Shown here: positions 1 to 64,000 of the stretch, in pieces
How the letters are laid out: each line of letters starts with the position of its first letter
Numbering within the stretch: the stretch's first letter is position 1
Assembly (NCBI GenBank): GCA_022565395.1
Contig: JAIUMV010000009.1
Span: forward strand, 1 to 64,000
DNA from: Marinobacter sp.
Lineage (GTDB): Bacteria; Pseudomonadota; Gammaproteobacteria; Pseudomonadales; Oleiphilaceae
Length of the DNA stretch: 64,000 bases
Reading direction: 5' to 3'
Translations under genes and position numbers: made by a program
Notes under the pieces: model-generated
What the model was told of the DNA's origin: nothing
The model's database searches: none
Seen by the model: the letters and a program-made list of their open reading frames with translations, nothing else

Positions 1-58
1 TCGAACCTGCGACCCTCGCCTTGTAAGGGCGATGCTCTCCCAGCTGAGCTAACCACCC
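1..58 (-). tRNA. tRNA-Val (anticodon TAC), cut by window edge
   Basis: Read on the minus strand, the sequence begins GGGTGGTTAGCTCAGCTGGG, a D-arm typical of tRNA-Val. The anticodon loop is CTTACAA (anticodon TAC) between paired GCC/GGC-rich stems, followed by a T-arm GGTTCGA at the window edge. The 3' acceptor half and CCA lie outside the window. It matches the general pattern of gammaproteobacterial tRNA-Val(UAC), which decodes GUA/GUG/GUU. Confidence 0.93.
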
Positions 59-174
59 AACTTTCAGCACTTCCAAGCACTTGCGTCTTCACGACACTTG
101 CGCTCTAACTGTTTGATTCGCCTGAAGCGTCTCAACCAATTGAGATGCGCATTTTAAGTATTTCCCTGACGCTG

Positions 175-396
175 TCAAATGGTTTCAGCGTTTTTTTCCG
201 TTTTTTTTACCGTCCCGGCTGAATCTGCAGCCACCGCACCCTGCCCCGCCGCCGTGGCCTTGCCGTCCAGTTGTAGGGCGCTTACTTTAGCCCGGCGGTG
301 CCCGGGAAGCGCACGCTCAGCCAAGAGCCTGTTCAATGCATCCCAGCGTTCAGCCCATTGCTTCACACGCTGCTTGAGAGAGAACTCCATCGCCAT
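175..396 (-). CDS. Small hypothetical protein (73 aa)
   Basis: Unrecognised short protein between the tRNA-Val gene and a lipoprotein gene, on the same strand as both. The N-terminal half (MEFSLKQRVKQWAERWDALN) looks like an amphipathic, charged helix. The rest is low complexity, rich in Ala, Gly and Lys. A GGAG lies about 10 nt before the first ATG, and a second in-frame ATG two codons in is equally possible. No signal peptide or membrane segment is seen. It could be a real small gene or a chance frame; the ordered N-terminal helix and plausible ribosome-binding site favour a gene only weakly. Confidence 0.4.
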   Translation of the reverse strand: MAMEFSLKQRVKQWAERWDALNRLLAERALPGHRRAKVSALQLDGKATAAGQGAVAADSAGTVKKTEKNAETI

Positions 397-468
397 GGTT
401 CGCGACTCCGAATTGCCGTCCTGCCACAGAGTATAGTGCGTCCTGGAGGTTTCGCTGCCAGGACGCGG

Positions 469-1281
469 TTATCTACGACTCTCTACCAGACGCGCATAGG
501 CGGCCTTACGTTCCCTGATCAACTGATCCGTTGCCAATAGCGGCTCAGCGCTGGCAAACGGCCAGTACCAGCGTGCCGGACGGTAAGCTCCCTGAGCGGC
601 CAGCTGTGCCAATTCGTCTTTGCGGGCTTGCTGCAGCTCGGCCATATCCCGCTTGAAATCATCATCCTGATTTTGCCGAACCAGGGAGCGGGCCGCACGA
701 TTGGGGGCAAGGAACTGGCTTTGCAGGAAACGAACCGAGGGCAACTCATGGCGCTGCATGGCGTGATCACGTGACACCAACTGCAGGTCGCCGTTGGCAA
801 ACGGGTGGTCTGCCGAAAGACTTGGATGGCGCCCTTCAGGCTGGGTCAGTTCGTTGTAACGAAAGTAATAAATCTGACCCGCCTCAAGGCTGACCTCACC
901 GTCGGTGATCAAATCCAGACTGAAGCGCCCGATGCCTTCCAGCCCCATCAGCGGCCGCCGGGCAGCGATGCGACGCACGCCGGGCTCCAGCTCAAGCCAG
1001 GTATAGCTATTGCCGCGAATATTGAATATCTGGCGGTTATCGACATAAATACTGGGCGCTTCCAGCTCATCCGCCGCCCACTGGGAGTCAACACGGTAGA
1101 AATAGACCAGGGCGTAGCTGCCGGCATTCCAGTCGCTATCGTCAATGTGTACGAAGTCCGAGCCTTTAACCGGCACCAGATAGGCGCCAGGGCTCCTGCC
1201 AATGGACTGGTAGAAGGAACAGCCCGCCAGTGTCATGATCAGCAAGGCAGCAGCAATCAGGCGGTAGTATCTGTTATTCAT
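469..1281 (-). CDS. Putative lipoprotein, DUF2846-like (270 aa)
   Basis: Predicted envelope lipoprotein. The N-terminus is a short basic stretch, a hydrophobic segment and a lipobox ending LAGC (Cys21). The middle part (about residues 40-165) is beta-rich with YALVYFYR, IYVDNRQIF and LEPGVRRI segments. This resembles DUF2846-type lipoproteins, which share a pattern of short beta strands followed by a YYFRY-like segment. The C-terminal 80 residues are helical and charged. The function is unknown. It lies downstream of and co-directional with the coiled-coil protein gene at 1408-2313. A perfect 14-bp inverted repeat ends exactly at its start codon, suggesting control at the operator or mRNA level. 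Confidence 0.75.
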   Translation of the reverse strand: MNNRYYRLIAAALLIMTLAGCSFYQSIGRSPGAYLVPVKGSDFVHIDDSDWNAGSYALVYFYRVDSQWAADELEAPSIYVDNRQIFNIRGNSYTWLELEPGVRRIAARRPLMGLEGIGRFSLDLITDGEVSLEAGQIYYFRYNELTQPEGRHPSLSADHPFANGDLQLVSRDHAMQRHELPSVRFLQSQFLAPNRAARSLVRQNQDDDFKRDMAELQQARKDELAQLAAQGAYRPARWYWPFASAEPLLATDQLIRERKAAYARLVESRR

Positions 1282-1324
1282 TATTATCCGCTCGCATCGT
1301 CCGGGATGAACGAGCGGATAATAA
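1281..1324 (-). promoter_or_regulatory. Perfect 14-bp inverted repeat at lipoprotein start
   Basis: TTATTATCCGCTCG (1281-1294) and CGAGCGGATAATAA (1311-1324) are exact reverse complements separated by 16 nt. On the minus-strand transcript the downstream arm runs into the ATG of the lipoprotein gene and contains its only purine-rich candidate ribosome-binding site. A hairpin would therefore hide the start. As DNA it could instead be an operator for a dimeric regulator. The pairing is seen directly; the regulatory role is inferred. Confidence 0.6.
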
Positions 1325-1407
1325 CAATGGCCGCGGCAGCGAACTGAGAGCTACCGCAAGGGATGGATACAAAAAGTTACCTGGAGCGTCTCTGACTTAC
1401 TCCCGGA

Positions 1408-2313
1408 TCAGCGCTGGCGGGACAAGTCATCAAGCTGCTCCGAGAGTTGCGCCAATCTGGCGATGATCTGGCCCCGGGCGGTATCAATAGAACGCACGGA
1501 CAGTTCAAGCTCCGCAATGCGCGCCCTGGCATCGGCCAACTCACTGTCGCCCTGGCGATCGCCAAGCCGCCTGTTGAGTTCCGTCACCCGGCCTTCCAGC
1601 CCCTGCAGAGCTAATGACTGCTCACTGACAGCACGCGTGACCCGGCGCTCGAGTTCAGGCATCAACTCACGAGTGGCCTGTTCGGACTGCTGGACACGTT
1701 GAGCCAACTGCTGGGACGCTTCGCCCATACCTTTGATTCGCTCATCCAGCGCGGTAACTTGTTGCGCCAGCGCAGTGCTCGCAGTGGCACTGTTGGTTAC
1801 CTGCCCTGTCAGCTCGTCAAGGCGACTCTGCTGAGCCTGCAACTGCTTGCCCTGCTCAGCAATGGCGGTGCGGTTACGGTCGTAGGCCACACCCCAAAGT
1901 TTGCGAATCTCGCTGTCGGCAGTATCCAGCCGCTTGCCCTGATCCTCCAGGCGCTGAGCCACGGTTTGCTCACGCTGCACCAGGTCGTCACCGGTCTCGT
2001 TAAGCTGCCCCTCAAAGCGCGCCAACGCCAAACGGCTTTGCCGTAGGGCATCATCCGCCTCCGCTAACCAGGCATTCAATCTGGCTATTTCCCGCTGTTG
2101 GTCAAACAGCCACCACCCACCCCCGGCAGCCAGCACCAGCACTAACAGCATCACTCCCATACCAGCGCCGCGCCCGCGCTCGGCGGTCGCCGCAGCAACA
2201 GGGACCTCCCGCTCAGCAGGCGCTGGCCGTTTCGGCTTTTTCGGGGCTGGCGCGTCCGGTGCGGGGCGCTGACGCTCCCGCAGGTCGTCCTCATCCGGAC
2301 GTAATGTTTCCAT
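1408..2313 (-). CDS. Single-pass membrane coiled-coil protein (301 aa)
   Basis: Unrecognised family. Residues 1-50 are a polar Pro/Ala/Arg-rich cytoplasmic segment. Residues 51-70 form one transmembrane helix (GMGVMLLVLVLAAGGGWWLF). From about 72 to the end the protein is an almost unbroken heptad-like coiled coil rich in Gln, Glu, Leu and Ala. The topology implies a short cytoplasmic tail and a long periplasmic rod, or the inverse. The layout resembles structural or scaffold proteins of the envelope, but no catalytic motif is present. It is divergent from purE and upstream of the lipoprotein gene on the same strand, 126 nt apart, so the two may be cotranscribed. Confidence 0.72.
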   Translation of the reverse strand: METLRPDEDDLRERQRPAPDAPAPKKPKRPAPAEREVPVAAATAERGRGAGMGVMLLVLVLAAGGGWWLFDQQREIARLNAWLAEADDALRQSRLALARFEGQLNETGDDLVQREQTVAQRLEDQGKRLDTADSEIRKLWGVAYDRNRTAIAEQGKQLQAQQSRLDELTGQVTNSATASTALAQQVTALDERIKGMGEASQQLAQRVQQSEQATRELMPELERRVTRAVSEQSLALQGLEGRVTELNRRLGDRQGDSELADARARIAELELSVRSIDTARGQIIARLAQLSEQLDDLSRQR

Positions 2314-2513
2314 AACCTGACCTCTTCACAAAAATGCCAAAACCTTCAAGCAACCCCTCACAAAGGGCGCTCGCTGATTGCGCAGATCATACCGAGCCAG
2401 CCGCAGTAGCCACAACTGAACATTCAGCAACCCCAGCCAGCAATACGGAAGCAATTGATACTGATGCCCGGAATACCTAAAATGTCCCGCTTTCCCTAAA
2501 CCGGACAGTAACT

Positions 2514-3005
2514 ATGCAGCCTCAAGTCGGTCTCATTATGGGATCTCAGTCAGACTGGCCCACCATGGAACACGCCGCCAAGATGCTGGAGCAGCTGGGC
2601 GTGCCGTTTGAATCCCGGGTGGTATCCGCCCATCGCACGCCAGATCTGCTGTTTGACTACGCCAAAACCGCAGCCCAACGTGGCCTGAAGGTCATTATTG
2701 CCGGTGCCGGTGGCGCAGCCCACCTGCCGGGCATGGTGGCGTCACAGACTGCACTGCCGGTACTGGGCGTACCGGTTCAGTCCAAGACCCTCAATGGCCT
2801 GGACTCCCTGCTCTCTATTGTCCAGATGCCTGGCGGCATTGCCGTCGGCACCCTGGCCATTGGCAAGGCGGGAGCCACCAATGCCGGCTTGCTGGCAGCC
2901 CAGATTATTGGTCTGACGGATGAAACAGTCCGCCAGGCGGTGGAAGCCTTCCGCACTAACCAGACCCAAACCATTCTGGACAACCCGGACCCTCAGGGTC
3001 AGTAA
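2514..3005 (+). CDS. purE: PurE, N5-carboxyaminoimidazole ribonucleotide mutase
   Basis: Class I PurE of de novo purine synthesis. It moves the carboxyl group from N5 to C4, converting N5-CAIR made by PurK into CAIR. The 163-residue length is normal. The nucleotide-binding GSQSDW (residues 10-15), the SAHRTP motif (about 41-46) and the [12 protein letters not shown] loop are all present, as expected for the octameric cytosolic enzyme. The purK start lies 15 nt after its stop, so the two form a purEK operon. Confidence 0.97.
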
Positions 3006-3020
3006 GGTCAGGAGCAAGCC

Positions 3021-4136
3021 ATGCGAATAGGCGTACTCGGTGCAGGCCAACTTGGCCGTATGCTGGCCCTTGCGGGCTACCCACTCGCCCACAGCTTCGT
3101 GTTCTACGATATGTCGGGCAGCCCCAGTGCGGGCATTGGTGAAACCCTGGTGGACACCGCAGGCACCCAAGTGGACGACTTTCTCACCCGTGTGGATTGC
3201 GTGACCTATGAGTTTGAGCACCTGCCCGTAAACATTGCCGAGCAGATGGCCAACAGTAAACCCGTTTACCCGGCGCCACGGGCGCTTGAGGTCTGCCAGA
3301 ACCGGGTACTTGAAAAAACCCTGTTCGGCGAACTCGGGATCCCCACCCCTGAGTGGCGACTGGCCACCTCGGCAGAGTCACTGCAAGCGGCTGCCGAGAC
3401 GCTGGGCTGCCCGGTGGTCGCCAAATCGGTGACAGAAGGTTACGACGGCAAAGGCCAGGCCGTGCTGCGCTCACCTGAAGAGGCTGCCGCGGCCTGGGCG
3501 CACATCGGCCACGATAAACTGATTGTGGAGAAGTTCGTCAATTTTCACCGCGAAGTCTCCATTATTGCTGTACGCAGCCAAGCCGGGGAGCTGGCCTTCT
3601 ATCCCATGGCTGAGAATGCCCACCACAACGGTATTCTGCGTTACTCGATTGCTCCCGCCCCTCGTCTGTCAAACGAAACACGGGAAGAGGCCGAGCGTTA
3701 CATCCGCGCCCTGCTCAACGAACTCGATTACGTGGGCGTGCTGACCCTTGAGCTCTTCGAGACCGACAACGGGCTGGTAGCCAATGAAATGGCACCACGG
3801 GTGCACAATTCCGGGCACTGGACCATGGAAGGCGCCTACACCTCCCAGTTTGAAAACCATATCCGCGCCGTCAGCGGCCTGCCTCTGGGCAATACCGCTG
3901 CGCGCGGGGTCAGCTGTATGGTCAATATCATTGGCGAGCATGGTGACACCGCCAAGATCCTTGAGTTGCCTTATACCCACCTGCACCTGTACGACAAGGA
4001 AGAGCGCGCCGGCCGCAAGCTGGGCCATGTCAATGTCTGGGCCGACAGCTACGATGAACTTGTCTGGCGTGTGCGCAACTGCGCCAGCTTCCTGCCGGGC
4101 GCGCCAGAGCTGAACTGTTCCCTGACAAAGGGTTGA
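3021..4136 (+). CDS. purK: PurK, N5-carboxyaminoimidazole ribonucleotide synthase
   Basis: ATP-grasp enzyme that carboxylates aminoimidazole ribonucleotide with bicarbonate and ATP to give N5-CAIR, the substrate of PurE. The N-terminal GVLGAGQLGRMLALAG is the characteristic PurK opening. The ATP-grasp core follows, with KSVTEGYDGKGQ (phosphate-binding loop), IVEKFVNFHREVS and NEMAPRVHNSGHWT (metal ligands). At 371 residues it is full length. AGGAG precedes the ATG. It is the second gene of the purEK operon; no clear terminator is seen before sodB. Confidence 0.97.
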   Translation: MRIGVLGAGQLGRMLALAGYPLAHSFVFYDMSGSPSAGIGETLVDTAGTQVDDFLTRVDCVTYEFEHLPVNIAEQMANSKPVYPAPRALEVCQNRVLEKTLFGELGIPTPEWRLATSAESLQAAAETLGCPVVAKSVTEGYDGKGQAVLRSPEEAAAAWAHIGHDKLIVEKFVNFHREVSIIAVRSQAGELAFYPMAENAHHNGILRYSIAPAPRLSNETREEAERYIRALLNELDYVGVLTLELFETDNGLVANEMAPRVHNSGHWTMEGAYTSQFENHIRAVSGLPLGNTAARGVSCMVNIIGEHGDTAKILELPYTHLHLYDKEERAGRKLGHVNVWADSYDELVWRVRNCASFLPGAPELNCSLTKG

Positions 4137-4261
4137 AGTTAATAGAAACGCCCCCATAATCGGCACATAGCTTCGCTGTAAAACGGGTGTTAAGCTCCAT
4201 GACACCCATCACTACACGATCGGTAACGATCCAACTGAGAGAGATCAGGGAGAACGACCAC

Positions 4262-4840
4262 ATGGCATTTGAACTTCCCGCGCTGCCCTACGAGAAAAAC
4301 GCACTGGAACCGCACATTTCCGCGGAAACTCTGGAGTACCATTACGGCAAGCACCACCAGACCTACGTGACCAAGCTCAACGGCCTGGTTGAAGGCACTG
4401 ACAACGCCAGCAAGTCCCTGGAAGATATCATCAAGAGCTCCAGCGGCCCGCTGTTCAACAACGCTGCGCAAGTCTGGAACCACACCTTCTACTGGCACTG
4501 CCTGAGCCCCAACGGCGGCGGCGAACCTACCGGTGCTGTAGCCGACGCCATCAACAAGGCATTCGGCTCCTTCGAGGCCTTCAAGAAAGAGTTCAATGAC
4601 AAAGCAGCCAATAACTTTGGCTCAGGCTGGACCTGGCTGGTGAAAAAGGCTGACGGCAGCGTTGCCATTGCCAATACCAGCAATGCCGAAACACCGCTTA
4701 CCGGCGAAGACAAGCCTGTGCTGACCTGCGATGTTTGGGAGCATGCGTACTACATTGACTACCGTAACGCCCGCCCCAACTACCTGGAAGCCTTCTGGAA
4801 CCTGGTGAACTGGGATTTCGTCAACGAAAACCTGGCGTAA
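4262..4840 (+). CDS. sodB: Fe superoxide dismutase SodB
   Basis: Cytosolic superoxide dismutase of the Fe/Mn family, converting superoxide to oxygen and hydrogen peroxide. The start at MAFELPALPYEKNALEPHIS is the canonical SodB N-terminus; an upstream in-frame ATG would add 25 unrelated residues and is rejected. Metal ligands are visible: the N-terminal His in EPHIS, the HHQTYV helix, WNHTFYW, and the DVWEHAYYIDY block giving Asp and His. A Gln/Gly pattern of the iron type (NNAAQVWNHTF) supports Fe rather than Mn. Length is 192 aa. A strong terminator follows. Confidence 0.95.
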   Translation: MAFELPALPYEKNALEPHISAETLEYHYGKHHQTYVTKLNGLVEGTDNASKSLEDIIKSSSGPLFNNAAQVWNHTFYWHCLSPNGGGEPTGAVADAINKAFGSFEAFKKEFNDKAANNFGSGWTWLVKKADGSVAIANTSNAETPLTGEDKPVLTCDVWEHAYYIDYRNARPNYLEAFWNLVNWDFVNENLA

Positions 4841-4876
4841 TCTGATCAGGCCGGCCCTTGCGCCGACCTGATGGCA

Positions 4877-4912
4877 ACGCCCGATCCACTGCGGTGGTCG
4901 GGCGTTTTTTTT
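4877..4912 (+). terminator. Rho-independent terminator of sodB
   Basis: An ACGCCCGA / TCGGGCG stem with a GC-rich loop is followed directly by eight T residues, 36 nt after the sodB stop. Confidence 0.92.
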
Positions 4913-5103
4913 GGCTCATGCTTAGCCAGCGCCTCGTGAGGACCTGCTTTTACTTGTGCGTCGATTACTGGACCAGATCACCAAAACCGGCTATCAGTTA
5001 ATCAGAAGCTCCTTATAGAACAGTATTTAATACCTGACAGCGCGCAAGCTGGATTCCGGTCTATACTGGAAAGTCAGCACGCACGTCCCCACACTGGAGC
5101 CGG

Positions 5104-7218
5104 GTGCAGGTAACCGCTGCTGAAGTAGACCGCCAGACAACAATACGGGATGTAATGACTACACGATTCCGACTGGAACACCACTTGGGCTACCGCATCC
5201 TGCGCTGGGTGCTGGTTGTTGCATTGCTGACAGGGATGCTCCTGAGCACCTTACAAATCATTCTGGATGCCGAGCAGGTTTCCGAAGAGCTCGACCAGCA
5301 GGCGAACCAGACGCTCGCATTAGTGAGAGACGCATCAACCCAGGCCATTTTCAGCATTGATAGCGACCTCGCCCGCCAGGTTATCGATGGCCTGTTCCAA
5401 CAGGAGTCCATCCGCCACGCACGCATTGTGCATCCCGATGGCGAAGCCCTAGCACAACAGACGCGCCCGCTGGCAGAAGCGCCCTACCGGCGGCTGACAG
5501 ATCCTATTTTTCTCGCAGAGCGTAGCTACCGCACTCCCCTGTCCCGTATTAGCCAGCAGGAGGTCCAGACCTACGGCCATCTCGAAGTAAGCTATGACAC
5601 CAGCCACGCTGCCAACCTTTGGCTGGAACGCGCCCGCCTCACCTTCTTCTCCGGCATTGCCCGTGCTGTCATTCTCGGGCTGGTGCTCTATGTGGTGTAT
5701 CACGTACTGCTGACACGCCCACTGTTCCGCATCATTACGGACATTTCCCAGGTCAACCCGGACAACCCCGGCGAGCGGCTGCTTCAGGTGCCCAAGGGCC
5801 ACCGGCGCGATGAACTCGGGCTATGGGTCAACGCCACCAATAATATGTTACTGGCGATCCGGGAGAATCAGGAGAAACAACAGCAGGCTGAGGATCGCGT
5901 CAACCGGATGTCGCGTTACGACCACCTCACCGGCTTGCCCAATCGCGCCATGTTCCTTGGTTTGTTACAGAGCGCCATCGAAGACAGCCGGCGCAATAGA
6001 GAGGTGTTAGCGGCTTTCTGTTGTGGCATTGATGACTTCAAGAGCGTCAATGAACAGCATGGCTTCCACATGGGAGACCGTACGCTGCAAATCATCGCCG
6101 AGCGGCTCTCCGACGAGCGATCTGATCGCCTGTTACTGGCCGCGCGCCTGGGCAGTGACCAGTTCATCGTGGTGGAACGCCACCTCCGGGATGACTACCA
6201 GGCTGCGGTAACCGCTGAATGGTTGATGAATCAGTTTTCAAGACCCATCACACTGGGCAATCACAGCGTTCATATGTCAGCCACCATTGGCGTCGCCCTT
6301 TATCCGGCGGATGCAGATCATGCTGACCAGCTTCTGCAACGCGCAGAGCAAACCATGATGCTGGCCAAGACTCATGGCAAGGGCCATTTCCAGTTCTATG
6401 TGGCGGAAGTGGACGAGCAGATCCGAGAGCGCAAGCAGCTTGAAAAAGATCTTGGCCATGCCCTTCGGGAGCATCAGCTGCACCTGGTCTATCAACCCCA
6501 GGTGAGCCTGGAAAACGGCCGCATTTTGGGCGCTGAAGCGCTGCTGCGCTGGACCCATCCCAAGCACGGCCTGGTCCCTCCTGACCATTTCATTCCGCTG
6601 GCGGAGCTGAATGGCTTTATTGTGGAGCTGGGGCGATGGGTACTCGATGAGGCCTGCCGACAGGCAGCAGAATGGGCTGAGCAAGGCATCCTGCTGCGCA
6701 TTGCCGTCAACCTGTCAGCGGTGCAACTACGCCAGCCTGATCTGGTGGACTGCGTGCTGAACACCCTGAGCCGTCACCGACTGCCCAACAATCGCCTGGA
6801 GCTGGAAGTTACCGAAACCGGTTTTATGGAAAACCTTGAACTGGCCATTGAGAAACTGAACCGGCTGCGTGATGCGGGAATCAGTATCGCGGTGGACGAC
6901 TTTGGCACGGGCTACTCCTCACTGACCTACCTCAAACGACTGCCGGTGCAGAACCTCAAGATTGACAAGCAGTTCATTCGTGACCTGCTAGTGCATGAGG
7001 ACGACACCCGTATTGCCAACACCATTATCGACCTTGGCCGCAGCCTGAACCTGGATGTTATTGCCGAGGGGGTAGAGACGGCAGAGCAGGAAATGTACTT
7101 GCGGGAGAGGGGGTGCCAGATGGCGCAGGGCTATCATTTCAGCAAACCGCTTGCGCCAGCGGACTTTGTGCAGTATTACACTGACTTCCACAACAACCTG
7201 GCAGCACAGGAAGGCTAG
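5104..7218 (+). CDS. Membrane GGDEF/EAL protein, likely c-di-GMP phosphodiesterase
   Basis: Inner-membrane signalling protein of 704 aa. Transmembrane segments lie at about 33-52 and 186-204 and enclose a periplasmic sensor region. A HAMP-like linker follows to about 260. The GGDEF domain (about 270-430) is degenerate: the signature is LGSDQF (349-354), so cyclase activity is unlikely. The EAL domain is intact, with EALLRW (478-483), NLSAVQL, EVTET, DDFGTGYSSLTYLKRL and AEGVET, so it should hydrolyse c-di-GMP. A GTG start with GGAG nearby is used here; ATG at 5155 (MTTRF) is an alternative and may be the true start. The lemA gene starts 49 nt downstream. Confidence 0.9.
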   Translation: MQVTAAEVDRQTTIRDVMTTRFRLEHHLGYRILRWVLVVALLTGMLLSTLQIILDAEQVSEELDQQANQTLALVRDASTQAIFSIDSDLARQVIDGLFQQESIRHARIVHPDGEALAQQTRPLAEAPYRRLTDPIFLAERSYRTPLSRISQQEVQTYGHLEVSYDTSHAANLWLERARLTFFSGIARAVILGLVLYVVYHVLLTRPLFRIITDISQVNPDNPGERLLQVPKGHRRDELGLWVNATNNMLLAIRENQEKQQQAEDRVNRMSRYDHLTGLPNRAMFLGLLQSAIEDSRRNREVLAAFCCGIDDFKSVNEQHGFHMGDRTLQIIAERLSDERSDRLLLAARLGSDQFIVVERHLRDDYQAAVTAEWLMNQFSRPITLGNHSVHMSATIGVALYPADADHADQLLQRAEQTMMLAKTHGKGHFQFYVAEVDEQIRERKQLEKDLGHALREHQLHLVYQPQVSLENGRILGAEALLRWTHPKHGLVPPDHFIPLAELNGFIVELGRWVLDEACRQAAEWAEQGILLRIAVNLSAVQLRQPDLVDCVLNTLSRHRLPNNRLELEVTETGFMENLELAIEKLNRLRDAGISIAVDDFGTGYSSLTYLKRLPVQNLKIDKQFIRDLLVHEDDTRIANTIIDLGRSLNLDVIAEGVETAEQEMYLRERGCQMAQGYHFSKPLAPADFVQYYTDFHNNLAAQEG

Positions 7219-7267
7219 GGACTGCCCAAGGTCCTTTGCGCTTCCCGGAACTACACAAGGAGCCCGC

Positions 7268-7858
7268 ATGTCTACATCCACCATTATCGGCCTGGCGGTT
7301 ATCGGCGTTGTGGTCATTCTGACCATCGCCATCTATAACCGACTGGTATCGCTGCGCAACCAGTTCAAAAATGCATTCGCCCAGATCGACGTGCAATTGC
7401 AGCGTCGTCACGACCTGATACCGAACCTGGTGGAGGCCGCCAAGGCTTTCATGGGCCACGAACGCAATACCCTGACCGAGGTTATGAACGCCCGTACAGG
7501 GGCCGTACGCGCCCAGGAAGCGGCTGCTAAGGATCCTACGGATGGCAGCAAAATCAGAGGACTGGGAAGCGCTGAAAGCCTGTTGAACAAGGCGCTGGCC
7601 AACTTCTATGCGGTGGCCGAGAACTACCCGGAGCTGAAAGCCAACCAAACCATCAAAGACCTGATGGAAGAGCTGTCCAGCACCGAGAACCGGGTTGCCT
7701 TTGCCCGTCAGGCCTACAACGATGGGGTCATGACCTACAACATCTATCGGGAACAGTTCCCCAACAACGTGATTGCCGGTTTCTTCGCCTTCAAGCCCAC
7801 ATCTCAGCTGGAACTGGAGTCGCCAGAAGCTCGCCAGGCACCGCGCATAAGCTTCTGA
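7268..7858 (+). CDS. lemA: LemA family membrane protein
   Basis: Member of the LemA family, which has an N-terminal transmembrane helix and a cytoplasmic or periplasmic four-helix bundle. Here residues 4-24 (TIIGLAVIGVVVILTIAIYN) form the helix. The family hallmark follows: LRNQFKNAFAQIDVQLQRRHDLIPNLVEAAKAF, and later a NRVAFARQAYND segment. Length is 196 aa, near the family norm. The ATG at 7268 is preceded by AAGGAG; an upstream in-frame extension would run into the preceding gene. It lies 4 nt before the M48 protease gene, a pairing common in Gram-negative bacteria. The exact role of LemA is not established. Confidence 0.93.
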   Translation: MSTSTIIGLAVIGVVVILTIAIYNRLVSLRNQFKNAFAQIDVQLQRRHDLIPNLVEAAKAFMGHERNTLTEVMNARTGAVRAQEAAAKDPTDGSKIRGLGSAESLLNKALANFYAVAENYPELKANQTIKDLMEELSSTENRVAFARQAYNDGVMTYNIYREQFPNNVIAGFFAFKPTSQLELESPEARQAPRISF

Positions 7859-7862
7859 CGCC

Positions 7863-9839
7863 ATGGCCGGAGCCAACTTTTTTGAGCGCCAGGCACAAGC
7901 CCGGCGCAATACCTTGCTGCTGATCGGCCTGTTCACGCTGGCGGTTCTCATCATCACCCTCGCCATCAATCTGATTGGTTTTGTATTCACCCGCAACGCT
8001 CACCCCGGCACTCACTTCGGCCAGTGGCTACTGACCCAACAAGGCATTATCACCAGCGTAACGGTGATTAGCGTCATCCTGCTGGGCTCGCTGGTGCGCT
8101 GGGTGGATCTGGCCGCCGGCGGTGAGCGTGTGGCACGCATGGTGGGCGCCCGCCAGCTGGATCCGTCCACCCGTGATGAGCATGAACGTCGACTGGTTAA
8201 CATTGTCGAAGAGATGGCTATTGCCAGTGGCATTCCCGTCCCTCAGCTGTATGTGATGGATCAGGAAGCTGCCATCAACGCCTTTGTTGCGGGCTACAGC
8301 CCCACAGAAGCCGTTATGGTGGTTACCCGCGGTGCACTGACAGAACTGACCCGGGACGAGCTACAGGGCGTTGTCGGGCACGAGTTCAGCCATATCCTCA
8401 ACGGGGATATGCGCATTAACGTCCGTATTATTGCCATCCTGGCGGGCATTCTCATGATTGGCCAAATTGGCCAGTTCCTGGTGCAAACAGGGGCCTACGC
8501 AGGTGTGGGCCGGCGCCGCAGCCGCGATGACGACAAGCTGCGGGGCGCTGCCTTACTGGCCGGTCTTGCCCTTATGGTGATTGGCTACGCGGGGGTATTT
8601 TTCGGTCGCCTGATTCAAGCGGCTGTATCAAGGCAGCGGGAGATGCTGGCCGATGCGTCATCAGTACAGTTCACCCGTAACCCGGAGGGCATCGGCGGCG
8701 CACTGTTCAAGATTGGCGACAAAACCGGGCTATTGACCCGGACCAGTCATGCCAGCGACATGAATCATATGTGCTTTGCCGAAAGCGTGAAGGTTGGTTT
8801 TGCCAGCCTGCTGGCTTCACATCCACCGATAGATGCCAGAATCAATGCCATTCAGCCCGGGCTCCTGGCCCGTTTGAAAAGCCGCCAGCGTCATCACGCG
8901 CCTGCCCCCAGCCGTGCAGCTACCCAAGAGCCGCAGACGCTCGGGCAGTTCGCCACCGCCGCCCTGGCACCCCTGCGCCCGGGCAACAGCCAGACCGGGC
9001 TGCAGCTGGCGCCGCAACAGCGCCTTTCGGAGAGCGCGGGGCAGATCACTCGCGCCAATGAGGACTATGCCGCCGCGCTGATTCGTCAGATGCCCGCCAC
9101 CTTCCGGGACCTGCTCTACACCCGCACCGGCGCCATACAGTTGTGCTACGCCCTGCTGACCCATGAATTGGACGCCAAGGCCCGTGATACAGCCCTGGCA
9201 CTACTGGATGACCATCACCTGTTCCGTCCCCAGGCTGATTTGCTGGACCGGCTCTACCCTGCGCTGAACAGCATCGGCCCGGCACTGCGCTTCCCAGCCC
9301 TGGAGTTGGCCATGCCGTCGCTGCGCCGCCTTGACGATGAAGAAAAGGCGCAACTGCTGCTGCAGGTGGATCTGCTTGCCAGGGCAGACGGGCGCATCAG
9401 CCTGTTTGAGTTTGCCCTGACCAGCTTTCTTGGACGCCATCTGACACCAGGGGCCGGGCGGGTGACGCCCGTCAAGTATCGCCGCTACAAAGAGGTTTTG
9501 CCCGCCCTGGCCCTGCTCATGAGCCTGGTGGCCCGGGCCGCCACAACTGATCACCATGAAGCCAAGACGCTGTTTGCCCGGGTGATGGGTCCTTTTCTGG
9601 AGCGCGATGACAATACTATTCATCTGCAGGAACGGGTCAGCGGTAATGACTTGCGTATGGCCCTGCAGAAGCTCAGCCAGCTGTCGCCCTTGTTGAAGCC
9701 CGCTATCATCGACGCCTGTGGCGAATGCATCCTGCATGACGGCAAGGTAGACACCCGGGAGTACGAAATTCTGCGCCTGGTCTCCGACCAACTGGACTGC
9801 CCGATGCCGCCGCTGCCGGTTGCACACTCGGGACACTAA
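7863..9839 (+). CDS. M48 family membrane metalloprotease with TerB-like C-terminal region (658 aa)
   Basis: HtpX-like zinc endopeptidase. Two N-terminal membrane segments (about 16-40 and 60-80) precede the catalytic domain. The HEFSH zinc motif is at 173-177 and the third ligand is the Glu in REMLADA (about 260). Two more membrane segments lie between them. Unlike ordinary HtpX (about 290 aa), it continues for another 330 residues. That extension has a low-complexity linker and two acidic helical segments, LLARADGRISLFEF and CGECILHDGKVDTREYEILR, which resemble TerB-like folds. It may degrade or process inner-membrane proteins, with LemA as partner. The gene ends at a bidirectional terminator. 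Confidence 0.9.
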   Translation: MAGANFFERQAQARRNTLLLIGLFTLAVLIITLAINLIGFVFTRNAHPGTHFGQWLLTQQGIITSVTVISVILLGSLVRWVDLAAGGERVARMVGARQLDPSTRDEHERRLVNIVEEMAIASGIPVPQLYVMDQEAAINAFVAGYSPTEAVMVVTRGALTELTRDELQGVVGHEFSHILNGDMRINVRIIAILAGILMIGQIGQFLVQTGAYAGVGRRRSRDDDKLRGAALLAGLALMVIGYAGVFFGRLIQAAVSRQREMLADASSVQFTRNPEGIGGALFKIGDKTGLLTRTSHASDMNHMCFAESVKVGFASLLASHPPIDARINAIQPGLLARLKSRQRHHAPAPSRAATQEPQTLGQFATAALAPLRPGNSQTGLQLAPQQRLSESAGQITRANEDYAAALIRQMPATFRDLLYTRTGAIQLCYALLTHELDAKARDTALALLDDHHLFRPQADLLDRLYPALNSIGPALRFPALELAMPSLRRLDDEEKAQLLLQVDLLARADGRISLFEFALTSFLGRHLTPGAGRVTPVKYRRYKEVLPALALLMSLVARAATTDHHEAKTLFARVMGPFLERDDNTIHLQERVSGNDLRMALQKLSQLSPLLKPAIIDACGECILHDGKVDTREYEILRLVSDQLDCPMPPLPVAHSGH

Positions 9840-9883
9840 CTAGCGTTACCCGCCCCTCAAGGCAGCGGATTCAACAAAATAAA

Positions 9884-9905
9884 AAAGGGCTCCGAGGAGC
9901 CCTTT
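9884..9905. terminator. Bidirectional terminator between M48 protease and gspD
   Basis: AAAGGGCTCC/GGAGCCCTTT hairpin flanked by an A-run on the left and a T-rich tail on the right. It lies between converging genes, so it can end both transcripts. Confidence 0.9.
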
Positions 9906-9937
9906 ATCTTTCTATAGGTTACTTAGCCGGCTATCCC

Positions 9938-11896
9938 TTATTGCACCGTGCTGCTGGGGGTGAACAGGCTATTAAGCTCGGGGCGTTCCGCATCCCGTGT
10001 ATCTCGGCCCAGCTTCCGCTGAACGCCAAGGTTAACCTCCCACAGCCCATCATACTGACGCTCAGCAACCGCCTGGGCATCCCCCTTTTCCAGCAGGATA
10101 GTGGGACGCAGGAAGACCAGCAGGTTACGTTTCACACGGGTCTGGGACTCGGAAGAGAAGAGCCGGCCCAGCCAGGGGATATCGCCAAGGAGGGGCACCT
10201 TGCTTTTAACGATCCGGAAGTCATCGGTAATCAGGCCCCCAAGTACGATGGTTTCACCATCATCCGCCAGGACCGTGGTTTTGATTTCCCGCTTGTTGGT
10301 AACGATATCTGACGCGTTAGCGATACTCTCAGCCACCGACTCCGTGGTCTGCTCCACCACCAGACGCACCAGACGGTCCTCACTGATGGTAGGCGTGACC
10401 TTCAGGGTCAAACCGATATCTCGCCGCTCGATGGTGGTGAAAGGGTTGGTGGTACCTTCGATATTGCTGGCGGACTGGCCGGTACGGAAAGGCACGTTCT
10501 GACCCACGATAATTTCTGACTCCTGGTTATCCAGGGTAATGATACTGGGCGTGGACAGCAGGTTGGCTGCGCTGGACGTTGACAGCGCCTGCAGCAGCAC
10601 CCCCCAGGTGATACCGTTACGGTCACGCTGCCCCGCGCCAATGGTGATCCCGCCAGGCGCAGGCCCCACCAACTGGCCACCAACAATAGCACCCAGTACG
10701 TCGTTAAGACTACGACCGACATTGGCGAAATTGGTGCCGGCAATGGGTGTGGTGCGACCGGATTCATCACCCACGGCAAACTGTACTCCGAGATCCTGCC
10801 CAAGCTCATCGCTGATCTCAACGATAGCGGCTTCAATCAGCACCTGAGCACGGCGCACATCCAGTGCGGCAATAATGGAGTCCACTTCCTGCATCAGGGA
10901 AGGCGCACCACGCACCACCAGTGCATTCAAGCCTTCATCCGGGAATATGGCAAAACTGGCGCTGCCAGCCGCGGCACGGGTCGTGCCACCCTGACCGCTT
11001 GCCTGCTGGGTTTCACGCACCACCTCACCCATAACACCCTTGAGGAGGTCTGCCAGAGTCTTGGCATCAGCATGGCGCAAGCGCACCACCCGTGTCGTTC
11101 CGCCGGAGGCTGAGGGCTGGTCCAGTTTGATGATCAGATCGCGCATTTTCTCGCGGAAGGTTTCATCACCGCGGAGAATCAAACGGTTACTCCGTTCATC
11201 TGCCGTGACACTGTACTTACGCGAAGCGTCGCTGCCGGAGCGGGCCAGCTCGTCCGGGGCCAGCTCCTGCAGCAGACGGACCATATCACCCACCCAGGCA
11301 TCCTGCAGCTGAATCACCTCCACTTCATATTTAGAGGGGCTATCCAGCTCTCGCACGATGGCTTCCATACGGCGAATATTGGCTTCATGGTCACTGATAA
11401 TAAGCGCATTGGCGGCTGCGACACCCGCCAGGTGGCCATACTTCGCCACCAGGGGGCGAAGTATCGGGACAAGCTCAAGGGCGTTGGCGTTGTTGACTTG
11501 CACCACCCGCGTAACGAGCTGTTCAGAAGGAATGGTCGGGAAGCGGTCCAGTATTTCTGCGGTTTGCTTGGCATCCACCTGCTGGATAACCTTGATGACC
11601 TCCTCCCCCGGAATGGCGGTGAAGCCATGTACCTGCAGTACCGCGAGGAACAAGTCATAGATTTCAAAGCGGTTCATAGGTGTGCTGGACAGCACCGTCA
11701 CCTTGCCGCGCACCCGCGGGTCAACCACAAAACTATAGCCTGTGATATCAGCCACCTGGGTTACAAAGGCCCGTATATCAGCTTCCTTGAGGTTGAGCCG
11801 CCACGTCTCTTGGTCCCGCTCCGCCGCATGGGCAAAGAAGGGAAGCAGTAAGGCAACGAGCAGAGCCCGGATCAATGTCGGTTTCAACGTCATCAT
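9938..11896 (-). CDS. gspD: GspD, type II secretion outer-membrane secretin
   Basis: Secretin forming the outer-membrane pore of the type II secretion system. A signal peptide ends near AHAA (about 25). The N0 domain (TWRLNLKEADIRAFVTQVAD) is followed by N1-N3 domains with repeated VIQLQDAWVGDMVRLLQEL and RVVRLRHADAKTLADLLKG patterns. The C-terminal secretin domain ends with VPLLGDIPWLGRLFSS and LLVFLRPTI. At 652 aa it is full length. ATG pairs at 11896 and 11893 are both possible starts. It is the last gene of gspN-gspC-gspD; the rest of the system (E-M) is not in this window. Confidence 0.95.
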   Translation of the reverse strand: MMTLKPTLIRALLVALLLPFFAHAAERDQETWRLNLKEADIRAFVTQVADITGYSFVVDPRVRGKVTVLSSTPMNRFEIYDLFLAVLQVHGFTAIPGEEVIKVIQQVDAKQTAEILDRFPTIPSEQLVTRVVQVNNANALELVPILRPLVAKYGHLAGVAAANALIISDHEANIRRMEAIVRELDSPSKYEVEVIQLQDAWVGDMVRLLQELAPDELARSGSDASRKYSVTADERSNRLILRGDETFREKMRDLIIKLDQPSASGGTTRVVRLRHADAKTLADLLKGVMGEVVRETQQASGQGGTTRAAAGSASFAIFPDEGLNALVVRGAPSLMQEVDSIIAALDVRRAQVLIEAAIVEISDELGQDLGVQFAVGDESGRTTPIAGTNFANVGRSLNDVLGAIVGGQLVGPAPGGITIGAGQRDRNGITWGVLLQALSTSSAANLLSTPSIITLDNQESEIIVGQNVPFRTGQSASNIEGTTNPFTTIERRDIGLTLKVTPTISEDRLVRLVVEQTTESVAESIANASDIVTNKREIKTTVLADDGETIVLGGLITDDFRIVKSKVPLLGDIPWLGRLFSSESQTRVKRNLLVFLRPTILLEKGDAQAVAERQYDGLWEVNLGVQRKLGRDTRDAERPELNSLFTPSSTVQ

Positions 11897-11956
11897 GAAG
11901 CGCTTGCGTCCTGTAACGAGTGTCCAGTTTGTTCTTTGATGTCTTCTCGGGTTGAC

Positions 11957-12820
11957 CTAACGAGGAATGGCATAAGTGACAGTAAAGCGAGCACCTGCCC
12001 GCTCCACTTCCACTTCCAACTGCGCCTCATTTCGCCAGTTCTCAATCAATTGCTGATCCAATTCTATATTGCCCAGGCTGTGTCCGTTGATGGAGGTAAT
12101 GACATCACCTTCTCGCAGGTTCACCGCCCTCAGCATGGCATTACTGCCATCAAACACATAGCCACCCGAACCTTCGCCCGCCGGGCGCAGACCAAAGCCT
12201 GCCAGCGCGGTGGCTCCACCGGCCTGAAGACGGGCGGTGGCGTCGGTCACAAACGCATCCGCTGCCTCCGGCGTCATGCCCTGGTCATCGGTCCGCGACA
12301 CCGCTGCTGTCGCCAGCGTAAGCTCTTCATCTTCAAACGAGAGGGACTCAACGGCGCCCTGACGGCTGATCAAAATGCGATGATCTTCAACTGCAACCAA
12401 CTCCACGTTGCCAGCAATAATATCGCCAACCCGGTAGTAGTCAGTGACACCGTCTGTTCCAGCAACTATAGCACCTGAGGCCTCGGGTTGCGCTGCCACA
12501 AATACCCCCTCAAGTCGCAGCCGCAAGCGGGTTTCCGGCGCAGTTTGCCGAATCACCTGCGGCACCGCCTCGCCCAGCTGCGGACGGCCAAAAAAATCAT
12601 AGCTGGCCAGTGAGCGCGTTGGGGCGGTAACCGCCCCCTGCCCCCCGCGGGCATCACTGCCCTGGTACACGGGAGCGACGACCTGCTCTGTCCAGAGCGC
12701 CATCCAGGTGAAACGGGCGGCCAACAGCGCCACATAGATCACCAATAACATCAGCATCAGGTTTGCCACTCTGCGCCCCCAACGCTGATGGATACTGGCT
12801 GACAACGCCGCTACTGCCAT
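11957..12820 (-). CDS. gspC: GspC, type II secretion inner-membrane protein with PDZ domain
   Basis: Inner-membrane component linking the assembly platform to the GspD secretin. A short cytoplasmic N-terminus precedes a transmembrane helix at about 17-40 (VANLMLMLLVIYVALLAARF). The periplasmic homology region follows (DFFGRP ... LRLRLEGVFVA ... YRVGDIIAGNVELVAVEDHRILISRQGAVESL). The C-terminal PDZ-like domain carries GGYVFDGSNAMLRAVNLREGDVITSINGHSLGN. Length is 287 aa. Its ATG overlaps the gspN stop by one base (TGATG), implying translational coupling. Confidence 0.93.
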   Translation of the reverse strand: MAVAALSASIHQRWGRRVANLMLMLLVIYVALLAARFTWMALWTEQVVAPVYQGSDARGGQGAVTAPTRSLASYDFFGRPQLGEAVPQVIRQTAPETRLRLRLEGVFVAAQPEASGAIVAGTDGVTDYYRVGDIIAGNVELVAVEDHRILISRQGAVESLSFEDEELTLATAAVSRTDDQGMTPEAADAFVTDATARLQAGGATALAGFGLRPAGEGSGGYVFDGSNAMLRAVNLREGDVITSINGHSLGNIELDQQLIENWRNEAQLEVEVERAGARFTVTYAIPR

Positions 12821-13614
12821 CAGAATCCACCCTGGGGAATCAGCGGCTGCCGCACCCGGAAAACCACATCCCCCGGTGAGGCGGCATCAGACCAAGGCGC
12901 ACCCACCAAATCCAGCAGGCGTTTGTATACCCGCAAATCCATCATCCCGTCCAGTTGCACCCCGGCTTCCGCCAGAGGCTCTGACTGCCCCTGTTGCGCA
13001 ATGGTCAAAGCGAAGGTACCGGCGCGCTCGGCCAGGGACGCCTGCAAGGCAGGTAAGTCCGCTTGCTCATAGCGATCCCCTGCCGGCCAGGACACCTGCC
13101 CACCGGGCCACCGGGCCAGCCCGTTGGCAGACTGTACCCGACCATCGAGCCAGGCGAGCTGAAGCCGGTCGATCACGATGTCGCCTTCAATCAATGCTCC
13201 CCCACTCTGGCGTATCATGTCCTCGAACTCCATCACACCAATTTGACCGCGTACCGCAACGGAGAGGCCGCCATCCTGCCGCAAGGACGCTTCCCCCTGC
13301 AACTGAGAGGCCCTTGATTCGAGGGTTACATGGAGCGGAAGTTCCCGGTCCCGCCAGGCTACGGGCTGCAGAGCCCAGCCGACGCGCAGGTCGCGCCCCA
13401 TGACGGTGGCACGCACCGCTCCACGCCAAAGCCGCCCCTCAACCTGATGGACGCTCACGCCCTGGGGCAACGTTAAATGGCCCGCAACGACATGCCACAC
13501 CCACCCCAACGGCATGGTCCACACCAGCGCACCCAGATAGATCACAAGGGCAAGAAGTGTTAACAGAATAACCTTCAGGGGGCGCAGCAAAGGCTTTTGG
13601 GCGGGCTCGGACAT
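12820..13614 (-). CDS. gspN: GspN, type II secretion protein N
   Basis: Inner-membrane protein of 264 aa with one N-terminal membrane helix (about 15-35, VILLTLLALVIYLGALVWTM) and a periplasmic domain. The GspN pattern is visible: VSVHQVEGRLWRGAVRATVMGRDLRVGWALQP, then repeated beta-rich segments and LDGMMDLRVYKRLLDLVG near the end. GspN is found only in some type II systems and its exact role is unclear. It is the first gene of the gspN-gspC-gspD operon and probably carries the promoter in the 190 nt upstream of its start. Confidence 0.88.
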   Translation of the reverse strand: MSEPAQKPLLRPLKVILLTLLALVIYLGALVWTMPLGWVWHVVAGHLTLPQGVSVHQVEGRLWRGAVRATVMGRDLRVGWALQPVAWRDRELPLHVTLESRASQLQGEASLRQDGGLSVAVRGQIGVMEFEDMIRQSGGALIEGDIVIDRLQLAWLDGRVQSANGLARWPGGQVSWPAGDRYEQADLPALQASLAERAGTFALTIAQQGQSEPLAEAGVQLDGMMDLRVYKRLLDLVGAPWSDAASPGDVVFRVRQPLIPQGGF

Positions 13615-13801
13615 ATGAGGTTGTTATCAGCGTTTTATGGGTCGCCTTCCCGGCGATAGGGACAAAAGTCTATCAAACGACCGATGCAAGTCCATGATAC
13701 TTTTTACAACCCGTGAAGAAAGTCCCGCAACACCTTATTCTCTCCGTGTGACAATCATGTAACCGAGGCAAACCGACGACCTGGGCAAAGCCCGGAAAAC
13801 A

Positions 13802-13833
13802 GAAAACCCCGCGTCTTTCGACGCGGGGTTTTC
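13802..13833 (-). terminator. Terminator of groES-groEL
   Basis: AAAACCCCGCGTC / GACGCGGGGTTTT perfect stem with a short loop, 27 nt beyond the groEL stop, with T-rich sequence following on the minus strand. Confidence 0.92.
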
Positions 13834-13859
13834 TAGCAGATCGGGAAAGCTGACGGCGA

Positions 13860-15518
<1,659 letters not shown>

Positions 15519-15566
15519 CTATATGAATCTGTTTATCGATAAAGGTGACTGTCAGCGGCCCTTGGA

Positions 15567-15857
15567 TCAGCCTTCGAGAACGCCGTAAATTTCGCTCTCG
15601 CTCATGATGAGCAGCTCTTCACCGTCGATCTTGACAGTGTTACCGGCATACTGGCCGAACACCACAGTGTCACCAACCTTCACCGCCAGGGCGCGGGTCT
15701 CGCCGTTGTCCAGAATGCGACCATTACCGACAGCCAGGACTTCACCCTGAGACGGTTTTTCCTTCGCATTACCCGGCAGCACGATGCCGCCTGCGGTTTT
15801 CTCTTCTTCTTCCTTACGGCGCACGACAACACGATCGTGTAACGGACGAATTTTCAT
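15567..15857 (-). CDS. groS: GroES co-chaperonin (Cpn10)
   Basis: Heptameric lid of the GroEL chamber. At 96 residues it starts [29 protein letters not shown], containing the mobile loop, and ends with the usual [17 protein letters not shown]. It is the first gene of the groESL operon. A GGAG lies upstream of the ATG. Confidence 0.98.
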
Positions 15858-15944
15858 TACTCGTTTTCTCCAGTTAGTCAGATTGTCTTAGGCAATGACG
15901 TTTGTGGAAAGCCGGAGTCGCCCCCGGCAAACTTTGTGGTTCCT

Positions 15945-15972
15945 ATATGGAGCTGGAGGCGTACATTTCAAC
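15945..15972 (-). promoter_or_regulatory. Sigma-32-type heat-shock promoter of groES
   Basis: On the minus strand GTTGAAA (-35) is separated by 13 nt from CTCCATAT (-10). The RpoH consensus is CTTGAAA - 11 to 16 nt - CCCCATNT, so both boxes match with one mismatch each. It is placed about 88-115 nt before the groES ATG and just beyond the fxsA stop. This is direct sequence evidence plus known consensus. Confidence 0.8.
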
Positions 15973-15991
15973 TCCCCCAACAACAATTTTT

Positions 15992-16501
15992 TTACTTTTT
16001 TTCCAGCCGGTCGGGACCCGAGTGTTCCTTGTCCCGCTCCTCCTCAAACTCACCCTCGATGATGTCACCGGACTCACCCGGACGACGGAACGGATCACGC
16101 TGCTGAAAGCCCCCGCCAGTATGAAAATGGAAGGTTTGTGCCTGACCCTGCACCACCATGCGTTTCAGCAGATGGGCCGCCATGACATGACGGGTGCCAG
16201 GCAACAGGCAGGCAAAACCTATGGCATCGGTTACAAAACCGGGCGTCATCAACAACACACCGCCGATAGCCAACAGCAGCCCTTCCGCCATCTCACGGGC
16301 AGGAATTTCGCCGGTATTCATGCGCTGATTAGCCCGCATCAGGGTTGCCAGTCCCTGACGTTTGAGCATCGCCGCCCCTACGACCGCCGTCAGCACCACC
16401 AGGCCGATGGCGTTGAGTGCGCCGATGACGCCACCCACTTTGATGAGAATGGCCATTTCGACAATGGGCATCACGATGAACAACAACAGGAATATGGGCA
16501 C
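15992..16501 (-). CDS. fxsA: FxsA family membrane protein
   Basis: Cytoplasmic-membrane protein of the FxsA family, named for suppression of F-plasmid exclusion of phage T7 in E. coli. The N-terminal core MPIFLLLFIVMPIVEMAILI and the following GxxxAxxLVVLTAVVGAAMLKRQGLATL and GGVLLMTPGFVTDAIGFACLLPG segments are the family signature and give three to four membrane helices. A charged C-terminal tail of about 50 residues follows. It uses a GTG start with GGAGG five nt before it. Length is 169 aa. It lies upstream of groES on the same strand, a frequent arrangement, but groES has its own promoter. Confidence 0.92.
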   Translation of the reverse strand: MPIFLLLFIVMPIVEMAILIKVGGVIGALNAIGLVVLTAVVGAAMLKRQGLATLMRANQRMNTGEIPAREMAEGLLLAIGGVLLMTPGFVTDAIGFACLLPGTRHVMAAHLLKRMVVQGQAQTFHFHTGGGFQQRDPFRRPGESGDIIEGEFEEERDKEHSGPDRLEKK

Positions 16502-16581
16502 CGGGCCTCCGACTGGGTAATGAGTTAAGGAGCTCTGCTATACTCTGGCGTTTTCTCTCAGGACCAACATTAGGGCAAATC

Positions 16582-17343
16582 ATGAAACTTCAAGACACAG
16601 TGATTGCAATTACCGGTGGCGGCCAGGGTCTAGGCCGGGCCATGGCCGAGTATCTGGCCGCCAAAGGCGCCAAGCTGGCACTGATAGATCTGATGCAGGA
16701 TAAACTAGATGCCGCCGTAGCCGCCTGCCAGGCCGCAGGCAGTGAAGCACGTGCCTATGTGTGTAACGTGGCAAAAGAAGATGAAGTCGAAGCGACCTTT
16801 GCCAAAATCGCAGCGGATTTTGGCCAGCTCAATGGTCTGGTGAACAATGCTGGCATCCTGCGTGACGGTTTGCTCATCAAGGTAAAGGATGGTGAAATCG
16901 TCAAGCGCATGAGCCTGGCGGAATGGCAAGCCGTTATCGACGTCAACCTCACCGGGGTTTTCCTCTGTGGCCGGGAGGCAGCCACCCAGATGATCAAAAC
17001 CAACAGCCAGGGCGCGATCATCAACATTTCCAGCATTTCCCGCGCGGGTAACATGGGACAGAGTAACTACTCCTCCGCCAAGGCCGGCGTCGCAGCGATG
17101 GTGCCTGTCTGGGCGAAAGAGCTGGCCCGCTACAACATCCGTGTCATGGGTATTGCACCAGGCTTTATCGAGACAGAAATGACCGCCTCCATGAAGCCGG
17201 AAGCGCTGGAAAAAATGACGGCGGGTATTCCCCTCAAACGCATGGGCAAACCTGACGAGATCGCCTCAGCCGTGGCGTTTATCTTCGAGAATGACTATGT
17301 GTCTGGCCGAATGATTGAAGTGGACGGCGCGCTGCGGCTTTAA
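16582..17343 (+). CDS. SDR family NADP-dependent oxidoreductase (FabG-like)
   Basis: Classical short-chain dehydrogenase/reductase of 253 aa. The dinucleotide-binding motif TGGGQGLG is at 11-18, and NNAG at 88-91. The catalytic Ser151, Tyr163 and Lys167 lie in the context NISSISRAGNMGQSNYSSAK. The C-terminus VSGRMIEVDGALRL is typical of FabG-like reductases of 3-oxoacyl substrates. The true substrate cannot be read from sequence. It stands alone: fxsA is divergent and a family B repeat array follows the stop. Confidence 0.88.
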   Translation: MKLQDTVIAITGGGQGLGRAMAEYLAAKGAKLALIDLMQDKLDAAVAACQAAGSEARAYVCNVAKEDEVEATFAKIAADFGQLNGLVNNAGILRDGLLIKVKDGEIVKRMSLAEWQAVIDVNLTGVFLCGREAATQMIKTNSQGAIINISSISRAGNMGQSNYSSAKAGVAAMVPVWAKELARYNIRVMGIAPGFIETEMTASMKPEALEKMTAGIPLKRMGKPDEIASAVAFIFENDYVSGRMIEVDGALRL

Positions 17344-17363
17344 CCGCATCAAACAGCAGTCGT

Positions 17364-17700
17364 TTCCCTCTCCCTTGAGAGGCCAAGTCGCAGTAAGGAA
17401 GGCCCCTGCGGGGCGCGCTAGCCACCCTCACCCCAACCCCCGCTCCGCGCCCCGGCCTGCCGCATAGCGGCAGTCGTTCAGGCAGATGAAGCTGTCGCTT
17501 CAAGGATTCTGCCTTCACCCCCTCAAGGGAGAGGGGCTTTATGTAGCGATACAACGCAACACGCTGCCAACCGGCACCGCGTTCTATTCCCTCTCCCTCG
17601 AGGGGAGAGGGCCAGGGTGAGGGTGAAACAAAATAGTGAAGCAACGCTTCACCAGCATTGCATTACAGGTCCCTCCCCCCTCAAGGGAGAGGGGCTTTCT
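17364..17700. repeat. Family B repeat array (copy 1)
   Basis: Nucleotide repeat built from short hairpins: CCCTCTCCCTCGAGGGGAGAGGG, GGCCCCTGCGGGGC, and GTGAAGCAACGCTTCAC, linked by CCACCCTCACCCCAACC and its complement. The same modules recur at 31014-31103, 33262-33690 and 35590-35642. This copy fills the gap between the SDR gene and the convergent AmpG-like gene. Its right end runs into the last codons of that permease gene. No coding sequence of its own is credible. Confidence 0.9.
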
Positions 17701-19102
17701 CAACTAGAGTCTGCGGCCGTATTGGCTTGTCCGGATGCGCCACCCGAATTAATACCGCCGCCAGGATAATGGCCGGTATGCCCGTGGCTGCCGTAATCAG
17801 GAAGAAATTAACCCAATCCACCTTCTCAGCCAGCACACCGGTAAAGCCGGCAGCAAACTGGCCAGGCAACGTCATCAGGGAACTGAACAGCGCGTACTGA
17901 GTGGCGGTATAGGCTGTGTTGGTGAGACTAGACAGGTAGGCGATAAATACCGAGATGGCCATGCCGCCAGTCACGTTGTCGGCGATAATCGCCACCACCA
18001 AGCCGTATTGTTCCGGCCCCAGCATGGCCAACCAGGCGAAGGTCAGGTTGGTGGCAGGTGCCATAAAAGCGGTGAACAGCAACATGCGCGCAATACCGAA
18101 ACGAACCACCAGCGCCCCACCCACCGCCGCCCCGGTCAAAGTCATGGCCAGTCCAAAGGCGGCGGCAATGTTGGCAATTTCGCCCTTGGTAAAGCCCAGA
18201 TCCAGATAGAAGGGGTTCGCCATCACCCCCATAAAGATATCGCTGATGCGGAAAGTCCCCACGAACAGCAGGATCACCAACGCCGCTTTACCATAGCGCT
18301 GGAAGAAGTCCGCAAACGGGCAGACGATGGCACCGATCACCCAGGCGGTGATTCGCTTGCGCCCGGCGCCGTGCACGGAGTTGTCCAGATAGTGGCGAAT
18401 CCGCTCTTCCACCTCACTGGTAATCGCGGACTGGCTGGATGTTGGCTCCGCTACAATCAGGGTGGTGACGATACCAACACCCATTAGTACAGCCATGGTG
18501 ATATAGGCCAGGGTCCAGCCACTCAGGGTCGTAATGAAGTAATCGCCGAGACTCAGTGTCAAGCTGCCCTGAAAGGCAATATGCAGCGCCCCCGCGCCTG
18601 CCATTAACACCGCAACCCGATAACCGGTCACATAACTGGCCGCCATGGCACCTTGTTGATGAGGCTCCGCCGCCTCTACCCGGTAGGCATCAATAGCGAT
18701 GTCCTGAGTGGCTGAGCCAAACGCGGCAATCAGCGCCCAAAGTGCCACCAGCCAACGTTGCTCCACCGGATCGCTGAACGCCATACCCAGCAGGGCCACC
18801 GCGATACACACCTGTGCCAGCAGCATCCAGGCACGCCGGCGGCCAAACAATCGACTCAACAAAGGCAGGGGCACCCGATCAACAATGGGTGCCCAGAGCA
18901 CTTTGATGGAATGGGCCATGCCTACCCAGCTCAGAAAGCCTATGGTCGCCAGCTCAACACCCACGTCCCGCAACCAGGCAGCAAAGGTGCCGCCCACCAG
19001 CAACAGCGGTAACCCGGCAGAAAAACCAAGAAACAGCATGCCGATGACGCGAGGCTTGCCGTAGGTTTTAAAGCCTGCAAGCAGGCCTGGGGCGTGTTTC
19101 AT
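17681..19102 (-). CDS. ampG: AmpG-like muropeptide/MFS permease
   Basis: Major-facilitator transporter similar to AmpG, which imports anhydromuropeptides from cell-wall turnover. About 12 transmembrane segments are visible. The AmpG-like opening MLFLGFSAGLPLLLVGGTFA is followed by LRDVGVELATIGFLSWVGM, LWAPIVDRVPLP, and SATQDIAIDAYRVE. The start at 19102 (MKHAPGLLAGFK) has a GGGA site; an upstream ATG would add 23 unrelated residues. Length is 473 aa. The last residues (VEKAPLP) and the stop codon are supplied by the family B repeat, so the C-terminus appears rewritten by repeat insertion. Confidence 0.88.
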   Translation of the reverse strand: MKHAPGLLAGFKTYGKPRVIGMLFLGFSAGLPLLLVGGTFAAWLRDVGVELATIGFLSWVGMAHSIKVLWAPIVDRVPLPLLSRLFGRRRAWMLLAQVCIAVALLGMAFSDPVEQRWLVALWALIAAFGSATQDIAIDAYRVEAAEPHQQGAMAASYVTGYRVAVLMAGAGALHIAFQGSLTLSLGDYFITTLSGWTLAYITMAVLMGVGIVTTLIVAEPTSSQSAITSEVEERIRHYLDNSVHGAGRKRITAWVIGAIVCPFADFFQRYGKAALVILLFVGTFRISDIFMGVMANPFYLDLGFTKGEIANIAAAFGLAMTLTGAAVGGALVVRFGIARMLLFTAFMAPATNLTFAWLAMLGPEQYGLVVAIIADNVTGGMAISVFIAYLSSLTNTAYTATQYALFSSLMTLPGQFAAGFTGVLAEKVDWVNFFLITAATGIPAIILAAVLIRVAHPDKPIRPQTLVEKAPLP

Positions 19103-19177
19103 AGCGTTCCCGAGGGGGTTTCGAGCGGATAATGAGGTGTGATTAAGCCACGGCCCCTTAAGGGAAGCCATTAATTT

Positions 19178-19200
19178 TTAGCCACGGACGGGACGGGCTG
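19178..19200. repeat. Fragment resembling family A inner arm
   Basis: TTTTTAGCCACGGACGGGAC between yajQ and the permease gene matches the inner arm of the family A element (TTTTAGCCACGGACGACAC). No outer arm or partner arm is present, so it is a possible remnant only. Confidence 0.45.
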
Positions 19201-19238
19201 AGACTGCTTGGGTCACCCCGCCCCTTGCATACACCCTG

Positions 19239-19721
19239 TCAGTCCCGGAAGTTATTGAATTGCAGCGGCAACTCCAGCTCGGTTTCACGCAGCAGGGCGA
19301 TGGCGGTTTGCAGGTCATCACGTTTTTTGCCGGTCACGCGGACTTTGTCTCCCTGAATACTGGCCTGAACCTTGAGCTTGGCATCCTTGATCAGCTTGAC
19401 GATCTTCTTTGCCATGTCTGTCTCAATACCCTGGACCAGGGTCAGGTGCTGACGTACCAACTTACCGGATTTGGAGTCACCGTCAGGCTGGATCGCGCGG
19501 CTGTCGATGTTACGCTTGGCAAAGGCCATACGCAGCATGTCGGTCAGTTGCTCAAGCTGGAAGTCCTGCTCGGCACTGAGGGTAATGCGTTTGTCATCCA
19601 GCTCGATATCAGCCTCGACGTTCTTGAAGTCCCAGCGGTTCCCCAGCTCGCGCTTCGCCTGGTCTACGGCGTTGCTTACTTCATGCATGTCGATTTCTGA
19701 AACGATGTCGAATGAAGGCAT
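19239..19721 (-). CDS. yajQ: YajQ family nucleotide-binding protein
   Basis: Small cytosolic protein of 160 aa with two ferredoxin-like folds. It opens [21 protein letters not shown] and has the family's [13 protein letters not shown] and [33 protein letters not shown] segments. Family members bind nucleic acid or nucleotides, and a Xanthomonas homologue has been reported as a c-di-GMP effector. That role is of interest here because several c-di-GMP enzymes sit in the same window, but ligand binding cannot be shown from sequence. Confidence 0.95.
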
Positions 19722-19927
19722 ATTGATGTCACTCCGAAAATGCGCAGTTGTTCACGCCTGGCGCAGTTACTTGGCAGCAGGCTGTCATTTATTCCACAAG
19801 TTTTACAATTGAAGCGGGGCGAGGCTTGGCATACGAGCTATAATTGCCTCGCCTGTCAGGCTTGCAAGCATACCAAGTCGATCCGTCAACCGCACCTCAA
19901 CAATGGACTGAACGCAGTAAAAACAAT

Positions 19928-20902
19928 ATGCCTAACTTTAACCTTCCTATCCTCGTTGTTGATGACGCCAAATTCAGCGGCATTATGGTCAGCCGCGCCC
20001 TGACTAACGCCGGCTACCGGGACGTACGGGTGGTCAATAATGCCCCCGGCGCCTTGCAAACACTGGAAGAACGCTCGGTCAGCGTACTCATTGCTGACTG
20101 GCTGATGCCCGAGATGGACGGCCTGGAGCTGACGGATCGGGTGCGGCAGCTGGATGAGCAGCAAAATCACTATACCTACATCATTCTGTTAACTGCCCGG
20201 GAGAGCGTTGCGGCGCTGGTGGAGGCGTTTGACCGGGGAGTGGATGACTTTATCTACAAGTCAGACATGAACAAGCAGTTGCTGCCCCGCGTGTTTGCAG
20301 CCGACCGTCTCGCGGACCGCCAGAACACCCTATTAGCCAATAACACCTTGCTAATAGAGATGAACCAGGAGTTGCGGGAAGCGAATATCATTGACCCCGA
20401 AACCGGCCTGTGCAACCGGCGCTATGCGATGGAGCGCCTGTCACGCAGCCTGCGGGAGGCCGAATCCCGCGGTGGCGCTTCTGCCTATGTACTCATCGGC
20501 ATCCGTAATTGGCAGGCGCTGAAAAAGCAGTACAGCAAATCTACCCTGAAAGCCGTTGCCACCGGCCTGAGCCGTCGCCTGTCAACACTGATCCGCCCGA
20601 TGGACGCCGTCTGCCGGGTGGGTGAGAATCAATTTGCTATTGTCGCCCACTTCCCTAATAGCGAGCCCTGCACGACCTCTGCCTTCCGTCGCATTCTTGA
20701 TGGCATCAACCACAAAGCCTTTAAAACCGCGGCTGGTTTTGTGTCGGTGGAGTCGGCCATGACCTTGTGCAAGGCGGATGTTGAGCACGGCACTCCCACG
20801 CCAGAAGAAATGGAGCGGGCGGCCATCGCCGGACTTATGGAAGCCTATGAAACCCGCCGCTTTACAGAAGTGTCTCCTCACCTGGCCGCACCGACACCCT
20901 AA
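19928..20902 (+). CDS. Response regulator with degenerate GGDEF domain (324 aa)
   Basis: Receiver domain in residues 1-125, with VDD at 11-13 and phosphoacceptor Asp57 in LIADWLMPEMDG. A helical linker follows, then a GGDEF-type domain (about 165-300) beginning DPETGLCNRRYAMERL. The cyclase signature is replaced by VGENQF, so catalysis is unlikely; it may act as a c-di-GMP or GTP receptor, or purely by protein contact. No histidine kinase is adjacent. The start at ATG 19928 (MPNFNLPILVVDD) fits the receiver fold, though its ribosome-binding site is weak. A TATAAT box lies about 85 nt upstream. Confidence 0.85.
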   Translation: MPNFNLPILVVDDAKFSGIMVSRALTNAGYRDVRVVNNAPGALQTLEERSVSVLIADWLMPEMDGLELTDRVRQLDEQQNHYTYIILLTARESVAALVEAFDRGVDDFIYKSDMNKQLLPRVFAADRLADRQNTLLANNTLLIEMNQELREANIIDPETGLCNRRYAMERLSRSLREAESRGGASAYVLIGIRNWQALKKQYSKSTLKAVATGLSRRLSTLIRPMDAVCRVGENQFAIVAHFPNSEPCTTSAFRRILDGINHKAFKTAAGFVSVESAMTLCKADVEHGTPTPEEMERAAIAGLMEAYETRRFTEVSPHLAAPTP

Positions 20903-21287
20903 AAAGCAACAGGCACATACACTTGGTAACAATGAGACACCCTTATCACACAGACATCAGCGGCACCTGAGGCTATTCTGACAGCGTGGAGTCAAGCAGT
21001 ATCCACCCTACCGAGGAGGAGTGAGCAGTCCCTCCGGCGGTGCGGTTGGAACCTCCATCGGATTGACGAATTTTTCAGGCACTTTCGTTCTGTCCTTATT
21101 TTAGGCTGGTCTTAGGACCGGCCTTTTTCTTTTCTGGGCTATCGGGATGCCCGGTCACAGAGCAACGACATTCCACCGCGTATACTACCAGGTTCTGATA
21201 AACTCCCCTTTAGCTCCGAAACAGGCCACGCCGATACGATAAGGGACTGAATCAGAGCCCTCTACTCTCTCAACTGTCGGGTAGTAC
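20903..21287. other. Intergenic stretch with possible small RNA
   Basis: This 385-nt gap between the response-regulator gene and an AraC gene holds no convincing protein gene. It contains a GAGGAGGAG tract at about 21013, a complementary CCCTCC/CCTCC tract further on, and a terminator-like hairpin at 21103-21130. That layout could be a short structured RNA of about 130 nt ending at 21130. No family is recognised. Confidence 0.35.
21103..21130 (+). terminator. Terminator-like hairpin
   Basis: GGCTGGTC and GACCGGCC pair around a TTAG loop (one G-T wobble) and are followed by a T-rich tail (TTTTTCTTTT). It lies about 200 nt after the response-regulator stop and about 160 nt before the AraC gene, so it may end a separate small transcript. 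Confidence 0.75.
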
Positions 21288-22313
21288 ATGGCAAACCTCG
21301 GAACTGCATCCGTCGCCGCCCTCAGGCAATACGTCCGGGCCGCGGCCAAGCGCAATATTGACAGCACGCCCCTGTTAACGGAGGCCGGCCTGGCGCCAGA
21401 ACTACTGGTGTCCGATGAGGGCCGCCTCGACGGTAGTCAGTTCCAGCATTTTATCCGCCTGCTCTGTCAGCAGGTTAACGACCCCGTTTTTGGCCTTTTT
21501 ACCGGCGATTTCGTGCAGCCGGGTTCCTATTCGGTATTGGGTTATATCACCATGAGCTGCGCCACCTTGGGGGAAGCCATTACCCGCATTGCCCCCTTCG
21601 AAAAACTGGTCGGCGACATGGGCGTCACTCAGGTACGGCAGGAAGGCAAGGATCTGCGACTCATCTGGCAATGCACCTACACGGACCCAGTGGTCAGGCC
21701 GCAGATGGTGGACAATGTCTTTGCCTCCTGGATCAACTATGCCCGCTGGCTGGCAGATCAGAACGAAGCTGCCCCGCTGGCTGTAACATTGGAGCGACAG
21801 TCTCCCGGCCAGACGCTGGAGCCGGAGTACCACAAACGCTGGCGTTGCGAGGTGGCCTTCAATGCCAGCTGTAACTCGGTGGTTATTCCGCTGGCCATTC
21901 TGGATACCCCCCTGCGACAGCCCGACCCCCTGCTACGCCAGACCCTTGAGGCGCACGCCCTGAGTCAAATGGCCGCACTCGATACAGAAACCGCCCTGCT
22001 AACCCGGGTCAGGCACAGCATTCACCAGCAGCTGATGCAGGGCATTACCCGCCAGGATATGATCGCCGAACACCTGGGCATGACAGCCCGCACCCTGCAG
22101 CGCAAACTGAGCCAGGAAGGCGTGTCCTATCAGCAATTACTGGACGACGTGCGACAAGGCATGGCCGAGGACTACCTCAGCAACACCACACTCCCCATAT
22201 TGGATATAGCCTTGAGACTGGGCTTTAGCGAAACCACCTCTTTCCACCGCAGCTTCAAGAGCCGCAAGGGCATGACACCGGGGGAGTTCAGGCAGAAGTT
22301 TGGTGGGGAGTAG
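21288..22313 (+). CDS. AraC family transcriptional regulator (341 aa)
   Basis: Transcription factor with an N-terminal ligand-binding domain of the AraC_binding_2/PF12625 type (residues about 20-210; EAGLAPELLVSDEGRLDG ... FGLFTGDFVQPGSYSVLGY). A C-terminal AraC DNA-binding domain follows. Two helix-turn-helix units are visible, IAEHLGMTARTLQRKLSQEG and IALRLGFSETTSFHRSFKS, ending KGMTPGEFR. This subfamily often controls lipid or amino-acid catabolism genes. No target is adjacent: downstream is a family A repeat and the convergent argG. Confidence 0.92.
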   Translation: MANLGTASVAALRQYVRAAAKRNIDSTPLLTEAGLAPELLVSDEGRLDGSQFQHFIRLLCQQVNDPVFGLFTGDFVQPGSYSVLGYITMSCATLGEAITRIAPFEKLVGDMGVTQVRQEGKDLRLIWQCTYTDPVVRPQMVDNVFASWINYARWLADQNEAAPLAVTLERQSPGQTLEPEYHKRWRCEVAFNASCNSVVIPLAILDTPLRQPDPLLRQTLEAHALSQMAALDTETALLTRVRHSIHQQLMQGITRQDMIAEHLGMTARTLQRKLSQEGVSYQQLLDDVRQGMAEDYLSNTTLPILDIALRLGFSETTSFHRSFKSRKGMTPGEFRQKFGGE

Positions 22314-22323
22314 GGGTTATTTT

Positions 22324-22485
22324 GCCGCGGAATCCGCGGAAGGACGCGGAAAAACACGGAAAAACACGGACAAAAGATCACTGACACAGAAACTAAAAAT
22401 TATAGTTTTTGTTCTTGTCCGTGAATGTCCGTGTCTTCCGTGGCTAAAAATCTATTTTTCCGCGTCCTTCCGCGGATTCCGCGGC
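22324..22485. repeat. Family A palindromic element, copy A1
   Basis: Near-palindrome of 162 bp. The outer arms are GCCGCGGAATCCGCGGAAGG (left) and its complement at the right end. Inner arms contain repeated CACGGA / TCCGTG units, and the centre is A/T-rich. It lies 10 nt after the AraC stop and 12 nt before the end of convergent argG, so it could form a hairpin terminating both. The A/T centre is close to the reverse complement of the centre of copy A2. Confidence 0.93.
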
Positions 22486-22497
22486 TAAAAAACTACA

Positions 22498-23709
22498 TCA
22501 AAGCTTACGGCCTTTGCTCGCAGCGATGCGCAGGCGCAGGGCATTCAGTTTAATGAAGCCTTCGGCGTCTTTCTGGTTGTAGGCGCCCTGGTCTTCTTCG
22601 AAAGTGGCGATTTTCTCGTCGAACAGGGAGTCATCAGACTTGCGGCCAACCACTTCCACGTTGCCTTTGTAGAGCTTCAGGCGGACAACACCATTGACGT
22701 AGGTCTGGGTGTCGTCGATCAGAGCCTGCAGCGCACGGCGCTCCGGTGACCACCAGTAGCCGTTGTAAATCACCTCGGCGTAACGGGGCATCAGGCTGTC
22801 TTTCAGGTGAGCCACTTCACGGTCCAGAGTAATGGACTCAATGGCGCGGTGTGCCCGCAACATGATCGTGCCGCCCGGGGTTTCGTAGCAGCCGCGAGAT
22901 TTCATGCCCACATAACGGTTCTCAACGATATCGACACGGCCGATACCATTGGCGCCGCCCACCTTGTTCAGGTAAGCCAGTACTTCATGCGCCTTCATGC
23001 GCTGGCCGTCGATGGCGACGATATCGCCGCGCTCGTAGGTCAGTTCAATGTAAGTAGCTTTATCCGGCGCTTTTTCCGGCGCTACGGACCAACGCCACAT
23101 GTCTTCCTCGGCTTCGGCCCAGGTATCTTCCAGCACCATGCCTTCATAGGAGATGTGCAGCAGGTTGGCATCCATGGAGTAAGGGGATTTGCCCTTTTTC
23201 TTCTCCACCGGGATGTTGCGCTCTTCGCAATAGGTCAGCAGCTTCTCGCGGGAGTTCAGGTCCCACTCCCGCCAGGGGGCAATCACTTTCACGCCGGGCA
23301 TCAGGGCGTAGGCACCCAGTTCGAAGCGCACCTGGTCATTGCCCTTACCGGTGGCGCCATGAGAAATCGCATCCGCACCGGTGGCCTTGGCAATTTCCAC
23401 CAGACGCTTGGCAATCAGCGGCCGTGCAATGGAGGTACCCAGCAGGTACTCACCTTCATAGATGGTGTTGGCGCGGAACATGGGGAACACGTAATCGCGC
23501 ACGAACTCTTCGCGCAGGTCTTCGATGTAGATTTCTTTCACGCCCAGGGCTTCCGCCTTGGCACGGGCCGGCTCGACTTCTTCACCCTGGCCGAGATCAG
23601 CGGTGAAGGTCACCACTTCACAGTTGTAGGTGTCCTGCAACCAGCGAACGATTACTGAGGTATCGAGACCGCCGGAATAGGCCAGCACCACCTTTTTGAT
23701 TTCAGACAT
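22498..23709 (-). CDS. argG: Argininosuccinate synthase ArgG
   Basis: Cytosolic ligase joining citrulline and aspartate with ATP in arginine synthesis. The ATP pyrophosphatase motif [10 protein letters not shown] is near the N-terminus, followed by [17 protein letters not shown] and the family blocks [13 protein letters not shown] and [13 protein letters not shown]. The ATG at 23709 ([14 protein letters not shown]) has AAGG and GGAG upstream; the in-frame GTG/ATG extension before it is rejected. Length is 403 aa. Family A copy A1 abuts its 3' end and may serve as terminator. Confidence 0.97.
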
Positions 23710-23817
23710 GCCCTTGCTCCAGACCAAACAGAATGGACATAGGAAGCCTTCAGTCGTTCTGAAAGGCGCCCTACAAAATAACGTGGGCGGTATTGTACGG
23801 GACTGCCAGAAAATTGG

Positions 23818-24615
23818 CTATCGGGGACGGGCCGGCCAGGGCCGACGGATAATGTCTTCTATAGCACCCGACTCGCGAATCCGCCGGGCGGCTTCGCGCA
23901 TGGGCTCGGCCAGCGCAGGGTTCTGCGCTTTTCTCGACATATAGAGGCAGACATGCTGAGCGTTGTCGATCCGCTCGTAACGAAAAGCGGCTTCCGCAAG
24001 CCCCATGACCCGCAGCGTTTGGAGAAACACCACGTGACTGGTGATAACTGCATCGATACGCTCCATGATCAGCATATCGATGGCCTGACTCAGGTTCTGC
24101 ACAGGTACTTTATTAATGCTGTCGGCGTCAGAGAACGCCTGGCCATACCAGGTGCCCCGAATGTAGCCAACGGACTTTCCGGATAGCCCTGACAGGCTCA
24201 ACGTTTGCGAAGAGGCAATGGGAGCGACCAGCCAAACCTCGACCTCAAGCAACCGGTCCAGACAGAATGCCGTATCGCTGACGGCGGGGGTTTCAAACAG
24301 CACAGAGAAATCAACGATACCCTCGGCCAGCTCCAAAATGGCACGGCGATGGGGACGCAAGTCATTGGAGAGGCTCACACCTGCCTGCTGCACAAGCTGC
24401 TCCGCCAGTTCAAACAGAATACCCTGAGGCTCTCCATCCTGCCCTTCAAATCCCCAGGGCCACACCTCAGCACTGGCGAAGCGAGCAACAGATATGACGT
24501 CCGTATCTGCCCACGCTGGGGGATAAATGCCCCAGGCCAGAACCAGGCTTAGCAACAGACGATTCAAAGTCAGGCCGTCAGATAATCGCAACAGAAACCT
24601 ACAACACCAGCACAA
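23818..24615 (-). CDS. Periplasmic solute-binding (SBP_bac_3-like) protein, orphan
   Basis: Predicted secreted binding protein of about 265 aa. An N-terminal hydrophobic segment (LLLSLVLAWGIYPPAWA) acts as signal peptide. The mature part has the two-lobe layout of amino-acid binding proteins: VARFASAEVWPWGFEGQDGEPQGILFELAEQL, VDFSVLFETPAVSDTAF, KSVGYIRGTWYG and ITSHVVFLQTLRVMGL. No permease or ATPase gene is adjacent, so it may be a sensor component or a stray. No ATG fits; the listed start is TTG and the exact initiation codon is uncertain. Its stop lies about 110 nt before the argG start, so it could be upstream in one transcript. Confidence 0.75.
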   Translation of the reverse strand: MCWCCRFLLRLSDGLTLNRLLLSLVLAWGIYPPAWADTDVISVARFASAEVWPWGFEGQDGEPQGILFELAEQLVQQAGVSLSNDLRPHRRAILELAEGIVDFSVLFETPAVSDTAFCLDRLLEVEVWLVAPIASSQTLSLSGLSGKSVGYIRGTWYGQAFSDADSINKVPVQNLSQAIDMLIMERIDAVITSHVVFLQTLRVMGLAEAAFRYERIDNAQHVCLYMSRKAQNPALAEPMREAARRIRESGAIEDIIRRPWPARPR

Positions 24616-24688
24616 AGGAGCTCACAGTGTATAGGCGGCCCAGGCTCTGGCGCGACCAGATTAGGGCCCCACCCATAGGTTGGCCTGA

Positions 24689-25093
24689 TCAGACCTGAGG
24701 GGATGTAACAGCAGTGACAGCTTCATCACGAATCCCGTCCCAGCCTTCTTTGATCTGGCGCAGCAGGTTTGCCACTTCATCCAGCTTCGCCGGGTCATTC
24801 TTCGCATTGGCTTCAAACAAGGTTCGCTCCATGTACTCATAGAGCCCTTCGAGCCGCATAGCCAGTTCTCCACCTTTCTCAAAATCAAGAAAGCTGCGCA
24901 AACCACCAATGATCTCGATGACTTTAGTGATCAGCTTGCCTTTGCCTTCATAGTCCTTGGCCTGCATGCGGGCCTTGGCCATATTGATGCGCTCAATCGC
25001 ACCCGCATACAGCAACTGGATCAACTTATGCGGGTCAGCATCCGTAATGCTGGTTTGGGTATTTACCCGCTGATAAGCTTGCAAACCATTCAT
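24689..25093 (-). CDS. fliS: FliS flagellin-specific chaperone
   Basis: Cytosolic chaperone that binds the C-terminus of flagellin and prevents premature filament assembly. Length is 134 aa from the ATG at 25093 (MNGLQAYQRV), which has AAGAGG seven nt upstream; a TTG two codons earlier is less likely. Family features include the N-terminal AYQRVNTQTSITDADPHKLIQLLYAGAIERI and the helical GGLRSFLDFEKGGELAMRLEGLYEYMERTL. It sits 30 nt downstream of fliD on the same strand. Confidence 0.95.
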   Translation of the reverse strand: MNGLQAYQRVNTQTSITDADPHKLIQLLYAGAIERINMAKARMQAKDYEGKGKLITKVIEIIGGLRSFLDFEKGGELAMRLEGLYEYMERTLFEANAKNDPAKLDEVANLLRQIKEGWDGIRDEAVTAVTSPQV

Positions 25094-25123
25094 AGTCAAA
25101 CCTCTTGGGTTACCCTGTCGGGC

Positions 25124-27094
25124 TTATTTCCTGCGATTGTTCTGGGGCGCCAGGGCCTCGAGCTGCTGGCTGACAAAATCACCCGTATTGTTGAGCTGGG
25201 CAATCAACGAGTCAGCCACCGAAAACTGACGGATCAGCCGAGCCTGGAAGCTTTCTATACGCAAATCAAGCCGTGCGCGGTCTTCCTCCACCTGCTCCAG
25301 CTCGCGGTTCAATGCGTCAGTTCGAGCACTCAGCGCACCCGTTGCAGATACAAGATCTGTAATGGTTGTTACCGCACGCTGAGCAATACCTGATACAAAG
25401 GAAATGCTACCCCGATTGCCCAGATCACCACCCAGAATTCGCACTTGTATACCGGCAGCAGGCCCCGTCGAGCTGCTTGGGAGAAACAACACCTGCCCGT
25501 CACCTCTCGCGGCCTCACCATTAATGGTGCCCTGCACATCCTGACCGGTGTCGCCGCTCTTGACGGTCAGCGCTCCGTCGAACCCGCTTGCGCCCTGCAC
25601 GGACACCAGCGACTCGCTACCAAATCGGCCCGATGTAAAGCTTAGTTCACCTGTAGCACTCAGCGCCACCTGAACCACGCGTCCCGATGCCCTGAGTGCA
25701 GCATTTTGATCAAGCTCCGACTGTAAAGCCGCTACGAGCTGTTCGGGTGAATATGATCCTGCCGCCAACGACAAACTGACATCGGTAGCACCATCCACCC
25801 GCAAATTCAGGTTGTTAGGCTCAGCAACAGTAACGCCACCCGCAAAAGCTGACAGATCAAAGGACACCGAGCCCCGAGTGGCGAGCTGGGTCACATTGAT
25901 ATCGAAGTTCCCGGGGCGGGTATTCGGACCACTGCGGATGAACTCAACCTGCGGGTCATCTGCCCTGCCCCGCTCGGCGAACAGCGCTGTCACATCACTG
26001 GTGTTGTTACGTAGCTGAGTTTCGAACCGCTGCTTGTTGAACCGTAACTCGCCCGTCTGCGCATCACTGGTGATCCCGACATCAGCAAGGCTACGCACCG
26101 CGCCGCCTTCGAGGCCGGGTACAATATCAGTCACTACGCGGCGCAACTGCGCCTGTATGTTACGAATGGTGGGATCACCGGTCAGCAGGCTCCCCTCCCC
26201 CTGTTCCGGGTTAAAGCGGGTCAGCTCTGTGATAAGTTTCTGCAGATTATTGAATTGCTCTATAAAAGCTTCAACGCGCTCAACCGGCTTTTCAACGTCT
26301 TGCTCGATACGCACCGTTGATTGACCCAACTGCTCAAGATTGAAGGTGAGCCCTTCAACAACACCCTCGATCGCATTAGTTGCCCGACGTATTTCGACAC
26401 CGTTGAGCTCCATAACGGCATCTTTGGCTTCAATCGTCTCGCGCAACCCTTCCCCTGGGGGAACACTGTCATTAAATGCAAAACGGGCAAGACCGGGCTG
26501 ACCGGCCGTTTCCGTCACGGTGATCTGTACCGCGTTCGCGGTACCAGTTTCATCCGCAGACAACACTAACTGGAAGCCATTACCGGTATCGATAATACCT
26601 GCCGACACCCCCGCATTTGCATTATTGATGGCATTTGCCAGCCCTTGTAAGGAGTCATTGCTGGCATCAATGGTGATCGTGGTTAAATTGTCACCAACCT
26701 GTAAGGCCAACGTGCCCTGGCCTACGCTTGTGGTGGTGCGGTCTGAGAAAGTGTCACGCGAGGCCAGTGCCTGCCCTTGCGCAAGCTCCTTCACATCGAC
26801 GGTATAAACACCACGGCTGGCCCGGCCACTGTCCACATTGACCTGCACTCCCCCCCCGGACACATTAGCCGCAAATGAGCGCATGGCATCAGGCGCGCCA
26901 AGTTGTCGCATAGGCAGGCGTAATTCTGTGATCGCGCTGCGCAATGCACCAAACGCAGAGATTTGCGCCTCAGCGCGCTCAGCGCGACGATCCAAGCGCA
27001 CATCAGACACCTGACGCTCGGCCTTGACCAACTGATCCACCAGGTCAGACGTCAACACGCCAGATCCAATACCCAATGCTGAAATACTTGCCAT
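25124..27094 (-). CDS. fliD: FliD flagellar filament cap
   Basis: Pentameric cap protein at the filament tip that inserts flagellin subunits. The N-terminus MASISALGIGSGVLTSDLVDQLVKAERQ is the diagnostic FliD_N motif, followed by the central FliD domains and a C-terminal coiled coil (ARTDALNRELEQVEEDRARLDLRIESFQARL). Length is 656 aa from the ATG at 27094, with AGGAGG upstream. An in-frame upstream extension is non-homologous. A sigma-28-type promoter lies about 45-70 nt before the start. It is followed by fliS. Confidence 0.96.
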   Translation of the reverse strand: MASISALGIGSGVLTSDLVDQLVKAERQVSDVRLDRRAERAEAQISAFGALRSAITELRLPMRQLGAPDAMRSFAANVSGGGVQVNVDSGRASRGVYTVDVKELAQGQALASRDTFSDRTTTSVGQGTLALQVGDNLTTITIDASNDSLQGLANAINNANAGVSAGIIDTGNGFQLVLSADETGTANAVQITVTETAGQPGLARFAFNDSVPPGEGLRETIEAKDAVMELNGVEIRRATNAIEGVVEGLTFNLEQLGQSTVRIEQDVEKPVERVEAFIEQFNNLQKLITELTRFNPEQGEGSLLTGDPTIRNIQAQLRRVVTDIVPGLEGGAVRSLADVGITSDAQTGELRFNKQRFETQLRNNTSDVTALFAERGRADDPQVEFIRSGPNTRPGNFDINVTQLATRGSVSFDLSAFAGGVTVAEPNNLNLRVDGATDVSLSLAAGSYSPEQLVAALQSELDQNAALRASGRVVQVALSATGELSFTSGRFGSESLVSVQGASGFDGALTVKSGDTGQDVQGTINGEAARGDGQVLFLPSSSTGPAAGIQVRILGGDLGNRGSISFVSGIAQRAVTTITDLVSATGALSARTDALNRELEQVEEDRARLDLRIESFQARLIRQFSVADSLIAQLNNTGDFVSQQLEALAPQNNRRK

Positions 27095-27135
27095 ATCGTG
27101 CCTCCTAAAGGGGGCGAGTGTCTCTATAGAATAGA

Positions 27136-27162
27136 TTATCGGCCGCCAGCGGCAAAACTTTG
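27136..27162 (-). promoter_or_regulatory. Sigma-28 (FliA) promoter of fliD-fliS
   Basis: On the minus strand CAAAGTTT, 11 nt, GCCGATAA. The FliA consensus is TAAAGTTT - 11 nt - GCCGATAA, so 15 of 16 positions match with exact spacing. It is 42 nt before the fliD ATG. Confidence 0.88.
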
Positions 27163-27217
27163 CCCCTTTTTCCAAAAACGGCAAGCCGATTTGTTACGGA
27201 TTGTAAAACCCTTTTTT

Positions 27218-27408
27218 GCCGCTGAATCCGCGGAAGGACGCGGAAAGAAAGATTTTTTAGCCACGAACGACACTGACACTCACGGACAAGAACAAAAACT
27301 ATATTTTTACTTTCTGTATCAGTGATCTTTTGTCCGTGTCTTTCCGTGTCGTCCGTGGCTAATCAGTTTCATTTTTTTCTTTCCGCGTCCTTCCGCGGAT
27401 TCAGCGGC
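27218..27408. repeat. Family A palindromic element, copy A2
   Basis: Near-palindrome of 191 bp between the flaG 3' end and the fliD promoter. The left arm is GCCGCTGAATCCGCGGAAGG and the right arm ends with its complement (CCGCGGATTCAGCGGC). The T-for-C variant in the left arm (GCTG versus GCGG in other copies) is matched by CAGC in the right arm. The centre is in inverted orientation relative to copy A1. Confidence 0.93.
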
Positions 27409-27417
27409 AAATCAAAA

Positions 27418-27456
27418 AACAAAACACCGCCGGACCCTCTCAGGTGCGGCGGTGCT
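27418..27456 (-). terminator. Terminator of flaG
   Basis: CACCGCCG and CGGCGGTG pair around a 14-nt loop. On the minus strand the stem is followed by TTTTGTTTTTTTG. It lies 39 nt after the flaG stop. Confidence 0.88.
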
Positions 27457-27494
27457 GAAAAACCGTTGTTACATACCGCACAAGCGGCAAAACG

Positions 27495-27926
27495 TTACAC
27501 GGTAATATTAAACAACGTCAGCGGTTCATTTTGCTGCAACTTCTCTGCCAATCTCACTGCCACCTCGTCAGGAATCTGGCGAATCACTTCCTGGGTCTGT
27601 TGGTCTACCACTTTTACGATAGTCCGACCCATGTCGTTATCCACCTCAAACTGCAGGTCGCGTTGCACGTTCTGAACAAAATCGTTCAGCTGGCTTACGG
27701 CCTCCGTTAACTCCTTGCGCTGCTGTTCAGCGCGAGCTTGTAACGCCTCAGCGTCAGATACCCGTGTTGACTGAGCGGCTGGCGCAGCTGGTGTCGCAGC
27801 AGGTGTCGCGGTGCGGTCAGGGGCGTTCCGGCCCTCGGCCTGAGATGACGACATTGCCTTGGCCGGAGCCTGGGCGCCAGAGCGCACCAGCTTCAGATCC
27901 GGGCTGTTCAGGTTAACGTCATTCAT
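27495..27926 (-). CDS. flaG: FlaG family flagellar protein
   Basis: Small flagellar protein of 143 aa. The first 60 residues are a low-complexity Ala/Pro/Ser linker. The C-terminal half carries the FlaG signature: AVSQLNDFVQNVQRDLQFEVDNDMGRTIVKVVDQQTQEVIRQIPDEVAVRLAEKL. FlaG is found with polar flagellins and influences filament length in some species. Ribosome-binding site GAGG precedes the ATG. It lies 70 nt downstream of the first flagellin gene and ends at its own terminator. Confidence 0.92.
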   Translation of the reverse strand: MNDVNLNSPDLKLVRSGAQAPAKAMSSSQAEGRNAPDRTATPAATPAAPAAQSTRVSDAEALQARAEQQRKELTEAVSQLNDFVQNVQRDLQFEVDNDMGRTIVKVVDQQTQEVIRQIPDEVAVRLAEKLQQNEPLTLFNITV

Positions 27927-27957
27927 AGCTTTACCTCGCTATCCGTTAACGGCGTCA

Positions 27958-27981
27958 AGCCGGAACCCGAAGGTTCCGGCT
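27958..27981 (-). terminator. Hairpin between fliC1 and flaG
   Basis: GCCGGAACC and GGTTCCGGC pair perfectly around a CGAA loop 16 nt after the flagellin stop. No T-run follows, so it may be an mRNA-stabilising or attenuating hairpin that sets different levels of flagellin and FlaG rather than a full terminator. Confidence 0.6.
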
Positions 27982-27996
27982 GTTACCGCTAGCCCC

Positions 27997-29412
27997 TTAC
28001 TGCAGGAGGGACAGAACCTGCTGCGGACGAGCATTGGCCTGAGCCAACACGCTGATACCCGCCTGCTGCAGCACCTGAGCCTTAGCCAGCGTAGCGGTTT
28101 CGGAAGCAAAGTCCGCATCAAGGATCCGACCATTGGACGCTGTCAGGTTCTCTGCTGTGGTCGCAATATTTGAGATGGTGCTCTCAAAGCGGTTTTGCAC
28201 CGCACCCAAGTCTGCGCGGGCCGAGTTTACCCTATCCAGCGCGGCGTCAGCGGCATTGATCGCGGTATTTGCACCCGACACTGTGCTGATATCGATAGCA
28301 TTCAGCGCGGTACCCGTGGCTGCAATGGTTTGTCCACCCGGGTCAAAGGCACCCGTAAATGAAACGCTGCCGGTAACGTTGCTGGGCGCTTTAAACTGCA
28401 CATCAACCGTACCACCGGTGGTTGCAGCCGCAGCCAGACCAAATGAATCTAAGCCGGCACCGGTCGCACCGCCAGCCGCGAAACTATCAACAGTGATATT
28501 CCGACCGTCTGCTGCACGCAGCTCGATGCCTGTACCAGCGTTCACCGCACGCACCCCGGTGACACTTGACTGCGCGTTAATGGCATCCAATGCATTCTGA
28601 AGGTTTGTTGCAGCGTTGGTAGTCGCAGTAATGCTGATTTGCTGACCATTCAGATCAAACGTTGAAGTCCCAGCCGCAGTAGGCGTGTTGGCCTGCGCAA
28701 CGCCAGCGACCACGGTCTCGTTTGCCTGGGCAGTCAAGCCTGTAATGCTTGCGCTGTTGAGTGCGGCAGCAATTTGCTTGGCATCGTTAGCAATATTACC
28801 CAGGTTAATGGTCTCGCCACCCACGGTAATACTTTGTCCAGCAGCGGTATCCGAGGCGGTACCAATAGCCTGGTTAGTCAGCTCAAAACCGCGGAACTGA
28901 CCGAGATCAGAAGAGCGTGCACTCGCGATATTGTCCACTACGATGGTCTGACCCGCATTTGCACCCACCTGGAAAGCTTGGGCGGTGAAGCTGCCGTCAA
29001 CGATTTTCAAGCCGTTAAATTCAGTCTGAGTCGCAACGCGGTCGATTTCAGCAACCAGCTGTGTGACCTCAGCCTGCAGCGCTTCACGATCGGAAGCGGA
29101 GTTGGTGGCGTTGGCCGACTGAACAGCCAGCTCACGGATACGCTGCACGTTGTTAGCAATCTCGCTCAGCGCGCCTTCCGCAGTCTGGGTCAGAGAGATG
29201 CCGTCATTCGCGTTACGCTGGGCGACGTTCAAGCCGCGAATCTGGGTTGAAAAACGCTCAGAGATCGCCAGGCCAGCGGCATCGTCCTTGGCTGCGTTGA
29301 TGCGCAAGCCGGAGGACAGACGCTGCAGCGCCTGGTCAGATAGACCCTGAGACTTGCTCAGCTGATTCTGAGCAGACAAAGATGCGATGTTGGTATTGAT
29401 GCCGAGAGCCAT
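27997..29412 (-). CDS. fliC: Flagellin 1 (FliC), 471 aa
   Basis: Structural subunit of the flagellar filament. The N-terminal D0/D1 region reads MALGINTNIASLSAQNQLSKS with LSSGLRINAAKDDAAGLAISERF. The C-terminal D0/D1 region reads LGAVQNRFESTISNIATTAENLTASNGRILDADFASETATL and ends VLAQANARPQQVLSLL. The middle 230 residues form a variable Ala/Thr/Gly-rich D2/D3 domain. The ATG at 29412 has AGGAG upstream. A sigma-28-type promoter lies about 90-120 nt upstream. It is divergent from flagellin 2. Confidence 0.97.
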   Translation of the reverse strand: MALGINTNIASLSAQNQLSKSQGLSDQALQRLSSGLRINAAKDDAAGLAISERFSTQIRGLNVAQRNANDGISLTQTAEGALSEIANNVQRIRELAVQSANATNSASDREALQAEVTQLVAEIDRVATQTEFNGLKIVDGSFTAQAFQVGANAGQTIVVDNIASARSSDLGQFRGFELTNQAIGTASDTAAGQSITVGGETINLGNIANDAKQIAAALNSASITGLTAQANETVVAGVAQANTPTAAGTSTFDLNGQQISITATTNAATNLQNALDAINAQSSVTGVRAVNAGTGIELRAADGRNITVDSFAAGGATGAGLDSFGLAAAATTGGTVDVQFKAPSNVTGSVSFTGAFDPGGQTIAATGTALNAIDISTVSGANTAINAADAALDRVNSARADLGAVQNRFESTISNIATTAENLTASNGRILDADFASETATLAKAQVLQQAGISVLAQANARPQQVLSLLQ

Positions 29413-29502
29413 GATGCTTCTCCTAAATAAAACGTGAAAACTCACTTTAAAGAGGTCTGACGCCCGCTTTTATCTTTGGGGTGCGTCGCCCTGCTGACCT
29501 GT

Positions 29503-29529
29503 TTAACGGCACCAGCGCCAGAAGCTTTA
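29503..29529 (-). promoter_or_regulatory. Sigma-28 (FliA) promoter of flagellin 1
   Basis: On the minus strand TAAAGCTT, 11 nt, GCCGTTAA. It matches the FliA consensus at 14 of 16 positions with correct spacing, 91 nt before the ATG at 29412. Confidence 0.88.
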
Positions 29530-29669
29530 GAAAACCTTGCTGACTTTTATGTTACAGAGTGTAAAAGCGGCAAATGACTGCCAAAAAAACGGCAAGCTCA
29601 CCTCCAAGACAAACAAAATATAAAAAGAAATCGTCAATAAAACAAATAGTTGAATCAATAATATAGGTA

Positions 29670-29687
29670 TTGGCACAAATCTAGCTT
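29670..29687 (+). promoter_or_regulatory. Sigma-54-type promoter of flagellin 2
   Basis: TTGGCACAAATCTAGCTT carries GG and GC dinucleotides exactly 10 bp apart and the TGGCAC core of the RpoN -24 box; the -12 box is TAGC instead of TTGC. Transcription would start near 29696, giving an 82-nt leader before the ATG at 29778. No sigma-28 pair is seen on this strand. Confidence 0.7.
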
Positions 29688-29777
29688 AACCTCCGTCAGC
29701 GCGTTATCAAACGAACATTGGCCGAGTAGGTGCGCAACAGAAAACCTGATCCGGCGTAGCTGAGCTAGGAGATAATC

Positions 29778-30968
29778 ATGCCTCAGATAATCAACACCAA
29801 TATCGCATCATTGAATGCGCAACGGAATCTGGATCGCTCACAGTCAGCTGGAGATGTGGCCCTGCAGCGCCTGTCCTCCGGCTTGCGTATCAACTCCGCC
29901 AAGGACGATGCCGCCGGCCTGGCCATTTCCACCCGCTTTGACTCACAAGTCACCGGCTTGAATATGGCGCGGCGTAATGCCAATGACGGCATCTCGCTGG
30001 CGCAAACCGCTGAGGGCGCGATGGAAGAAATCACCCGCAGCTTACAGCGGATTCGCGAACTGGCGGTACAGTCAGCTAACGCCACTAACAGCATCTCCGA
30101 TCGCCAAGCATTGAACCAGGAAGTTCAGCAGCGCGTCGAGGAAATCAACCGAATCGCAACACAGACATCCTTCAACGGCTTGAAGGTTCTCGACGGTACC
30201 TTTGGCACGCAAACATTCCAGGTTGGCGCCAATACCGGTGAAACCATTGGTGTTAGCGGGCTGGACTCCCGCGGCAGCCAGTTGGGTAGCGTCATTACGC
30301 GCGCCAATGACTTCTCCAGCATCGAAGTCGAAGACCCTGACGGTAATACGCTGACGATTCGGGAGCTGCTTGCCCAAGGATTTACCGCAGACTTTGAGGT
30401 AACCCTGACACCGACCAACGGTGGCGCACCGCTGGTGCTTAACGTCAGCGACGCCTCGTCACTCGGCGACATACTGAGCCCCATCAATGCAGCAACCGGG
30501 GAAACCGGCGTAAGAGCTTTTTTTGACGCCGCAAACAACGATCTTATCTTCGCCAGCCAGTTCGGCACAGCATTCGATGTAGAGATCACCTCTACCGTGG
30601 CAGGCTGGCCTGGCGACATCACACTGGATTCCGCAACTGACGGCGCAACGTTATCACTGAACCAGGTGGACATTTCGACGCGTGAAGGCGCAGACCTGGC
30701 GATGATTGCGGTGGACTACGCCATCGACACCATCAACAGCTTCCGGGCAGAGTTGGGTGCCGTGCAGAATCGCTTTGAGTCTACTATCGCCAACCTGCAA
30801 ACCACCGCTGAGAACCTGTCGGCCTCCAACAGCCGTATTCGTGACGCAGACTTCGCGGCGGAATCGGCAGAGCTGGCCCGCACCCAGGTACTGCAACAGG
30901 CGGGGCTGTCCGTGTTGGCCCAGGCCAATGCGCGGCCGCAGCAGGTGCTGCAGTTGCTGCAAGGGTAA
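29778..30968 (+). CDS. fliC: Flagellin 2 (FliC-like), 396 aa
   Basis: Second filament subunit with conserved D0/D1 ends: MPQIINTNIASLNAQRNLDRS, LSSGLRINSAKDDAAGLAIS at the N-terminus, and LGAVQNRFESTIANLQTTAENLSASNSRIRDADFAAESAEL at the C-terminus, ending VLQLLQG. Its central domain is shorter than that of flagellin 1 (about 130 versus 230 residues) and differs in sequence. AGGAG precedes the ATG. It is transcribed away from flagellin 1, with a sigma-54-like promoter, suggesting differential timing. A strong terminator follows. Confidence 0.96.
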   Translation: MPQIINTNIASLNAQRNLDRSQSAGDVALQRLSSGLRINSAKDDAAGLAISTRFDSQVTGLNMARRNANDGISLAQTAEGAMEEITRSLQRIRELAVQSANATNSISDRQALNQEVQQRVEEINRIATQTSFNGLKVLDGTFGTQTFQVGANTGETIGVSGLDSRGSQLGSVITRANDFSSIEVEDPDGNTLTIRELLAQGFTADFEVTLTPTNGGAPLVLNVSDASSLGDILSPINAATGETGVRAFFDAANNDLIFASQFGTAFDVEITSTVAGWPGDITLDSATDGATLSLNQVDISTREGADLAMIAVDYAIDTINSFRAELGAVQNRFESTIANLQTTAENLSASNSRIRDADFAAESAELARTQVLQQAGLSVLAQANARPQQVLQLLQG

Positions 30969-30985
30969 GCGTCTGACTGAACTAC

Positions 30986-31015
30986 AAAACGGCTCCTTCG
31001 GGGGCCGTTTTTTTT
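30986..31015 (+). terminator. Terminator of flagellin 2
   Basis: ACGGCTCC and GGGGCCGT pair around a TTCG tetraloop and are followed by eight T residues. Confidence 0.93.
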
Positions 31016-31103
31016 CACCCTCACCCTGGCCCCGCTCCGCGCCCCGGCCTGCCGCAAGGCGGCACGGTTTGGTTCCCTCTCCCTTGAGGGGAGAGGGAAC
31101 TCA
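31014..31103. repeat. Family B repeat (copy 2, short)
   Basis: CACCCTCACCCTGGCCCCGCTCCGCGCCCC...GCCGCAAGGCGGC...TTCCCTCTCCCTTGAGGGGAGAGGG, a partial unit directly after the flagellin 2 terminator. The same modules are found in copies 1, 3 and 4. Confidence 0.88.
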
Positions 31104-31235
31104 CTACAAATCCAAAACCCAGCAGCACGAATCTGGCACACCTTTCGCTATATACCCTGTAACGAGCGAAGAACGTCAATATTCCTGCAGTTTGTTGCCG
31201 CCCGGTGACCGGGCCACATGAAGGCGAGGTGAATT

Positions 31236-33230
31236 ATGTACGCACAGCATCAGTCACAACCGGCGGTCGATAGCGCTGCGGTTGCGCGCCTGTTGATTGA
31301 GGCCAATCTGGCCTATCAGGTATCCAACAACCCCGGCAACCGTTTTGCTGAGCGTTTGCAGGCTCGCCATGAGTGTCGCGCGCTACTGCAGTCGGCTCTG
31401 ACCGAAGCCCCCCAGCATCCAGCCGCTCTGGGGTTACTGGGGCGGGTGGAGATGGATGACGGCAACCTGGATCGTGCGCAGGCACTGTTCAACGCCAGCC
31501 TGGATGCTGACCCCAACCAGCCGCAGCAACAGACCAATCTGGGCTACTGGGCACTGACCACTGAGCGCCCCGCCCTCGCTGAGGCCTATTTCCGGCATGC
31601 TCTGGAGCTGGATCGGCAATCTGCTGCCGCGTTTTGCGGCATGGCCCATGCCAAGCGCCTGCAGGGCAAGTATGACAGCGCTTACCTTCACTATCGCAAG
31701 CTGCTGGAACTGAATTTGCACTGGCCTTCTGTATACAGCGGCATGCTGCAGTGCGCCGAAAATCTGGCGGTTAACCATGCTGACCAGGCGCTGGCCCAGG
31801 ATGTGATCCGCCTGCTAGGACGAGATGAGCTGCCGCACCAGCAAATCGCCGGTTTTGTCGCCGCTATCGTGCGTCAGCAATACGACCTTGATAATCCAAC
31901 CGCAAGTATCTTTCTGGATGCTGCCTGTCAGGATGAATTGCTGCTCCTGGCATTGGAAAAAACCCTGATGCCGGATGCAGCCGTGGAATCCCTGGTGGTT
32001 ATGCTGCGCCGAGCCATCGTCATTGAAGTAGCTCAGACTGCGGAGCTACGTGACGAATTGCACCGCTTGGTCATGGCCATAGGCTGCTACAGCGACCGTA
32101 CCGGCTATGCGCTGCTGGCGCAGGATGATGAGGAGCAGCTGATTAACGCGCTCAATGACAGCATCGCTGCCCAGCTGGCCATGGCGGAACCACAGGAGGC
32201 CCTGGTGGGCTCACTGATGATCAGCGCCATGTATGGCGCACTGTTTCATCAGCCTTTCGCCGTACCGCTTGGGCGCTGGAACCTGGCGGAATGGCCTCTT
32301 GGCCTGCAACCTTTGATGGCGGCCAGTTACTACGACCGGGCGACAGAAGAGGCCATCAAGCAACATTTTGACGAAAAGCAGCACGAGCTTTGCCTGGACA
32401 AATGCGACATTCCACAGGCCTGGCCCAGTTGGTCCCAGTTGGCCTACCGTAATGAAAGCAGCCTGCGCAACCTGATGGCCAAAACCCTGCATCTGCCCAC
32501 CGACAATCTCCCTTCGGTGTTGCGGATGATGATCTGCGGGGCGGAGTCTGGTCAGCGAGCGCTGGAGCTTGCTCACTATCTGGATGACGTGGAAGTCATC
32601 GCCGTGGATGAGTCTCTGGCCAATATTGCCCAGGCCACCCGGCGGGCTGAAGAGTTGGGGCTGGAAAACATTGTGTTCTGGCCCTGGTCCGTCGCCCAGC
32701 GATTCATTGGTGACGGCCATCAGGTGCACTGGGTGGAAGTCGGCCGCCTGCCCTCCACCCAGATGACCGATGTGAACCTGGCCAGCCTGATCAACCAGGT
32801 CACTGTCAGTGGGGGTGTGGTGCATATGCATACCCATCTGGAAGAGCAGACAACCGGTGACCGCCAGATTCGCCGCCTGATTGAACAACACAACCTGCAG
32901 CCCACCCGCACCACCTTACGCCGGCTACGCCGTATGGCGCTTAATAATCAGCAGGATGCCCTGTGGACAGAGCTGCTGAAAGAGCCGGCATTCTATGGTC
33001 TGGGGGGCTGCCGGGACCGCTGGTTCGCGCCTCAGGACAGCGGGCAGCTGAAAGGGTTGATGCGCCTGGTGAGCAACGAGGTCAACTGGAAAATCGTCCG
33101 CGCTCAGGATGCCGACGGCCATACCCTGGCGCTGGGGCCGGTTCAGCAGCAGCTGCGGCACGAGGCGATGGGGAGCCAGGTGCAGAGTTTGTGTGGGCAG
33201 TCGTTGAGTGTTTATTTTGTGAGGCGGTAA
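31236..33230 (+). CDS. TPR protein with methyltransferase-like C-terminal domain (664 aa)
   Basis: Large soluble protein. Residues about 40-170 contain three or four tetratricopeptide repeats (LGLLGRVEMDDGNLDRAQALF, TNLGYWALTTERPALAEAYF, FCGMAHAKRLQGKYDSAYLHY). The middle region is helical. Residues about 430-590 resemble the class I methyltransferase fold seen in TPR-methyltransferase proteins: MMICGAESGQRALELAHYLDDVEVIAVDESLANIAQATRRAEELGLENIVFW. The glycine-rich motif I is degenerate (GAESGQ), so methyl transfer may be lost. It lies downstream of flagellin 2 on the same strand; a role in flagellin modification or export is only an inference from position. Confidence 0.75.
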   Translation: MYAQHQSQPAVDSAAVARLLIEANLAYQVSNNPGNRFAERLQARHECRALLQSALTEAPQHPAALGLLGRVEMDDGNLDRAQALFNASLDADPNQPQQQTNLGYWALTTERPALAEAYFRHALELDRQSAAAFCGMAHAKRLQGKYDSAYLHYRKLLELNLHWPSVYSGMLQCAENLAVNHADQALAQDVIRLLGRDELPHQQIAGFVAAIVRQQYDLDNPTASIFLDAACQDELLLLALEKTLMPDAAVESLVVMLRRAIVIEVAQTAELRDELHRLVMAIGCYSDRTGYALLAQDDEEQLINALNDSIAAQLAMAEPQEALVGSLMISAMYGALFHQPFAVPLGRWNLAEWPLGLQPLMAASYYDRATEEAIKQHFDEKQHELCLDKCDIPQAWPSWSQLAYRNESSLRNLMAKTLHLPTDNLPSVLRMMICGAESGQRALELAHYLDDVEVIAVDESLANIAQATRRAEELGLENIVFWPWSVAQRFIGDGHQVHWVEVGRLPSTQMTDVNLASLINQVTVSGGVVHMHTHLEEQTTGDRQIRRLIEQHNLQPTRTTLRRLRRMALNNQQDALWTELLKEPAFYGLGGCRDRWFAPQDSGQLKGLMRLVSNEVNWKIVRAQDADGHTLALGPVQQQLRHEAMGSQVQSLCGQSLSVYFVRR

Positions 33231-33261
33231 GGCGCAATGTTCTGCCAACCCGTACGGTACA

Positions 33262-33690
33262 GTTCCCTCTCCCTTGAGGGGGTGTAGGCAGAGTCCTTGA
33301 AGCGCCAGCTTCATCTGCCGAAACGACTGCCGCCATGCGGCAGGCCGGGGCGCGGCGCGGGGCCAGGGTGAGGGTGAAACAAAACAGTGAAGCAACGCTT
33401 CACCAGCAGTGCGGTAAGGAAGGCCCCTGCGGGGCACGCCAGCCACCCTCACCCCAACCCCTCTCCCCTCAAGGGAGAGGGGCTTTATGTAGCGATACGA
33501 CGCAACACCCTGCCAACCTGCACAGTACAGTTCCCTCTCCCTTGAGGGGAGAGGGCTAGGGTGAGGGTGAAATAAAATAGTGAAGCAACGCTTCACCAGC
33601 ATTGCAGTATAGAAGGCCCCTCCGGGGCACACTAGCCACCCTCACCCCAACCCCTCTCCCCTCAAGGGAGAGGGGCTACACTGCGATACA
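33262..33690. repeat. Family B repeat array (copy 3, largest)
   Basis: At least three partial units in tandem. CCCTCTCCCTTGAGGG modules occur near 33266, 33534 and (as complement) 33467 and 33655. GTGAAGCAACGCTTCAC occurs near 33387 and 33581. GGCCCCTCCGGGGC and CACCCTCACCCCAACCCC linkers lie between them. A CTTGAAGCGCCAGCTTCATCTG variant segment is the reverse complement of part of copy 1. The array fills the 475-nt gap between the TPR gene and the DUF559 gene and ends 16 nt from the latter. Confidence 0.92.
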
Positions 33691-33705
33691 GGGCTTCACC
33701 GGCAG

Positions 33706-34032
33706 TTAAACCAAAGCCCGCAAAATCTCCTCCAACACAGCTTCCCGCTGCTGCAACACCTCATGATTCCAGAATCTCAGCACGCGATACCCCTCGGCCT
33801 CTAACCAAGCATCTCGCGCAGCATCCCTTACGCAACCATTATGCTGACCACCGTCAAGCTCCACTATCAGCCTGGCAGGCAGTGAGACAAAATCCACGAT
33901 GTAAGGCCCGATGGGATGCTGACGGCGAAACTTGGTGCCTTGAAAGCGCCGATCACGTAGCAGATACCAAAGCTTGTGTTCCGTGTCAGTCATCGTTTTT
34001 CTGAGATTTTTTGCGAACATCCATTGTTCCAT
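33706..34032 (-). CDS. DUF559 (Vsr-like) endonuclease-domain protein
   Basis: Small protein of 108 aa related to very-short-patch-repair and restriction endonuclease folds. The opening FAKNLRKTMTDTEHKLWYLLRDRRFQGTKFRRQHPIGPYIVDFVSLPARLIVELDGGQH contains the conserved acidic catalytic residues (FVD, ELDGGQH), followed by RDAWLEAEGYRVLRFWNHEVL. Nuclease activity is predicted from the fold only. The ATG follows the exonuclease I stop by about 20 nt on the same strand, so the two may be cotranscribed. Its 3' end abuts the family B array, an association worth testing. Confidence 0.88.
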   Translation of the reverse strand: MEQWMFAKNLRKTMTDTEHKLWYLLRDRRFQGTKFRRQHPIGPYIVDFVSLPARLIVELDGGQHNGCVRDAARDAWLEAEGYRVLRFWNHEVLQQREAVLEEILRALV

Positions 34033-34051
34033 GGTTCATCCTTCGGCGGGT

Positions 34052-35500
34052 CTAGAAGTAAGGGATCAACGACTCCCCGTACAAATGCAGGTCTTCGAGA
34101 ATACTGCGGTTCCGGTCTGTCAGGTTGGGATCGGCGGCCAGGCGTTGCAGGTCTTGGGCAAACGCCTCCAGAGATCGCCAGCCCCTGGGTGGCTGCATCA
34201 GGCGTTGCTGGCGAAACTGTTCCCAACGCTCCTGCTCTTCATCCTGGAGGGTTTCCGGGAAATTGCGGGCGCGGTAGCGGAACAGCATTTCCGGCAATCG
34301 GGGATCGTCGAACGGGGTGTGCTGGTGCTCCAGCAGACTCTCCACAGGCTGCGCAACAATGAAGTCCAGCTTCTTACGATCCCCCGGGGATAAAAAGCCC
34401 CCTGCATACAACTGTTCGTCAGGATCCGTGAGGTCACTGGCACGCTCCTGGTTGAAGGCTTGCTGAATGCGTTGGGGCAGGTCTGGGTCCTGTCTCAGCA
34501 GGCGCAGGTGCTCCCGCAACTGATCGCCGTCGAGTTGGAGCTGGTCCAGGCGCTCCGGGCTGAGGGTTTTCAGCATGGCCGCTGGCGCCAAAACCGGACA
34601 TTTATTCAGGTGTACCGCCTTAAGAGGAAAACGGGTCACACCCTCATCCAGCTCCGCTTTGGCAGTAAACACCCGTTCGCGGATTTCTTCGACACTGGCA
34701 CCCAGCAGCTCTGCCGGGTTTTCCCGCAAATCATAGACAATCACGGCATTACGATTGGTCGGGTGCTCCGTCAGTGGCGCCACCAGCGCGCAGCAACCCA
34801 TGCTTGCGGGATACATGGAGGAGATATGCAGTACCGGCTTGTGGGTCACGATATCCAGCAAGCCACGGGCGGCGTGCTTGTCCTTGTGCTGCAGCACGAA
34901 CTCATACAGCTTGGGCTGACGGTCGCGGATCAGCCGCGCCATGGCAATGGTCGCTTCCACGTCAGACATGGCATCGTGCGCCGCTTCATGGGTGATACCA
35001 TTCGCTTTGGTCAGGTCCTCCAGCCGGAAGCTGGGGCTGCCATCCTCTTTGCGGGGCCACTCAATGCCTTCCGGACGCAGCGCATAGGTCAGCCGCACCA
35101 TATCAATGATGTCCCACCGGGAATTGCCGTTCTGCCACTCACGGCCATAGGGATCCCGCAGGTTGCGATACAGGGTGTGGCGAGTCACTTCGTCATCGAA
35201 ACGGATGCTGTTGTAGCCCACCACACAAGTGCCCGGCACGCTGAAAGCGGCGTGAATCTGGCGGATAAATTCAGCCTCAGGGTAACCATCCGTCAGGGCT
35301 TTCTGGGGAGTAATGCCGGTAATCAGGCAGGCTTCTGGCGCAGGCAGGTAATCGTCGGCAGGTTTGCAGTAGATCACCAGAGGCTCTTCGATAATGTTCA
35401 GGTCTGCATCCGTACGCACGCCGGCAAACTGAGAAGGCCGGTCGTGGGTTGGGTCTGCGCCAAAGGTTTCGTAGTCGTGCCAATAGAAAGAGCGAATCAC
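34052..35500 (-). CDS. sbcB: Exodeoxyribonuclease I (SbcB)
   Basis: Processive 3'-5' single-strand DNA exonuclease of the DEDDh family, active in mismatch repair and recombination. The catalytic motif I is FYWHDYETFGADP at the N-terminus. Motif II is TCVVGYNSIRFDDEVTRHTLYRN and motif III is ITHEAAHDAMSDVEATIAMARLI. The C-terminal part carries the SH3-like and helical extension. Length is 482 aa, as in E. coli. The start is GTG at 35500 with AGGA upstream. The DUF559 gene follows about 20 nt downstream. Confidence 0.95.
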   Translation of the reverse strand: MIRSFYWHDYETFGADPTHDRPSQFAGVRTDADLNIIEEPLVIYCKPADDYLPAPEACLITGITPQKALTDGYPEAEFIRQIHAAFSVPGTCVVGYNSIRFDDEVTRHTLYRNLRDPYGREWQNGNSRWDIIDMVRLTYALRPEGIEWPRKEDGSPSFRLEDLTKANGITHEAAHDAMSDVEATIAMARLIRDRQPKLYEFVLQHKDKHAARGLLDIVTHKPVLHISSMYPASMGCCALVAPLTEHPTNRNAVIVYDLRENPAELLGASVEEIRERVFTAKAELDEGVTRFPLKAVHLNKCPVLAPAAMLKTLSPERLDQLQLDGDQLREHLRLLRQDPDLPQRIQQAFNQERASDLTDPDEQLYAGGFLSPGDRKKLDFIVAQPVESLLEHQHTPFDDPRLPEMLFRYRARNFPETLQDEEQERWEQFRQQRLMQPPRGWRSLEAFAQDLQRLAADPNLTDRNRSILEDLHLYGESLIPYF

Positions 35501-35855
35501 GGGCTGGGGTCCTGCGCCGGTTGAATGACCTGACGCAGTCTAACAGATCTTTTGTTAGGGCCTGAAGGGATACGGCGGCCCCTACGGGGCTCGTTAGCCA
35601 CCCTCACCCCAACCCCTCTTCCCTCAGGGGAGAGGGGCTTATAGTGGCTCAACATTCTGCCAAACAACATGGCACAGGTCCTTCCCCCTGGAAGCGCTTT
35701 ATCACCCCGCCGTGCGCCTCGCAGGAGCCCTGCTATACTCAAGGCCAATGGAGTCACGCAAGAACCCAAGGAGCCGCAAACCCAGAGGCCGGTGCAAATG
35801 ATACGGCACACTGTATGCCAGTTACCGCCTCGTATGTCAGAGAGCTACGCCCTGA
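35501..35855. other. Intergenic stretch with a family B fragment
   Basis: This 355-nt gap between the divergent sbcB and response-regulator genes holds a short family B fragment at 35590-35642 (CCACCCTCACCCCAACCCCTC...GGGGAGAGGGGC) and a TATACT box at 35733-35738 that may belong to the response-regulator promoter. No protein gene is credible. Confidence 0.7.
35590..35642. repeat. Family B repeat fragment (copy 4)
   Basis: GCTCGTTAGCCACCCTCACCCCAACC and CCTCTTCCCTCAGGGGAGAGGGGCTT, matching the right half of a family B unit. Confidence 0.85.
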
Positions 35856-36899
35856 ATGACCACACGCATTTTGATCTGCGATGATTCCGGTATGGCCCGC
35901 AAGCAGATGGCTCGTGCGCTGCCGCCGGACTGGGATACAGATATCACCTTTGCCGCCGATGGCCGCGAGGGGCTTGAGAGAATTAGGGAGGGTGGGCATG
36001 AGCTGCTGTTTCTGGACCTCAATATGCCGGAGATGGATGGCTATGAGGTGCTGGAAGCCATCAAGGCTGAAGATCTGCCCATTCTGACGATCGTTGTATC
36101 AGGCGATATTCAACCCCAGGCGAAAGACCGGGTCAAAAAGCTGGGGGCCATCGATTTCATCAAGAAGCCCACGGATACCCAACTGGTCGCACAGATCCTC
36201 GCGGACTATGGGCTCTACCGCCCTGCCACTGAGACAGCTGATACGCCTGCCTCAGCGCCTGACGGCCAGCCTCAGAACATCTTTGCACACGCTGACGAAG
36301 ACAACCTAAGCCTCGCCGACTACCTGCAGGAAATGTCCAATGTGGCCATGGGGCGTGCAGCAGATCTGCTGGCCCGGTTACTGAACGTGTTTATCAAACT
36401 GCCGGTGCCCAAGGTCAATCGCATTGAGCGCAGCGAACTCTCCATGGCCCTGTCTGCCGCTGCTGACAACGAGCGCTTCTCAGGTGTATGCCAGGGTTTT
36501 ATGGGCGCCGGTCTGTCAGGTGAAGCGCTGTTGCTGTTTGCCGACGCCAGTATCGAAGACCTGGGGCGCCTGCTACATGAACGTCTCGATCTGGAGGAGG
36601 TCAGCGAAACCGAAGTACTGATGGACATCAGCAGTATTCTGTTTGGCGCCTTTCTGAAGGGATTTAGTGCGCAACTGGATATCCCGCTTGGCCTCAGCCA
36701 CCCGGTTGTGCTGGGGCAGCATCGCCCGGTTAACGAACTGCTTGAGCATCACAACCTCAACAGAGAAAACCTGCTCTCCATAGAAATCACCTATGAAATT
36801 GAACAACACAATATTTGCTGTGACCTGTTGATTCTACTTACCGAAGAATCCGTTTTGAGACTTGAGCACCTGCTGCAATTTACTCGAGAGGATGCCTGA
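35856..36899 (+). CDS. Response regulator with CheC-like domain (347 aa)
   Basis: Receiver domain in residues 1-120, with ICDD at 7-10 and phosphoacceptor Asp54 in LFLDLNMPEMDG. After a Pro/Ala linker, residues about 150-340 resemble CheC-type phosphatases: LQEMSNVAMGRAADLLARLL and later VSETEVLMDISSILFGAFLKGF, the two family helices with acidic and Asn residues. Such fusions could dephosphorylate CheY-like proteins or themselves. The downstream diguanylate cyclase begins 3 nt after its stop, so the pair are one operon and probably one pathway. No histidine kinase is adjacent. Confidence 0.88.
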   Translation: MTTRILICDDSGMARKQMARALPPDWDTDITFAADGREGLERIREGGHELLFLDLNMPEMDGYEVLEAIKAEDLPILTIVVSGDIQPQAKDRVKKLGAIDFIKKPTDTQLVAQILADYGLYRPATETADTPASAPDGQPQNIFAHADEDNLSLADYLQEMSNVAMGRAADLLARLLNVFIKLPVPKVNRIERSELSMALSAAADNERFSGVCQGFMGAGLSGEALLLFADASIEDLGRLLHERLDLEEVSETEVLMDISSILFGAFLKGFSAQLDIPLGLSHPVVLGQHRPVNELLEHHNLNRENLLSIEITYEIEQHNICCDLLILLTEESVLRLEHLLQFTREDA

Positions 36900-36902
36900 G
36901 CC

Positions 36903-37853
36903 ATGAGTATCGATGTTAAAGAGTTCCATTGGCTGGCAGATATGCTGGAGTCTGTTGAAGTAGGGCTGGTGATTCTTGATCTGGACTATCGGGTTCAAGC
37001 GTGGAACGGTTTTATGGCCAACCATAGCGGAATTAACGCCCACCGCATACGAGACCGCATTCTCTTTGATGCCTTTCCTGAATTGCCTCAGACCTGGCTG
37101 GAGCGCAAGATTGAGACAGTCATTCAGCTGAATGTGCGAGCATTCACCTCCTGGGAGCAACGACCCTATCTGTTCCGCTTCCGTAACAGCCGCCCCATCA
37201 CCGGCATTGACGAGTTCATGTACCAGAACCTGACCATCAGCCCCATCTCCGGCCCTGACGGTGCGGTTGAGAAGATTTGCCTGATGATCTACGACGTTAC
37301 GGAAATTGCCAGTGGCCGTCTGGCACTGGAGAAGGCCAATGCCTTGCTGGCAAAACTCAGCAAAACCGACCGGCTGACGGGCCTGCTCAATCGGGGCACC
37401 TGGGAGCAGCTACTGGATGTAGAGTTCGAACGTTTCCGCCGCTATGCCCATGACACCAGCCTGGTGATGCTGGATATTGACCACTTTAAGTCCGTCAATG
37501 ACAACCATGGCCATGTGGTAGGGGATGACGTTATTCGTCACACCGCAGAGCTGATACGCCGTAACCTGCGCGGCTCTGACGTGGCGGGTCGGTACGGCGG
37601 CGAGGAGTTTGGCATTATCATGCCGGAAACCGATACGGACGGCGCCATTGCCCTGTGTGAGCGGATTCGAGCCTCGGTGGAAGCCAGCGTTATCAGCACT
37701 GCCAGTGGTGGCCTGACCTATACCATCAGCCTCGGCGTGGCGACGCTGGATGGTGATGTGGACAACTATATGTCCTGGGTAGAGCAGGCTGACCGGGCAC
37801 TGTATGCCGCCAAAGAAGGCGGGCGCAACCAGGTGCGGGCGCACCCGGTTTAA
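36903..37853 (+). CDS. PAS-GGDEF diguanylate cyclase (316 aa)
   Basis: Cytosolic enzyme predicted to make c-di-GMP from two GTP. An N-terminal PAS domain (residues about 8-130; LADMLESVEVGLVILDLDYRVQAWNGFM) senses an unknown signal. The GGDEF domain (about 160-316) has TDRLTGLLNRGTWEQLL, LDIDHFKSVNDNHGH and an intact GGEEF at 232-236. No RxxD inhibitory site is seen in the expected place five residues upstream (NLRGSDVAGRYGGEEF), though this should be checked by alignment. It is the output partner of the response regulator-CheC gene immediately upstream. Confidence 0.93.
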   Translation: MSIDVKEFHWLADMLESVEVGLVILDLDYRVQAWNGFMANHSGINAHRIRDRILFDAFPELPQTWLERKIETVIQLNVRAFTSWEQRPYLFRFRNSRPITGIDEFMYQNLTISPISGPDGAVEKICLMIYDVTEIASGRLALEKANALLAKLSKTDRLTGLLNRGTWEQLLDVEFERFRRYAHDTSLVMLDIDHFKSVNDNHGHVVGDDVIRHTAELIRRNLRGSDVAGRYGGEEFGIIMPETDTDGAIALCERIRASVEASVISTASGGLTYTISLGVATLDGDVDNYMSWVEQADRALYAAKEGGRNQVRAHPV

Positions 37854-37868
37854 ACCCGCCTGCAATAA

Positions 37869-38423
37869 CTACCAGCGCATCATGGGCAAGGGAGAGCCCG
37901 GCTTTTTCTTCACCTGATCCCAGGTCAGCTGCACCAGCCGCTTGTGAAAGCCTGCATCAGGAAACGCGGCTTTCAGGGACTTTCGCAACTGCTTGGGCAC
38001 CCCGGCCAACCGGCCAGCAAAGGACACGTCCACCCAATCCGCCTTACGGAACGCCTCAGCCAGTGCCATATTGGTATCCGGTACGGCCCTCACCTTGTGG
38101 TGATTCATGATCAGCGCCCGGACCTGGCGCTGCTTACGCTCCAGCGACGCCTCACCCACTTCGGGATTTTCCGCCAGCCAGGCACTGGCCCGGTCAGCCG
38201 AAGGCTCCAGATAGTCAAAGGTGTGATCCAGCCAGATGCCGATATCGTGAAAGGCCGCGGCCACTTCCAACAGCTCAGCGTCTGTCTCTGACATGGCAGG
38301 GTAGAAATGGTGAACCAGATTCACCACCCGGTACACATGGTTGCGGTATCCGGTGTAATCAGGCCCGAGTGCAGTGTGCCACTGCTGCAACAGTTTCTCG
38401 ACGATGGGCAGGTGTTCTTTCAT
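37869..38423 (-). CDS. HD-domain phosphohydrolase-like protein (184 aa)
   Basis: Small cytosolic protein with an HD fold. The metal-binding residues are His in YRNHVYRVVNLVHHF (about 29), His59-Asp60 in AAFHDIGIW and the Asp in FRKADWVD. Substrate is unknown; family members act on nucleotides or phosphate esters. The ATG at 38423 has GAGG upstream. It is convergent with the diguanylate cyclase gene (15 nt between stops), and upstream of it is the 3' end of the glucosylglycerate operon on the same strand. Confidence 0.85.
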   Translation of the reverse strand: MKEHLPIVEKLLQQWHTALGPDYTGYRNHVYRVVNLVHHFYPAMSETDAELLEVAAAFHDIGIWLDHTFDYLEPSADRASAWLAENPEVGEASLERKQRQVRALIMNHHKVRAVPDTNMALAEAFRKADWVDVSFAGRLAGVPKQLRKSLKAAFPDAGFHKRLVQLTWDQVKKKPGSPLPMMRW

Positions 38424-38548
38424 GGCGCGACCTCAAGTGCGGCAACGCCAAACAACGGCGTCGCATATCCGTCAGCATGCAGCCTATTTTTTGAGTAAAC
38501 GACCTAAATATACCCATAAAGTGTACGTGATTACCGCAGACTTTACCC

Positions 38549-40279
38549 TCAGGCAAGATTGGAAAGCCATACACACTGGTAGGGCGCCAGCGTCAAAACA
38601 CCATTCAAATCAGTCACTTTATTACCAGAGAGCAGGTCAACCCATTCATCCGTGCCAATCAGATTAATATCGCTTAATGATACCTGCTGCAACTCGGCAC
38701 TGATGTTATGGATGCAGAACAGCGACTGCCGCCGACACAGGCTTTGCCGCCAGAAACCAAACAGTTGCAGGCCCAGATGCAGGGTGAACTGGGTGGCATT
38801 GGGGTGAAACGCCGGTTGCTGGCGCCGAATGGTGATCAACCGCTGCAACTGGGTAAACACCTGATGGTGGTGTGACAAAGGATTATCCAGAGCGGTCAAC
38901 AGCGCCTCTTCCTGCCATTGGCTGCGGTTGATCGAGCGCAGCCGACCCGTATGGGCCACGCGGGCCTCGTCATTGCCGGTGCCCAACAGGCTGTGGATGT
39001 AAATGGCAGGGATACCCTCCAGTGCCAGCATGATGGCATGGGCGCACACAAACCGCTGCAACTGCCACTGGTCCGGCCCGCTGCTGACGGTGCCTTTCAG
39101 AGCATCAAACAGGGCGATGTTGATTTCATAAATCTGGTCTGAGCCATCGGCAGCCCGGCGGTAAGACAGGCGCCCGCCGAAAGCCTGCATGGTATCCACC
39201 AGTTGTTGCTTCTCCTCCTCACTCAGCAAACCATCCGTGGGGCGCATGCCAACGCCATCGTGCGAGGCAATAAAGTTCAGATAGGTGGTACCCAGCTGGG
39301 CCGGGGGCATGCTCATCAGCCAGGTTTTCAGATGGCGGCAGTTGCCCGTGACCAGGGTGTTGATCAGCAGGGGCGGTAACGAGAAGTTATAGATGGCATG
39401 GGCTTCATTGGCATTGCCAAAATAGGTGAGATTTTCCCGATTGGGCACGTTGGTTTCAGTGATGATGATGGCATCTGGCGAGTGGTGTTCAACCAGCAGG
39501 CGCAGCACCTTGATCAGCTCGTGGGTTTGCTGCAAATGAATACAGGACGTACCGGGTACCTTCCAGAGAAAGGCCACCGCATCGAGGCGCAGAATCTGTA
39601 CCCCCTGCTCGAGATAAAAACGAATGATACGGGCAAACTCCAGCAGCACGGCCGGGTTGGCAAAGTTGAGGTCCACCTGATCCTCACTGAAGGTGCACCA
39701 TACGTGGCGAACACCGTCCACCGTCTGCACCGGGCTCAGCAGGGGGGATGTTCTGGGGCGCACCACCGCACTCAGATCCTGGGTTGGCTCTGCCTCAAAG
39801 AAGTAATCGCGGCCGGGCTCGACGCGCTTCTTGAAATTCTCAAACCAGCGGCTGCGGGCGGACATATGGTTAATGACCAGGTCCGCCATCAGGCGATACT
39901 CGCTGGCTATGGCTGTGACCATGGGCCAGTCACCATGGGATTCGTTGACGGCCAGGTAATCAATCACCGAGAAACCATCGTCCGAACTGTAGGGAAAGAA
40001 AGGCAGAATGTGCACCGCCGAGAAGCTGCCCTGCACCCGCTGGTGAAGGAACTTCTGCAACGTTTGCAGGGGTTTTTCATCGGGGCTGACGATGGTATCG
40101 GCGTAAGTAATGAGCACCAGGTCCTTCTCATCCCAGTTATTACGATGAGACGACGGTGACGGGCAATCCGCCGCCAGTCCCATGGCAGCCACCAGTTCCC
40201 GTGCCAGGTAACCGGTATCCACAGCGGGATAGACACCGGCCAGGATCGCACTCAGCTTGTGCTCAAGACTGTCTGTCAT
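38549..40279 (-). CDS. Glucosylglycerate phosphorylase-like GH13_18 enzyme
   Basis: Glycoside hydrolase family 13 subfamily 18 enzyme (576 aa), the group of sucrose, sucrose-6-phosphate and glucosylglycerate phosphorylases. Catalytic residues are visible: nucleophile Asp233 in [10 protein letters not shown], acid/base Glu275 in ITETNVPN, and Asp341 in [10 protein letters not shown]. The FLWK, TETNVPN and GMRP contexts resemble the YcjM / glucosylglycerate type rather than true sucrose phosphorylase. The predicted reaction is glucosylglycerate plus phosphate to glucose-1-phosphate and D-glycerate. Its ATG overlaps the stop of the glucosylphosphoglycerate synthase gene by four bases. Activity on sucrose or another glucoside remains possible. 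Confidence 0.85.
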
Positions 40280-41505
40280 GCCCCTGCTCCGTAGGCGCGA
40301 TTATCCTCATCCACCGCCTGCTGCAGCTCCGCCAGAATATCCGGCAAAGCGCTTTCCACCCGGCTCCAGCTGGGGATGAACGGCGTATCCATCGGGTTAT
40401 CCAGAAAGTAGGCCCCGGCATTGACAATGTTACGGGCAAACATCTCCACCGCCTTCTCTTCGCGGTGACGATCAAAGGTCAAACCATTCACCAGCGCATC
40501 GTTCTGATAGGTTTCAACAAAATCCAGCGCAATACGGAAATAGGTGGCCTTGATGGTGCGGAAGGTCTCGGTGGAGAAGACTTCGCCATTGGTGGCCAGC
40601 TTGCGGAACAGGGCCTTGCTGATGTCCGTACTCATCTTCGACAGGCCGCGGCTGGCATCCTCCGGCGACAGGTCCTGATGCTTGTGGTCATAGGTGTCAG
40701 CAATATCCACCTGACACAGACGGTTGGTGGCGTAATTACGCTTCATCTCCGACAGCACGCCGATCTCCAGCCCCCAGTCACTGGGAATACGGAGGTCGTG
40801 AATCACATCGGTACGCAGGGAAAACTCCCCCGCCAGCGGGTAACGGTAGCTGTCCAGATAATCCAGGAAATCGCTGGGGCCACACACCTTTTTCAGCGCC
40901 CGGATCAGTGGCGTTACCAGCAGCCGGCTGACCCGACCGTTCATCTTGCCTTCTGCCACCCGGGCGTAATAGCCCTTGCAGAACATGTAGTTGAAGTTGG
41001 GATTGGCGACCGGGTAGATCAGGCGAGCCAGCAGATCCCGCTGGTAGGTCAGGATGTCGCAATCGTGCAGGGCGACAGACTTGCCCACACCCGAGGCCAG
41101 TACATAGCCAAAGCAAAACCAGACATTACGCCCCTTGCCCATTTCGGTGGGCGCCAGGCCCTGCTCCCGCAGTTTGAGGTCCAGCGCACGCAGGCGTGGG
41201 CCATCATTCCAGAGTACGCTGACTTGCTGCGGCAGGCGGGAAAAATACTGCATGGCGTGGCGATACTGGGCCTCATCGGCCCGGTCCAGGCCAATCACAA
41301 TCTGCTCCAGATAAGGCACTTTCGCCAGTTCGTCCACGATCCCTGCCAGCGCCGGCCCCTCACGCTCTGAATACAGGCAGGGAAGCACCAGTGACATGGG
41401 GCGGCGGGAGCGGAAGCCCATCAGCTCCTTTTCCAGCTCCTCCACCGGGCGGCGCGTCAGGTTGTGCAGTGTTGTTATGATGCCGTTCTGGTAAAAATCA
41501 CCCAT
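40276..41505 (-). CDS. gpgS: Glucosyl-3-phosphoglycerate synthase GpgS
   Basis: GT81-type glycosyltransferase (409 aa) transferring glucose from a nucleotide sugar to D-3-phosphoglycerate, giving glucosyl-3-phosphoglycerate, precursor of the compatible solute glucosylglycerate. Motifs: [20 protein letters not shown] (nucleotide-sugar binding), the metal-binding DxD as HDCDIL (148-150), MGKGRNVWF and GEFSLRTDV with the conserved acceptor-site helix [11 protein letters not shown]. It is followed, with 4-nt overlap, by the GH13_18 gene and preceded by the HAD phosphatase gene. Sugar donor (UDP- or ADP-glucose) cannot be decided. Confidence 0.92.
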
Positions 41506-41541
41506 AGTCCACCTCTCTGGCTTGACCGCAGTTGCGGTGGG

Positions 41542-42351
41542 TCAGGCTGGTACGATGGACAACTCCCTCATGAGTGCCAGCACGCTCTGGTTCCAGCCCT
41601 TTGGCCCCGGCGCGGGGGCATGCCGCAACCGGGAATGATCTATCACACATTCGGCTGAGCGGGCGCCGGGAATCAGAACCGGGTAATCCGCTGCCATCAA
41701 CATCCCTGCATCATTCGGGCCATCTCCCAGGGCGATGGTTTTCAACGTGCCTGGTCCCCAGTACTGGCGGTAGGCATTTACTAACCAAGCCATGGCCTCA
41801 CCCTTATCAAAATGACCCATCACATGGAGAAAGCGACCGCCAGCCAAGAGCGTTAGACCCTCTGCCGCCAACTCATGGCGGAAATGCTCCAGTTGCGCCT
41901 CACCCATCTGCCACAGCAGCGGCTCGGTAGCTTGCCGTTGCAGTGCGAGTCCGGCGCTGGTGCTGTCCAGACCCGTCAGCTCAGACAGCGCCTGAACAGA
42001 CAGATCACTGAACATCTGAAACTGGAAGCCTTTATCTCGTAGCCGCGCGAGTATCGCCAACAGCGTCTGCCGGGGCTCGCCCAGATAGTGCACCTGCTGC
42101 TCGGCACTATGGAAGTAATGCGGTGGTATGACCACCAGTGCACCGTTTTCGGCAATACAGGGGTGTTGGTTACCGATCGCCTGCTGCAAAGGCGCAAGCT
42201 CGGCAGCGGTCTTGCTGGTAGTGAAAATCACCGGCACCCCTGCCCTCTCCAGCGCCCGCAGCGCTGGCTCAGCCGCTTGCCATTGGTAGCTGTGGTGGTC
42301 CAGCAGGGTCCCGTCCAGATCGGTAAACAACAGGTAACGAACAGGCTTCAT
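41542..42351 (-). CDS. HAD-IIB phosphatase, glucosyl-3-phosphoglycerate phosphatase candidate (MPGP family)
   Basis: Cytosolic HAD hydrolase of 269 aa similar to mannosyl-3-phosphoglycerate phosphatases. Motif I is FTDLDGTLLD with Asp11 and Asp13, motif II is IFTTSKTAAEL, and motif IV is ALGDGPNDAGML. The predicted job is to remove phosphate from glucosyl-3-phosphoglycerate, giving glucosylglycerate. It sits between the kinase gene (4-nt ATGA overlap) and gpgS (36 nt), which supports this. Action on mannosyl-3-phosphoglycerate cannot be excluded from sequence. Confidence 0.88.
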   Translation of the reverse strand: MKPVRYLLFTDLDGTLLDHHSYQWQAAEPALRALERAGVPVIFTTSKTAAELAPLQQAIGNQHPCIAENGALVVIPPHYFHSAEQQVHYLGEPRQTLLAILARLRDKGFQFQMFSDLSVQALSELTGLDSTSAGLALQRQATEPLLWQMGEAQLEHFRHELAAEGLTLLAGGRFLHVMGHFDKGEAMAWLVNAYRQYWGPGTLKTIALGDGPNDAGMLMAADYPVLIPGARSAECVIDHSRLRHAPAPGPKGWNQSVLALMRELSIVPA

Positions 42352-43274
42352 AAGGATGGCGTCCGATAGTGCTGGCGAGTGATGCGATGGCGCTCATCTA
42401 CCACCAGCAGCAGGTCTGCACGAGCAGGCATCTCCGCCAGGGCGTGGCGGGTGATACGTTCGTAGTGCATAACAAACCGCTGGATAGCGGCATCAGACAT
42501 CAGACGCAGTGATGAATTGCACTCTTTTAGTGCGCTTGCTCGGGACTCAGCCAGCTTGTGCTCCTGCAAGGTGCGCCACGCCAGAACATGGGCCATAGAC
42601 GGGGCTTGCAGCATGATCAGGTAGTCGATGCGGGCATAGAAATCGCTGTAACGGCCCGCTAACTGTGCATTCACATAACGTCGCCAGCGTCCGTCGGCAT
42701 CCTCCTGGCCCTCCAGCTCATTAACCGGTGTCAGCAGCGCCACCTCAGGCTCCGGCCGGGCGGCCAGGCACCAGCCCTCCAACAGGATGATCTTCGCCTC
42801 CCCTTCATGGAGCGGCCAGCGGGAGAAGGGCTGACGGTCATCCACCGCCTTGTCAAAGGCTGGCAGCCGAATCTCGCTGCCAGGCCGTGCTGCCAGCAAT
42901 AGATCCAGCACTTGGTGGCCGAGGGTAATATCGTGGGTGCCGGGTACACCCCGGGTCAGCAGTAAAGGATGCTCCTGTCGCGCCAGGGTCTCACGCTCAC
43001 TGCGCGTCAGGTAAAGGTCATCAAGGGAAAGGCTGGCACAGGGGCAGCCAAAGACCTCGGTAAGCATTCGAGCAAGAAACAGCACCAGCGTGGACTTACC
43101 CGTCCCCTGCGCCCCATGAATGCCCACCACCAACGGCTGTCCCAGCACACGCTGGCGCTCTACCAGTCTGCCTGCGAGCGGCATGATCACCTCGGTAACC
43201 GCATGACTGTAGTCTGCGGGCAGACCCTGCGCCGCGATCAGCTCATCGGCCAGTGCCTTGATATCCGGCTGCAT
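42348..43274 (-). CDS. D-glycerate 3-kinase-like P-loop kinase
   Basis: P-loop kinase of 308 aa related to the YggC / plant GLYK type of glycerate kinases. Walker A is GIHGAQGTGKST (51-62). SLDDLYLT is the acidic nucleotide/phosphate-binding block, followed by GVPGTHDITLG and PAFDKAVDDR. It would phosphorylate the D-glycerate released by the phosphorylase, returning 3-phosphoglycerate. The start is ATG 43274 (MQPDIKAL) with AAGGAGG seven nt upstream. A longer in-frame start would translate the family A repeat and is rejected. It is the first gene of the operon. Confidence 0.88.
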   Translation of the reverse strand: MQPDIKALADELIAAQGLPADYSHAVTEVIMPLAGRLVERQRVLGQPLVVGIHGAQGTGKSTLVLFLARMLTEVFGCPCASLSLDDLYLTRSERETLARQEHPLLLTRGVPGTHDITLGHQVLDLLLAARPGSEIRLPAFDKAVDDRQPFSRWPLHEGEAKIILLEGWCLAARPEPEVALLTPVNELEGQEDADGRWRRYVNAQLAGRYSDFYARIDYLIMLQAPSMAHVLAWRTLQEHKLAESRASALKECNSSLRLMSDAAIQRFVMHYERITRHALAEMPARADLLLVVDERHRITRQHYRTPSL

Positions 43275-43353
43275 CTGCTGCCTCCTTAAAAGCCTGGGTT
43301 CCAGTCTCTCAGGAGTTGCAGGATTTGTACCAGCGAGTGGGGGGAGATTTTTT

Positions 43354-43432
43354 GCCGCGGAAACCGCGGAAGGACGCGGAAAGAAAGATCTAAAAATTTG
43401 GCCACGGACGACAAAGACGACAAAGACAAAAA
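43354..43432. repeat. Family A element A3, left arm
   Basis: GCCGCGGAAACCGCGGAAGG outer arm plus inner GCCACGGACGACAAAGACGA units. The variant AAACC, instead of AATCC seen in other copies, is mirrored by GGTTT in the right arm at 44313-44379. The two arms are 880 nt apart with three ORFs between them. Confidence 0.9.
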
Positions 43433-43488
43433 GCCGTAAGGTAGCGATAATGTCGTTGTCGAATACCTGTTGAAAAAGGACTTTTGAA

Positions 43489-43662
43489 GTGAGAGATGGA
43501 TTTTGGCTGTTAGTCACAGGACTGTTTTTTGCGGGGCTCGCCTGGGCGTTCTTTTATTACTTTCAGCAAACAAGCTTTGTGATACTTCTGTGCATAGTGC
43601 TTCTGGGTCTGATTTCCGAGCTTCGCAGCCGGCGATCAGCCCGGCGTAGTAACGGTCGCTGA
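43489..43662 (+). CDS. Small membrane protein (57 aa) in the split repeat
   Basis: Unrecognised small protein beginning at GTG 43489, with AAAAAGGA eight nt upstream. It opens VRDGFWLLVTGLFFAGLAWA, continues with aromatic residues and a second hydrophobic stretch (SFVILLCIVLLGLISEL), and ends with a basic tail (RSRRSARRSNGR). Two membrane helices in hairpin form are predicted. It lies inside the family A split element, upstream of the toxin-antitoxin pair on the same strand. It could be a cargo gene, a type I-like toxin or an unrelated small protein. Confidence 0.6.
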   Translation: MRDGFWLLVTGLFFAGLAWAFFYYFQQTSFVILLCIVLLGLISELRSRRSARRSNGR

Positions 43663-43773
43663 CTTGTCGGCTTTGCCGTTGAGGAAAGTCGGTGACGCCT
43701 TGCGTGGTAATGCGGACAGTGGATAAACTGATGACAACTCATTGGTTGGGTAGTTTTTAAAGGAGCTCGGCGT

Positions 43774-43959
43774 ATGCAATCCCATACTGCGAAGCAGGAA
43801 GCGCTGGAGACCATTCAGCGCCTTCCAGATACTGTCGATACCGAAGAAATGATGTATCACCTGTACGTTCTTGAGAACATTCGCCGCGGCCAGCGTGATG
43901 CTGAAGAGGGCAAAACGCAAACTACGGAGGAGGTTCTGAAGGACATTCAGTCATGGTGA
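43774..43959 (+). CDS. Putative antitoxin of type II TA pair (61 aa)
   Basis: Short acidic protein directly upstream of a ParE/RelE-family toxin, overlapping it by 7 nt, the usual antitoxin position. Sequence features are AKQEALETIQRLPDTVDTEE, then MMYHLYVLENIRRGQRDAEEGKTQTTEEVLKDIQSW. This resembles a recurring antitoxin type with a helical core and a toxin-binding tail, without a clear ribbon-helix-helix or HTH motif. AAAGGAGC precedes the ATG. Confidence 0.82.
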   Translation: MQSHTAKQEALETIQRLPDTVDTEEMMYHLYVLENIRRGQRDAEEGKTQTTEEVLKDIQSW

Positions 43960-44267
43960 TATGGACTGCGCATGCCCAAGCCCAGCTGCGAGCGATACAT
44001 GATTATATTGCACAAGATTCTCCGCTCTATGCCAAGCGCGTCGCTCAAGAGTTAGTTCATGCAGCAGCCCCGTTGAAAGAACTGCCCCACATAGGGCGAA
44101 AGGTACCTGAACTCGACCAGGAAGCAGTGCGGGAAATTGGCCTCTACTCCTACCGAATCATGTATGAGCTAAAGCAGAATGGTCAGGTATCTATATTAGC
44201 CATTATCCACAAACGACGGCACATTGAACCAACGCAGATCCCCAGAACCTCGCCCCTAGAGAACTGA
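43953..44267 (+). CDS. ParE/RelE-family toxin (104 aa)
   Basis: Toxin of the RelE/ParE fold. The opening IWTAHAQAQLRAIHDYIAQDSPLYAKRVAQELV is the ParE-like N-terminal helix pair, followed by LKELPHIGRKVPELDQEAVREIGLYSYRIMYELKQNGQVSILAIIHKRRHI with the typical beta-sheet. ParE members target gyrase while RelE-like members cut mRNA, and the subfamily cannot be settled. The start overlaps the antitoxin stop by 7 nt. The pair sits inside a split family A hairpin repeat. Confidence 0.88.
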   Translation: MVIWTAHAQAQLRAIHDYIAQDSPLYAKRVAQELVHAAAPLKELPHIGRKVPELDQEAVREIGLYSYRIMYELKQNGQVSILAIIHKRRHIEPTQIPRTSPLEN

Positions 44268-44312
44268 GCACACACGTTAAGCCTCCTCCCAAAAAATCAG
44301 CTCTTGTACCTG

Positions 44313-44379
44313 AAAGTCCGTGTCGCCTTGGCTAATCAGTTTTTTTCTTTCTTCCGCGTCCTTCCGCGGTTTCCGCGGC
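44313..44379. repeat. Family A element A3, right arm
   Basis: Inner AGTCCGTGTCGCCTTGGCTAATCAG and outer CTTCCGCGTCCTTCCGCGG followed by TTTCCGCGGC. It pairs with the left arm at 43354-43432, including the arm-specific AAACC/GGTTT change. Confidence 0.9.
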
Positions 44380-44386
44380 AAAAACA

Positions 44387-44412
44387 AAAACGGGGCCGCG
44401 AAGGGCCCCGTT
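44387..44412 (-). terminator. Terminator of fumarase
   Basis: ACGGGGCC and GGGCCCCGT pair around a short GCGAA loop; on the minus strand T-rich TTTTTGTTTTTG follows. It is 20 nt after the fumarase stop. Confidence 0.9.
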
Positions 44413-44431
44413 CTGGTCAGCCAGTGGCTGA

Positions 44432-45946
44432 TTACACCGCCTTGGCAGCAATAATCTTTTCGTGCCACTCCACCGGGCCGGTCTGGTGGACCGAGCTACC
44501 GCGGGAGTCCACCGCTACGGTGACTGGCATGTCCTCTACTTCAAATTCGTAGATGGCTTCCATACCCAGTTCCGGGAAGGCCACCACCTTGGCGCCCTTG
44601 ATGGCCTTGGAGACCAGATAGGCGGCACCACCGACGGCCATCAGGTAGACTGCACCGTATTCCTTGATGGCATCAATAGCCACCTGGCCGCGTTCGGATT
44701 TGCCAATCATGCCGGTCAGACCGGTCTTCTCCAGCATGGTGCGGGTGAACTTGTCCATGCGGGTGGCGGTGGTGGGGCCTGCGGGGCCCACTACTTCGTC
44801 ACGTACCGGGTCTACCGGGCCCACGTAATAGATGAAGCGCCCTTTCAGGTCCACCGGCAGCTCTTCGCCGCGCTCGATCATGTCTACCATCACTTTATGG
44901 GCAGCATCACGGCCCGTCAGCATCTTGCCGGACAGCAATACCGTCTCACCGGGTTTCCAGTCCTTGACGTCTTCGGACGTTACCGTGTCCAGATTTACCC
45001 GGCGCACGTTGTCACCCACTTCCCATGTGATCTCAGGCCAGTCATCCAGGCTCGGCGGGGTTTGCAAGGCGGGGCCGGAACCGTCCAGCACAAAGTGGGC
45101 GTGACGGGTAGCGGCACAGTTGGGGATGATTGCCACTGGCTTGTTGGCCGCGTGGGTTGGGTAATCCTTGACCTTGACATCCAGCACCGTGGTCAGGCCA
45201 CCCAGGCCCTGAGCGCCGATACCCAGCTCGTTCACTTTTTCAAACAGTTCAAGGCGCAGCTCTTCGGCGCGATTGGAGGCGCCACGGGCTTTCAGGTCAT
45301 GGATGTCGATGGGTTCCAGCAGGGCTTCTTTTGCCAGCTCCATCGCCTTCTCGGCCGTACCGCCGATACCAATACCCAGCATACCGGGCGGACACCAGCC
45401 TGCGCCCATCTGGGGAACCATTTTCAGCACCCAGTCCACCACCGAGTCGGACGGGTTCAACATGGCAAACTTGGACTTGGCTTCGGAGCCGCCGCCCTTG
45501 GCTGCCACGTGCACGTCCACCGTGTTACCCGGCACCATCTTGTAGTGAATAATGGCAGGGGTGTTGTCTTTGGTGTTCTGGCGCTTGCCGTCGGGGTCAG
45601 CCAGTACGGATGCCCGCAACACGTTATCCGGGTGGGTGTAGGCGCGGCGTACGCCTTCGTTGATGACATCGTCCAGCGGCATGTCGCATTCAAACTTCAC
45701 ATCCATACCGATGTTCACAAACACGGTGACGATACCGGTGTCCTGACAGATGGGGCGATGGCCCTGGGCACACATGCGGGAGTTGATGAGAATCTGCGCC
45801 ATGGCGTCCTTCGCCGCCTGGGATTCTTCTCTCTGATAGGCCTCATACACCGCCTGGATAAAGTCCTTCGGGTGATAGTAGGAAATGAACTGCAGCGCGT
45901 CCGCTACGCTCTCGATCAGGTCTTCCTGGCGGATTACGGTCGTCAT
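44432..45946 (-). CDS. fumA: Class I fumarate hydratase
   Basis: Iron-sulphur fumarase of the TCA cycle, interconverting fumarate and malate. At 504 aa it has both the N-terminal (alpha) and C-terminal (beta) parts in one chain. [4Fe-4S] cysteines lie in the contexts MCAQGHRPICQDTG, GWCPPGMLGIGIGG and IIPNCAATRHAHF. The C-terminal part carries VLLSGKMLTGRDAAH, YVGPVDPVRDEVVGPAGPTTATRMD and AYLVSKAIKGAKVVAFPELGMEAIYEFEVEDMPVTVAVD. The start at 45946 (MTTVIRQEDLIE) is preceded by GAGAAG. An in-frame upstream extension is not homologous. Confidence 0.95.
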   Translation of the reverse strand: MTTVIRQEDLIESVADALQFISYYHPKDFIQAVYEAYQREESQAAKDAMAQILINSRMCAQGHRPICQDTGIVTVFVNIGMDVKFECDMPLDDVINEGVRRAYTHPDNVLRASVLADPDGKRQNTKDNTPAIIHYKMVPGNTVDVHVAAKGGGSEAKSKFAMLNPSDSVVDWVLKMVPQMGAGWCPPGMLGIGIGGTAEKAMELAKEALLEPIDIHDLKARGASNRAEELRLELFEKVNELGIGAQGLGGLTTVLDVKVKDYPTHAANKPVAIIPNCAATRHAHFVLDGSGPALQTPPSLDDWPEITWEVGDNVRRVNLDTVTSEDVKDWKPGETVLLSGKMLTGRDAAHKVMVDMIERGEELPVDLKGRFIYYVGPVDPVRDEVVGPAGPTTATRMDKFTRTMLEKTGLTGMIGKSERGQVAIDAIKEYGAVYLMAVGGAAYLVSKAIKGAKVVAFPELGMEAIYEFEVEDMPVTVAVDSRGSSVHQTGPVEWHEKIIAAKAV

Positions 45947-46183
45947 AGGCTTCTCATCAGCGTTATTGAGGTTTGACAGGCCCCGAGCCACGACAAAAGC
46001 GGCCGGCACCCTCCGGGGCGTCTGAAACGGTGCTGCAGTTTACCAGATTTCCGCCGGGGTGCGTATGAGACGACAGGATGACCTGCCCGCCGGATTGGGT
46101 TACATTGAGGCCAGCCAACCGGGGCACTCCTCGCCTCGCGCACCTTATATAAAGAAGCCATCAGTGGCCCGCAGGAGACGCAC

Positions 46184-46957
46184 GTGACCAACCTCGTTCT
46201 AACCGAACAACATAACCAGACCCTGGTAATTCGTATCAACCGCCCGGAGCGGAAGAACGCGCTGACGCATGACATGTACACCGCACTGGCCGATGCCCTG
46301 GACGCGGGCCACGCCGACGACAACGTGCGCTGCATTTTGTTCACCGGCCATGAGAGCTGCTTTACCGCAGGTAATGACCTGGGGGATTTTGCCAAGGGAC
46401 TGCCGGGGGATTTCCGGGAAACGCCGGTCGGTCGCTTCCTGTTTGACCTGGCGTCTGCCCTTAAACCCGTGGTTGCGGCGGTCAACGGCCCGGCAGTGGG
46501 CATCGGCACCACCATGCTGCTGCATTGCGATATGGTTGTAGCCGGTAACAACGCCCGCTTCCAGATGCCCTTTGCCAACCTCGGCCTCTGCCCCGAGGGA
46601 GGTTCCAGCCTGCTGCTGCCCAGTTGGCTAGGCCGGGTGCGGGCCAGCGAACTGCTGATGCTGGGCGGCACCTTCAATGCCGATGATGCCTATCGCCTGG
46701 GTTTGATCAACCGAATCTGTGAACCAGCAGACACCGAAGCCACCGCCCTAGCCCTGTGTGATCGCATCTGCGCTCAGCCACCAGCCGCCATTCGCGCCAC
46801 CAAAGACCTGCTGACCCGCCCGACGGTCGAGCAACTTAAAGAAGTCATGCTGGAAGAAGGCGCCCTGTTTGCAGAACGCCTGAAGTCACCCGAAGCGACT
46901 GAAGCCTTCCAGGCTTTTATGGAAAAGCGCCAGCCGGACTTTTCAAGCTTCAAATAG
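46184..46957 (+). CDS. Enoyl-CoA hydratase/isomerase family protein
   Basis: Crotonase-fold enzyme of 257 aa acting on acyl-CoA. The oxyanion-hole segments HESCFTAGNDLGDFA and NGPAVGIGTTMLLHCDMV are present, as is GLCPEGGSSLLLPSWLGRVRA, where the Glu may be catalytic. The GTG start has AGGAG eight nt before it. The substrate (fatty acid, isomer or aromatic) cannot be read. It is divergent from the fumarase gene and single. Confidence 0.88.
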   Translation: MTNLVLTEQHNQTLVIRINRPERKNALTHDMYTALADALDAGHADDNVRCILFTGHESCFTAGNDLGDFAKGLPGDFRETPVGRFLFDLASALKPVVAAVNGPAVGIGTTMLLHCDMVVAGNNARFQMPFANLGLCPEGGSSLLLPSWLGRVRASELLMLGGTFNADDAYRLGLINRICEPADTEATALALCDRICAQPPAAIRATKDLLTRPTVEQLKEVMLEEGALFAERLKSPEATEAFQAFMEKRQPDFSSFK

Positions 46958-47275
46958 CCGCCCGCCCGACCGGGGTTGATGCAGTACCGATTAGGAACGC
47001 TGAAAACTCGACAAACCGCCAAGGTGCATCTATTTTTCCTTGGTGGTTTATCCAAAATAAGGTCCAGAACGACAGAATCACACTTTAGTGCGATGAACAG
47101 TGGCCGTTTTCTTTCCTATATTGCACCGTGAGAAAGAACTAAAGGCCACGCGCTGGCCAGGATTTCAGACAACAGGCGGCTGAACACAGGCACCTAACGG
47201 CCTGGGGCTCCCGGGAAGAACCGGCCCACTCAGTAGCCAACAATAACGACACAACAACAGGAAAAGGTTCCACCC
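46958..47275. other. Intergenic stretch before the lipase gene
   Basis: These 318 nt contain no credible ORF. They presumably hold the lipase promoter and leader. A GCCTGGGGCTCCCGGGA segment and a TCCACCC before the ATG are the only structured parts noticed. Confidence 0.4.
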
Positions 47276-50182
47276 ATGTTCAAGAAAACTCTAATAAGTC
47301 TTGCCGTGGCGTCTACCCTTGGGCTTACAGGCTGCTGGGATGATGGCGGCCCGACCAACAAAAATGCGAACCCCAACTATAAAATCGTAGATACCAGCAT
47401 TGACGCCAGCGTGGTACGGCCGATTTTCGATCCTAATCCACTGTCACCAACACTGGCGGTTCCTCCGCATTTTGACCTGTTGTTGTTGCTGGGTGCCACC
47501 CAGAGCGCTGACTATGACTTTACCGGACTATCAAGCGGCACCTCGCCAGCTGATGATGCCATTAACCGGCTTTCTGGGTTCTCCACTACTGGCGCCTTTA
47601 ATATTCCGTTTAATGGCGAGCTTGACCCCTCAACAGTCATAAAAGGTGCAACCGTCCATCTGATTGCCCTGAACGTTGCGCCAACCATCGCAAGTGCGCC
47701 GGACGCTCTGCCAGCGATTAACCCCACACAGATCATACAGGCAGACCCTGTCTCCCCGAACCAACCCAATTATCGTGTTGAAGTGATCAGCCTTGATGGT
47801 GGAACGAATAACGCCATTAGAGTCGTGCCTCTCGAGCCACTGGCAGAAGGCCAGAAGTACCTTGTGCTTGTAGGCAGTGGAGTTCAGGGCGCCAACGGAA
47901 AGAATATTGACCGTTCTGTTCAGGCCGCAAATCTCGCCGATGGCACCTTAGGGAACCCAGCACTCGCAAACGTCAAATCCCTCCTGCAAGGTTTGAATAC
48001 GCTGGGTAACGGCATATTGGCATCGAGCGGACAGAGCGCGGCGTTAGCCTATACATTTACCACCAACCAAGACACTGACGTTCTCCGCGCCATGACGTCG
48101 CCCTTTGCCTATCTACCGGCACTCGGTCAGAAGATTGGCTTTACCGCACAACTAAAAGCGGTACGGGATAACTACCCGGGACTTAACTTCTCTCAGTTAA
48201 CCCCCAAACTGCAGGAACTTGGGGGAAAAGCGGCTGCGCTCGCCGCAGGGGAGCTTGATCCCAGTACGCTCACAGCGCAAGAACTGATGGCTATAACGGC
48301 ACTGGGCAACGTGCAAACCACACTTTTTGGAGAGCCTGATGCTGACGGCGACCTGCCCACACCTTCGCCTCTTCAAATAGCTATCGGCTCGGAAGTATCC
48401 AAGGGTAATATGCATCTTCCTCAGCCTAGGCCTAGTTTTTTCTTCAGTCCAGACCCTGCCGTTGACCTGGCTACGATAGCTGGCTTGGCTCCTGCAGACC
48501 CTCAGAACACACCGATCAGCGAATGGAACCCTATTTACGCAGCGGCGACGCAGGTGAGAGTGTCTCAGGGTGCGATAACTCTACCTTACTACCAATCTTT
48601 ACCTGGCGCCGAGGGAAGAGGCATCGTTGATGGCCACTGGATTGGAAGCACGAGCCTTGAGACTTCACTCAACGACGCGTTGGTTGGAGAGGGCAACACC
48701 ATCTTCAGATTTTTGCGAGATATAGACGGCGCATTGAATGTAAACGGCAACTTCCCATTCCCGCAACAAAAAGGGAACGTGACCGTACCTGTGGTTGTTT
48801 ATCACCCTGCGACGGGCCCCGCGAGACCCGACACGTGTGTTGATGCAAACAGCCCCAATGGTGTCACCATTTTCCAGCACGGCATCACGGTTGATCGCAG
48901 TGTCTCCATGCTGCCAGGCATCCTGATTGCCAACCAAGCGTGTCAGGCGGTGGTCGCTATTGATCAGCCGCTTCATGGTCTGGCAGGGGCAACCACCGGA
49001 CGCGTTGCAGGCCTGACAGAGCTTGACGCAGAAAGCTTGATTGAAGATGTCGAAGCCGTCATCACCTTACTAAGTCAAGACCCTGTCGGAAATGCACGAG
49101 CAATCGGCGCGCTGACCTCGCTGATCAATGCTGACTACATTGGCGAGCGCCACTTTAATTTTACTGCGGACGCAGCTCTGAATCCTGTAGCCGCAGCAAC
49201 CGCAAATGTGTCTTCTGGCTCTTTGTTCATCAACCCCCTGAACATGCTGAACAGCCGCGACAACGTTCGCCAATCAATTGTTGATCTGTTGAATGTGTCT
49301 GCCTCGGTGGGCACCTTTACGATCGATGGCACCTCTGGCGCGTTCGCAGATGTGCCCGTTCACTTTGTCGGCCACTCGTTGGGTGGTATTGCGGGCACAG
49401 GCTTTGCTGCACTGAGCAATAATGGTGACCTTCGCGCTGCCTATCCTGTAGAGCCTCAGCCTTTCTTCCCGCAGCTTGACACTGTCGTACTGCGTGATAC
49501 CAGTGGTCAGGTTACACGCCTGATTGAGAACTCACCTGCGTTCTCTGGTCAAATTCTGGGCGGCTTGGCGGCACAAGGTGTCACTCAGGGTTCCTCCGAC
49601 TTCGAAAACTTCTTCTACATCTTCCAGTCGGTTGTTGATGCCGGTGACCCGGTATCTTTCGCCAAAGACTTGGGTAGCTCTACGACCAACATCCTCATTT
49701 CTGAGGTTATTGGTGACAACACCGTACCGAACGAGGCCAATATCAACCCACTGGGCAGCGCACTGTCAGCACCACTCGCTGGCACGGAGCCCCTGATGGC
49801 GCTGATCGATCTGGGCGCTGGGGGTACTGCACTGTCAAGCAGCGGAGACGAACTGAATCTGGTGACATCCAGCTCACTGGTTAATGAGGGAGCCCTGCCT
49901 GCAGCCAGCTTCTTTGCCGGCGCTAATCCTTGTACCCAGGCCAATCATGGCACCTTCGTTGGCCCCATTGTTCCGAACGCGGCATGTCCGGGTAGCGTAG
50001 CCAACACCAGCGCTGCATTCGCAGAAATGGTTCGGCAAACAGTGCTTGCCATCCTTGGTCTACCTGTTCTCCAGGTTACCGGTGCTACACCCGCAGACCA
50101 ACCCAATCTGACGGTGTTGGGCACCAGCGATACAGTGGAGAATGCACTTGATCAGGATAAAGTAGTGCAACAGCTACCTTAA
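47276..50182 (+). CDS. VolA / Pla-1 cef-family surface lipase lipoprotein (968 aa)
   Basis: Large outer-membrane-associated hydrolase. A lipobox LTGC follows a signal peptide (MFKKTLISLAVASTLG). The long N-terminal domain (about 40-420) matches the bacterial virulence-factor lipase N-terminal type. The alpha/beta-hydrolase part has the nucleophile elbow GHSLGG with Ser701 in VHFVGHSLGGIAGTGF. VolA of Vibrio is a surface-exposed lysophospholipase, so phospholipid or lipid-ester scavenging is expected. Acid and His residues of the triad were not confirmed. Export across the outer membrane may need the type II system whose gspN-gspC-gspD genes lie at 9.9-13.6 kb. Confidence 0.85.
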   Translation: MFKKTLISLAVASTLGLTGCWDDGGPTNKNANPNYKIVDTSIDASVVRPIFDPNPLSPTLAVPPHFDLLLLLGATQSADYDFTGLSSGTSPADDAINRLSGFSTTGAFNIPFNGELDPSTVIKGATVHLIALNVAPTIASAPDALPAINPTQIIQADPVSPNQPNYRVEVISLDGGTNNAIRVVPLEPLAEGQKYLVLVGSGVQGANGKNIDRSVQAANLADGTLGNPALANVKSLLQGLNTLGNGILASSGQSAALAYTFTTNQDTDVLRAMTSPFAYLPALGQKIGFTAQLKAVRDNYPGLNFSQLTPKLQELGGKAAALAAGELDPSTLTAQELMAITALGNVQTTLFGEPDADGDLPTPSPLQIAIGSEVSKGNMHLPQPRPSFFFSPDPAVDLATIAGLAPADPQNTPISEWNPIYAAATQVRVSQGAITLPYYQSLPGAEGRGIVDGHWIGSTSLETSLNDALVGEGNTIFRFLRDIDGALNVNGNFPFPQQKGNVTVPVVVYHPATGPARPDTCVDANSPNGVTIFQHGITVDRSVSMLPGILIANQACQAVVAIDQPLHGLAGATTGRVAGLTELDAESLIEDVEAVITLLSQDPVGNARAIGALTSLINADYIGERHFNFTADAALNPVAAATANVSSGSLFINPLNMLNSRDNVRQSIVDLLNVSASVGTFTIDGTSGAFADVPVHFVGHSLGGIAGTGFAALSNNGDLRAAYPVEPQPFFPQLDTVVLRDTSGQVTRLIENSPAFSGQILGGLAAQGVTQGSSDFENFFYIFQSVVDAGDPVSFAKDLGSSTTNILISEVIGDNTVPNEANINPLGSALSAPLAGTEPLMALIDLGAGGTALSSSGDELNLVTSSSLVNEGALPAASFFAGANPCTQANHGTFVGPIVPNAACPGSVANTSAAFAEMVRQTVLAILGLPVLQVTGATPADQPNLTVLGTSDTVENALDQDKVVQQLP

Positions 50183-50200
50183 GTTGATCGACCAATCGCG

Positions 50201-50225
50201 AACCCCCAGTCTCTGACTGGGAGTT
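50201..50225 (+). terminator. Hairpin after the lipase gene
   Basis: AACCCCCAGTC and GACTGGGAGTT pair at 10 of 11 positions around a TCT loop. A second hairpin (ACAAACCC/GGGTTTGT) follows at 50236-50266. Neither has a strong T-run, so they may stabilise or terminate the lipase transcript. Confidence 0.6.
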
Positions 50226-50751
50226 CCAACGGCTGACAAACCCTCGCGATTATTGCGGGGGTTTGTCGTAATTGGGGTACCGGCTTTGCAAAGGCCACCC
50301 CTGTTCAAAACGTCTCACCCGCAACAACTCGAAGTCGAGATGCTGGCCTCAAGTCACCAGCCCCCCGACAATAACCTGCTGCACCAAACTTATCAGTACA
50401 TTGATTCTGTGTTTATCCATGACAGGTTTAGGTATCTGTACTGCTCGAAAAATGGGCGGCCGGTACTCAAATCCAGCAGCCCTCTTCAGGTTGCTTGCCC
50501 TGCGCTCCAGGTTATACATTCGCAGTAAACGATAGCTGGTAAGAGAAACCCATTGGTCAAGCAATCTTGTATGAATATGATGCGGTTGACCCACTACAGT
50601 TCGGCTAAAGAAGGTAGCCTTTCAAGCTTTTTAAATGCTCCATGCAATTACTTGCCCGTAAGGCAGCATCCCTTTAAGGCACATGCGTCTTGCAACGCAC
50701 CAGCAACAGATTTTGGAACCCGAGACCATCTGTGGATTACGGTTTGGCACG

Positions 50752-50786
50752 AAAAAAGCCCCGACCGTTTCCGGCCAGGGCTTTCT
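50752..50786 (-). terminator. Terminator of the acylase gene
   Basis: AGCCCTGGCCGG and the complementary GGTCGGGGCT pair, followed on the minus strand by TTTTTTCG. It is 22 nt after the stop. Confidence 0.9.
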
Positions 50787-50807
50787 TTCAATAACACGGC
50801 GCCCGGG

Positions 50808-53486
50808 TTACAGGCTGCCAGTCACCGTTGTTTCACCCTGAGGCTCGAGGTTCGCCTGAATATCCTCTTCGGAGAAGAACAGTCGACGTGGGTCTTTTTC
50901 GCTATAACGAGTCGCCTGATCATTGAAGTAAGGCGACGCCGGGTCCGTTGACTGGGAATAACTCGTCAAACCGTAGGCGACAGGGCCTTGATCAGTAAAT
51001 TCCAGCCCAAAGTGCCAGCTGGTACCGCGCGCGATCAACCACCCACTTTCTCCCGCAGCCGTACTACTGGACAAGCCTGCGGTACGGGGGATTTGAACAG
51101 GATTCAAGCGCGGGAACCTTGTATCTTCAGCCTCGTTGAGATTCACGACCCCAATAGCATTAAAGGCGCCGTCTATGGTTCCATCACCGCCATGCCATTC
51201 AATGGGGACATCCAGGCGAACCGGCGCTCCATTTGGCGGGACATTGCCGCTAGGCTGATAGGTTTGCACATCTCCCAGGCGCGCATCGTACGCGATGTTA
51301 ACCTGATCAAGCGCATTCAACCCCTGTGCCAGCGCAATCAACATCACGTCGTCAGCAGTCCCTCGGTTAGCCGTTGACGGCGTGGAGGGGGTATAGACCG
51401 GGTTGTTGCGATTAAAGGCTACCGTCAGGTCAGAAGCAAACTGCTCACGATAGTTGGCAATAAACACCCGAAACACATGGGCGCCCCTGCTGTCCCGGTC
51501 ATAAACCCCATCCCAACTCTGTAAGACATCACATCCGGCGTTTACGGCGCGAGGACCGACATCGGGAACATTGACCTCAGTCACGCCAATCAGGTTGCAG
51601 CGTTCACGCAAATCAGGCAGGAACTCCTCTGCGTACCAGGTGCGATTATTCCAAATAACATCCAGCAGCTCCCGCGCGCTGAATTTGCCATCCTGCCCTG
51701 CTGGCGGCTCAGCAGCAAAACCTGAATCCATTGGATTCTGGAGCATTTTGAGGCTCAACCGGGTGCGAGGGCCAAGAGGTGAACGTTCTGGACCAAACAA
51801 CGGCGAAAAGCCTTCCAGCGGCTGCACAGGATTGGTCGACCAGTAACTGTCGTTAGCGTTTTGCACCCAATCTGTACGTTGTAGCTGCGGCTTTTTCTCG
51901 AACGGTACCAGCCCGTTACATGAACCCTCAATCCAATCATCAACAGATGAGCTACCGTCCAACAACGTCACTCCCTGGCTGAATAATTGATCGTATGCTG
52001 AGCTGAATTGGCGCTTGAAATTAATCAGCGCTATGGACTTTTCAGACAGATATGGCACGGAGCTACTATCGATGTAATAGGCATTACCGTCCTTATCCGC
52101 ATAGGTGGTGTTGGTCCAGAAGGTAGAGCCGCAATTACGGAATACGTCTTTGAACTGGTTCAGGTTGGTTGCTCGACTCATCTGCAGCCAGCTATCCAGC
52201 AAGCGCGCACTGGAGGCATTAGCATCCCGGTAGGTATAGGCTTTAGGCTTCCCATCAGCGCCAGGCTCACCCCATTTTGGCAAACCACCACGGGTAATCG
52301 CGTTTGCCGATACCATCGGACCGTACTCAGAATAATAGAAAGTACGCTGGAAGGTCACCGTATTGGGAGCACCTACATTAACCTCGATACTGAACGTCTG
52401 GCTTGTAATGGGCCGCTCTTCCCCGTCTTTGATATAGGTCAGCGGGTCGCCATCTTTCAGAGTCAACTCATAAAGCGTGAAACGACGACTGGTGGTAACC
52501 GTATGGGTCCACGCCAGATGTTCGTTAAAGTTGATCAAAGGAATAGCAGTGCCCAGCAGGCCTGCGCCATGAACATTCAAATACCCTGGCACCGTCATCT
52601 GGGTTTCATAGAGGCGACGGTGGCCGGTGTACGGGAAATGCGGGTTGGCCAAAAGTGCACCACGGCCCTGCTCTGTCATCTCACTACCAAGACCCCAGGC
52701 ATTGCTGCCGAGTCCCATATCATTGAATGACTGTTCACCCGCTATTGCTATTGCACTGTCCGCAACGGCCTTTAATGGCGACTCATTCATATCCCCTGGC
52801 ATCAGTGCAGCCATACTGGGTTCCATGTCCACTGGGTCTTCACCCGGGACGGCTGCAAATACCGCACCGGTGGCAAAGAGCGCACCACTGGCGTACTGGC
52901 CTACGATCCGGTAATGGGCATAAAGATCGACTGGAGAAATTGTTTTAACCCACGGCTGATTTCGACATTCGGGGGGTAAATCGGCAGGGTCTGTTTCGGT
53001 GATGAACTGGTTATAACCCGCAGTGAAACCGTCTACCAACGCTTTGCTTTCTTGCGATAGCGTCAGGTACTCAGTCTCAGCCTGGCTGCGAATGCCCTGT
53101 GCCTTGTAGCTGAAGTCATTAATGACATTGATAGGCCGCCCCTGGCCATCGTCTCCTGGCCCAAAGTACTTGGCACGCTCACTACGCGCCTTAACAATGG
53201 CCTCCGCGAGGTAACAGACATTGTCCTGTGTTTGCGCATAGCCTGCTCCGAAAGCCGCCGAAGCCAGATTGTCAGCCAACACATGTGGTACACCGTTGGT
53301 GGTCCGTCGAATAGTCGCTTCTAATTGTCCATTGGCGGGAAAAAGTGGCGCATCGACAGTCGGTTTGCTGCTTGATGAACTGCTATCAGAGCAGCCGGTA
53401 ATCACCAACCCCAGGGAAAGTGCGGTCAAAGCTAGCCCGGCTTTTGTTCTGAATGAACGCCAGGGCGACGCATAGAACGGTCTCAT
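50808..53486 (-). CDS. Penicillin-acylase-family (Ntn hydrolase) lipoprotein, AHL-acylase-like (892 aa)
   Basis: Predicted envelope lipoprotein with a lipobox ITGC (Cys32) followed by a Ser-rich stretch. It is a heterodimeric Ntn hydrolase type: an alpha part (about 60-260) with the opening NGVPHVLADNLASAAFGAGYAQTQDN, then the autocleavage site just before GSNAWGLG, where Ser261 should be the beta-chain N-terminal nucleophile. A long beta part follows. Related enzymes cleave penicillins, acyl-homoserine lactones, aculeacin or phenylacetyl amides. The substrate is unknown. The ATG at 53486 has AAGGA upstream. The divergent propeller lipoprotein gene starts about 250 nt away. Confidence 0.88.
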   Translation of the reverse strand: MRPFYASPWRSFRTKAGLALTALSLGLVITGCSDSSSSSSKPTVDAPLFPANGQLEATIRRTTNGVPHVLADNLASAAFGAGYAQTQDNVCYLAEAIVKARSERAKYFGPGDDGQGRPINVINDFSYKAQGIRSQAETEYLTLSQESKALVDGFTAGYNQFITETDPADLPPECRNQPWVKTISPVDLYAHYRIVGQYASGALFATGAVFAAVPGEDPVDMEPSMAALMPGDMNESPLKAVADSAIAIAGEQSFNDMGLGSNAWGLGSEMTEQGRGALLANPHFPYTGHRRLYETQMTVPGYLNVHGAGLLGTAIPLINFNEHLAWTHTVTTSRRFTLYELTLKDGDPLTYIKDGEERPITSQTFSIEVNVGAPNTVTFQRTFYYSEYGPMVSANAITRGGLPKWGEPGADGKPKAYTYRDANASSARLLDSWLQMSRATNLNQFKDVFRNCGSTFWTNTTYADKDGNAYYIDSSSVPYLSEKSIALINFKRQFSSAYDQLFSQGVTLLDGSSSVDDWIEGSCNGLVPFEKKPQLQRTDWVQNANDSYWSTNPVQPLEGFSPLFGPERSPLGPRTRLSLKMLQNPMDSGFAAEPPAGQDGKFSARELLDVIWNNRTWYAEEFLPDLRERCNLIGVTEVNVPDVGPRAVNAGCDVLQSWDGVYDRDSRGAHVFRVFIANYREQFASDLTVAFNRNNPVYTPSTPSTANRGTADDVMLIALAQGLNALDQVNIAYDARLGDVQTYQPSGNVPPNGAPVRLDVPIEWHGGDGTIDGAFNAIGVVNLNEAEDTRFPRLNPVQIPRTAGLSSSTAAGESGWLIARGTSWHFGLEFTDQGPVAYGLTSYSQSTDPASPYFNDQATRYSEKDPRRLFFSEEDIQANLEPQGETTVTGSL

Positions 53487-53739
53487 GATGTGTCCTTCTT
53501 GTTATGGTTGTTATCGAGCCATTCGTAATGGCTCATCAGGTTTACCATAGCAGAAGAAGCCAAAATTAATATTAGGCTTGCTATCTATTCGTAAGAGCGC
53601 TAGCTGATTACCTCTCTCAAAAACTTAGTATGACTCCCCTAATTTTCACCCCTATCATTTCGGGACATCAGTACCACTTTGACAAGTGCTGATGCCAACC
53701 AAGCCTTACGGATTGTTTTCTACGGAACGGAGTAATCCC

Positions 53740-54966
53740 ATGCGAGCAGTACCCTCCCTCAAAACCTTTTCCCTGTTTGCCTTTATTGCCCTGCTGGCGG
53801 CCTGTACCGCTGCGGTTACGCCACAATGGGTGGCGACTTACAACCACAAGGTTGATCAAGGTGGTGACCGCATCACCTGGCTCAACGATATGGTGGTGGA
53901 TAGCTTTGGCAATGTGGTCGTCGCTGCGACGGCCATTCAGGCCGGCTTCACTCAAGCACGCGAAGAAGAGGCATTGCTGGTTCAGTTCGGCGCCGATGGC
54001 CAGCGCCACTGGGCACAAGCTGCCAATCTGCACCCTCTCAATGACGGTGCGCGCTACTACGACGACACCCGCGCCCTGGTGACGGACAATAATGGCAATC
54101 TTTACGCCATTGCCATCAGCCAACGTGTTACAGAAGACAGCAGCACCCTGAGCTCTCACCTGGTCAGCTTTGATCGCTTTGGCCAACAGCGCTGGACTCA
54201 GCACCTGAGTGATCAGGAAGACATGCGCGCACTGGCCCTGCAAAACGGTCAGGTGATTGTTGCCGGTCTATCCACCCAGCGCTTCAGTCTGGATGGCACC
54301 AAGCTAAGCCATGTTGAACACCCGAACCATAATGCATGGGCCATTGCCTTTGATGCCGCGGGCAACTACGTCCTGAGCGGCGGTTTCATGGTAAGTGTCT
54401 TCAATGCCAGTGGCGACGTGCTGTGGCAGGCAGAAGCGCATGATGACGGCTATGCCTTCGCTGAAGTCTTGTTTACCGGCAACGGTGACCTGATTACCGC
54501 CCAGGCCATCGAGCCCCGGGGCGCGGCGCTGATCACCCGCTGGACGCCAAGCGGCCAGGTCGTCTGGCAGCGCACACTGGCAGCACCTGTCACCAGCTAC
54601 GGCATGATGGGCCCCGCCCTGATCCGCCAGGACCACCGCGGCGATCTCTACGTTGCCACATCAAACAGCAACGGTCGCCGTATCGCCAAGCTGGATGCCC
54701 AGGGCCGCGTGTACTGGCAGAAAACCTCTCGCCAGGGCATCGTGCAGGATATGGCGCTGATCAACGGTGAAGTGTTTGTGGTAGGCAATGGTCGTAACGA
54801 GAAGTACGACACCCAGGGCAACCTGGTGGCAGAGAGCTCAACAGGGCGCCACGTACAAATCACCCAGGGCCGTGTCGCTGTTGACGGCGACCGCATCTAC
54901 GCGGGCTACGCGGCCTCCATGGATGGCGGCATGGGCCTGCACGTGTCCCAGTTCCGCAATCAGTAA
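53740..54966 (+). CDS. PQQ-like beta-propeller lipoprotein (408 aa)
   Basis: Predicted envelope lipoprotein. A signal peptide ends in the lipobox LLAAC (Cys22). The rest consists of repeated WxxxYNHKV..VDSFGNVVVAA-type blades (for example WLNDMVVDSFGNVVVAATA, LVTDNNGNLYAIAIS, IAFDAAGNYVLSGGF, IRQDHRGDLYVATSNSNG), a propeller of about seven blades. No PQQ or metal site is evident, so it is likely a binding scaffold. The ATG at 53740 has CGGAG upstream; an earlier in-frame ATG at 53686 lacks a signal. It is divergent from the acylase and followed by a terminator and family A element A4. Confidence 0.82.
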   Translation: MRAVPSLKTFSLFAFIALLAACTAAVTPQWVATYNHKVDQGGDRITWLNDMVVDSFGNVVVAATAIQAGFTQAREEEALLVQFGADGQRHWAQAANLHPLNDGARYYDDTRALVTDNNGNLYAIAISQRVTEDSSTLSSHLVSFDRFGQQRWTQHLSDQEDMRALALQNGQVIVAGLSTQRFSLDGTKLSHVEHPNHNAWAIAFDAAGNYVLSGGFMVSVFNASGDVLWQAEAHDDGYAFAEVLFTGNGDLITAQAIEPRGAALITRWTPSGQVVWQRTLAAPVTSYGMMGPALIRQDHRGDLYVATSNSNGRRIAKLDAQGRVYWQKTSRQGIVQDMALINGEVFVVGNGRNEKYDTQGNLVAESSTGRHVQITQGRVAVDGDRIYAGYAASMDGGMGLHVSQFRNQ

Positions 54967-54978
54967 GCGATACGCCAA

Positions 54979-55006
54979 TCGGGGCCTTTAAGGCTCCGGT
55001 TTTTTG
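54979..55006 (+). terminator. Terminator of the propeller gene
   Basis: GGGGCC and GGCTCC pair (one wobble) around TTTAA, followed by GGTTTTTT. It is 12 nt after the stop and overlaps the start of family A element A4. Confidence 0.75.
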
Positions 55007-55187
55007 CCGCGGAATCCACGGAAAACGCGGAAAAAAGATTAAAGATTTTTAGCCACGGACGGCACGGACTTACACGGACATGGACTTACTCACTTACTTA
55101 AAGCTTTAATCGCTTTAGTCCGTGGTTGTCCGTGCCGTCCGTGGCTAATCAGTGTCTTCTTTCCGCGTTTTCCGTGGATTCCGCGGC
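55006..55187. repeat. Family A palindromic element, copy A4
   Basis: Near-palindrome of 182 bp between convergent genes. The left arm is GCCGCGGAATCCACGG then AAAACGCGG. The right arm ends CCGCGTTTTCCGTGG then ATTCCGCGGC. Both changes from the usual arm (CACGG for CGCGG, and the AAAA run) appear as complementary changes on the other side. Confidence 0.93.
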
Positions 55188-55196
55188 AAACCCTCA

Positions 55197-56309
55197 CTAA
55201 GGCCCGTCAGCCCCCAACGTGCGCCCGACATAGCGGCTTTCGCACGGTGTTTCGCTGAATTTGATGGGGTGGCCCAACTGGCGTTGGGTAGTGCCGTCGT
55301 CTCTTGGTACTTCAATCACCATCTGACGGGCAGTTAACTGTGGATGTTCGGCGGCTTCCTGGATGGTGAGCACCGGCTCTACACAGGCATCCTGGTCAGC
55401 AAATACGGCCTGCCACTCCGCCAGGGTCTTGGAGAGAATAGCTTCCTTGATGGCGGTGCGCAGCTGTTGCTGGTGTTCCGGCTTGGGGCTCAGGCCCAGG
55501 CTCTTGAGTTCGGTAATACCCAAGGTCTGGCACAGGCGCTCCATGAACTGGGGTTCAAGGCTGCCAATGGACAGCCAGCGGCCGTCCGCTGTCTGGTAGT
55601 AGTCATAAAACGTGCCGCCGTTAAGCATGCCGCCCTCAGGTTGCTGGGGTTGATTGCCCGCGAGAGCTGCAGCACCGGACATGGCGTTCAGGGCAAAGGC
55701 CGCGTCGGTCATGCTGATATCCACAAACTGCCCCTGGCCGGTTTGCTGACGATGAATGACAGCCGCCAGGATGCCCATCACCGCATGGTGAGAGCCACCC
55801 GCCACATCCGCCACCTGAATACCCAGCGGCGGCGGTCCGTAAGCTGCACGGCCACAGTGACTGCTCACTCCTGCCAGCGACAGGTAGTTGATGTCATGCC
55901 CTGCCCGGTCCTTGTAGGGGCCAGTTTGGCCGTAACCGGTAATGGCGCAATAGATCAGGCGGGGGTTAATGGCTCTTAAGGCTTCATAGCCAATGCCCAA
56001 ACGGTCCATCACACCGGGGCGGAACTGTTCCACCACAACATCATACTCAGCCACCAGTGCTTTCACCTGCTCAATGCTCTCCGGCTTTTTCAGGTCCAGC
56101 CCCCAGGAGCGCTTGCCACGGTTCAGATAGGCGTGCGCCGTGCTGGTACCGCCATCATGCGGAGGCATCACCCGGGTCAGGTCCAGCCGGCCCGGTGCTT
56201 CTATACGCAGCACGTCGGCCCCCATATCCGCCAGCATCATGGTGGCATAGGGCCCGGGCAGCAGGGTGGAAAAGTCGAGAACTTTCAGACTGGCGAGCGG
56301 ACCTGGCAT
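55197..56309 (-). CDS. CaiB/BaiF family CoA enzyme, alpha-methylacyl-CoA racemase-like
   Basis: Cytosolic CoA enzyme of 370 aa. Family motifs include LASLKVLDFSTLLPGPYATMMLADMGADVLRIE, NRGKRSWGLDLK and DVVVEQFRPGVMDRLGIG. The pair GHDINYLSLAG and VADVAGG contains the His and Asp that act as acid-base pair in methylacyl-CoA racemase, which favours racemisation over CoA transfer. The ATG at 56309 has AAGGAG upstream. It lies 220 nt from the divergent AraC regulator, which may control it. Substrate is probably a branched or 2-methylacyl-CoA. Confidence 0.85.
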   Translation of the reverse strand: MPGPLASLKVLDFSTLLPGPYATMMLADMGADVLRIEAPGRLDLTRVMPPHDGGTSTAHAYLNRGKRSWGLDLKKPESIEQVKALVAEYDVVVEQFRPGVMDRLGIGYEALRAINPRLIYCAITGYGQTGPYKDRAGHDINYLSLAGVSSHCGRAAYGPPPLGIQVADVAGGSHHAVMGILAAVIHRQQTGQGQFVDISMTDAAFALNAMSGAAALAGNQPQQPEGGMLNGGTFYDYYQTADGRWLSIGSLEPQFMERLCQTLGITELKSLGLSPKPEHQQQLRTAIKEAILSKTLAEWQAVFADQDACVEPVLTIQEAAEHPQLTARQMVIEVPRDDGTTQRQLGHPIKFSETPCESRYVGRTLGADGP

Positions 56310-56529
56310 GGTAACTCCTTGATTAATATTGTAATGGTAGCGAAGTCTCTGCAAATACACATACTAGGTAACGTACCTGTTGTGCCTGCTGCCACAGCCT
56401 GCCGTCATATGCCGGGGAGGCCAACAGCCGCGTGCGCCATTCCGATTGGCCATTTCTGCCAGCAACAATGGTTGTTTTGCATCGTCAGGGTCTTATGATG
56501 GGAAGGTTAGTCCATCAATCGGGAACACT

Positions 56530-57543
56530 ATGGCAGATTTAACCGTATCAGGGCATTTCGTCAGGGCCGCGCTGTCGGGTGCTGAGCGCCTGGGCGAGGA
56601 TATCCCTGCCCTGCTGAGACAGGCCGGCATATCCCCTGATCTGTTGAAAGTGGAGCGCGCCCGCGTGGACAGCGACCAGTTCACCCGATTGATGCAAACC
56701 ATCTGGTCCAGTATGCAGGACGAATTTATGGGCATGGGACCACGGCGCTGCAGGCCCGGCACCTTTGCCACCATGTGCGCACTGGCCATTGACTGCCCGA
56801 CACTGGAAGCGGTGCTCTACCGCAGCCAGCAATTCTCCGAGCTGTTTGATAACACCTTATGCATGCGGCTGGAACGTAAAGGCGACATGGCGGAACTGGT
56901 GACCTTTATTGACGGCGAGATTCACGACCCGCAGTACTTTCTGCGAGAGAGTATCCCGGTGATCTGGCACCGCCTCAGCAGCTGGTTGATTGGCCAGCCA
57001 GTAGAACTCGAGGCTGCCGAATTCGATTACCCGGAGCCTGAGCACGGCGATGAGTACAGGCACATCTTTCATTGCCCTATCCGCTTTGGCGCAAACCGCA
57101 CGGTGCTGCGTTTTTCCAGCCGCTTCCTGGCTGCGCCGGTTATCCGCGATAAACCGGAGATGCGCCAGTTTCTGAAAACCTCGCCGGCGGATCTGTTGTC
57201 CCGCCCCGATGCCAGCAATACCTTTACCGGCAAGATCCGTACACTGATTGGCCGGGACTTTTCCAAACCGGTGCCTGATTTCGAGACCATCGCTGCCGAA
57301 CTGCACATGAGCCCGCAGACCCTACGCCGCCGGCTGCGCCAGGAAAACACGTCCTTTCAGGAGATCAAGGACCTGTTACGCCGGGACTTGGCGATCTACT
57401 ACCTCGCCCACTCCGAAGTGGCCATCAACGACATCGCCCACCAGGTGGGCTTTACCGAGCCTTCGACGTTTCACCGGGCGTTCAAGAAATGGACAGGCGT
57501 AACACCGGGCGCGTACCGGGATGGGGAGCGCGAGGGGGCTTGA
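56530..57543 (+). CDS. AraC family transcriptional regulator (337 aa)
   Basis: Regulator with an N-terminal PF12625-type sensor domain (residues about 20-210; LLRQAGISPDLLKVERARVDSDQFTRLMQ ... FGANRTVLRFSSRFLAAPVI) and a C-terminal AraC DNA-binding domain. HTH units are IAAELHMSPQTLRRRLRQENT and IAHQVGFTEPSTFHRAFKKW, ending TGVTPGAYRDGE. The start at ATG 56530 (MADLTVSGHFVRA) has GGGA close by. It is divergent from the racemase-like gene, the usual arrangement of an AraC regulator and its target. Its paralogue is at 21288-22313. Confidence 0.9.
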   Translation: MADLTVSGHFVRAALSGAERLGEDIPALLRQAGISPDLLKVERARVDSDQFTRLMQTIWSSMQDEFMGMGPRRCRPGTFATMCALAIDCPTLEAVLYRSQQFSELFDNTLCMRLERKGDMAELVTFIDGEIHDPQYFLRESIPVIWHRLSSWLIGQPVELEAAEFDYPEPEHGDEYRHIFHCPIRFGANRTVLRFSSRFLAAPVIRDKPEMRQFLKTSPADLLSRPDASNTFTGKIRTLIGRDFSKPVPDFETIAAELHMSPQTLRRRLRQENTSFQEIKDLLRRDLAIYYLAHSEVAINDIAHQVGFTEPSTFHRAFKKWTGVTPGAYRDGEREGA

Positions 57544-57561
57544 GATTTACTGAAAGGTTTG

Positions 57562-57737
57562 GCCGCGGAACCCGCGGAATAACGCGGAAAGAAAAGACTA
57601 AAGACTTTTAGCCACGGACGACACGGACTTACACGGACAAAGATTTACTAACAACTAATATCTTTTATCTTTGTCGTCCGTGATTGTCCGTGGCTAATCA
57701 GTATCTTTTTTCCGCGTCCTTCCGCGGATTCCGCGGC
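57562..57737. repeat. Family A palindromic element, copy A5
   Basis: Near-palindrome of 176 bp between convergent genes. Left arm GCCGCGGAACCCGCGGAATAACGCGG; right arm ends CCGCGTCCTTCCGCGG then ATTCCGCGGC. The arms do not mirror each other's changes here (AACCC versus ATTCC, ATAA versus TCCTT), unlike A2, A3 and A4. Confidence 0.92.
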
Positions 57738-57749
57738 TAAAAACGCCCT

Positions 57750-58313
57750 TCAGTCCGGCCGTTGCAGCTGGCGGATCAGCAGCCCCAGGGTGCGGGTGAG
57801 TTCCTCTGCCTTGCCCGGATCGCGGGCGATTTGCAGCATGCGGGTACCATCACGGGGGTCGAAGATGCGGCAGGCGTTGTCGCCGGACTCGCAGGCCCAG
57901 GTCAATATGGGGCTGATGCCAAATACGTTGATACGTAGGGTCGAAACCCGCACCTGCCCGGAGCCGCCGCGTCTGGACTCCTGAATTGTCAGGCTGCCAG
58001 CCTCACCGGGGGTCAGGAACACACGGTAGCTGACGTCAGGGCGCTCCGAGGCTCTGATCAAACGGGGGTTCTCCCGCCAGGCTGCCTGCTCAAAAACATC
58101 ATTGGCATGCAGGATCAACGCGTCAACCGCAGACTCGGTGATATAGAGCTGCTTGAGGCTGTCAACAAAATCGCGCCCGGCGGGTTCGATGACGGCGGTG
58201 GTGCCCAACAGGGCATCGTTGCTGTTGGCCAGCGCCGGGCTGGCGCTCAATACGGGCATCACCACCAGCGGTAGCAGCAATACCTTAATCCGTGTCTTCC
58301 AGGCTGTCAGCAT
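57750..58313 (-). CDS. Secreted protein of unknown function (187 aa)
   Basis: Unrecognised. Residues 1-27 are a signal peptide (MLTAWKTRIKVLLLPLVVMPVLSASPALA), so the protein is exported to the periplasm or beyond. The mature part is a mixed alpha/beta region with FLTPGEAGSLTIQESRRGGSGQVRVSTLRINVFGISPILTWACESGDNACRIFD. Two Cys near the C-terminus may form a disulphide. The start at ATG 58313 has GGAGGG upstream; a longer frame to 58418 lacks a signal peptide. It overlaps the end of rmuC by 29 nt, suggesting translational coupling. Element A5 abuts the 3' end. Confidence 0.7.
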   Translation of the reverse strand: MLTAWKTRIKVLLLPLVVMPVLSASPALANSNDALLGTTAVIEPAGRDFVDSLKQLYITESAVDALILHANDVFEQAAWRENPRLIRASERPDVSYRVFLTPGEAGSLTIQESRRGGSGQVRVSTLRINVFGISPILTWACESGDNACRIFDPRDGTRMLQIARDPGKAEELTRTLGLLIRQLQRPD

Positions 58314-59691
58314 CTTCTCCCTCCAGATCTGACTGATCAAGAATAGTTCGGGGCAATTCCTTTTTAACGCGCACACCCAGATCCACAAAACGGGTAGTCT
58401 GGGACACCAGGTTGCCACGTCCCCGGGTCAGCGTGTTCATGGCCGAATCATAGCTACCCTGGGCGGTTTTCAGCTGCGTGCCCAGCTTTTCCATGGCTTC
58501 GACAAACACCCTAAGCTTGTCATAAACCGCAGACGCCCGCTCTGCAATACGTCTCGCATTTTGACTTTGGCGCTCATAGCGCCAGATATTTTCAATGGTG
58601 CGTAAGGTTGCCAGCAAAGTTGTCGGCGTCACAATGACAATTTTTTTATCAAAAGCCTCGGAAAACAAGCTCTCATCATGCTGGAAGGCCGCCACGAAGG
58701 CCGGCTCAATAGGCATAAACAGAAGCACGAAGTCAGGCGAGTGCAGGCCGTTGACCTGACTGTAATCCTTCTCACTCAGGCCCCGGATGTGTTGCCGCAC
58801 CGCCTCAACGTGCTGCTTCAGGGCTTCGGTCCTCGGCCCTTCATCCTCTGCCGTGACCCAACGCTGATAGGCTACCAGTGATACCTTGGAGTCGATGATC
58901 AGATTACGGCTATCCGGCAGGTGTACCACCACATCCGGCCGCAGCAGCTGGCCCTCGTTATCCCGGTAACTACCCTGAGTGTCATATTCAACGCCTTTGC
59001 GAAGTCCCGAGCGCTCAAGTACCTTTTCCAGAATCAACTCACCCCAGTTGCCCTGCAGTTTGCGATCCCCCTTGAGGGCGCGGGTGAGGTTTGCGGCTTC
59101 TTCGGTTATCTGCTGGTTAAGCACCTGCAGGGATTTGATCTCGGTGCGCAGGGCCTCCCGGTCCTTGGTCTCGGTGGTGTATACGTCCTCTACCCGCTTA
59201 CGAAAATCCTGCAACTGATCCCGGAACGGATTAAGCAAGGTGTCGAGGCTGGTGCGGGTTTGCTGACTGAAACGCTCGCTTTTCTGATCGAAGATGCGAT
59301 TCGCCAGGTTCTCGAACTCTTGCTTGAGTGCATCCCGGTTACGTTCCAGCAACTCCAGTTTTTCCGTGGCCTGCTTACGTTCGCTCGCCAGCGATACTTC
59401 CAGAGAAGCCAGTTGCGCACGTGCCTCACTCAAGGCCTGGCTTTGCTGCTCATAACGGTGATTGAGGGATTCAAGGCGCTGCTCTACCTGCACCTGTTGC
59501 TGGCGGGCACCGGACAGATCTGCCTGCAAGGTAATTACCTGCCGCTCCAACTCAGTCCGTTCAGCAGCAAGCTCGGCCTCACGCCGGGCAGCCTGGCGCT
59601 GTATAACCACAGTTGTGACCAACGCTGCGATAACCGCGGCCACCAGAGAGGCCCCAAGCAGATAAAGAACGGGAGAGGAAAAACTATCCAA
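58285..59691 (-). CDS. rmuC: RmuC family DNA recombination protein
   Basis: Inner-membrane protein of the RmuC family, which limits inversions and is proposed to act as a nuclease at DNA structures. An N-terminal membrane helix (VLYLLGASLVAAVIAALVTTVVI) is followed by a long coiled coil to about residue 170. The RmuC domain runs from about 200 to 420, with GNWGELILEKVLERSGLRKGVEY, LRPDVVVHLPDSRNLIIDSKVSLVAY and PDFVLLFMPIEPAF. The restriction-like DSK core is intact. The start is TTG 59691, with AGGAG seven nt upstream. Length is 468 aa. Confidence 0.92.
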   Translation of the reverse strand: MDSFSSPVLYLLGASLVAAVIAALVTTVVIQRQAARREAELAAERTELERQVITLQADLSGARQQQVQVEQRLESLNHRYEQQSQALSEARAQLASLEVSLASERKQATEKLELLERNRDALKQEFENLANRIFDQKSERFSQQTRTSLDTLLNPFRDQLQDFRKRVEDVYTTETKDREALRTEIKSLQVLNQQITEEAANLTRALKGDRKLQGNWGELILEKVLERSGLRKGVEYDTQGSYRDNEGQLLRPDVVVHLPDSRNLIIDSKVSLVAYQRWVTAEDEGPRTEALKQHVEAVRQHIRGLSEKDYSQVNGLHSPDFVLLFMPIEPAFVAAFQHDESLFSEAFDKKIVIVTPTTLLATLRTIENIWRYERQSQNARRIAERASAVYDKLRVFVEAMEKLGTQLKTAQGSYDSAMNTLTRGRGNLVSQTTRFVDLGVRVKKELPRTILDQSDLEGEDADSLEDTD

Positions 59692-59903
59692 AGCAGTGCA
59701 CTCCTAAAATGTATGGAACCCTTCCTGTGCGCCATCCGTCTGAATGTGTGAGGCCTGGTTCATGAATTCACCAGATTTTCCACGCAGCCTGCATCTGTGG
59801 CTGGAATCAGGCCGTAGGCTAGGCTAAAACTGTTTACAGGCCCTGTACTCATCCAGCGCAACGGCGGGCTGTAAATCCAGGCCAAATGCAACGGGAAGAT
59901 ACC

Positions 59904-60254
59904 ATGCTTAAAGAACTCTGGCGAAAGACTCTGAGGCACCCCCTCTGGCCAGTGTCGGGAGAGCGTTTCAATTTGCTGACCCGGATTACCCATACCGGCC
60001 AATATCATCTCGAACGGCTGCTGAGTCTGATGGAAAGCCGTTACAACCGTCGTTACCCACGCCTTACAGATCAGGCAACACGGGAGTTGATTCGGTACGC
60101 AACCCGGATACAGGACCAGGATATTCAGCGCGAGCTGCTGCTGTTCTATCTGAACTGCACACCTGATGTGCAGGCATTTCTGCGGGCCGATGACCTGTTT
60201 GGTGCCCTGGACGCCTTACCCGTGCAGCGGCAGAACCAGCACTCCGCCGCCTGA
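59904..60254 (+). CDS. Small hypothetical protein (116 aa)
   Basis: Unrecognised. It begins MLKELWRKTLRHPLWPVSGERFNLLTRITHTGQYHLERLLSLMESRYNRRYPRLTDQATRELIRYATRIQDQDIQREL. The protein is helical and basic at the N-terminus. The ATG at 59904 has GGGAAG close upstream; an ATG six codons earlier is less well placed. No signal peptide or membrane segment is present. It is divergent from rmuC and followed by a perfect-stem hairpin. Confidence 0.65.
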   Translation: MLKELWRKTLRHPLWPVSGERFNLLTRITHTGQYHLERLLSLMESRYNRRYPRLTDQATRELIRYATRIQDQDIQRELLLFYLNCTPDVQAFLRADDLFGALDALPVQRQNQHSAA

Positions 60255-60286
60255 TTGCAGTTTATTGGCCTGAAATCCCTTCTGTT

Positions 60287-60314
60287 AACGATCCGTCAAC
60301 CATGACGGATCGTT
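60287..60314 (+). terminator. Hairpin after the small hypothetical gene
   Basis: AACGATCCGTC and GACGGATCGTT form an exact 11-bp stem around AACCAT, followed by TCTATTG. A TATACT box at 60321-60326 just beyond it may be the -10 of the next operon. Confidence 0.75.
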
Positions 60315-60455
60315 TCTATTGTATACTCCCACACCATAATAATGACCGACAGGCAGACAGGCCCATATCTGTGCCTGCAATCCAAGTGGCAATCCGTGCG
60401 TGTTGCCAATAACGCCTTTGACGTGCCTCTTAACTTACCTTGACAGGGGTCCAGA

Positions 60456-61271
60456 ATGCAGTTGAGCGGTGACTTCCGCAAACTCCGCTATGTTACAGCG
60501 CTGCTGGGTTTCAGCATGCTGGGTGGCTGTGCCGTTACAGATCAGTTTTTGATACAGCGGGGCGATCTCTCGGAGGTAACTCAGGAGGTTAACCTGCAGC
60601 GGGAAGATATTGCCCAGTTGCAGGATCTGACAGTGGAGTATTACCGTACGCTGGTGGAACTGCAGGGATCCAGCACACGTCAACTCCTCATAGCACTGGA
60701 TGATTATGCGGCAAGGGCTACCTGCCCGCCGATGCCTGAGATACCTGTCTGTGAGGCACCCGCCACCACGCCAGCCATGTCGGTGTCCACAAGCAGCGAG
60801 AGCCGTCGGGTCAATGGCAAACTGGTTGTCGGTGAAGTTGAAAAGTTCCTGCTGATCAACCCAGGGCTGGTTTATAACGCCCGCATCGACAGCGGTGCGA
60901 CCACCTCGTCCCTCGACGCACGTAATGTCACACGCTTTGAACGTAACGGTGAGAACTGGGTCAGATTTGACGTACCCGCTCCCGACAACACCAGTGAAAC
61001 CCTGACCCTTGAGCGCCGCATTGTTCGCAACGCCCGTATTATCCAGTCCAATGAGGAAGAGGGCGAACGGCGCCCGGTTGTGGAGCTTCATTTTGCCATT
61101 GGCGACCACCAGCAACGCGCCGAATTCACCCTCTCAGACCGGTCTCACCTCACCTACCCTGTGTTGATTGGCCGCAATATTCTCCGCGATGTGATGCTGA
61201 TTGATGTGGGCAAAGAATTCGCCACCAAACTGCCCACGCCGCTGCCCCGGGGTAATGGAGACAGTCGCTGA
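60456..61271 (+). CDS. Retropepsin-like (ATP-dependent zinc protease family) lipoprotein
   Basis: Predicted lipoprotein of 271 aa with lipobox LGGC (Cys25). Residues 40-120 are helical and polar. The C-terminal domain (about 118-262) has the family's GEVEKFLLINPGLVYNARIDSGATTSSLDARNVTRFERNGENWVRFD and later EFTLSDRSHLTYPVLIGRNILRDVMLIDV. DSGATTSSLDA (Asp145-Gly147) is the single aspartic protease motif of retropepsin-like folds, despite the older zinc-protease name. It is the first gene of a three-gene operon with the 7TM and ATP-grasp genes, 1-nt overlap to the next. Confidence 0.88.
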   Translation: MQLSGDFRKLRYVTALLGFSMLGGCAVTDQFLIQRGDLSEVTQEVNLQREDIAQLQDLTVEYYRTLVELQGSSTRQLLIALDDYAARATCPPMPEIPVCEAPATTPAMSVSTSSESRRVNGKLVVGEVEKFLLINPGLVYNARIDSGATTSSLDARNVTRFERNGENWVRFDVPAPDNTSETLTLERRIVRNARIIQSNEEEGERRPVVELHFAIGDHQQRAEFTLSDRSHLTYPVLIGRNILRDVMLIDVGKEFATKLPTPLPRGNGDSR

Positions 61272-62785
61272 TGTCCCGTCGCTTTCCGTTTTATTTCGCG
61301 ATCGCCTTACTGATTATCGCAGGGATCTCACTGGCCAGCTTTCGTCATATCAGCCTTGGCGTGCCCTTTGCGGTAGGTGAACAACGCCCGGTGTGGATGG
61401 TGGAAGCCAGGGTAGACTTTGTTGCCTTGGGCAATCCAGTGCTGGTAAGCCTGCACCTGCCTGAGCGACCTCCCGGCTTTCGCCAGCTGACCGAGCAGGC
61501 CGCATCGCCTGGCTACGGTTTCTCTATTATCCAGCGCTCTCAGGAACGCCGCGGTGAATGGTCCATACGGCAGGCGTCAGGACCACAAACCCTGTATTAC
61601 AGCATCCAACTCGTGGCAGACGGCAATGTCCAACCCCTGATACCGGACACACCGCCGTTGGCAGAGGCTGTTTTCTGGGAAGAACCTCAGGCCACGGCCG
61701 CCCGGGAGCTGGTTCAGCGTGCAAGGCAAAAGTCCAGCACATCGGAAAGCTTTACCCGGGAACTGATCAAACTGCTGCAGTCCAGTGACCCGGATCAGAA
61801 CACAGCGCTGCTGCTGGCCAGCAACGAGTATGTGGACCTGGTGACCCGCATGCTCAACTATGCCGGAGTCCCTGCACAAACAGCCGACGGGCTGAAGCTG
61901 GAGGACGCCCGCCGTCGGCAAATGCTGCGACCCTTCCTGCAAGTCTACAACGGGCGTGAATGGCTGACCTTCAATCCGGAAACCGGGGAACAGGGACTGC
62001 CGGGGGACGTGTTGCTCTGGCGGCAGACCGCGCCGTCATTGCTGGACGTGATGGGCGGCACCCAATCCAGCGTCAGCTTCTCCATGTTGAGGCAAACCGT
62101 ACCCGCCCTGCAGCTCTCCCGGGAGGAGAGCGAACGACAGGGCCTGGGTTTGATGAGCCTCTACCAGCTCCCCATTGAAGAGCAGGGCATGTTCCGCATG
62201 CTGTTATTGCTCCCGCTGGGTGCCTTGGTGGTCGCCTTTATGCGCATTATTATCGGTGTGCGCACTTCCGGTACCTTTATGCCGGTCCTCATCGCCATCG
62301 CCTTTGTGCAAACCTCCCTGGTGCCGGGCCTGATCGCGTTTATTGCAGTGGTATCCCTGGGCCTGCTGATGCGCAGCTATCTTTCAAGCCTCAACCTGCT
62401 GCTGGTATCCCGCATATCCGCCCTCATCATACTGGTCATATTCATTACCACCGGTCTGAGTATTGTCGGTTACCAGATGGGCTTCAATACCGGCATGACA
62501 GTGACCTTCTTCCCCATGGTCATTCTCGCCTGGACCATTGAGCGCATGTCTATCCTGTGGGAGGAAGAAGGCCCCCACGAGGTCATGGTGCAGGGCGCTG
62601 GCAGCCTGTTTGTGGCGGTGATGGCCTATCTGGTGATGGATGCGCCACTGGCGCGGCATTTGACCTTTAACTTCCCCGAGCTGCACCTGGTGGTACTGGG
62701 TCTGATCCTGCTGATGGGTAACTACACCGGCTACAAGCTCAGCGAGCTGCGCCGCTTTTACCCCATGAAGGTGTATGACCGATGA
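61271..62785 (+). CDS. Inactive transglutaminase-7TM membrane protein (UUP1 family)
   Basis: Membrane protein of 504 aa. A short N-terminal anchor (about 6-28) is followed by a periplasmic transglutaminase-like domain to about 310. It has EYVDLVTRMLNYAGVPAQTADGL and YNGREWLTFNPETGEQGLPG, but no catalytic Cys is evident in the expected position, so it is probably inactive. The C-terminal 200 residues contain seven membrane helices (FRMLLLLPLGALVVAFMRIIIGVRTSGTFMPVLIAIAFVQTSLVPGLIAFIAVVSLGLLMRSYLSSLN and onward). The start overlaps the previous stop by one base (TGATG); its own stop overlaps the next start by four (ATGA). Confidence 0.88.
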   Translation: MSRRFPFYFAIALLIIAGISLASFRHISLGVPFAVGEQRPVWMVEARVDFVALGNPVLVSLHLPERPPGFRQLTEQAASPGYGFSIIQRSQERRGEWSIRQASGPQTLYYSIQLVADGNVQPLIPDTPPLAEAVFWEEPQATAARELVQRARQKSSTSESFTRELIKLLQSSDPDQNTALLLASNEYVDLVTRMLNYAGVPAQTADGLKLEDARRRQMLRPFLQVYNGREWLTFNPETGEQGLPGDVLLWRQTAPSLLDVMGGTQSSVSFSMLRQTVPALQLSREESERQGLGLMSLYQLPIEEQGMFRMLLLLPLGALVVAFMRIIIGVRTSGTFMPVLIAIAFVQTSLVPGLIAFIAVVSLGLLMRSYLSSLNLLLVSRISALIILVIFITTGLSIVGYQMGFNTGMTVTFFPMVILAWTIERMSILWEEEGPHEVMVQGAGSLFVAVMAYLVMDAPLARHLTFNFPELHLVVLGLILLMGNYTGYKLSELRRFYPMKVYDR

Positions 62786-63741
62786 GGTGGATTTCGCCGC
62801 GACGGCTTAACCGTGTCGGCCTGCTGAACATGAACCGGCGCAATGTGGATTACATTGCCCGGTACAACGACCGCTCAGCCTTCCCCCTGGTGGACAACAA
62901 ACTCAAAACCAAGCTGCTGGCCCAGGATCATGAAATCGCCACCCCGGCACTGATCCAGGTCGTGACCCAGCAACACGAGATCCGCCATTTCCGGGAGGCC
63001 GTAGCCGAACTGGACGGCTTCGCCATCAAGCCTGCGAAGGGCTCCGGCGGCAAGGGCATCATCGTGCTCAGCCACCGGGAGGGTGATGATTTTGTGAAAG
63101 CCTCGGGTGCCCGGGTGTCCGTAACGACAATCGAAAGAGACCTTTCCAATATTCTCGCCGGGCTCTACTCCCTCGGCGGCACCCCCGACGTCGCCATTGT
63201 CGAAAAACTGATCCGCTGCGAGCCCAGCCTGGCCCGTCACTCCTATCAGGGTGTACCGGATATCCGCATTATCGTCTTCAAGGGCTACCCGGTAATGGCT
63301 ATGCTCAGGCTGTCCACCCAAGCCTCTGACGGCAAGGCCAACCTGCATCAGGGTGCGGTGGGCGTGGGGCTGGACATTGCCACAGGCAAACCCCTCAATG
63401 CGGTGCAATTCAACCGCCCGGTGTACGAGCACCCGGACACCGGCAAGGATTTCAGTGACATTTCCATTGAAGACTGGCGCAATATGCTGGTCACCGCATC
63501 CCGCTGCTATGAAGCCACCGGCCTGGGCTATATGGGTGCCGATATGGTGGTGGATGCCAGCGAGGGGCCCCTGCTACTGGAACTCAACGCCCGCCCCGGC
63601 CTCGCCATTCAAATGGCCAACGGCCGCGGCCTGCTACCCCGCCTGCAACACATCGAAGGACTCAAGCGGGTCCATCTGACACCTGAAAAACGTGTCAACT
63701 ACGCGATGGAAGCCTTTGACCTGTCTCACCAGCTGCTTTAA
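62782..63741 (+). CDS. RimK-like ATP-grasp ligase (alpha-L-glutamate ligase-like)
   Basis: Cytosolic ATP-grasp ligase of 319 aa related to RimK-type amino-acid ligases. Visible elements: NRRNVDYIARYNDRSAFPLVDNKLKTKLLA, phosphate-binding GFAIKPAKGSGGKGIIVLS, the ATP-binding VEKLIRC segment, and metal ligands in ADMVVDASEGPLLLELNARPGLAIQ. It probably joins an amino acid or amine to a peptide or protein, but the acceptor is unknown. It is the third gene of the operon with the retropepsin-like and 7TM proteins. Confidence 0.9.
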   Translation: MRWISPRRLNRVGLLNMNRRNVDYIARYNDRSAFPLVDNKLKTKLLAQDHEIATPALIQVVTQQHEIRHFREAVAELDGFAIKPAKGSGGKGIIVLSHREGDDFVKASGARVSVTTIERDLSNILAGLYSLGGTPDVAIVEKLIRCEPSLARHSYQGVPDIRIIVFKGYPVMAMLRLSTQASDGKANLHQGAVGVGLDIATGKPLNAVQFNRPVYEHPDTGKDFSDISIEDWRNMLVTASRCYEATGLGYMGADMVVDASEGPLLLELNARPGLAIQMANGRGLLPRLQHIEGLKRVHLTPEKRVNYAMEAFDLSHQLL

Positions 63742-63774
63742 GTGCCGGGCGCTGAAGTCAGGTAAGATTTTTTA

Positions 63775-63807
63775 GCCGCGGAATCCGCGGAAGAACGCGG
63801 AATAAAA
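63775..63807. repeat. Family A element, lone left arm (A6)
   Basis: GCCGCGGAATCCGCGGAAGAACGCGGAATAAAAAG after the ATP-grasp stop. No inner CCACGGAC arm and no right arm are found in the remaining 190 nt, so this is a truncated copy or the element continues in a different form. Confidence 0.8.
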
Positions 63808-63865
63808 AGAGCTAAGGTGACTCCGATTAATCGGTGAGATCCCGGTTATGACGTTAAAACAGGCA

Positions 63866-63985
63866 TCACACCTGATTCGCCTTCCTGTACTGACCCCGAT
63901 AATCAAATATCCGCTCCTGCACCTGCCAATAGTGCTTCTGCTTACGGGCAATGACAAAGTCCGGCGCTGGCAGCAGGGTTTGCAT
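63866..63985 (-). CDS. Short ORF or C-terminal end of a gene leaving the window
   Basis: On the minus strand an ATG at 63985 preceded by GAGGAGG opens a 39-residue frame, MQTLLPAPDFVIARKQKHYW...YRKANQV, ending TGA. The frame is also open through the window edge, so it may be the end of a larger protein. There is no recognisable domain. It faces the ATP-grasp gene across the truncated family A copy. Confidence 0.4.
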   Translation of the reverse strand: MQTLLPAPDFVIARKQKHYWQVQERIFDYRGQYRKANQV

Positions 63986-64000
63986 TTCAACTACCTCCTC

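Follow-up and report, generated by a model that had tools for sequence, protein, structure and literature searches.

The window, i.e. the whole stretch of 64,000 nucleotides of Marinobacter sp. DNA that was analysed, contains a small DUF559 gene occupying the 3' gap of the exodeoxyribonuclease I gene sbcB, with an array of family B repeats next to it (Table 1). The initial annotation described this array as abutting the DUF559 gene, and this was confirmed, the array being located on the 3' side. The distance of 16 nt given there holds only if flanking unit sequence up to about position 33689 is counted; from the last exact hairpin to the DUF559 stop codon the distance is 30 nt. The other end of the gene starts 20 nt past the stop of exodeoxyribonuclease I. 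On this 5' side of the window gene no repeat was found, and the inverted-repeat score of 10.5 corresponded to background. The encoded protein matched PF04480 with 146.8 bits and thus passed the curated cut-off of 20.6.

Table 1. Coordinates of the DUF559 gene, its neighbour and the family B repeats in the window
Feature	Position	Strand	Remarks
DUF559 gene, predicted Vsr-like PD-(D/E)XK nuclease	33706..34032	-	108 aa ORF; PF04480 E 2.6e-43
Family B (putative PIT/TM-type) repeat array	~33262..33682		3' side of DUF559 gene
Exact family B hairpins in array	33458-33482, 33533-33555, 33651-33675		
Complete, putatively non-autonomous family B unit	33533..33675		hairpin 33533-33555, tail to 33569, spacer, inverted tail from 33637, inverted hairpin 33651-33675
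Family B hairpin, 10-bp stem	33458..33482		inverted tail 33444-33460
Array part	33262..33376		degenerate hairpin from 33265, left half CCCTCTCCCTTGAGGGG; tail 33360-33376 after inserted sequence
Second family B array	17366..17693		
Lone family B tail and hairpin	31016..31097		
Lone family B copy, one mismatch	35599..35636		upstream of exodeoxyribonuclease I
Exodeoxyribonuclease I (sbcB)	34052..35500	-	NCBIfam NF008746 E 2.8e-207

The tails of the complete unit point inward, which is the layout of the ends that bracket DUF559 genes in other genomes. Family B was strongly overrepresented in the window: the core nonamer CCCTCTCCC occurred 16 times against 0.64 expected (none of 100 shuffles reached 16), and the tail pattern 9 times against 0.43 expected. 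In the 3.9-Mb genome as a whole, a tight 22-nt pattern was detected at 14 places forming 9 clusters. Because there are only 9 clusters, the chance that one lies within 300 nt of a given small gene is about 0.2% by our own arithmetic. Rfam did not match family B in the window; its sole match was a tRNA fragment, from a gene truncated by the window edge at positions 1-58 of the minus strand. A second, weak DUF559-like match (22.5 bits) was noted elsewhere in the same genome, inside a 202-aa open frame (L002, G000:C14:64198-64374), and the stretch fetched around it contained no family B core nonamers.

Each family B end consists of a hairpin, its 5' arm being pyrimidine and its 3' arm purine, a linker, which sometimes holds a second small hairpin, and a third, G-rich block that is the mirror image of the purine arm. 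For the mirror test, 226 of 300 sides possessed a qualifying hairpin and 195 of these were informative. The G-rich block fitted the mirrored purine arm at all G positions on 136 of the 195 sides and the direct arm on 66, while mirrored arms taken from another locus matched at a rate of 33%. After removal of ties, the mirrored arm was preferred over the direct one on 81 versus 7 sides and in 30 versus 2 distinct arm sequences (p 2.5e-7). As the mirrored arm prevails across differing arms, the geometry of an intrastrand triplex is preserved even though the letters differ, for example in the arm/block pairs AGGAGGGGG with GGGGGTGGT and GGGGGAAGG with GGGATGGGGG.

Given a hairpin followed by a G-rich block that mirrors its purine arm, we identify family B, judging from sequence layout and from the accessible part of the original description, as the PIT/TM intrastrand-triplex repeat of Holder et al. 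2015 (PMC4666352). The pyrimidine arm, the purine arm and the potential third-strand block were all present, both in the window and across loci. Common to family B and to the repeat as described in that part of the paper are the succession of CCCTCTCCC, loop, GGGAGAGGG, three-base linker and GGGTGAGGG, the intergenic location and the frequent arrangement in inverted pairs. According to the same text (PMC4666352, in the part accessible), the motif occurs in more than 260 prokaryotes, with 23 copies in E. coli K-12, and has no known origin; a triplex was seen in vitro for a single strand and not stably in vivo, and the authors state that they did not find genetic-mobility activities around the E. 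coli sites. The accessible part of PMC4666352 reports neither a linked gene function nor a mobility gene, whereas the repeats analysed here bracket DUF559, and the mirror geometry that persists in diverged families goes beyond what is described there.

One of the published copies is itself close to a DUF559 gene. In the copy list of PMC4666352, as far as accessible, copy no. 9 of E. coli K-12 spans 1,351,204-1,351,239, that is, 167 nt from the end of ycjD, which is annotated as a DUF559 protein in MG1655 (1,351,407-1,351,760, minus strand). A degenerate repeat copy overlaps the ycjD stop. The ycjD region was present in 3365 of 5426 E. coli genomes, and in two genomes lacking ycjD (L287 and L289) the stretch upstream of fabI contained no repeat of this kind. 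This is a strain-variable segment, where these two strains contain an RND efflux operon and other E. coli have sapF-ycjD.

We then considered how regularly DUF559 and the repeat occur together. In the family of the window, represented by 101 genomes that formed the identical set for both searches, a strong DUF559 gene was present in 11 genomes and the tight pattern lay within 60 nt of the match in 9 of them. The exceptions were G022, with diverged ends on both sides, and G024, without a tight copy. In G046 the only two pattern copies of the genome flank DUF559, and in G008 the gene is flanked by two identical variant copies arranged as inverted repeats. Altogether, the tight pattern was found in 10 of the 11 genomes with DUF559 versus 8 of the 90 others (Fisher p 2.3e-8). 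The reversed pattern could not serve as a control in this sample, as it matches the T variant of the pattern itself.

A second set of loci, named loci hereafter, was picked by protein similarity alone and comprised the best 80 of at least 576. Around DUF559 in these best 80 of at least 576 loci, repeat density was 2.01 per kb within 150 nt, 0.38 per kb at 150-300 nt and 0.01 per kb beyond 1 kb. A pattern copy within 150 nt was present in 34 of the 80 (again the best of at least 576), and most of the pattern-free loci displayed a diverged hairpin and tail, usually inverted across the two sides. In a motif-free test, the upstream flank was aligned locally with the reverse-complemented downstream flank. 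Here, an inverted-end score of at least 28 was reached by 59 of 79 named loci (best 80 of at least 576, L092 being left unscored) versus 19 of 2270 shifted placements, and for the remaining ORFs of these loci only 5 of 722 flank pairs had inverted ends. Since the best 80 of at least 576 are the nearest relatives of the window, the test was repeated on an even sample of the class, in which 229 genomes were evenly drawn and DUF559 was detected in 54 (E <= 1e-15) at 75 places. The analysis covered 70 of these places, excluding that of the window itself, three short ones (G210, G264 and G128) and the second of two close places on G274:C305, and 68 of the 70 could be scored. A score of at least 24 was obtained at 46 of 68 class loci versus 6 of 1344 control placements, and of at least 28 at 39 of 68 versus 1 of 1344; the other 22 of 68 remained below 24. 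Inverted ends around the enzyme gene, a feature of autonomous elements, are thus frequent in both sets and absent at the window copy.

Pyrimidine/purine hairpins gave a similar picture. At least one side carried such a hairpin in 72 of 80 named loci (best 80 of at least 576) and 64 of 70 class loci; both sides did so in 47 of 80 and 43 of 70, respectively. Among control windows, 41 of 1256 for the named and 74 of 559 for the class loci contained one. The ends match within a locus and differ between genomes, with the mirror geometry kept. In L012, L016, L019 and L288 (the ycjD end) there is an overlap between the repeat and the 3' end of the DUF559 gene, so that the protein terminates in translated repeat (PSPxPSP-type tails). 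The comparison of DUF559 occurrence near the repeat with expectation, as proposed in the initial annotation, was therefore strongly positive in the family, best-80 and class samples. The pairing of DUF559 with triplex-type repeats is widespread, and the adjacency in the window is one instance of it. As far as our searches show, it was previously unreported; a literature search, mostly without subscription journals, found no published link between DUF559 and PIT/TM repeats.

At the level of whole genomes, the exact pattern was present in 22 of 229 class genomes, namely in 14 of the 54 that carry DUF559 and in 8 of the remaining 175 (p 2.7e-5). The expectation that repeat-rich genomes always carry DUF559 held for all 6 genomes with at least 8 exact copies in this 229-genome class sample. 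The refuting observation named in the initial annotation, many genomes with the repeat but no DUF559 gene, was made only in part: repeats without DUF559 occurred in 8 of 18 repeat-positive family genomes (1-4 copies each), 8 of 22 repeat-positive class genomes (1-5 copies each) and some E. coli genomes, mostly at low copy number. Conversely, 40 of the 54 DUF559-bearing class genomes had no exact pattern copy, many of them having diverged ends. G265, for example, has 109 exact copies. DUF559 itself is distributed patchily, being detected in 12 of the 101 family genomes (E <= 1e-8) and in 54 of the 229 class genomes (E <= 1e-15), and in-frame stops were observed at 7 of 75 class places, which suggests turnover of the gene. 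For phages, only three records were obtained. Three records of the plasmid collection (NZ_CP141089.1, NZ_OL790696.1 and NZ_CP119142.1) were of whole-chromosome size (2.2-4.9 Mb).

The fold of the DUF559 protein was modelled from an alignment (pLDDT 87.9), replacing a poor single-sequence model (pLDDT 55.9). With this model, the best Foldseek match was NGO0050 of N. gonorrhoeae (3hrl, E 1.8e-10), followed by the catalytic domain of the homing endonuclease I-Bth0305I (3r3p, E 4.1e-5) and, more weakly, by Vsr (1vsr, E 0.011; 1cw0, E 0.079), with mitochondrial-ribosome chains ranking in between. Across 67 sequences, residues D47, E58, D60, Q63 and D70 were invariant, and H64 was almost invariant. 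DUF559 is thus predicted to adopt a Vsr-like PD-(D/E)XK fold with conserved acidic residues. Toxin B-subunit chains (E 0.18-0.42) were dismissed as chance matches, and a role in a defence system was rejected, PADLOC having given only a 12-bit match. NGO0050 belongs to the same family by sequence (E 3.7e-40) and by fold, and TM-like repeats lie downstream of its gene in L286; it differs in having a solved structure (PDB 3hrl), and our literature search found neither a function nor a repeat link for it. I-Bth0305I shares the predicted Vsr-like catalytic fold (PDB 3r3p) at 22% identity over the match, but is a named mobile-intron protein, whereas DUF559 genes are free-standing and repeat-flanked. 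Vsr has a related fold with a weak match and is not known to be associated with repeats.

Such a fold might also belong to a housekeeping or repair nuclease acting on hairpin or triplex DNA, in which case the flanking repeats would be autoregulatory and would have spread otherwise. Besides the predicted Vsr-like fold, this is in line with VsrA of Caulobacter, a DUF559-domain protein for which a role in mismatch or VSP-type repair has been proposed (PMC12907096, in the part accessible). We nevertheless regard it as highly improbable, as the patchy distribution, the in-frame stops and the whole-unit duplication described below resemble those of a mobile gene.

The sites occupied by DUF559 were assigned by flank similarity. 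By this assignment, the gap between acnD and prpF, gene names which were confirmed in one locus, accounts for 17 of the 89 tree rows, these 17 belonging to several orders, and DUF559 rows are spread over at least 9 different sites. In relatives the acnD|prpF gap was empty, repeat-only or DUF559-bearing, with as little as 38 nt to the prpF motif, and in some of them it contained a family B hairpin on its own or palindromic repeats of other kinds. The 3' gap of sbcB behaved similarly. Rows of the sbcB site never formed one group in 200 bootstrap trees; as a single clade is compatible with the AU test (p 0.16), an independent arrival of DUF559 at this gap is not claimed.

The occupancy of one gap in several orders would suit homing, i.e. 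a free-standing DUF559 nuclease cutting an empty intergenic allele and being copied in by homologous repair, so that the repeats would be borders or recognition marks and solo repeats would be scars of lost units. In its favour, a homing endonuclease (I-Bth0305I) is the nearest characterised fold according to the model, one gap is shared by several orders, and that gap is empty, repeat-only or occupied in relatives. However, the units occur at no fewer than nine different sites, and at three sites within one genome, the hundreds of repeats elsewhere (such as those of G265) need a separate explanation, and occupancy of the same site may be vertical or due to operon transfer. We therefore consider homing unlikely.

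Both gaps also attract other sequences. Unrelated palindromic repeats gather together with family B in the acnD|prpF gap (L103, L106, L116, L122, L127, L128 and L129), and the same pattern was seen in the 3' gap of sbcB (L134, L137, L139, L151, L152 and L160); the unrelated palindromes of these gaps were of the GTCGGATTA...TAATCCGAC and GGGGTCAGA...TCTGACCCC types. In many species of Stenotrophomonas, the acnD|prpF gap contains a small reading frame (L237, L241, L243, L244, L247 and others), which we take to encode a ParD-like antitoxin.

This might indicate that DUF559 and family B merely hitchhike, both settling in a few permissive intergenic hotspots with no enzymatic link. General hotspots for small repeats are the best argument for it, joined by the ParD-like or other genes in the Stenotrophomonas gap. 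Yet the near lack of inverted ends around the remaining ORFs of the named loci (best 80 of at least 576), the matched ends that keep mirror geometry though they differ between genomes, and the association at many unrelated sites across the class make this reading quite improbable.

Copying of a whole unit was clear in one genome only, G132, where one DUF559 unit is present in three copies at three places (L174, L178 and L179). Two of the units are 98.3% identical over 534 bp without gaps, and the third, which has an in-frame stop near its start, is 89-91% identical to the other two. The 9-bp direct repeats flanking the units, as read from the flanks, are GTGCAGATT, GTTTGTAAC and GTTTTTAAC/GTTTGTAAC. 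The outer arms of the units are confined to the three DUF559 units (6 matches, two per unit), while the hairpin-tail occurs 16 times, in several instances as inverted pairs about 100-140 nt apart without DUF559. Some relatedness remains between the flanks of these units, which have short repeats (about 65-80 bp, 75-79% identity) in common because a further repeat contains or adjoins the unit. A palindromic repeat of the GGTCAAGGTTTGTAACC type was noted within or next to which the 534-bp units are placed.

Outer arms and 9-bp direct repeats are found in some insertion sequences, and those of G132 could belong to another vehicle. This opens the alternative that another transposase (RAYT/Y1 or a DDE insertion sequence) moves the repeats and that DUF559 is cargo, for which the G132 units are the supporting case. 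We regard it as the least probable of the readings considered, since the outer arms are restricted to these units, in contrast to the more numerous hairpin-tail, and since Y1_Tnp (PF01797) had no match in the 99%-complete window genome. A resident RAYT thus cannot maintain family B there and was ruled out as its mobiliser. Moreover, no conserved GTAG (or CGTC) tag was found beside the hairpins of the window, GTAG preceding one of them on one strand only.

Shorter units also vary in their presence. The gap between hrpB and mrcB of E. coli contains a full TM-spacer-TM pair in BL21, a single hairpin in an O111 strain, and no repeat in S87 and A4, where it is about 100 bp shorter. These filled, single and empty states represent either gain or loss of the repeat pair, and no direct repeat or target duplication was evident at the site. 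For the DUF559 unit itself, a clean empty site was found neither in Stenotrophomonas, where the acnD|prpF gap is too variable, nor in the two E. coli genomes without ycjD, where the efflux operon takes that place.

Among the closest known systems is that of REPs and REPINs with RAYTs, reportedly treated by Bertels and Rainey in 2011. REPtrons, as described in the accessible part of Di Nocera et al. 2013 (PMC3733652), are short palindromic repeats in inverted pairs that flank a single small gene, and REPs also occur as orphans in genomes without a RAYT gene. Palindromic inverted pairs, a flanked small gene and orphan repeats are likewise found in the DUF559 system. The differences lie in the partner, predicted to be a PD-(D/E)XK nuclease and not a Y1/HUH transposase, in the triplex-type third block and in the lack of a conserved GTAG tag in the DUF559-linked repeats.

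Family B is therefore probably a REP-like mobile repeat with DUF559 as its partner gene, and we propose the following model. Its basic end is the pyrimidine/purine hairpin followed by the G-rich third block in intrastrand-triplex geometry. In the presumed autonomous form, of about 0.45-0.55 kb, two inverted ends with their tails inward bracket the DUF559 gene, and in the presumed non-autonomous form a short spacer, as in the window array. The DUF559 protein would recognise the ends in their hairpin or triplex shape, upon extrusion or in the single-stranded state, and would nick or cut beside them. At the nick or cut, repair or fork restart might then lead to new copies of the unit in short intergenic gaps. 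As DUF559 lies beside or between repeat copies in many kinds of bacteria, it is a good candidate for the spreading enzyme. The suggestion of the initial annotation that the nuclease may spread family B has thus gained partial support. The analysis shows the genetic linkage, the anatomy of the inverted ends, the mirror relation kept in diverged sequences, the modelled fold with its conserved acidic residues, the duplication of a whole unit in one genome, and the filled and empty sites of a repeat pair, whereas it is inferred that the enzyme recognises and cuts the ends, by which route copies are made and that it catalyses the spread.

More tentatively, the DUF559 proteins (YcjD, NGO0050 and their kin) might represent a new class of minimal mobile element, in which one PD-(D/E)XK nuclease of about 110 residues, placed between triplex-forming inverted ends and recognising hairpin or triplex shape, would be the source of the PIT/TM repeats in hundreds of genomes. 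A partner nuclease would explain how PIT/TM repeats arise. If true, this would assign a role to a domain of unknown function with a solved structure. Beside the HUH-based REP-like system there would then be a second one, based on PD-(D/E)XK chemistry and possibly able to recognise DNA of triplex shape.

Follow-up and report, generated by a model that had tools for sequence, protein, structure and literature searches.

The window (the whole 64-kb stretch of DNA analyzed here) carries, between a kinase gene on one side and a fumarase gene on the other, a hairpin-ended element, A3, whose full span was set at 1,024 bp by the pairing of arms across the genome. Its outer arms form an inverted repeat enclosing 970 nt, an inner shell sits inside them, and all three open reading frames (ORFs) between the arms lie on the plus strand (Table 1). 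The distance of 880 nt that the first-pass annotation gave for the arms holds as the gap between the inner arms (ca. 877 to 880 nt) but not for the outer ones. In the predicted fold, the A3 transcript is closed by a long stem; a search of Rfam with positions 42900 to 44800 revealed no RNA family at the locus.

Table 1. Features of A3 and of related copies in the window
Feature	Position	Strand	Remarks
Left outer arm	43349..43381	+	TTTTTGCCGCGGAAACCGCGGAAGGACGCGGAA; three CRCGGA units ca. 10 nt apart; 33/33 complementary with 44352-44384
Left inner arm	~43400..43435	+	GGCCACGGACGACAAAGACGACAAAGACAAAAAGCC; same plan as the outer arm and as short copies
57-aa ORF, GTG start, hydrophobic	43489..43662	+	Gene status uncertain
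Antitoxin-like ORF, 61 aa	43774..43959	+	Homologue adjoins ParE in L040
ParE-type toxin, 104 aa	43953..44267	+	PF05016, E=5.4e-17; overlaps antitoxin stop
Right inner arm, degenerate	~44313..44339	-	GCCAAGGCGACACGGACTTT on minus strand; alignment L241, score 73
Right outer arm	44352..44384	-	Mate of 43349-43381
Short copy without cargo	22320..22494	.	Arm pattern
Short copy	27212..27411	.	Both outer arms carry CCGCTGAATCC
Short copy without cargo	55000..55190	.	Arm pattern
Short copy without cargo	57558..57743	.	Arm pattern
Single left arm, no right mate nearby	63765..63815	+	Arm pattern

The cargo reading of these ORFs stands in part. ParE is clear, its match to PF05016 scoring 62.6 bits against a cutoff of 23. 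The antitoxin gave no match above the cutoff in Pfam, NCBIfam, or PADLOC and falls in no known ParD-type family, but it is conserved beside ParE in a relative (Table 1); the closest relative of the toxin (64% identity, in genome G050), which has no arms, is adjoined by the same antitoxin. The 57-aa ORF, on the other hand, had no convincing homologue in family or plasmid searches, and it is doubtful that it is a real gene. Like other type II ParDE modules, the pair consists of a ParE-family toxin and an overlapping upstream antitoxin gene; it differs in that the antitoxin matches no named family and in that its location within a hairpin element is atypical among the relatives of this ParDE. Relatives of ParE are present in 63 of the 163 family genomes, and arms surround none of the 26 ParDE relatives for which flanks were available, which argues that ParDE in A3 is a passenger and not the founder of the element. 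The view that ParDE is tied to the arms as a cassette is therefore not upheld, given that its relatives are armless and that cargo is missing from almost every copy of the arms.

The arms belong to a large family. The window contains their core pattern 9 times, compared with 0.07 expected, and when the 3.9-Mb source genome was searched with the pattern (allowing up to two mismatches and with the reversed pattern as a control), 96 matches were found, 49 forward and 47 reverse, against 0 for the control. Pairing of neighboring arms gave 39 elements and 12 single arms. All but two of the paired elements (37/39) span 136 to 234 bp; the exceptions are A3 and a copy of 1,155 bp on contig 6. Both long copies hold toxin-antitoxin genes, and the second also holds the only GxxExxY gene in the genome. 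The family numbers about 40 to 50 copies in the source genome and is nested palindromic: a typical short copy reads outer GCCGCGGAATCCGCGGAAGGACGCGGAA, inner GCCACGGACGACACGGACnnnCACGGAC, a center of ca. 45 nt, and then the mirror image, each shell being built of three CRCGGA units with a spacing of ca. 10 nt. In one copy (L030, positions 1263 to 1494) the left side has one shell more, with CCGCGG, CCACGGAA, and CCACGGGC arms following one after another. The short copies sit at many extragenic places. Element ends read TTTTT-GCC...GGC-AAAAA; since both outer ends are A-runs and no U-run follows the hairpins on either strand, we rejected a reading of these structures as intrinsic terminators.

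Arms are more alike within a copy than between copies (mean difference of 1.21 nt within an element and 2.21 nt between elements; 0 of 20,000 shuffles gave a value as low). The two arms of A3 therefore belong to one element with the cargo in its center, as had been proposed at first pass. The change cited in support of that proposal, AAACC on the left and GGTTT on the right, is not private to A3, however; about 9% of arms have it, and in three elements it is common to both arms (permutation p=0.0005).

Other cargo does lie between such arms, a point that the first-pass annotation had proposed to check. On contig 6 (L018, positions 6529 to 7700), the long copy lies between a polysaccharide-export gene and wzz and consists of a left arm, GxxExxY, a half arm, VapBC (whose toxin is a PIN domain protein), and a right arm. 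This GxxExxY protein matches TIGR04256 (E=2.8e-40), and its gene is the sole PF13366 gene in the source genome. The corresponding site of Tamilnaduibacter salinus (L062) has, in order, an arm, GxxExxY, an arm, a four-helix-bundle (S23) fragment, an arm, a MntA/HepT-like pair, two further arms, and wzz, while near wzz in Marinobacter daqiaonensis (L063) the order is GxxExxY, arm, VapBC, arm. The regions inspected around the unpaired arms of the source genome showed no further cargo between arms, and PADLOC assigned no defense family to GxxExxY, ParDE, or VapC.

A Marinobacter genome (G227; L291, positions 4214 to 9355) has two GxxExxY genes, each beside a short hairpin, followed by toxin-antitoxin-like genes (VapB/MazF-like, HigA-like, and DUF2442). 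In G286, a VapC gene lies between two nested hairpin elements (L289, positions 4201 to 5118). An S23-like match on contig 46 of the source genome was rejected: it matches bAvd, an accessory protein of diversity-generating retroelements, and is unrelated to the arms. This bAvd-like protein (PF22296; L215, positions 3461 to 3844) is encoded beside long phage-like genes, and the locus is probably a diversity-generating retroelement.

To our knowledge, the GxxExxY proteins found in the annotation of many bacterial genomes carry no assigned function. A scan for genes of that name yielded 79 loci, 75 of them with both flanks usable, and arms were called where the score of an inverted pair exceeded the 99th percentile of shuffled flanks. 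By this measure, inverted arms bracket 67 of the 75 GxxExxY genes, across many phyla, compared with 10.4% of 328 neighbor genes, and inverted scores in the GxxExxY flanks exceed direct ones (p=2.6e-5). The arms again consist of short tandem units, and the unit differs by clade, being ACAGGATT in Verrucomicrobia, AAGAACATA in Bacteroides and Prevotella, ACGCGGATT in Flavobacterium, and ACACGGATG in Nitrosomonadales. Similarity of arms follows similarity of the GxxExxY proteins (Mantel r=0.675, p<=0.0005), a correlation that is confounded with taxonomy; one Marinobacter copy is nearest to Halomonas copies in arm and protein alike. Some GxxExxY genes (L064, L065, and L067) lie beside arms rather than between them.

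Within the 163 family genomes, arm matches ranged from 0 to 139 per genome, with the control at 0 throughout. Nine of these genomes are arm rich, with at least nine matches each (range, 9 to 139). GxxExxY was found in 14 genomes in all, namely, 7 of the 9 arm-rich ones and 7 of the remaining 154 (Fisher p=2e-7). Two genomes, G286 and G241, are arm rich yet have no GxxExxY; in arm-poor genomes, intact GxxExxY genes have arms or adjacent hairpins built from different units, CACGAAA and CACGGAC among them. A search of the open-access literature revealed no link between GxxExxY and such repeats. Taken together, the arms and GxxExxY point to small mobile elements of a family that has hardly been described.

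The modeled GxxExxY protein adopts a PD-(D/E)XK fold (pLDDT 95). Its top structural match in the PDB is Cas4 SSO0001 (Z score of 10.1 over 101 residues; rmsd 3.6), with restriction-enzyme-like folds, Hjc resolvases, and lambda-type exonucleases at lower Z scores; a search of the PDB by sequence returned only chance matches to histones. In the catalytic motif, D67..E77-x-K79, two residues, D67 and K79, show no variation among 60 sequences, and E77 is kept in at least 90%.

Filled and empty states can be compared at the rmlB-rmlD junction of Marinobacter. There is no insert at this junction in five loci (L223, L224, L226, L227, and L237), and in two of these (L223 and L226) rmlB and rmlD overlap. 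In L225 the junction is occupied by a short hairpin; L217 and L218 have an arm-GxxExxY-arm block there, at the same point but with arm sequences that differ. The coexistence of empty, hairpin, and arm-GxxExxY-arm states indicates that the arms and gene are gained or lost as a unit. The idea of arms and cargo as one unit thus holds for the GxxExxY block, for which empty sites exist in relatives, but not for ParDE, which is not tied to the arms. Target-site duplications, which had been suggested at first pass as a feature to look for at the element ends, did not materialize: none was enriched across 43 copies of the source genome, and none was evident at the rmlB-rmlD junctions. In L220 and L221, the junction carries a different palindromic repeat, GGGGTCAGATGAA...TTCATCTGACCCC, and several genomes of the family (L144, L149, and L156) have repeats resembling this type after fumarase.

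The genus of the A3 host comprises one genome, and the comparison of A3 therefore extends outside the genus. Across the fumarase junctions of 29 family genomes, arms were found in the source genome and Tamilnaduibacter only, among the matches listed. In Tamilnaduibacter, a nested element without toxin-antitoxin genes lies 3′ of fumarase; we considered this site as a clean empty/full pair with A3 and rejected it because the gene beyond the element is not the one found at the A3 locus.

Among known systems, the closest kind to the A3 elements is the intervening sequence (IVS) of 23S rRNA genes. The 23S IVS of Coxiella burnetii has been described as selfish and as excised by RNase III; it has a 28-bp terminal stem, an S23 ORF, and tandem heptamers (GACAGAT) beside the ORF, and the same work cites an early proposal that the IVS ORF serves mobility (PMC4990558). 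As in these elements, a small ORF is enclosed by terminal inverted repeats able to pair into a long stem, A3 itself having 33/33 complementary outer arms and a predicted closing stem, and in Tamilnaduibacter the S23 fragment and GxxExxY have arms in common. Moreover, S23 genes sampled from Gammaproteobacteria (L170 to L196) have inverted arms of tandem 7- to 8-nt units in 19 of 21 cases, so that the S23 four-helix-bundle genes with their inverted tandem arms present a sister architecture to that of GxxExxY. However, the A3 family is intergenic, its typical gene encodes the GxxExxY nuclease, and it is marked by units of ca. 10 nt, nested shells, and toxin-antitoxin cargo; A3 in particular contains neither S23 (PF05635) nor GxxExxY, its cargo being ParDE. 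A3 is thus alike in plan but, lying outside rRNA and having no S23, is not a 23S IVS.

A second resemblance is to miniature elements of the MITE/TIME kind, in which short copies bounded by terminal inverted repeats are numerous and a few long ones have genes; the 39 pairs and 96 arm matches fit this pattern. Arms matching those of the short copies bracket GxxExxY, which might, hypothetically, act as the transposase of an autonomous form. The arms of the A3 family differ in being nested and composed of tandem short units, no DDE or Y1 transposase was recognized between them, and the hallmark target-site duplication was not found. REPINs, mobilized by RAYTs, likewise are short paired inverted repeats present extragenically in many copies per genome, but they differ in the plan and size of the arms, and the protein associated with the A3 family has a PD-(D/E)XK fold rather than that of a Y1 tyrosine transposase. 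Arrays of the arm-gene-arm type also prompted a tentative comparison with integron gene cassettes, which are defined by an integron integrase and attC sites.

We favor, at a probability of roughly 60%, the reading that A3 is a cargo-bearing copy of a hairpin-ended family in which the full-length form, with GxxExxY, is the probable mobilizer and ParDE is a passenger. The arms, each of about three CRCGGA units, are read as the ends of the element, with the inner shell following the same plan, and the palindrome center, which usually measures ca. 45 nt, holds in A3 an intact ParDE operon. The full-length form would carry the gene for the GxxExxY PD-(D/E)XK nuclease between its arms, and the short copies without cargo would be its nonautonomous relatives. 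GxxExxY most likely recognizes the arms or the hairpin or cruciform that they form and thereby may help the element to insert itself or to multiply. Once in the center, toxin-antitoxin genes would be carried along and may in turn stabilize the copy. It is by inference that we cast GxxExxY as the mobilizing enzyme and the hairpin as its substrate, and the same applies to the route by which ParDE entered.

A somewhat unlikely alternative is that ordinary illegitimate recombination placed ParDE in the loop of a hairpin already present at the locus, so that the arms were not its carrier and A3 has at no time been mobile as a whole. That relatives of ParDE live without arms, that nearly all arm copies are devoid of cargo, that the right inner arm of A3 is degenerate, and that in Tamilnaduibacter fumarase is followed by a nested element without toxin-antitoxin genes all speak for such an event. 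The recurrence of toxin-antitoxin genes between arms beside GxxExxY at three loci in three genera (contig 6 of the source genome, Tamilnaduibacter, and M. daqiaonensis), however, is more than one would expect of single accidents.

It is less likely again that the hairpins are REPIN-like palindromes mobilized by a RAYT (Y1 transposase), with GxxExxY as mere cargo. The short copies do resemble paired inverted repeats at many extragenic places, and the GxxExxY genes that lie beside their arms would fit, but the number of arms tracks the presence of GxxExxY across the 163 genomes and the sequence of the arms tracks that of the protein. Slightly less probable still is that the hairpins are immobile, functional RNA or DNA structures (terminators, mRNA stabilizers, or RNase III sites) that enclose genes by chance. 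The long stem predicted to close the A3 transcript and the covariation of arms within a copy are compatible with such a role; the A-runs at both outer ends are not those of intrinsic terminators, and both the presence and absence of the block at rmlB-rmlD and the range of 0 to 139 arm matches among relatives fit mobile DNA better. Finally, that two half-elements flank a chromosomal toxin-antitoxin operon by chance, to which the 12 single arms in the genome might lend some color, is very improbable and already disfavored, given that the 33-nt arms of A3 are identical (the minority AAACC variant included), that arm matching within elements far exceeds that of shuffled pairings, and that the inner arms of A3 are likewise inverted.

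Returning to the mobile hairpin-ended family, a wider and more tentative possibility is that GxxExxY marks a class of mobile elements that crosses phyla, with inverted, clade-specific tandem arrays as its ends and a plan akin to that of the S23 IVS. In such a class, the nuclease would act on hairpins and leave no target-site duplication, nonautonomous hairpins would be seeded along the way, and toxin-antitoxin modules would be picked up in the center. For GxxExxY itself, the inverted arms around 67 of the 75 loci and the tracking of the gene by arm number across the 163 genomes provide a concrete and testable candidate role, that of enzyme of a small hairpin-ended element. Such a role would tie together the S23 rRNA intervening sequences, which have long lacked an explanation, the palindromic repeats between genes, and the dissemination of toxin-antitoxin modules.
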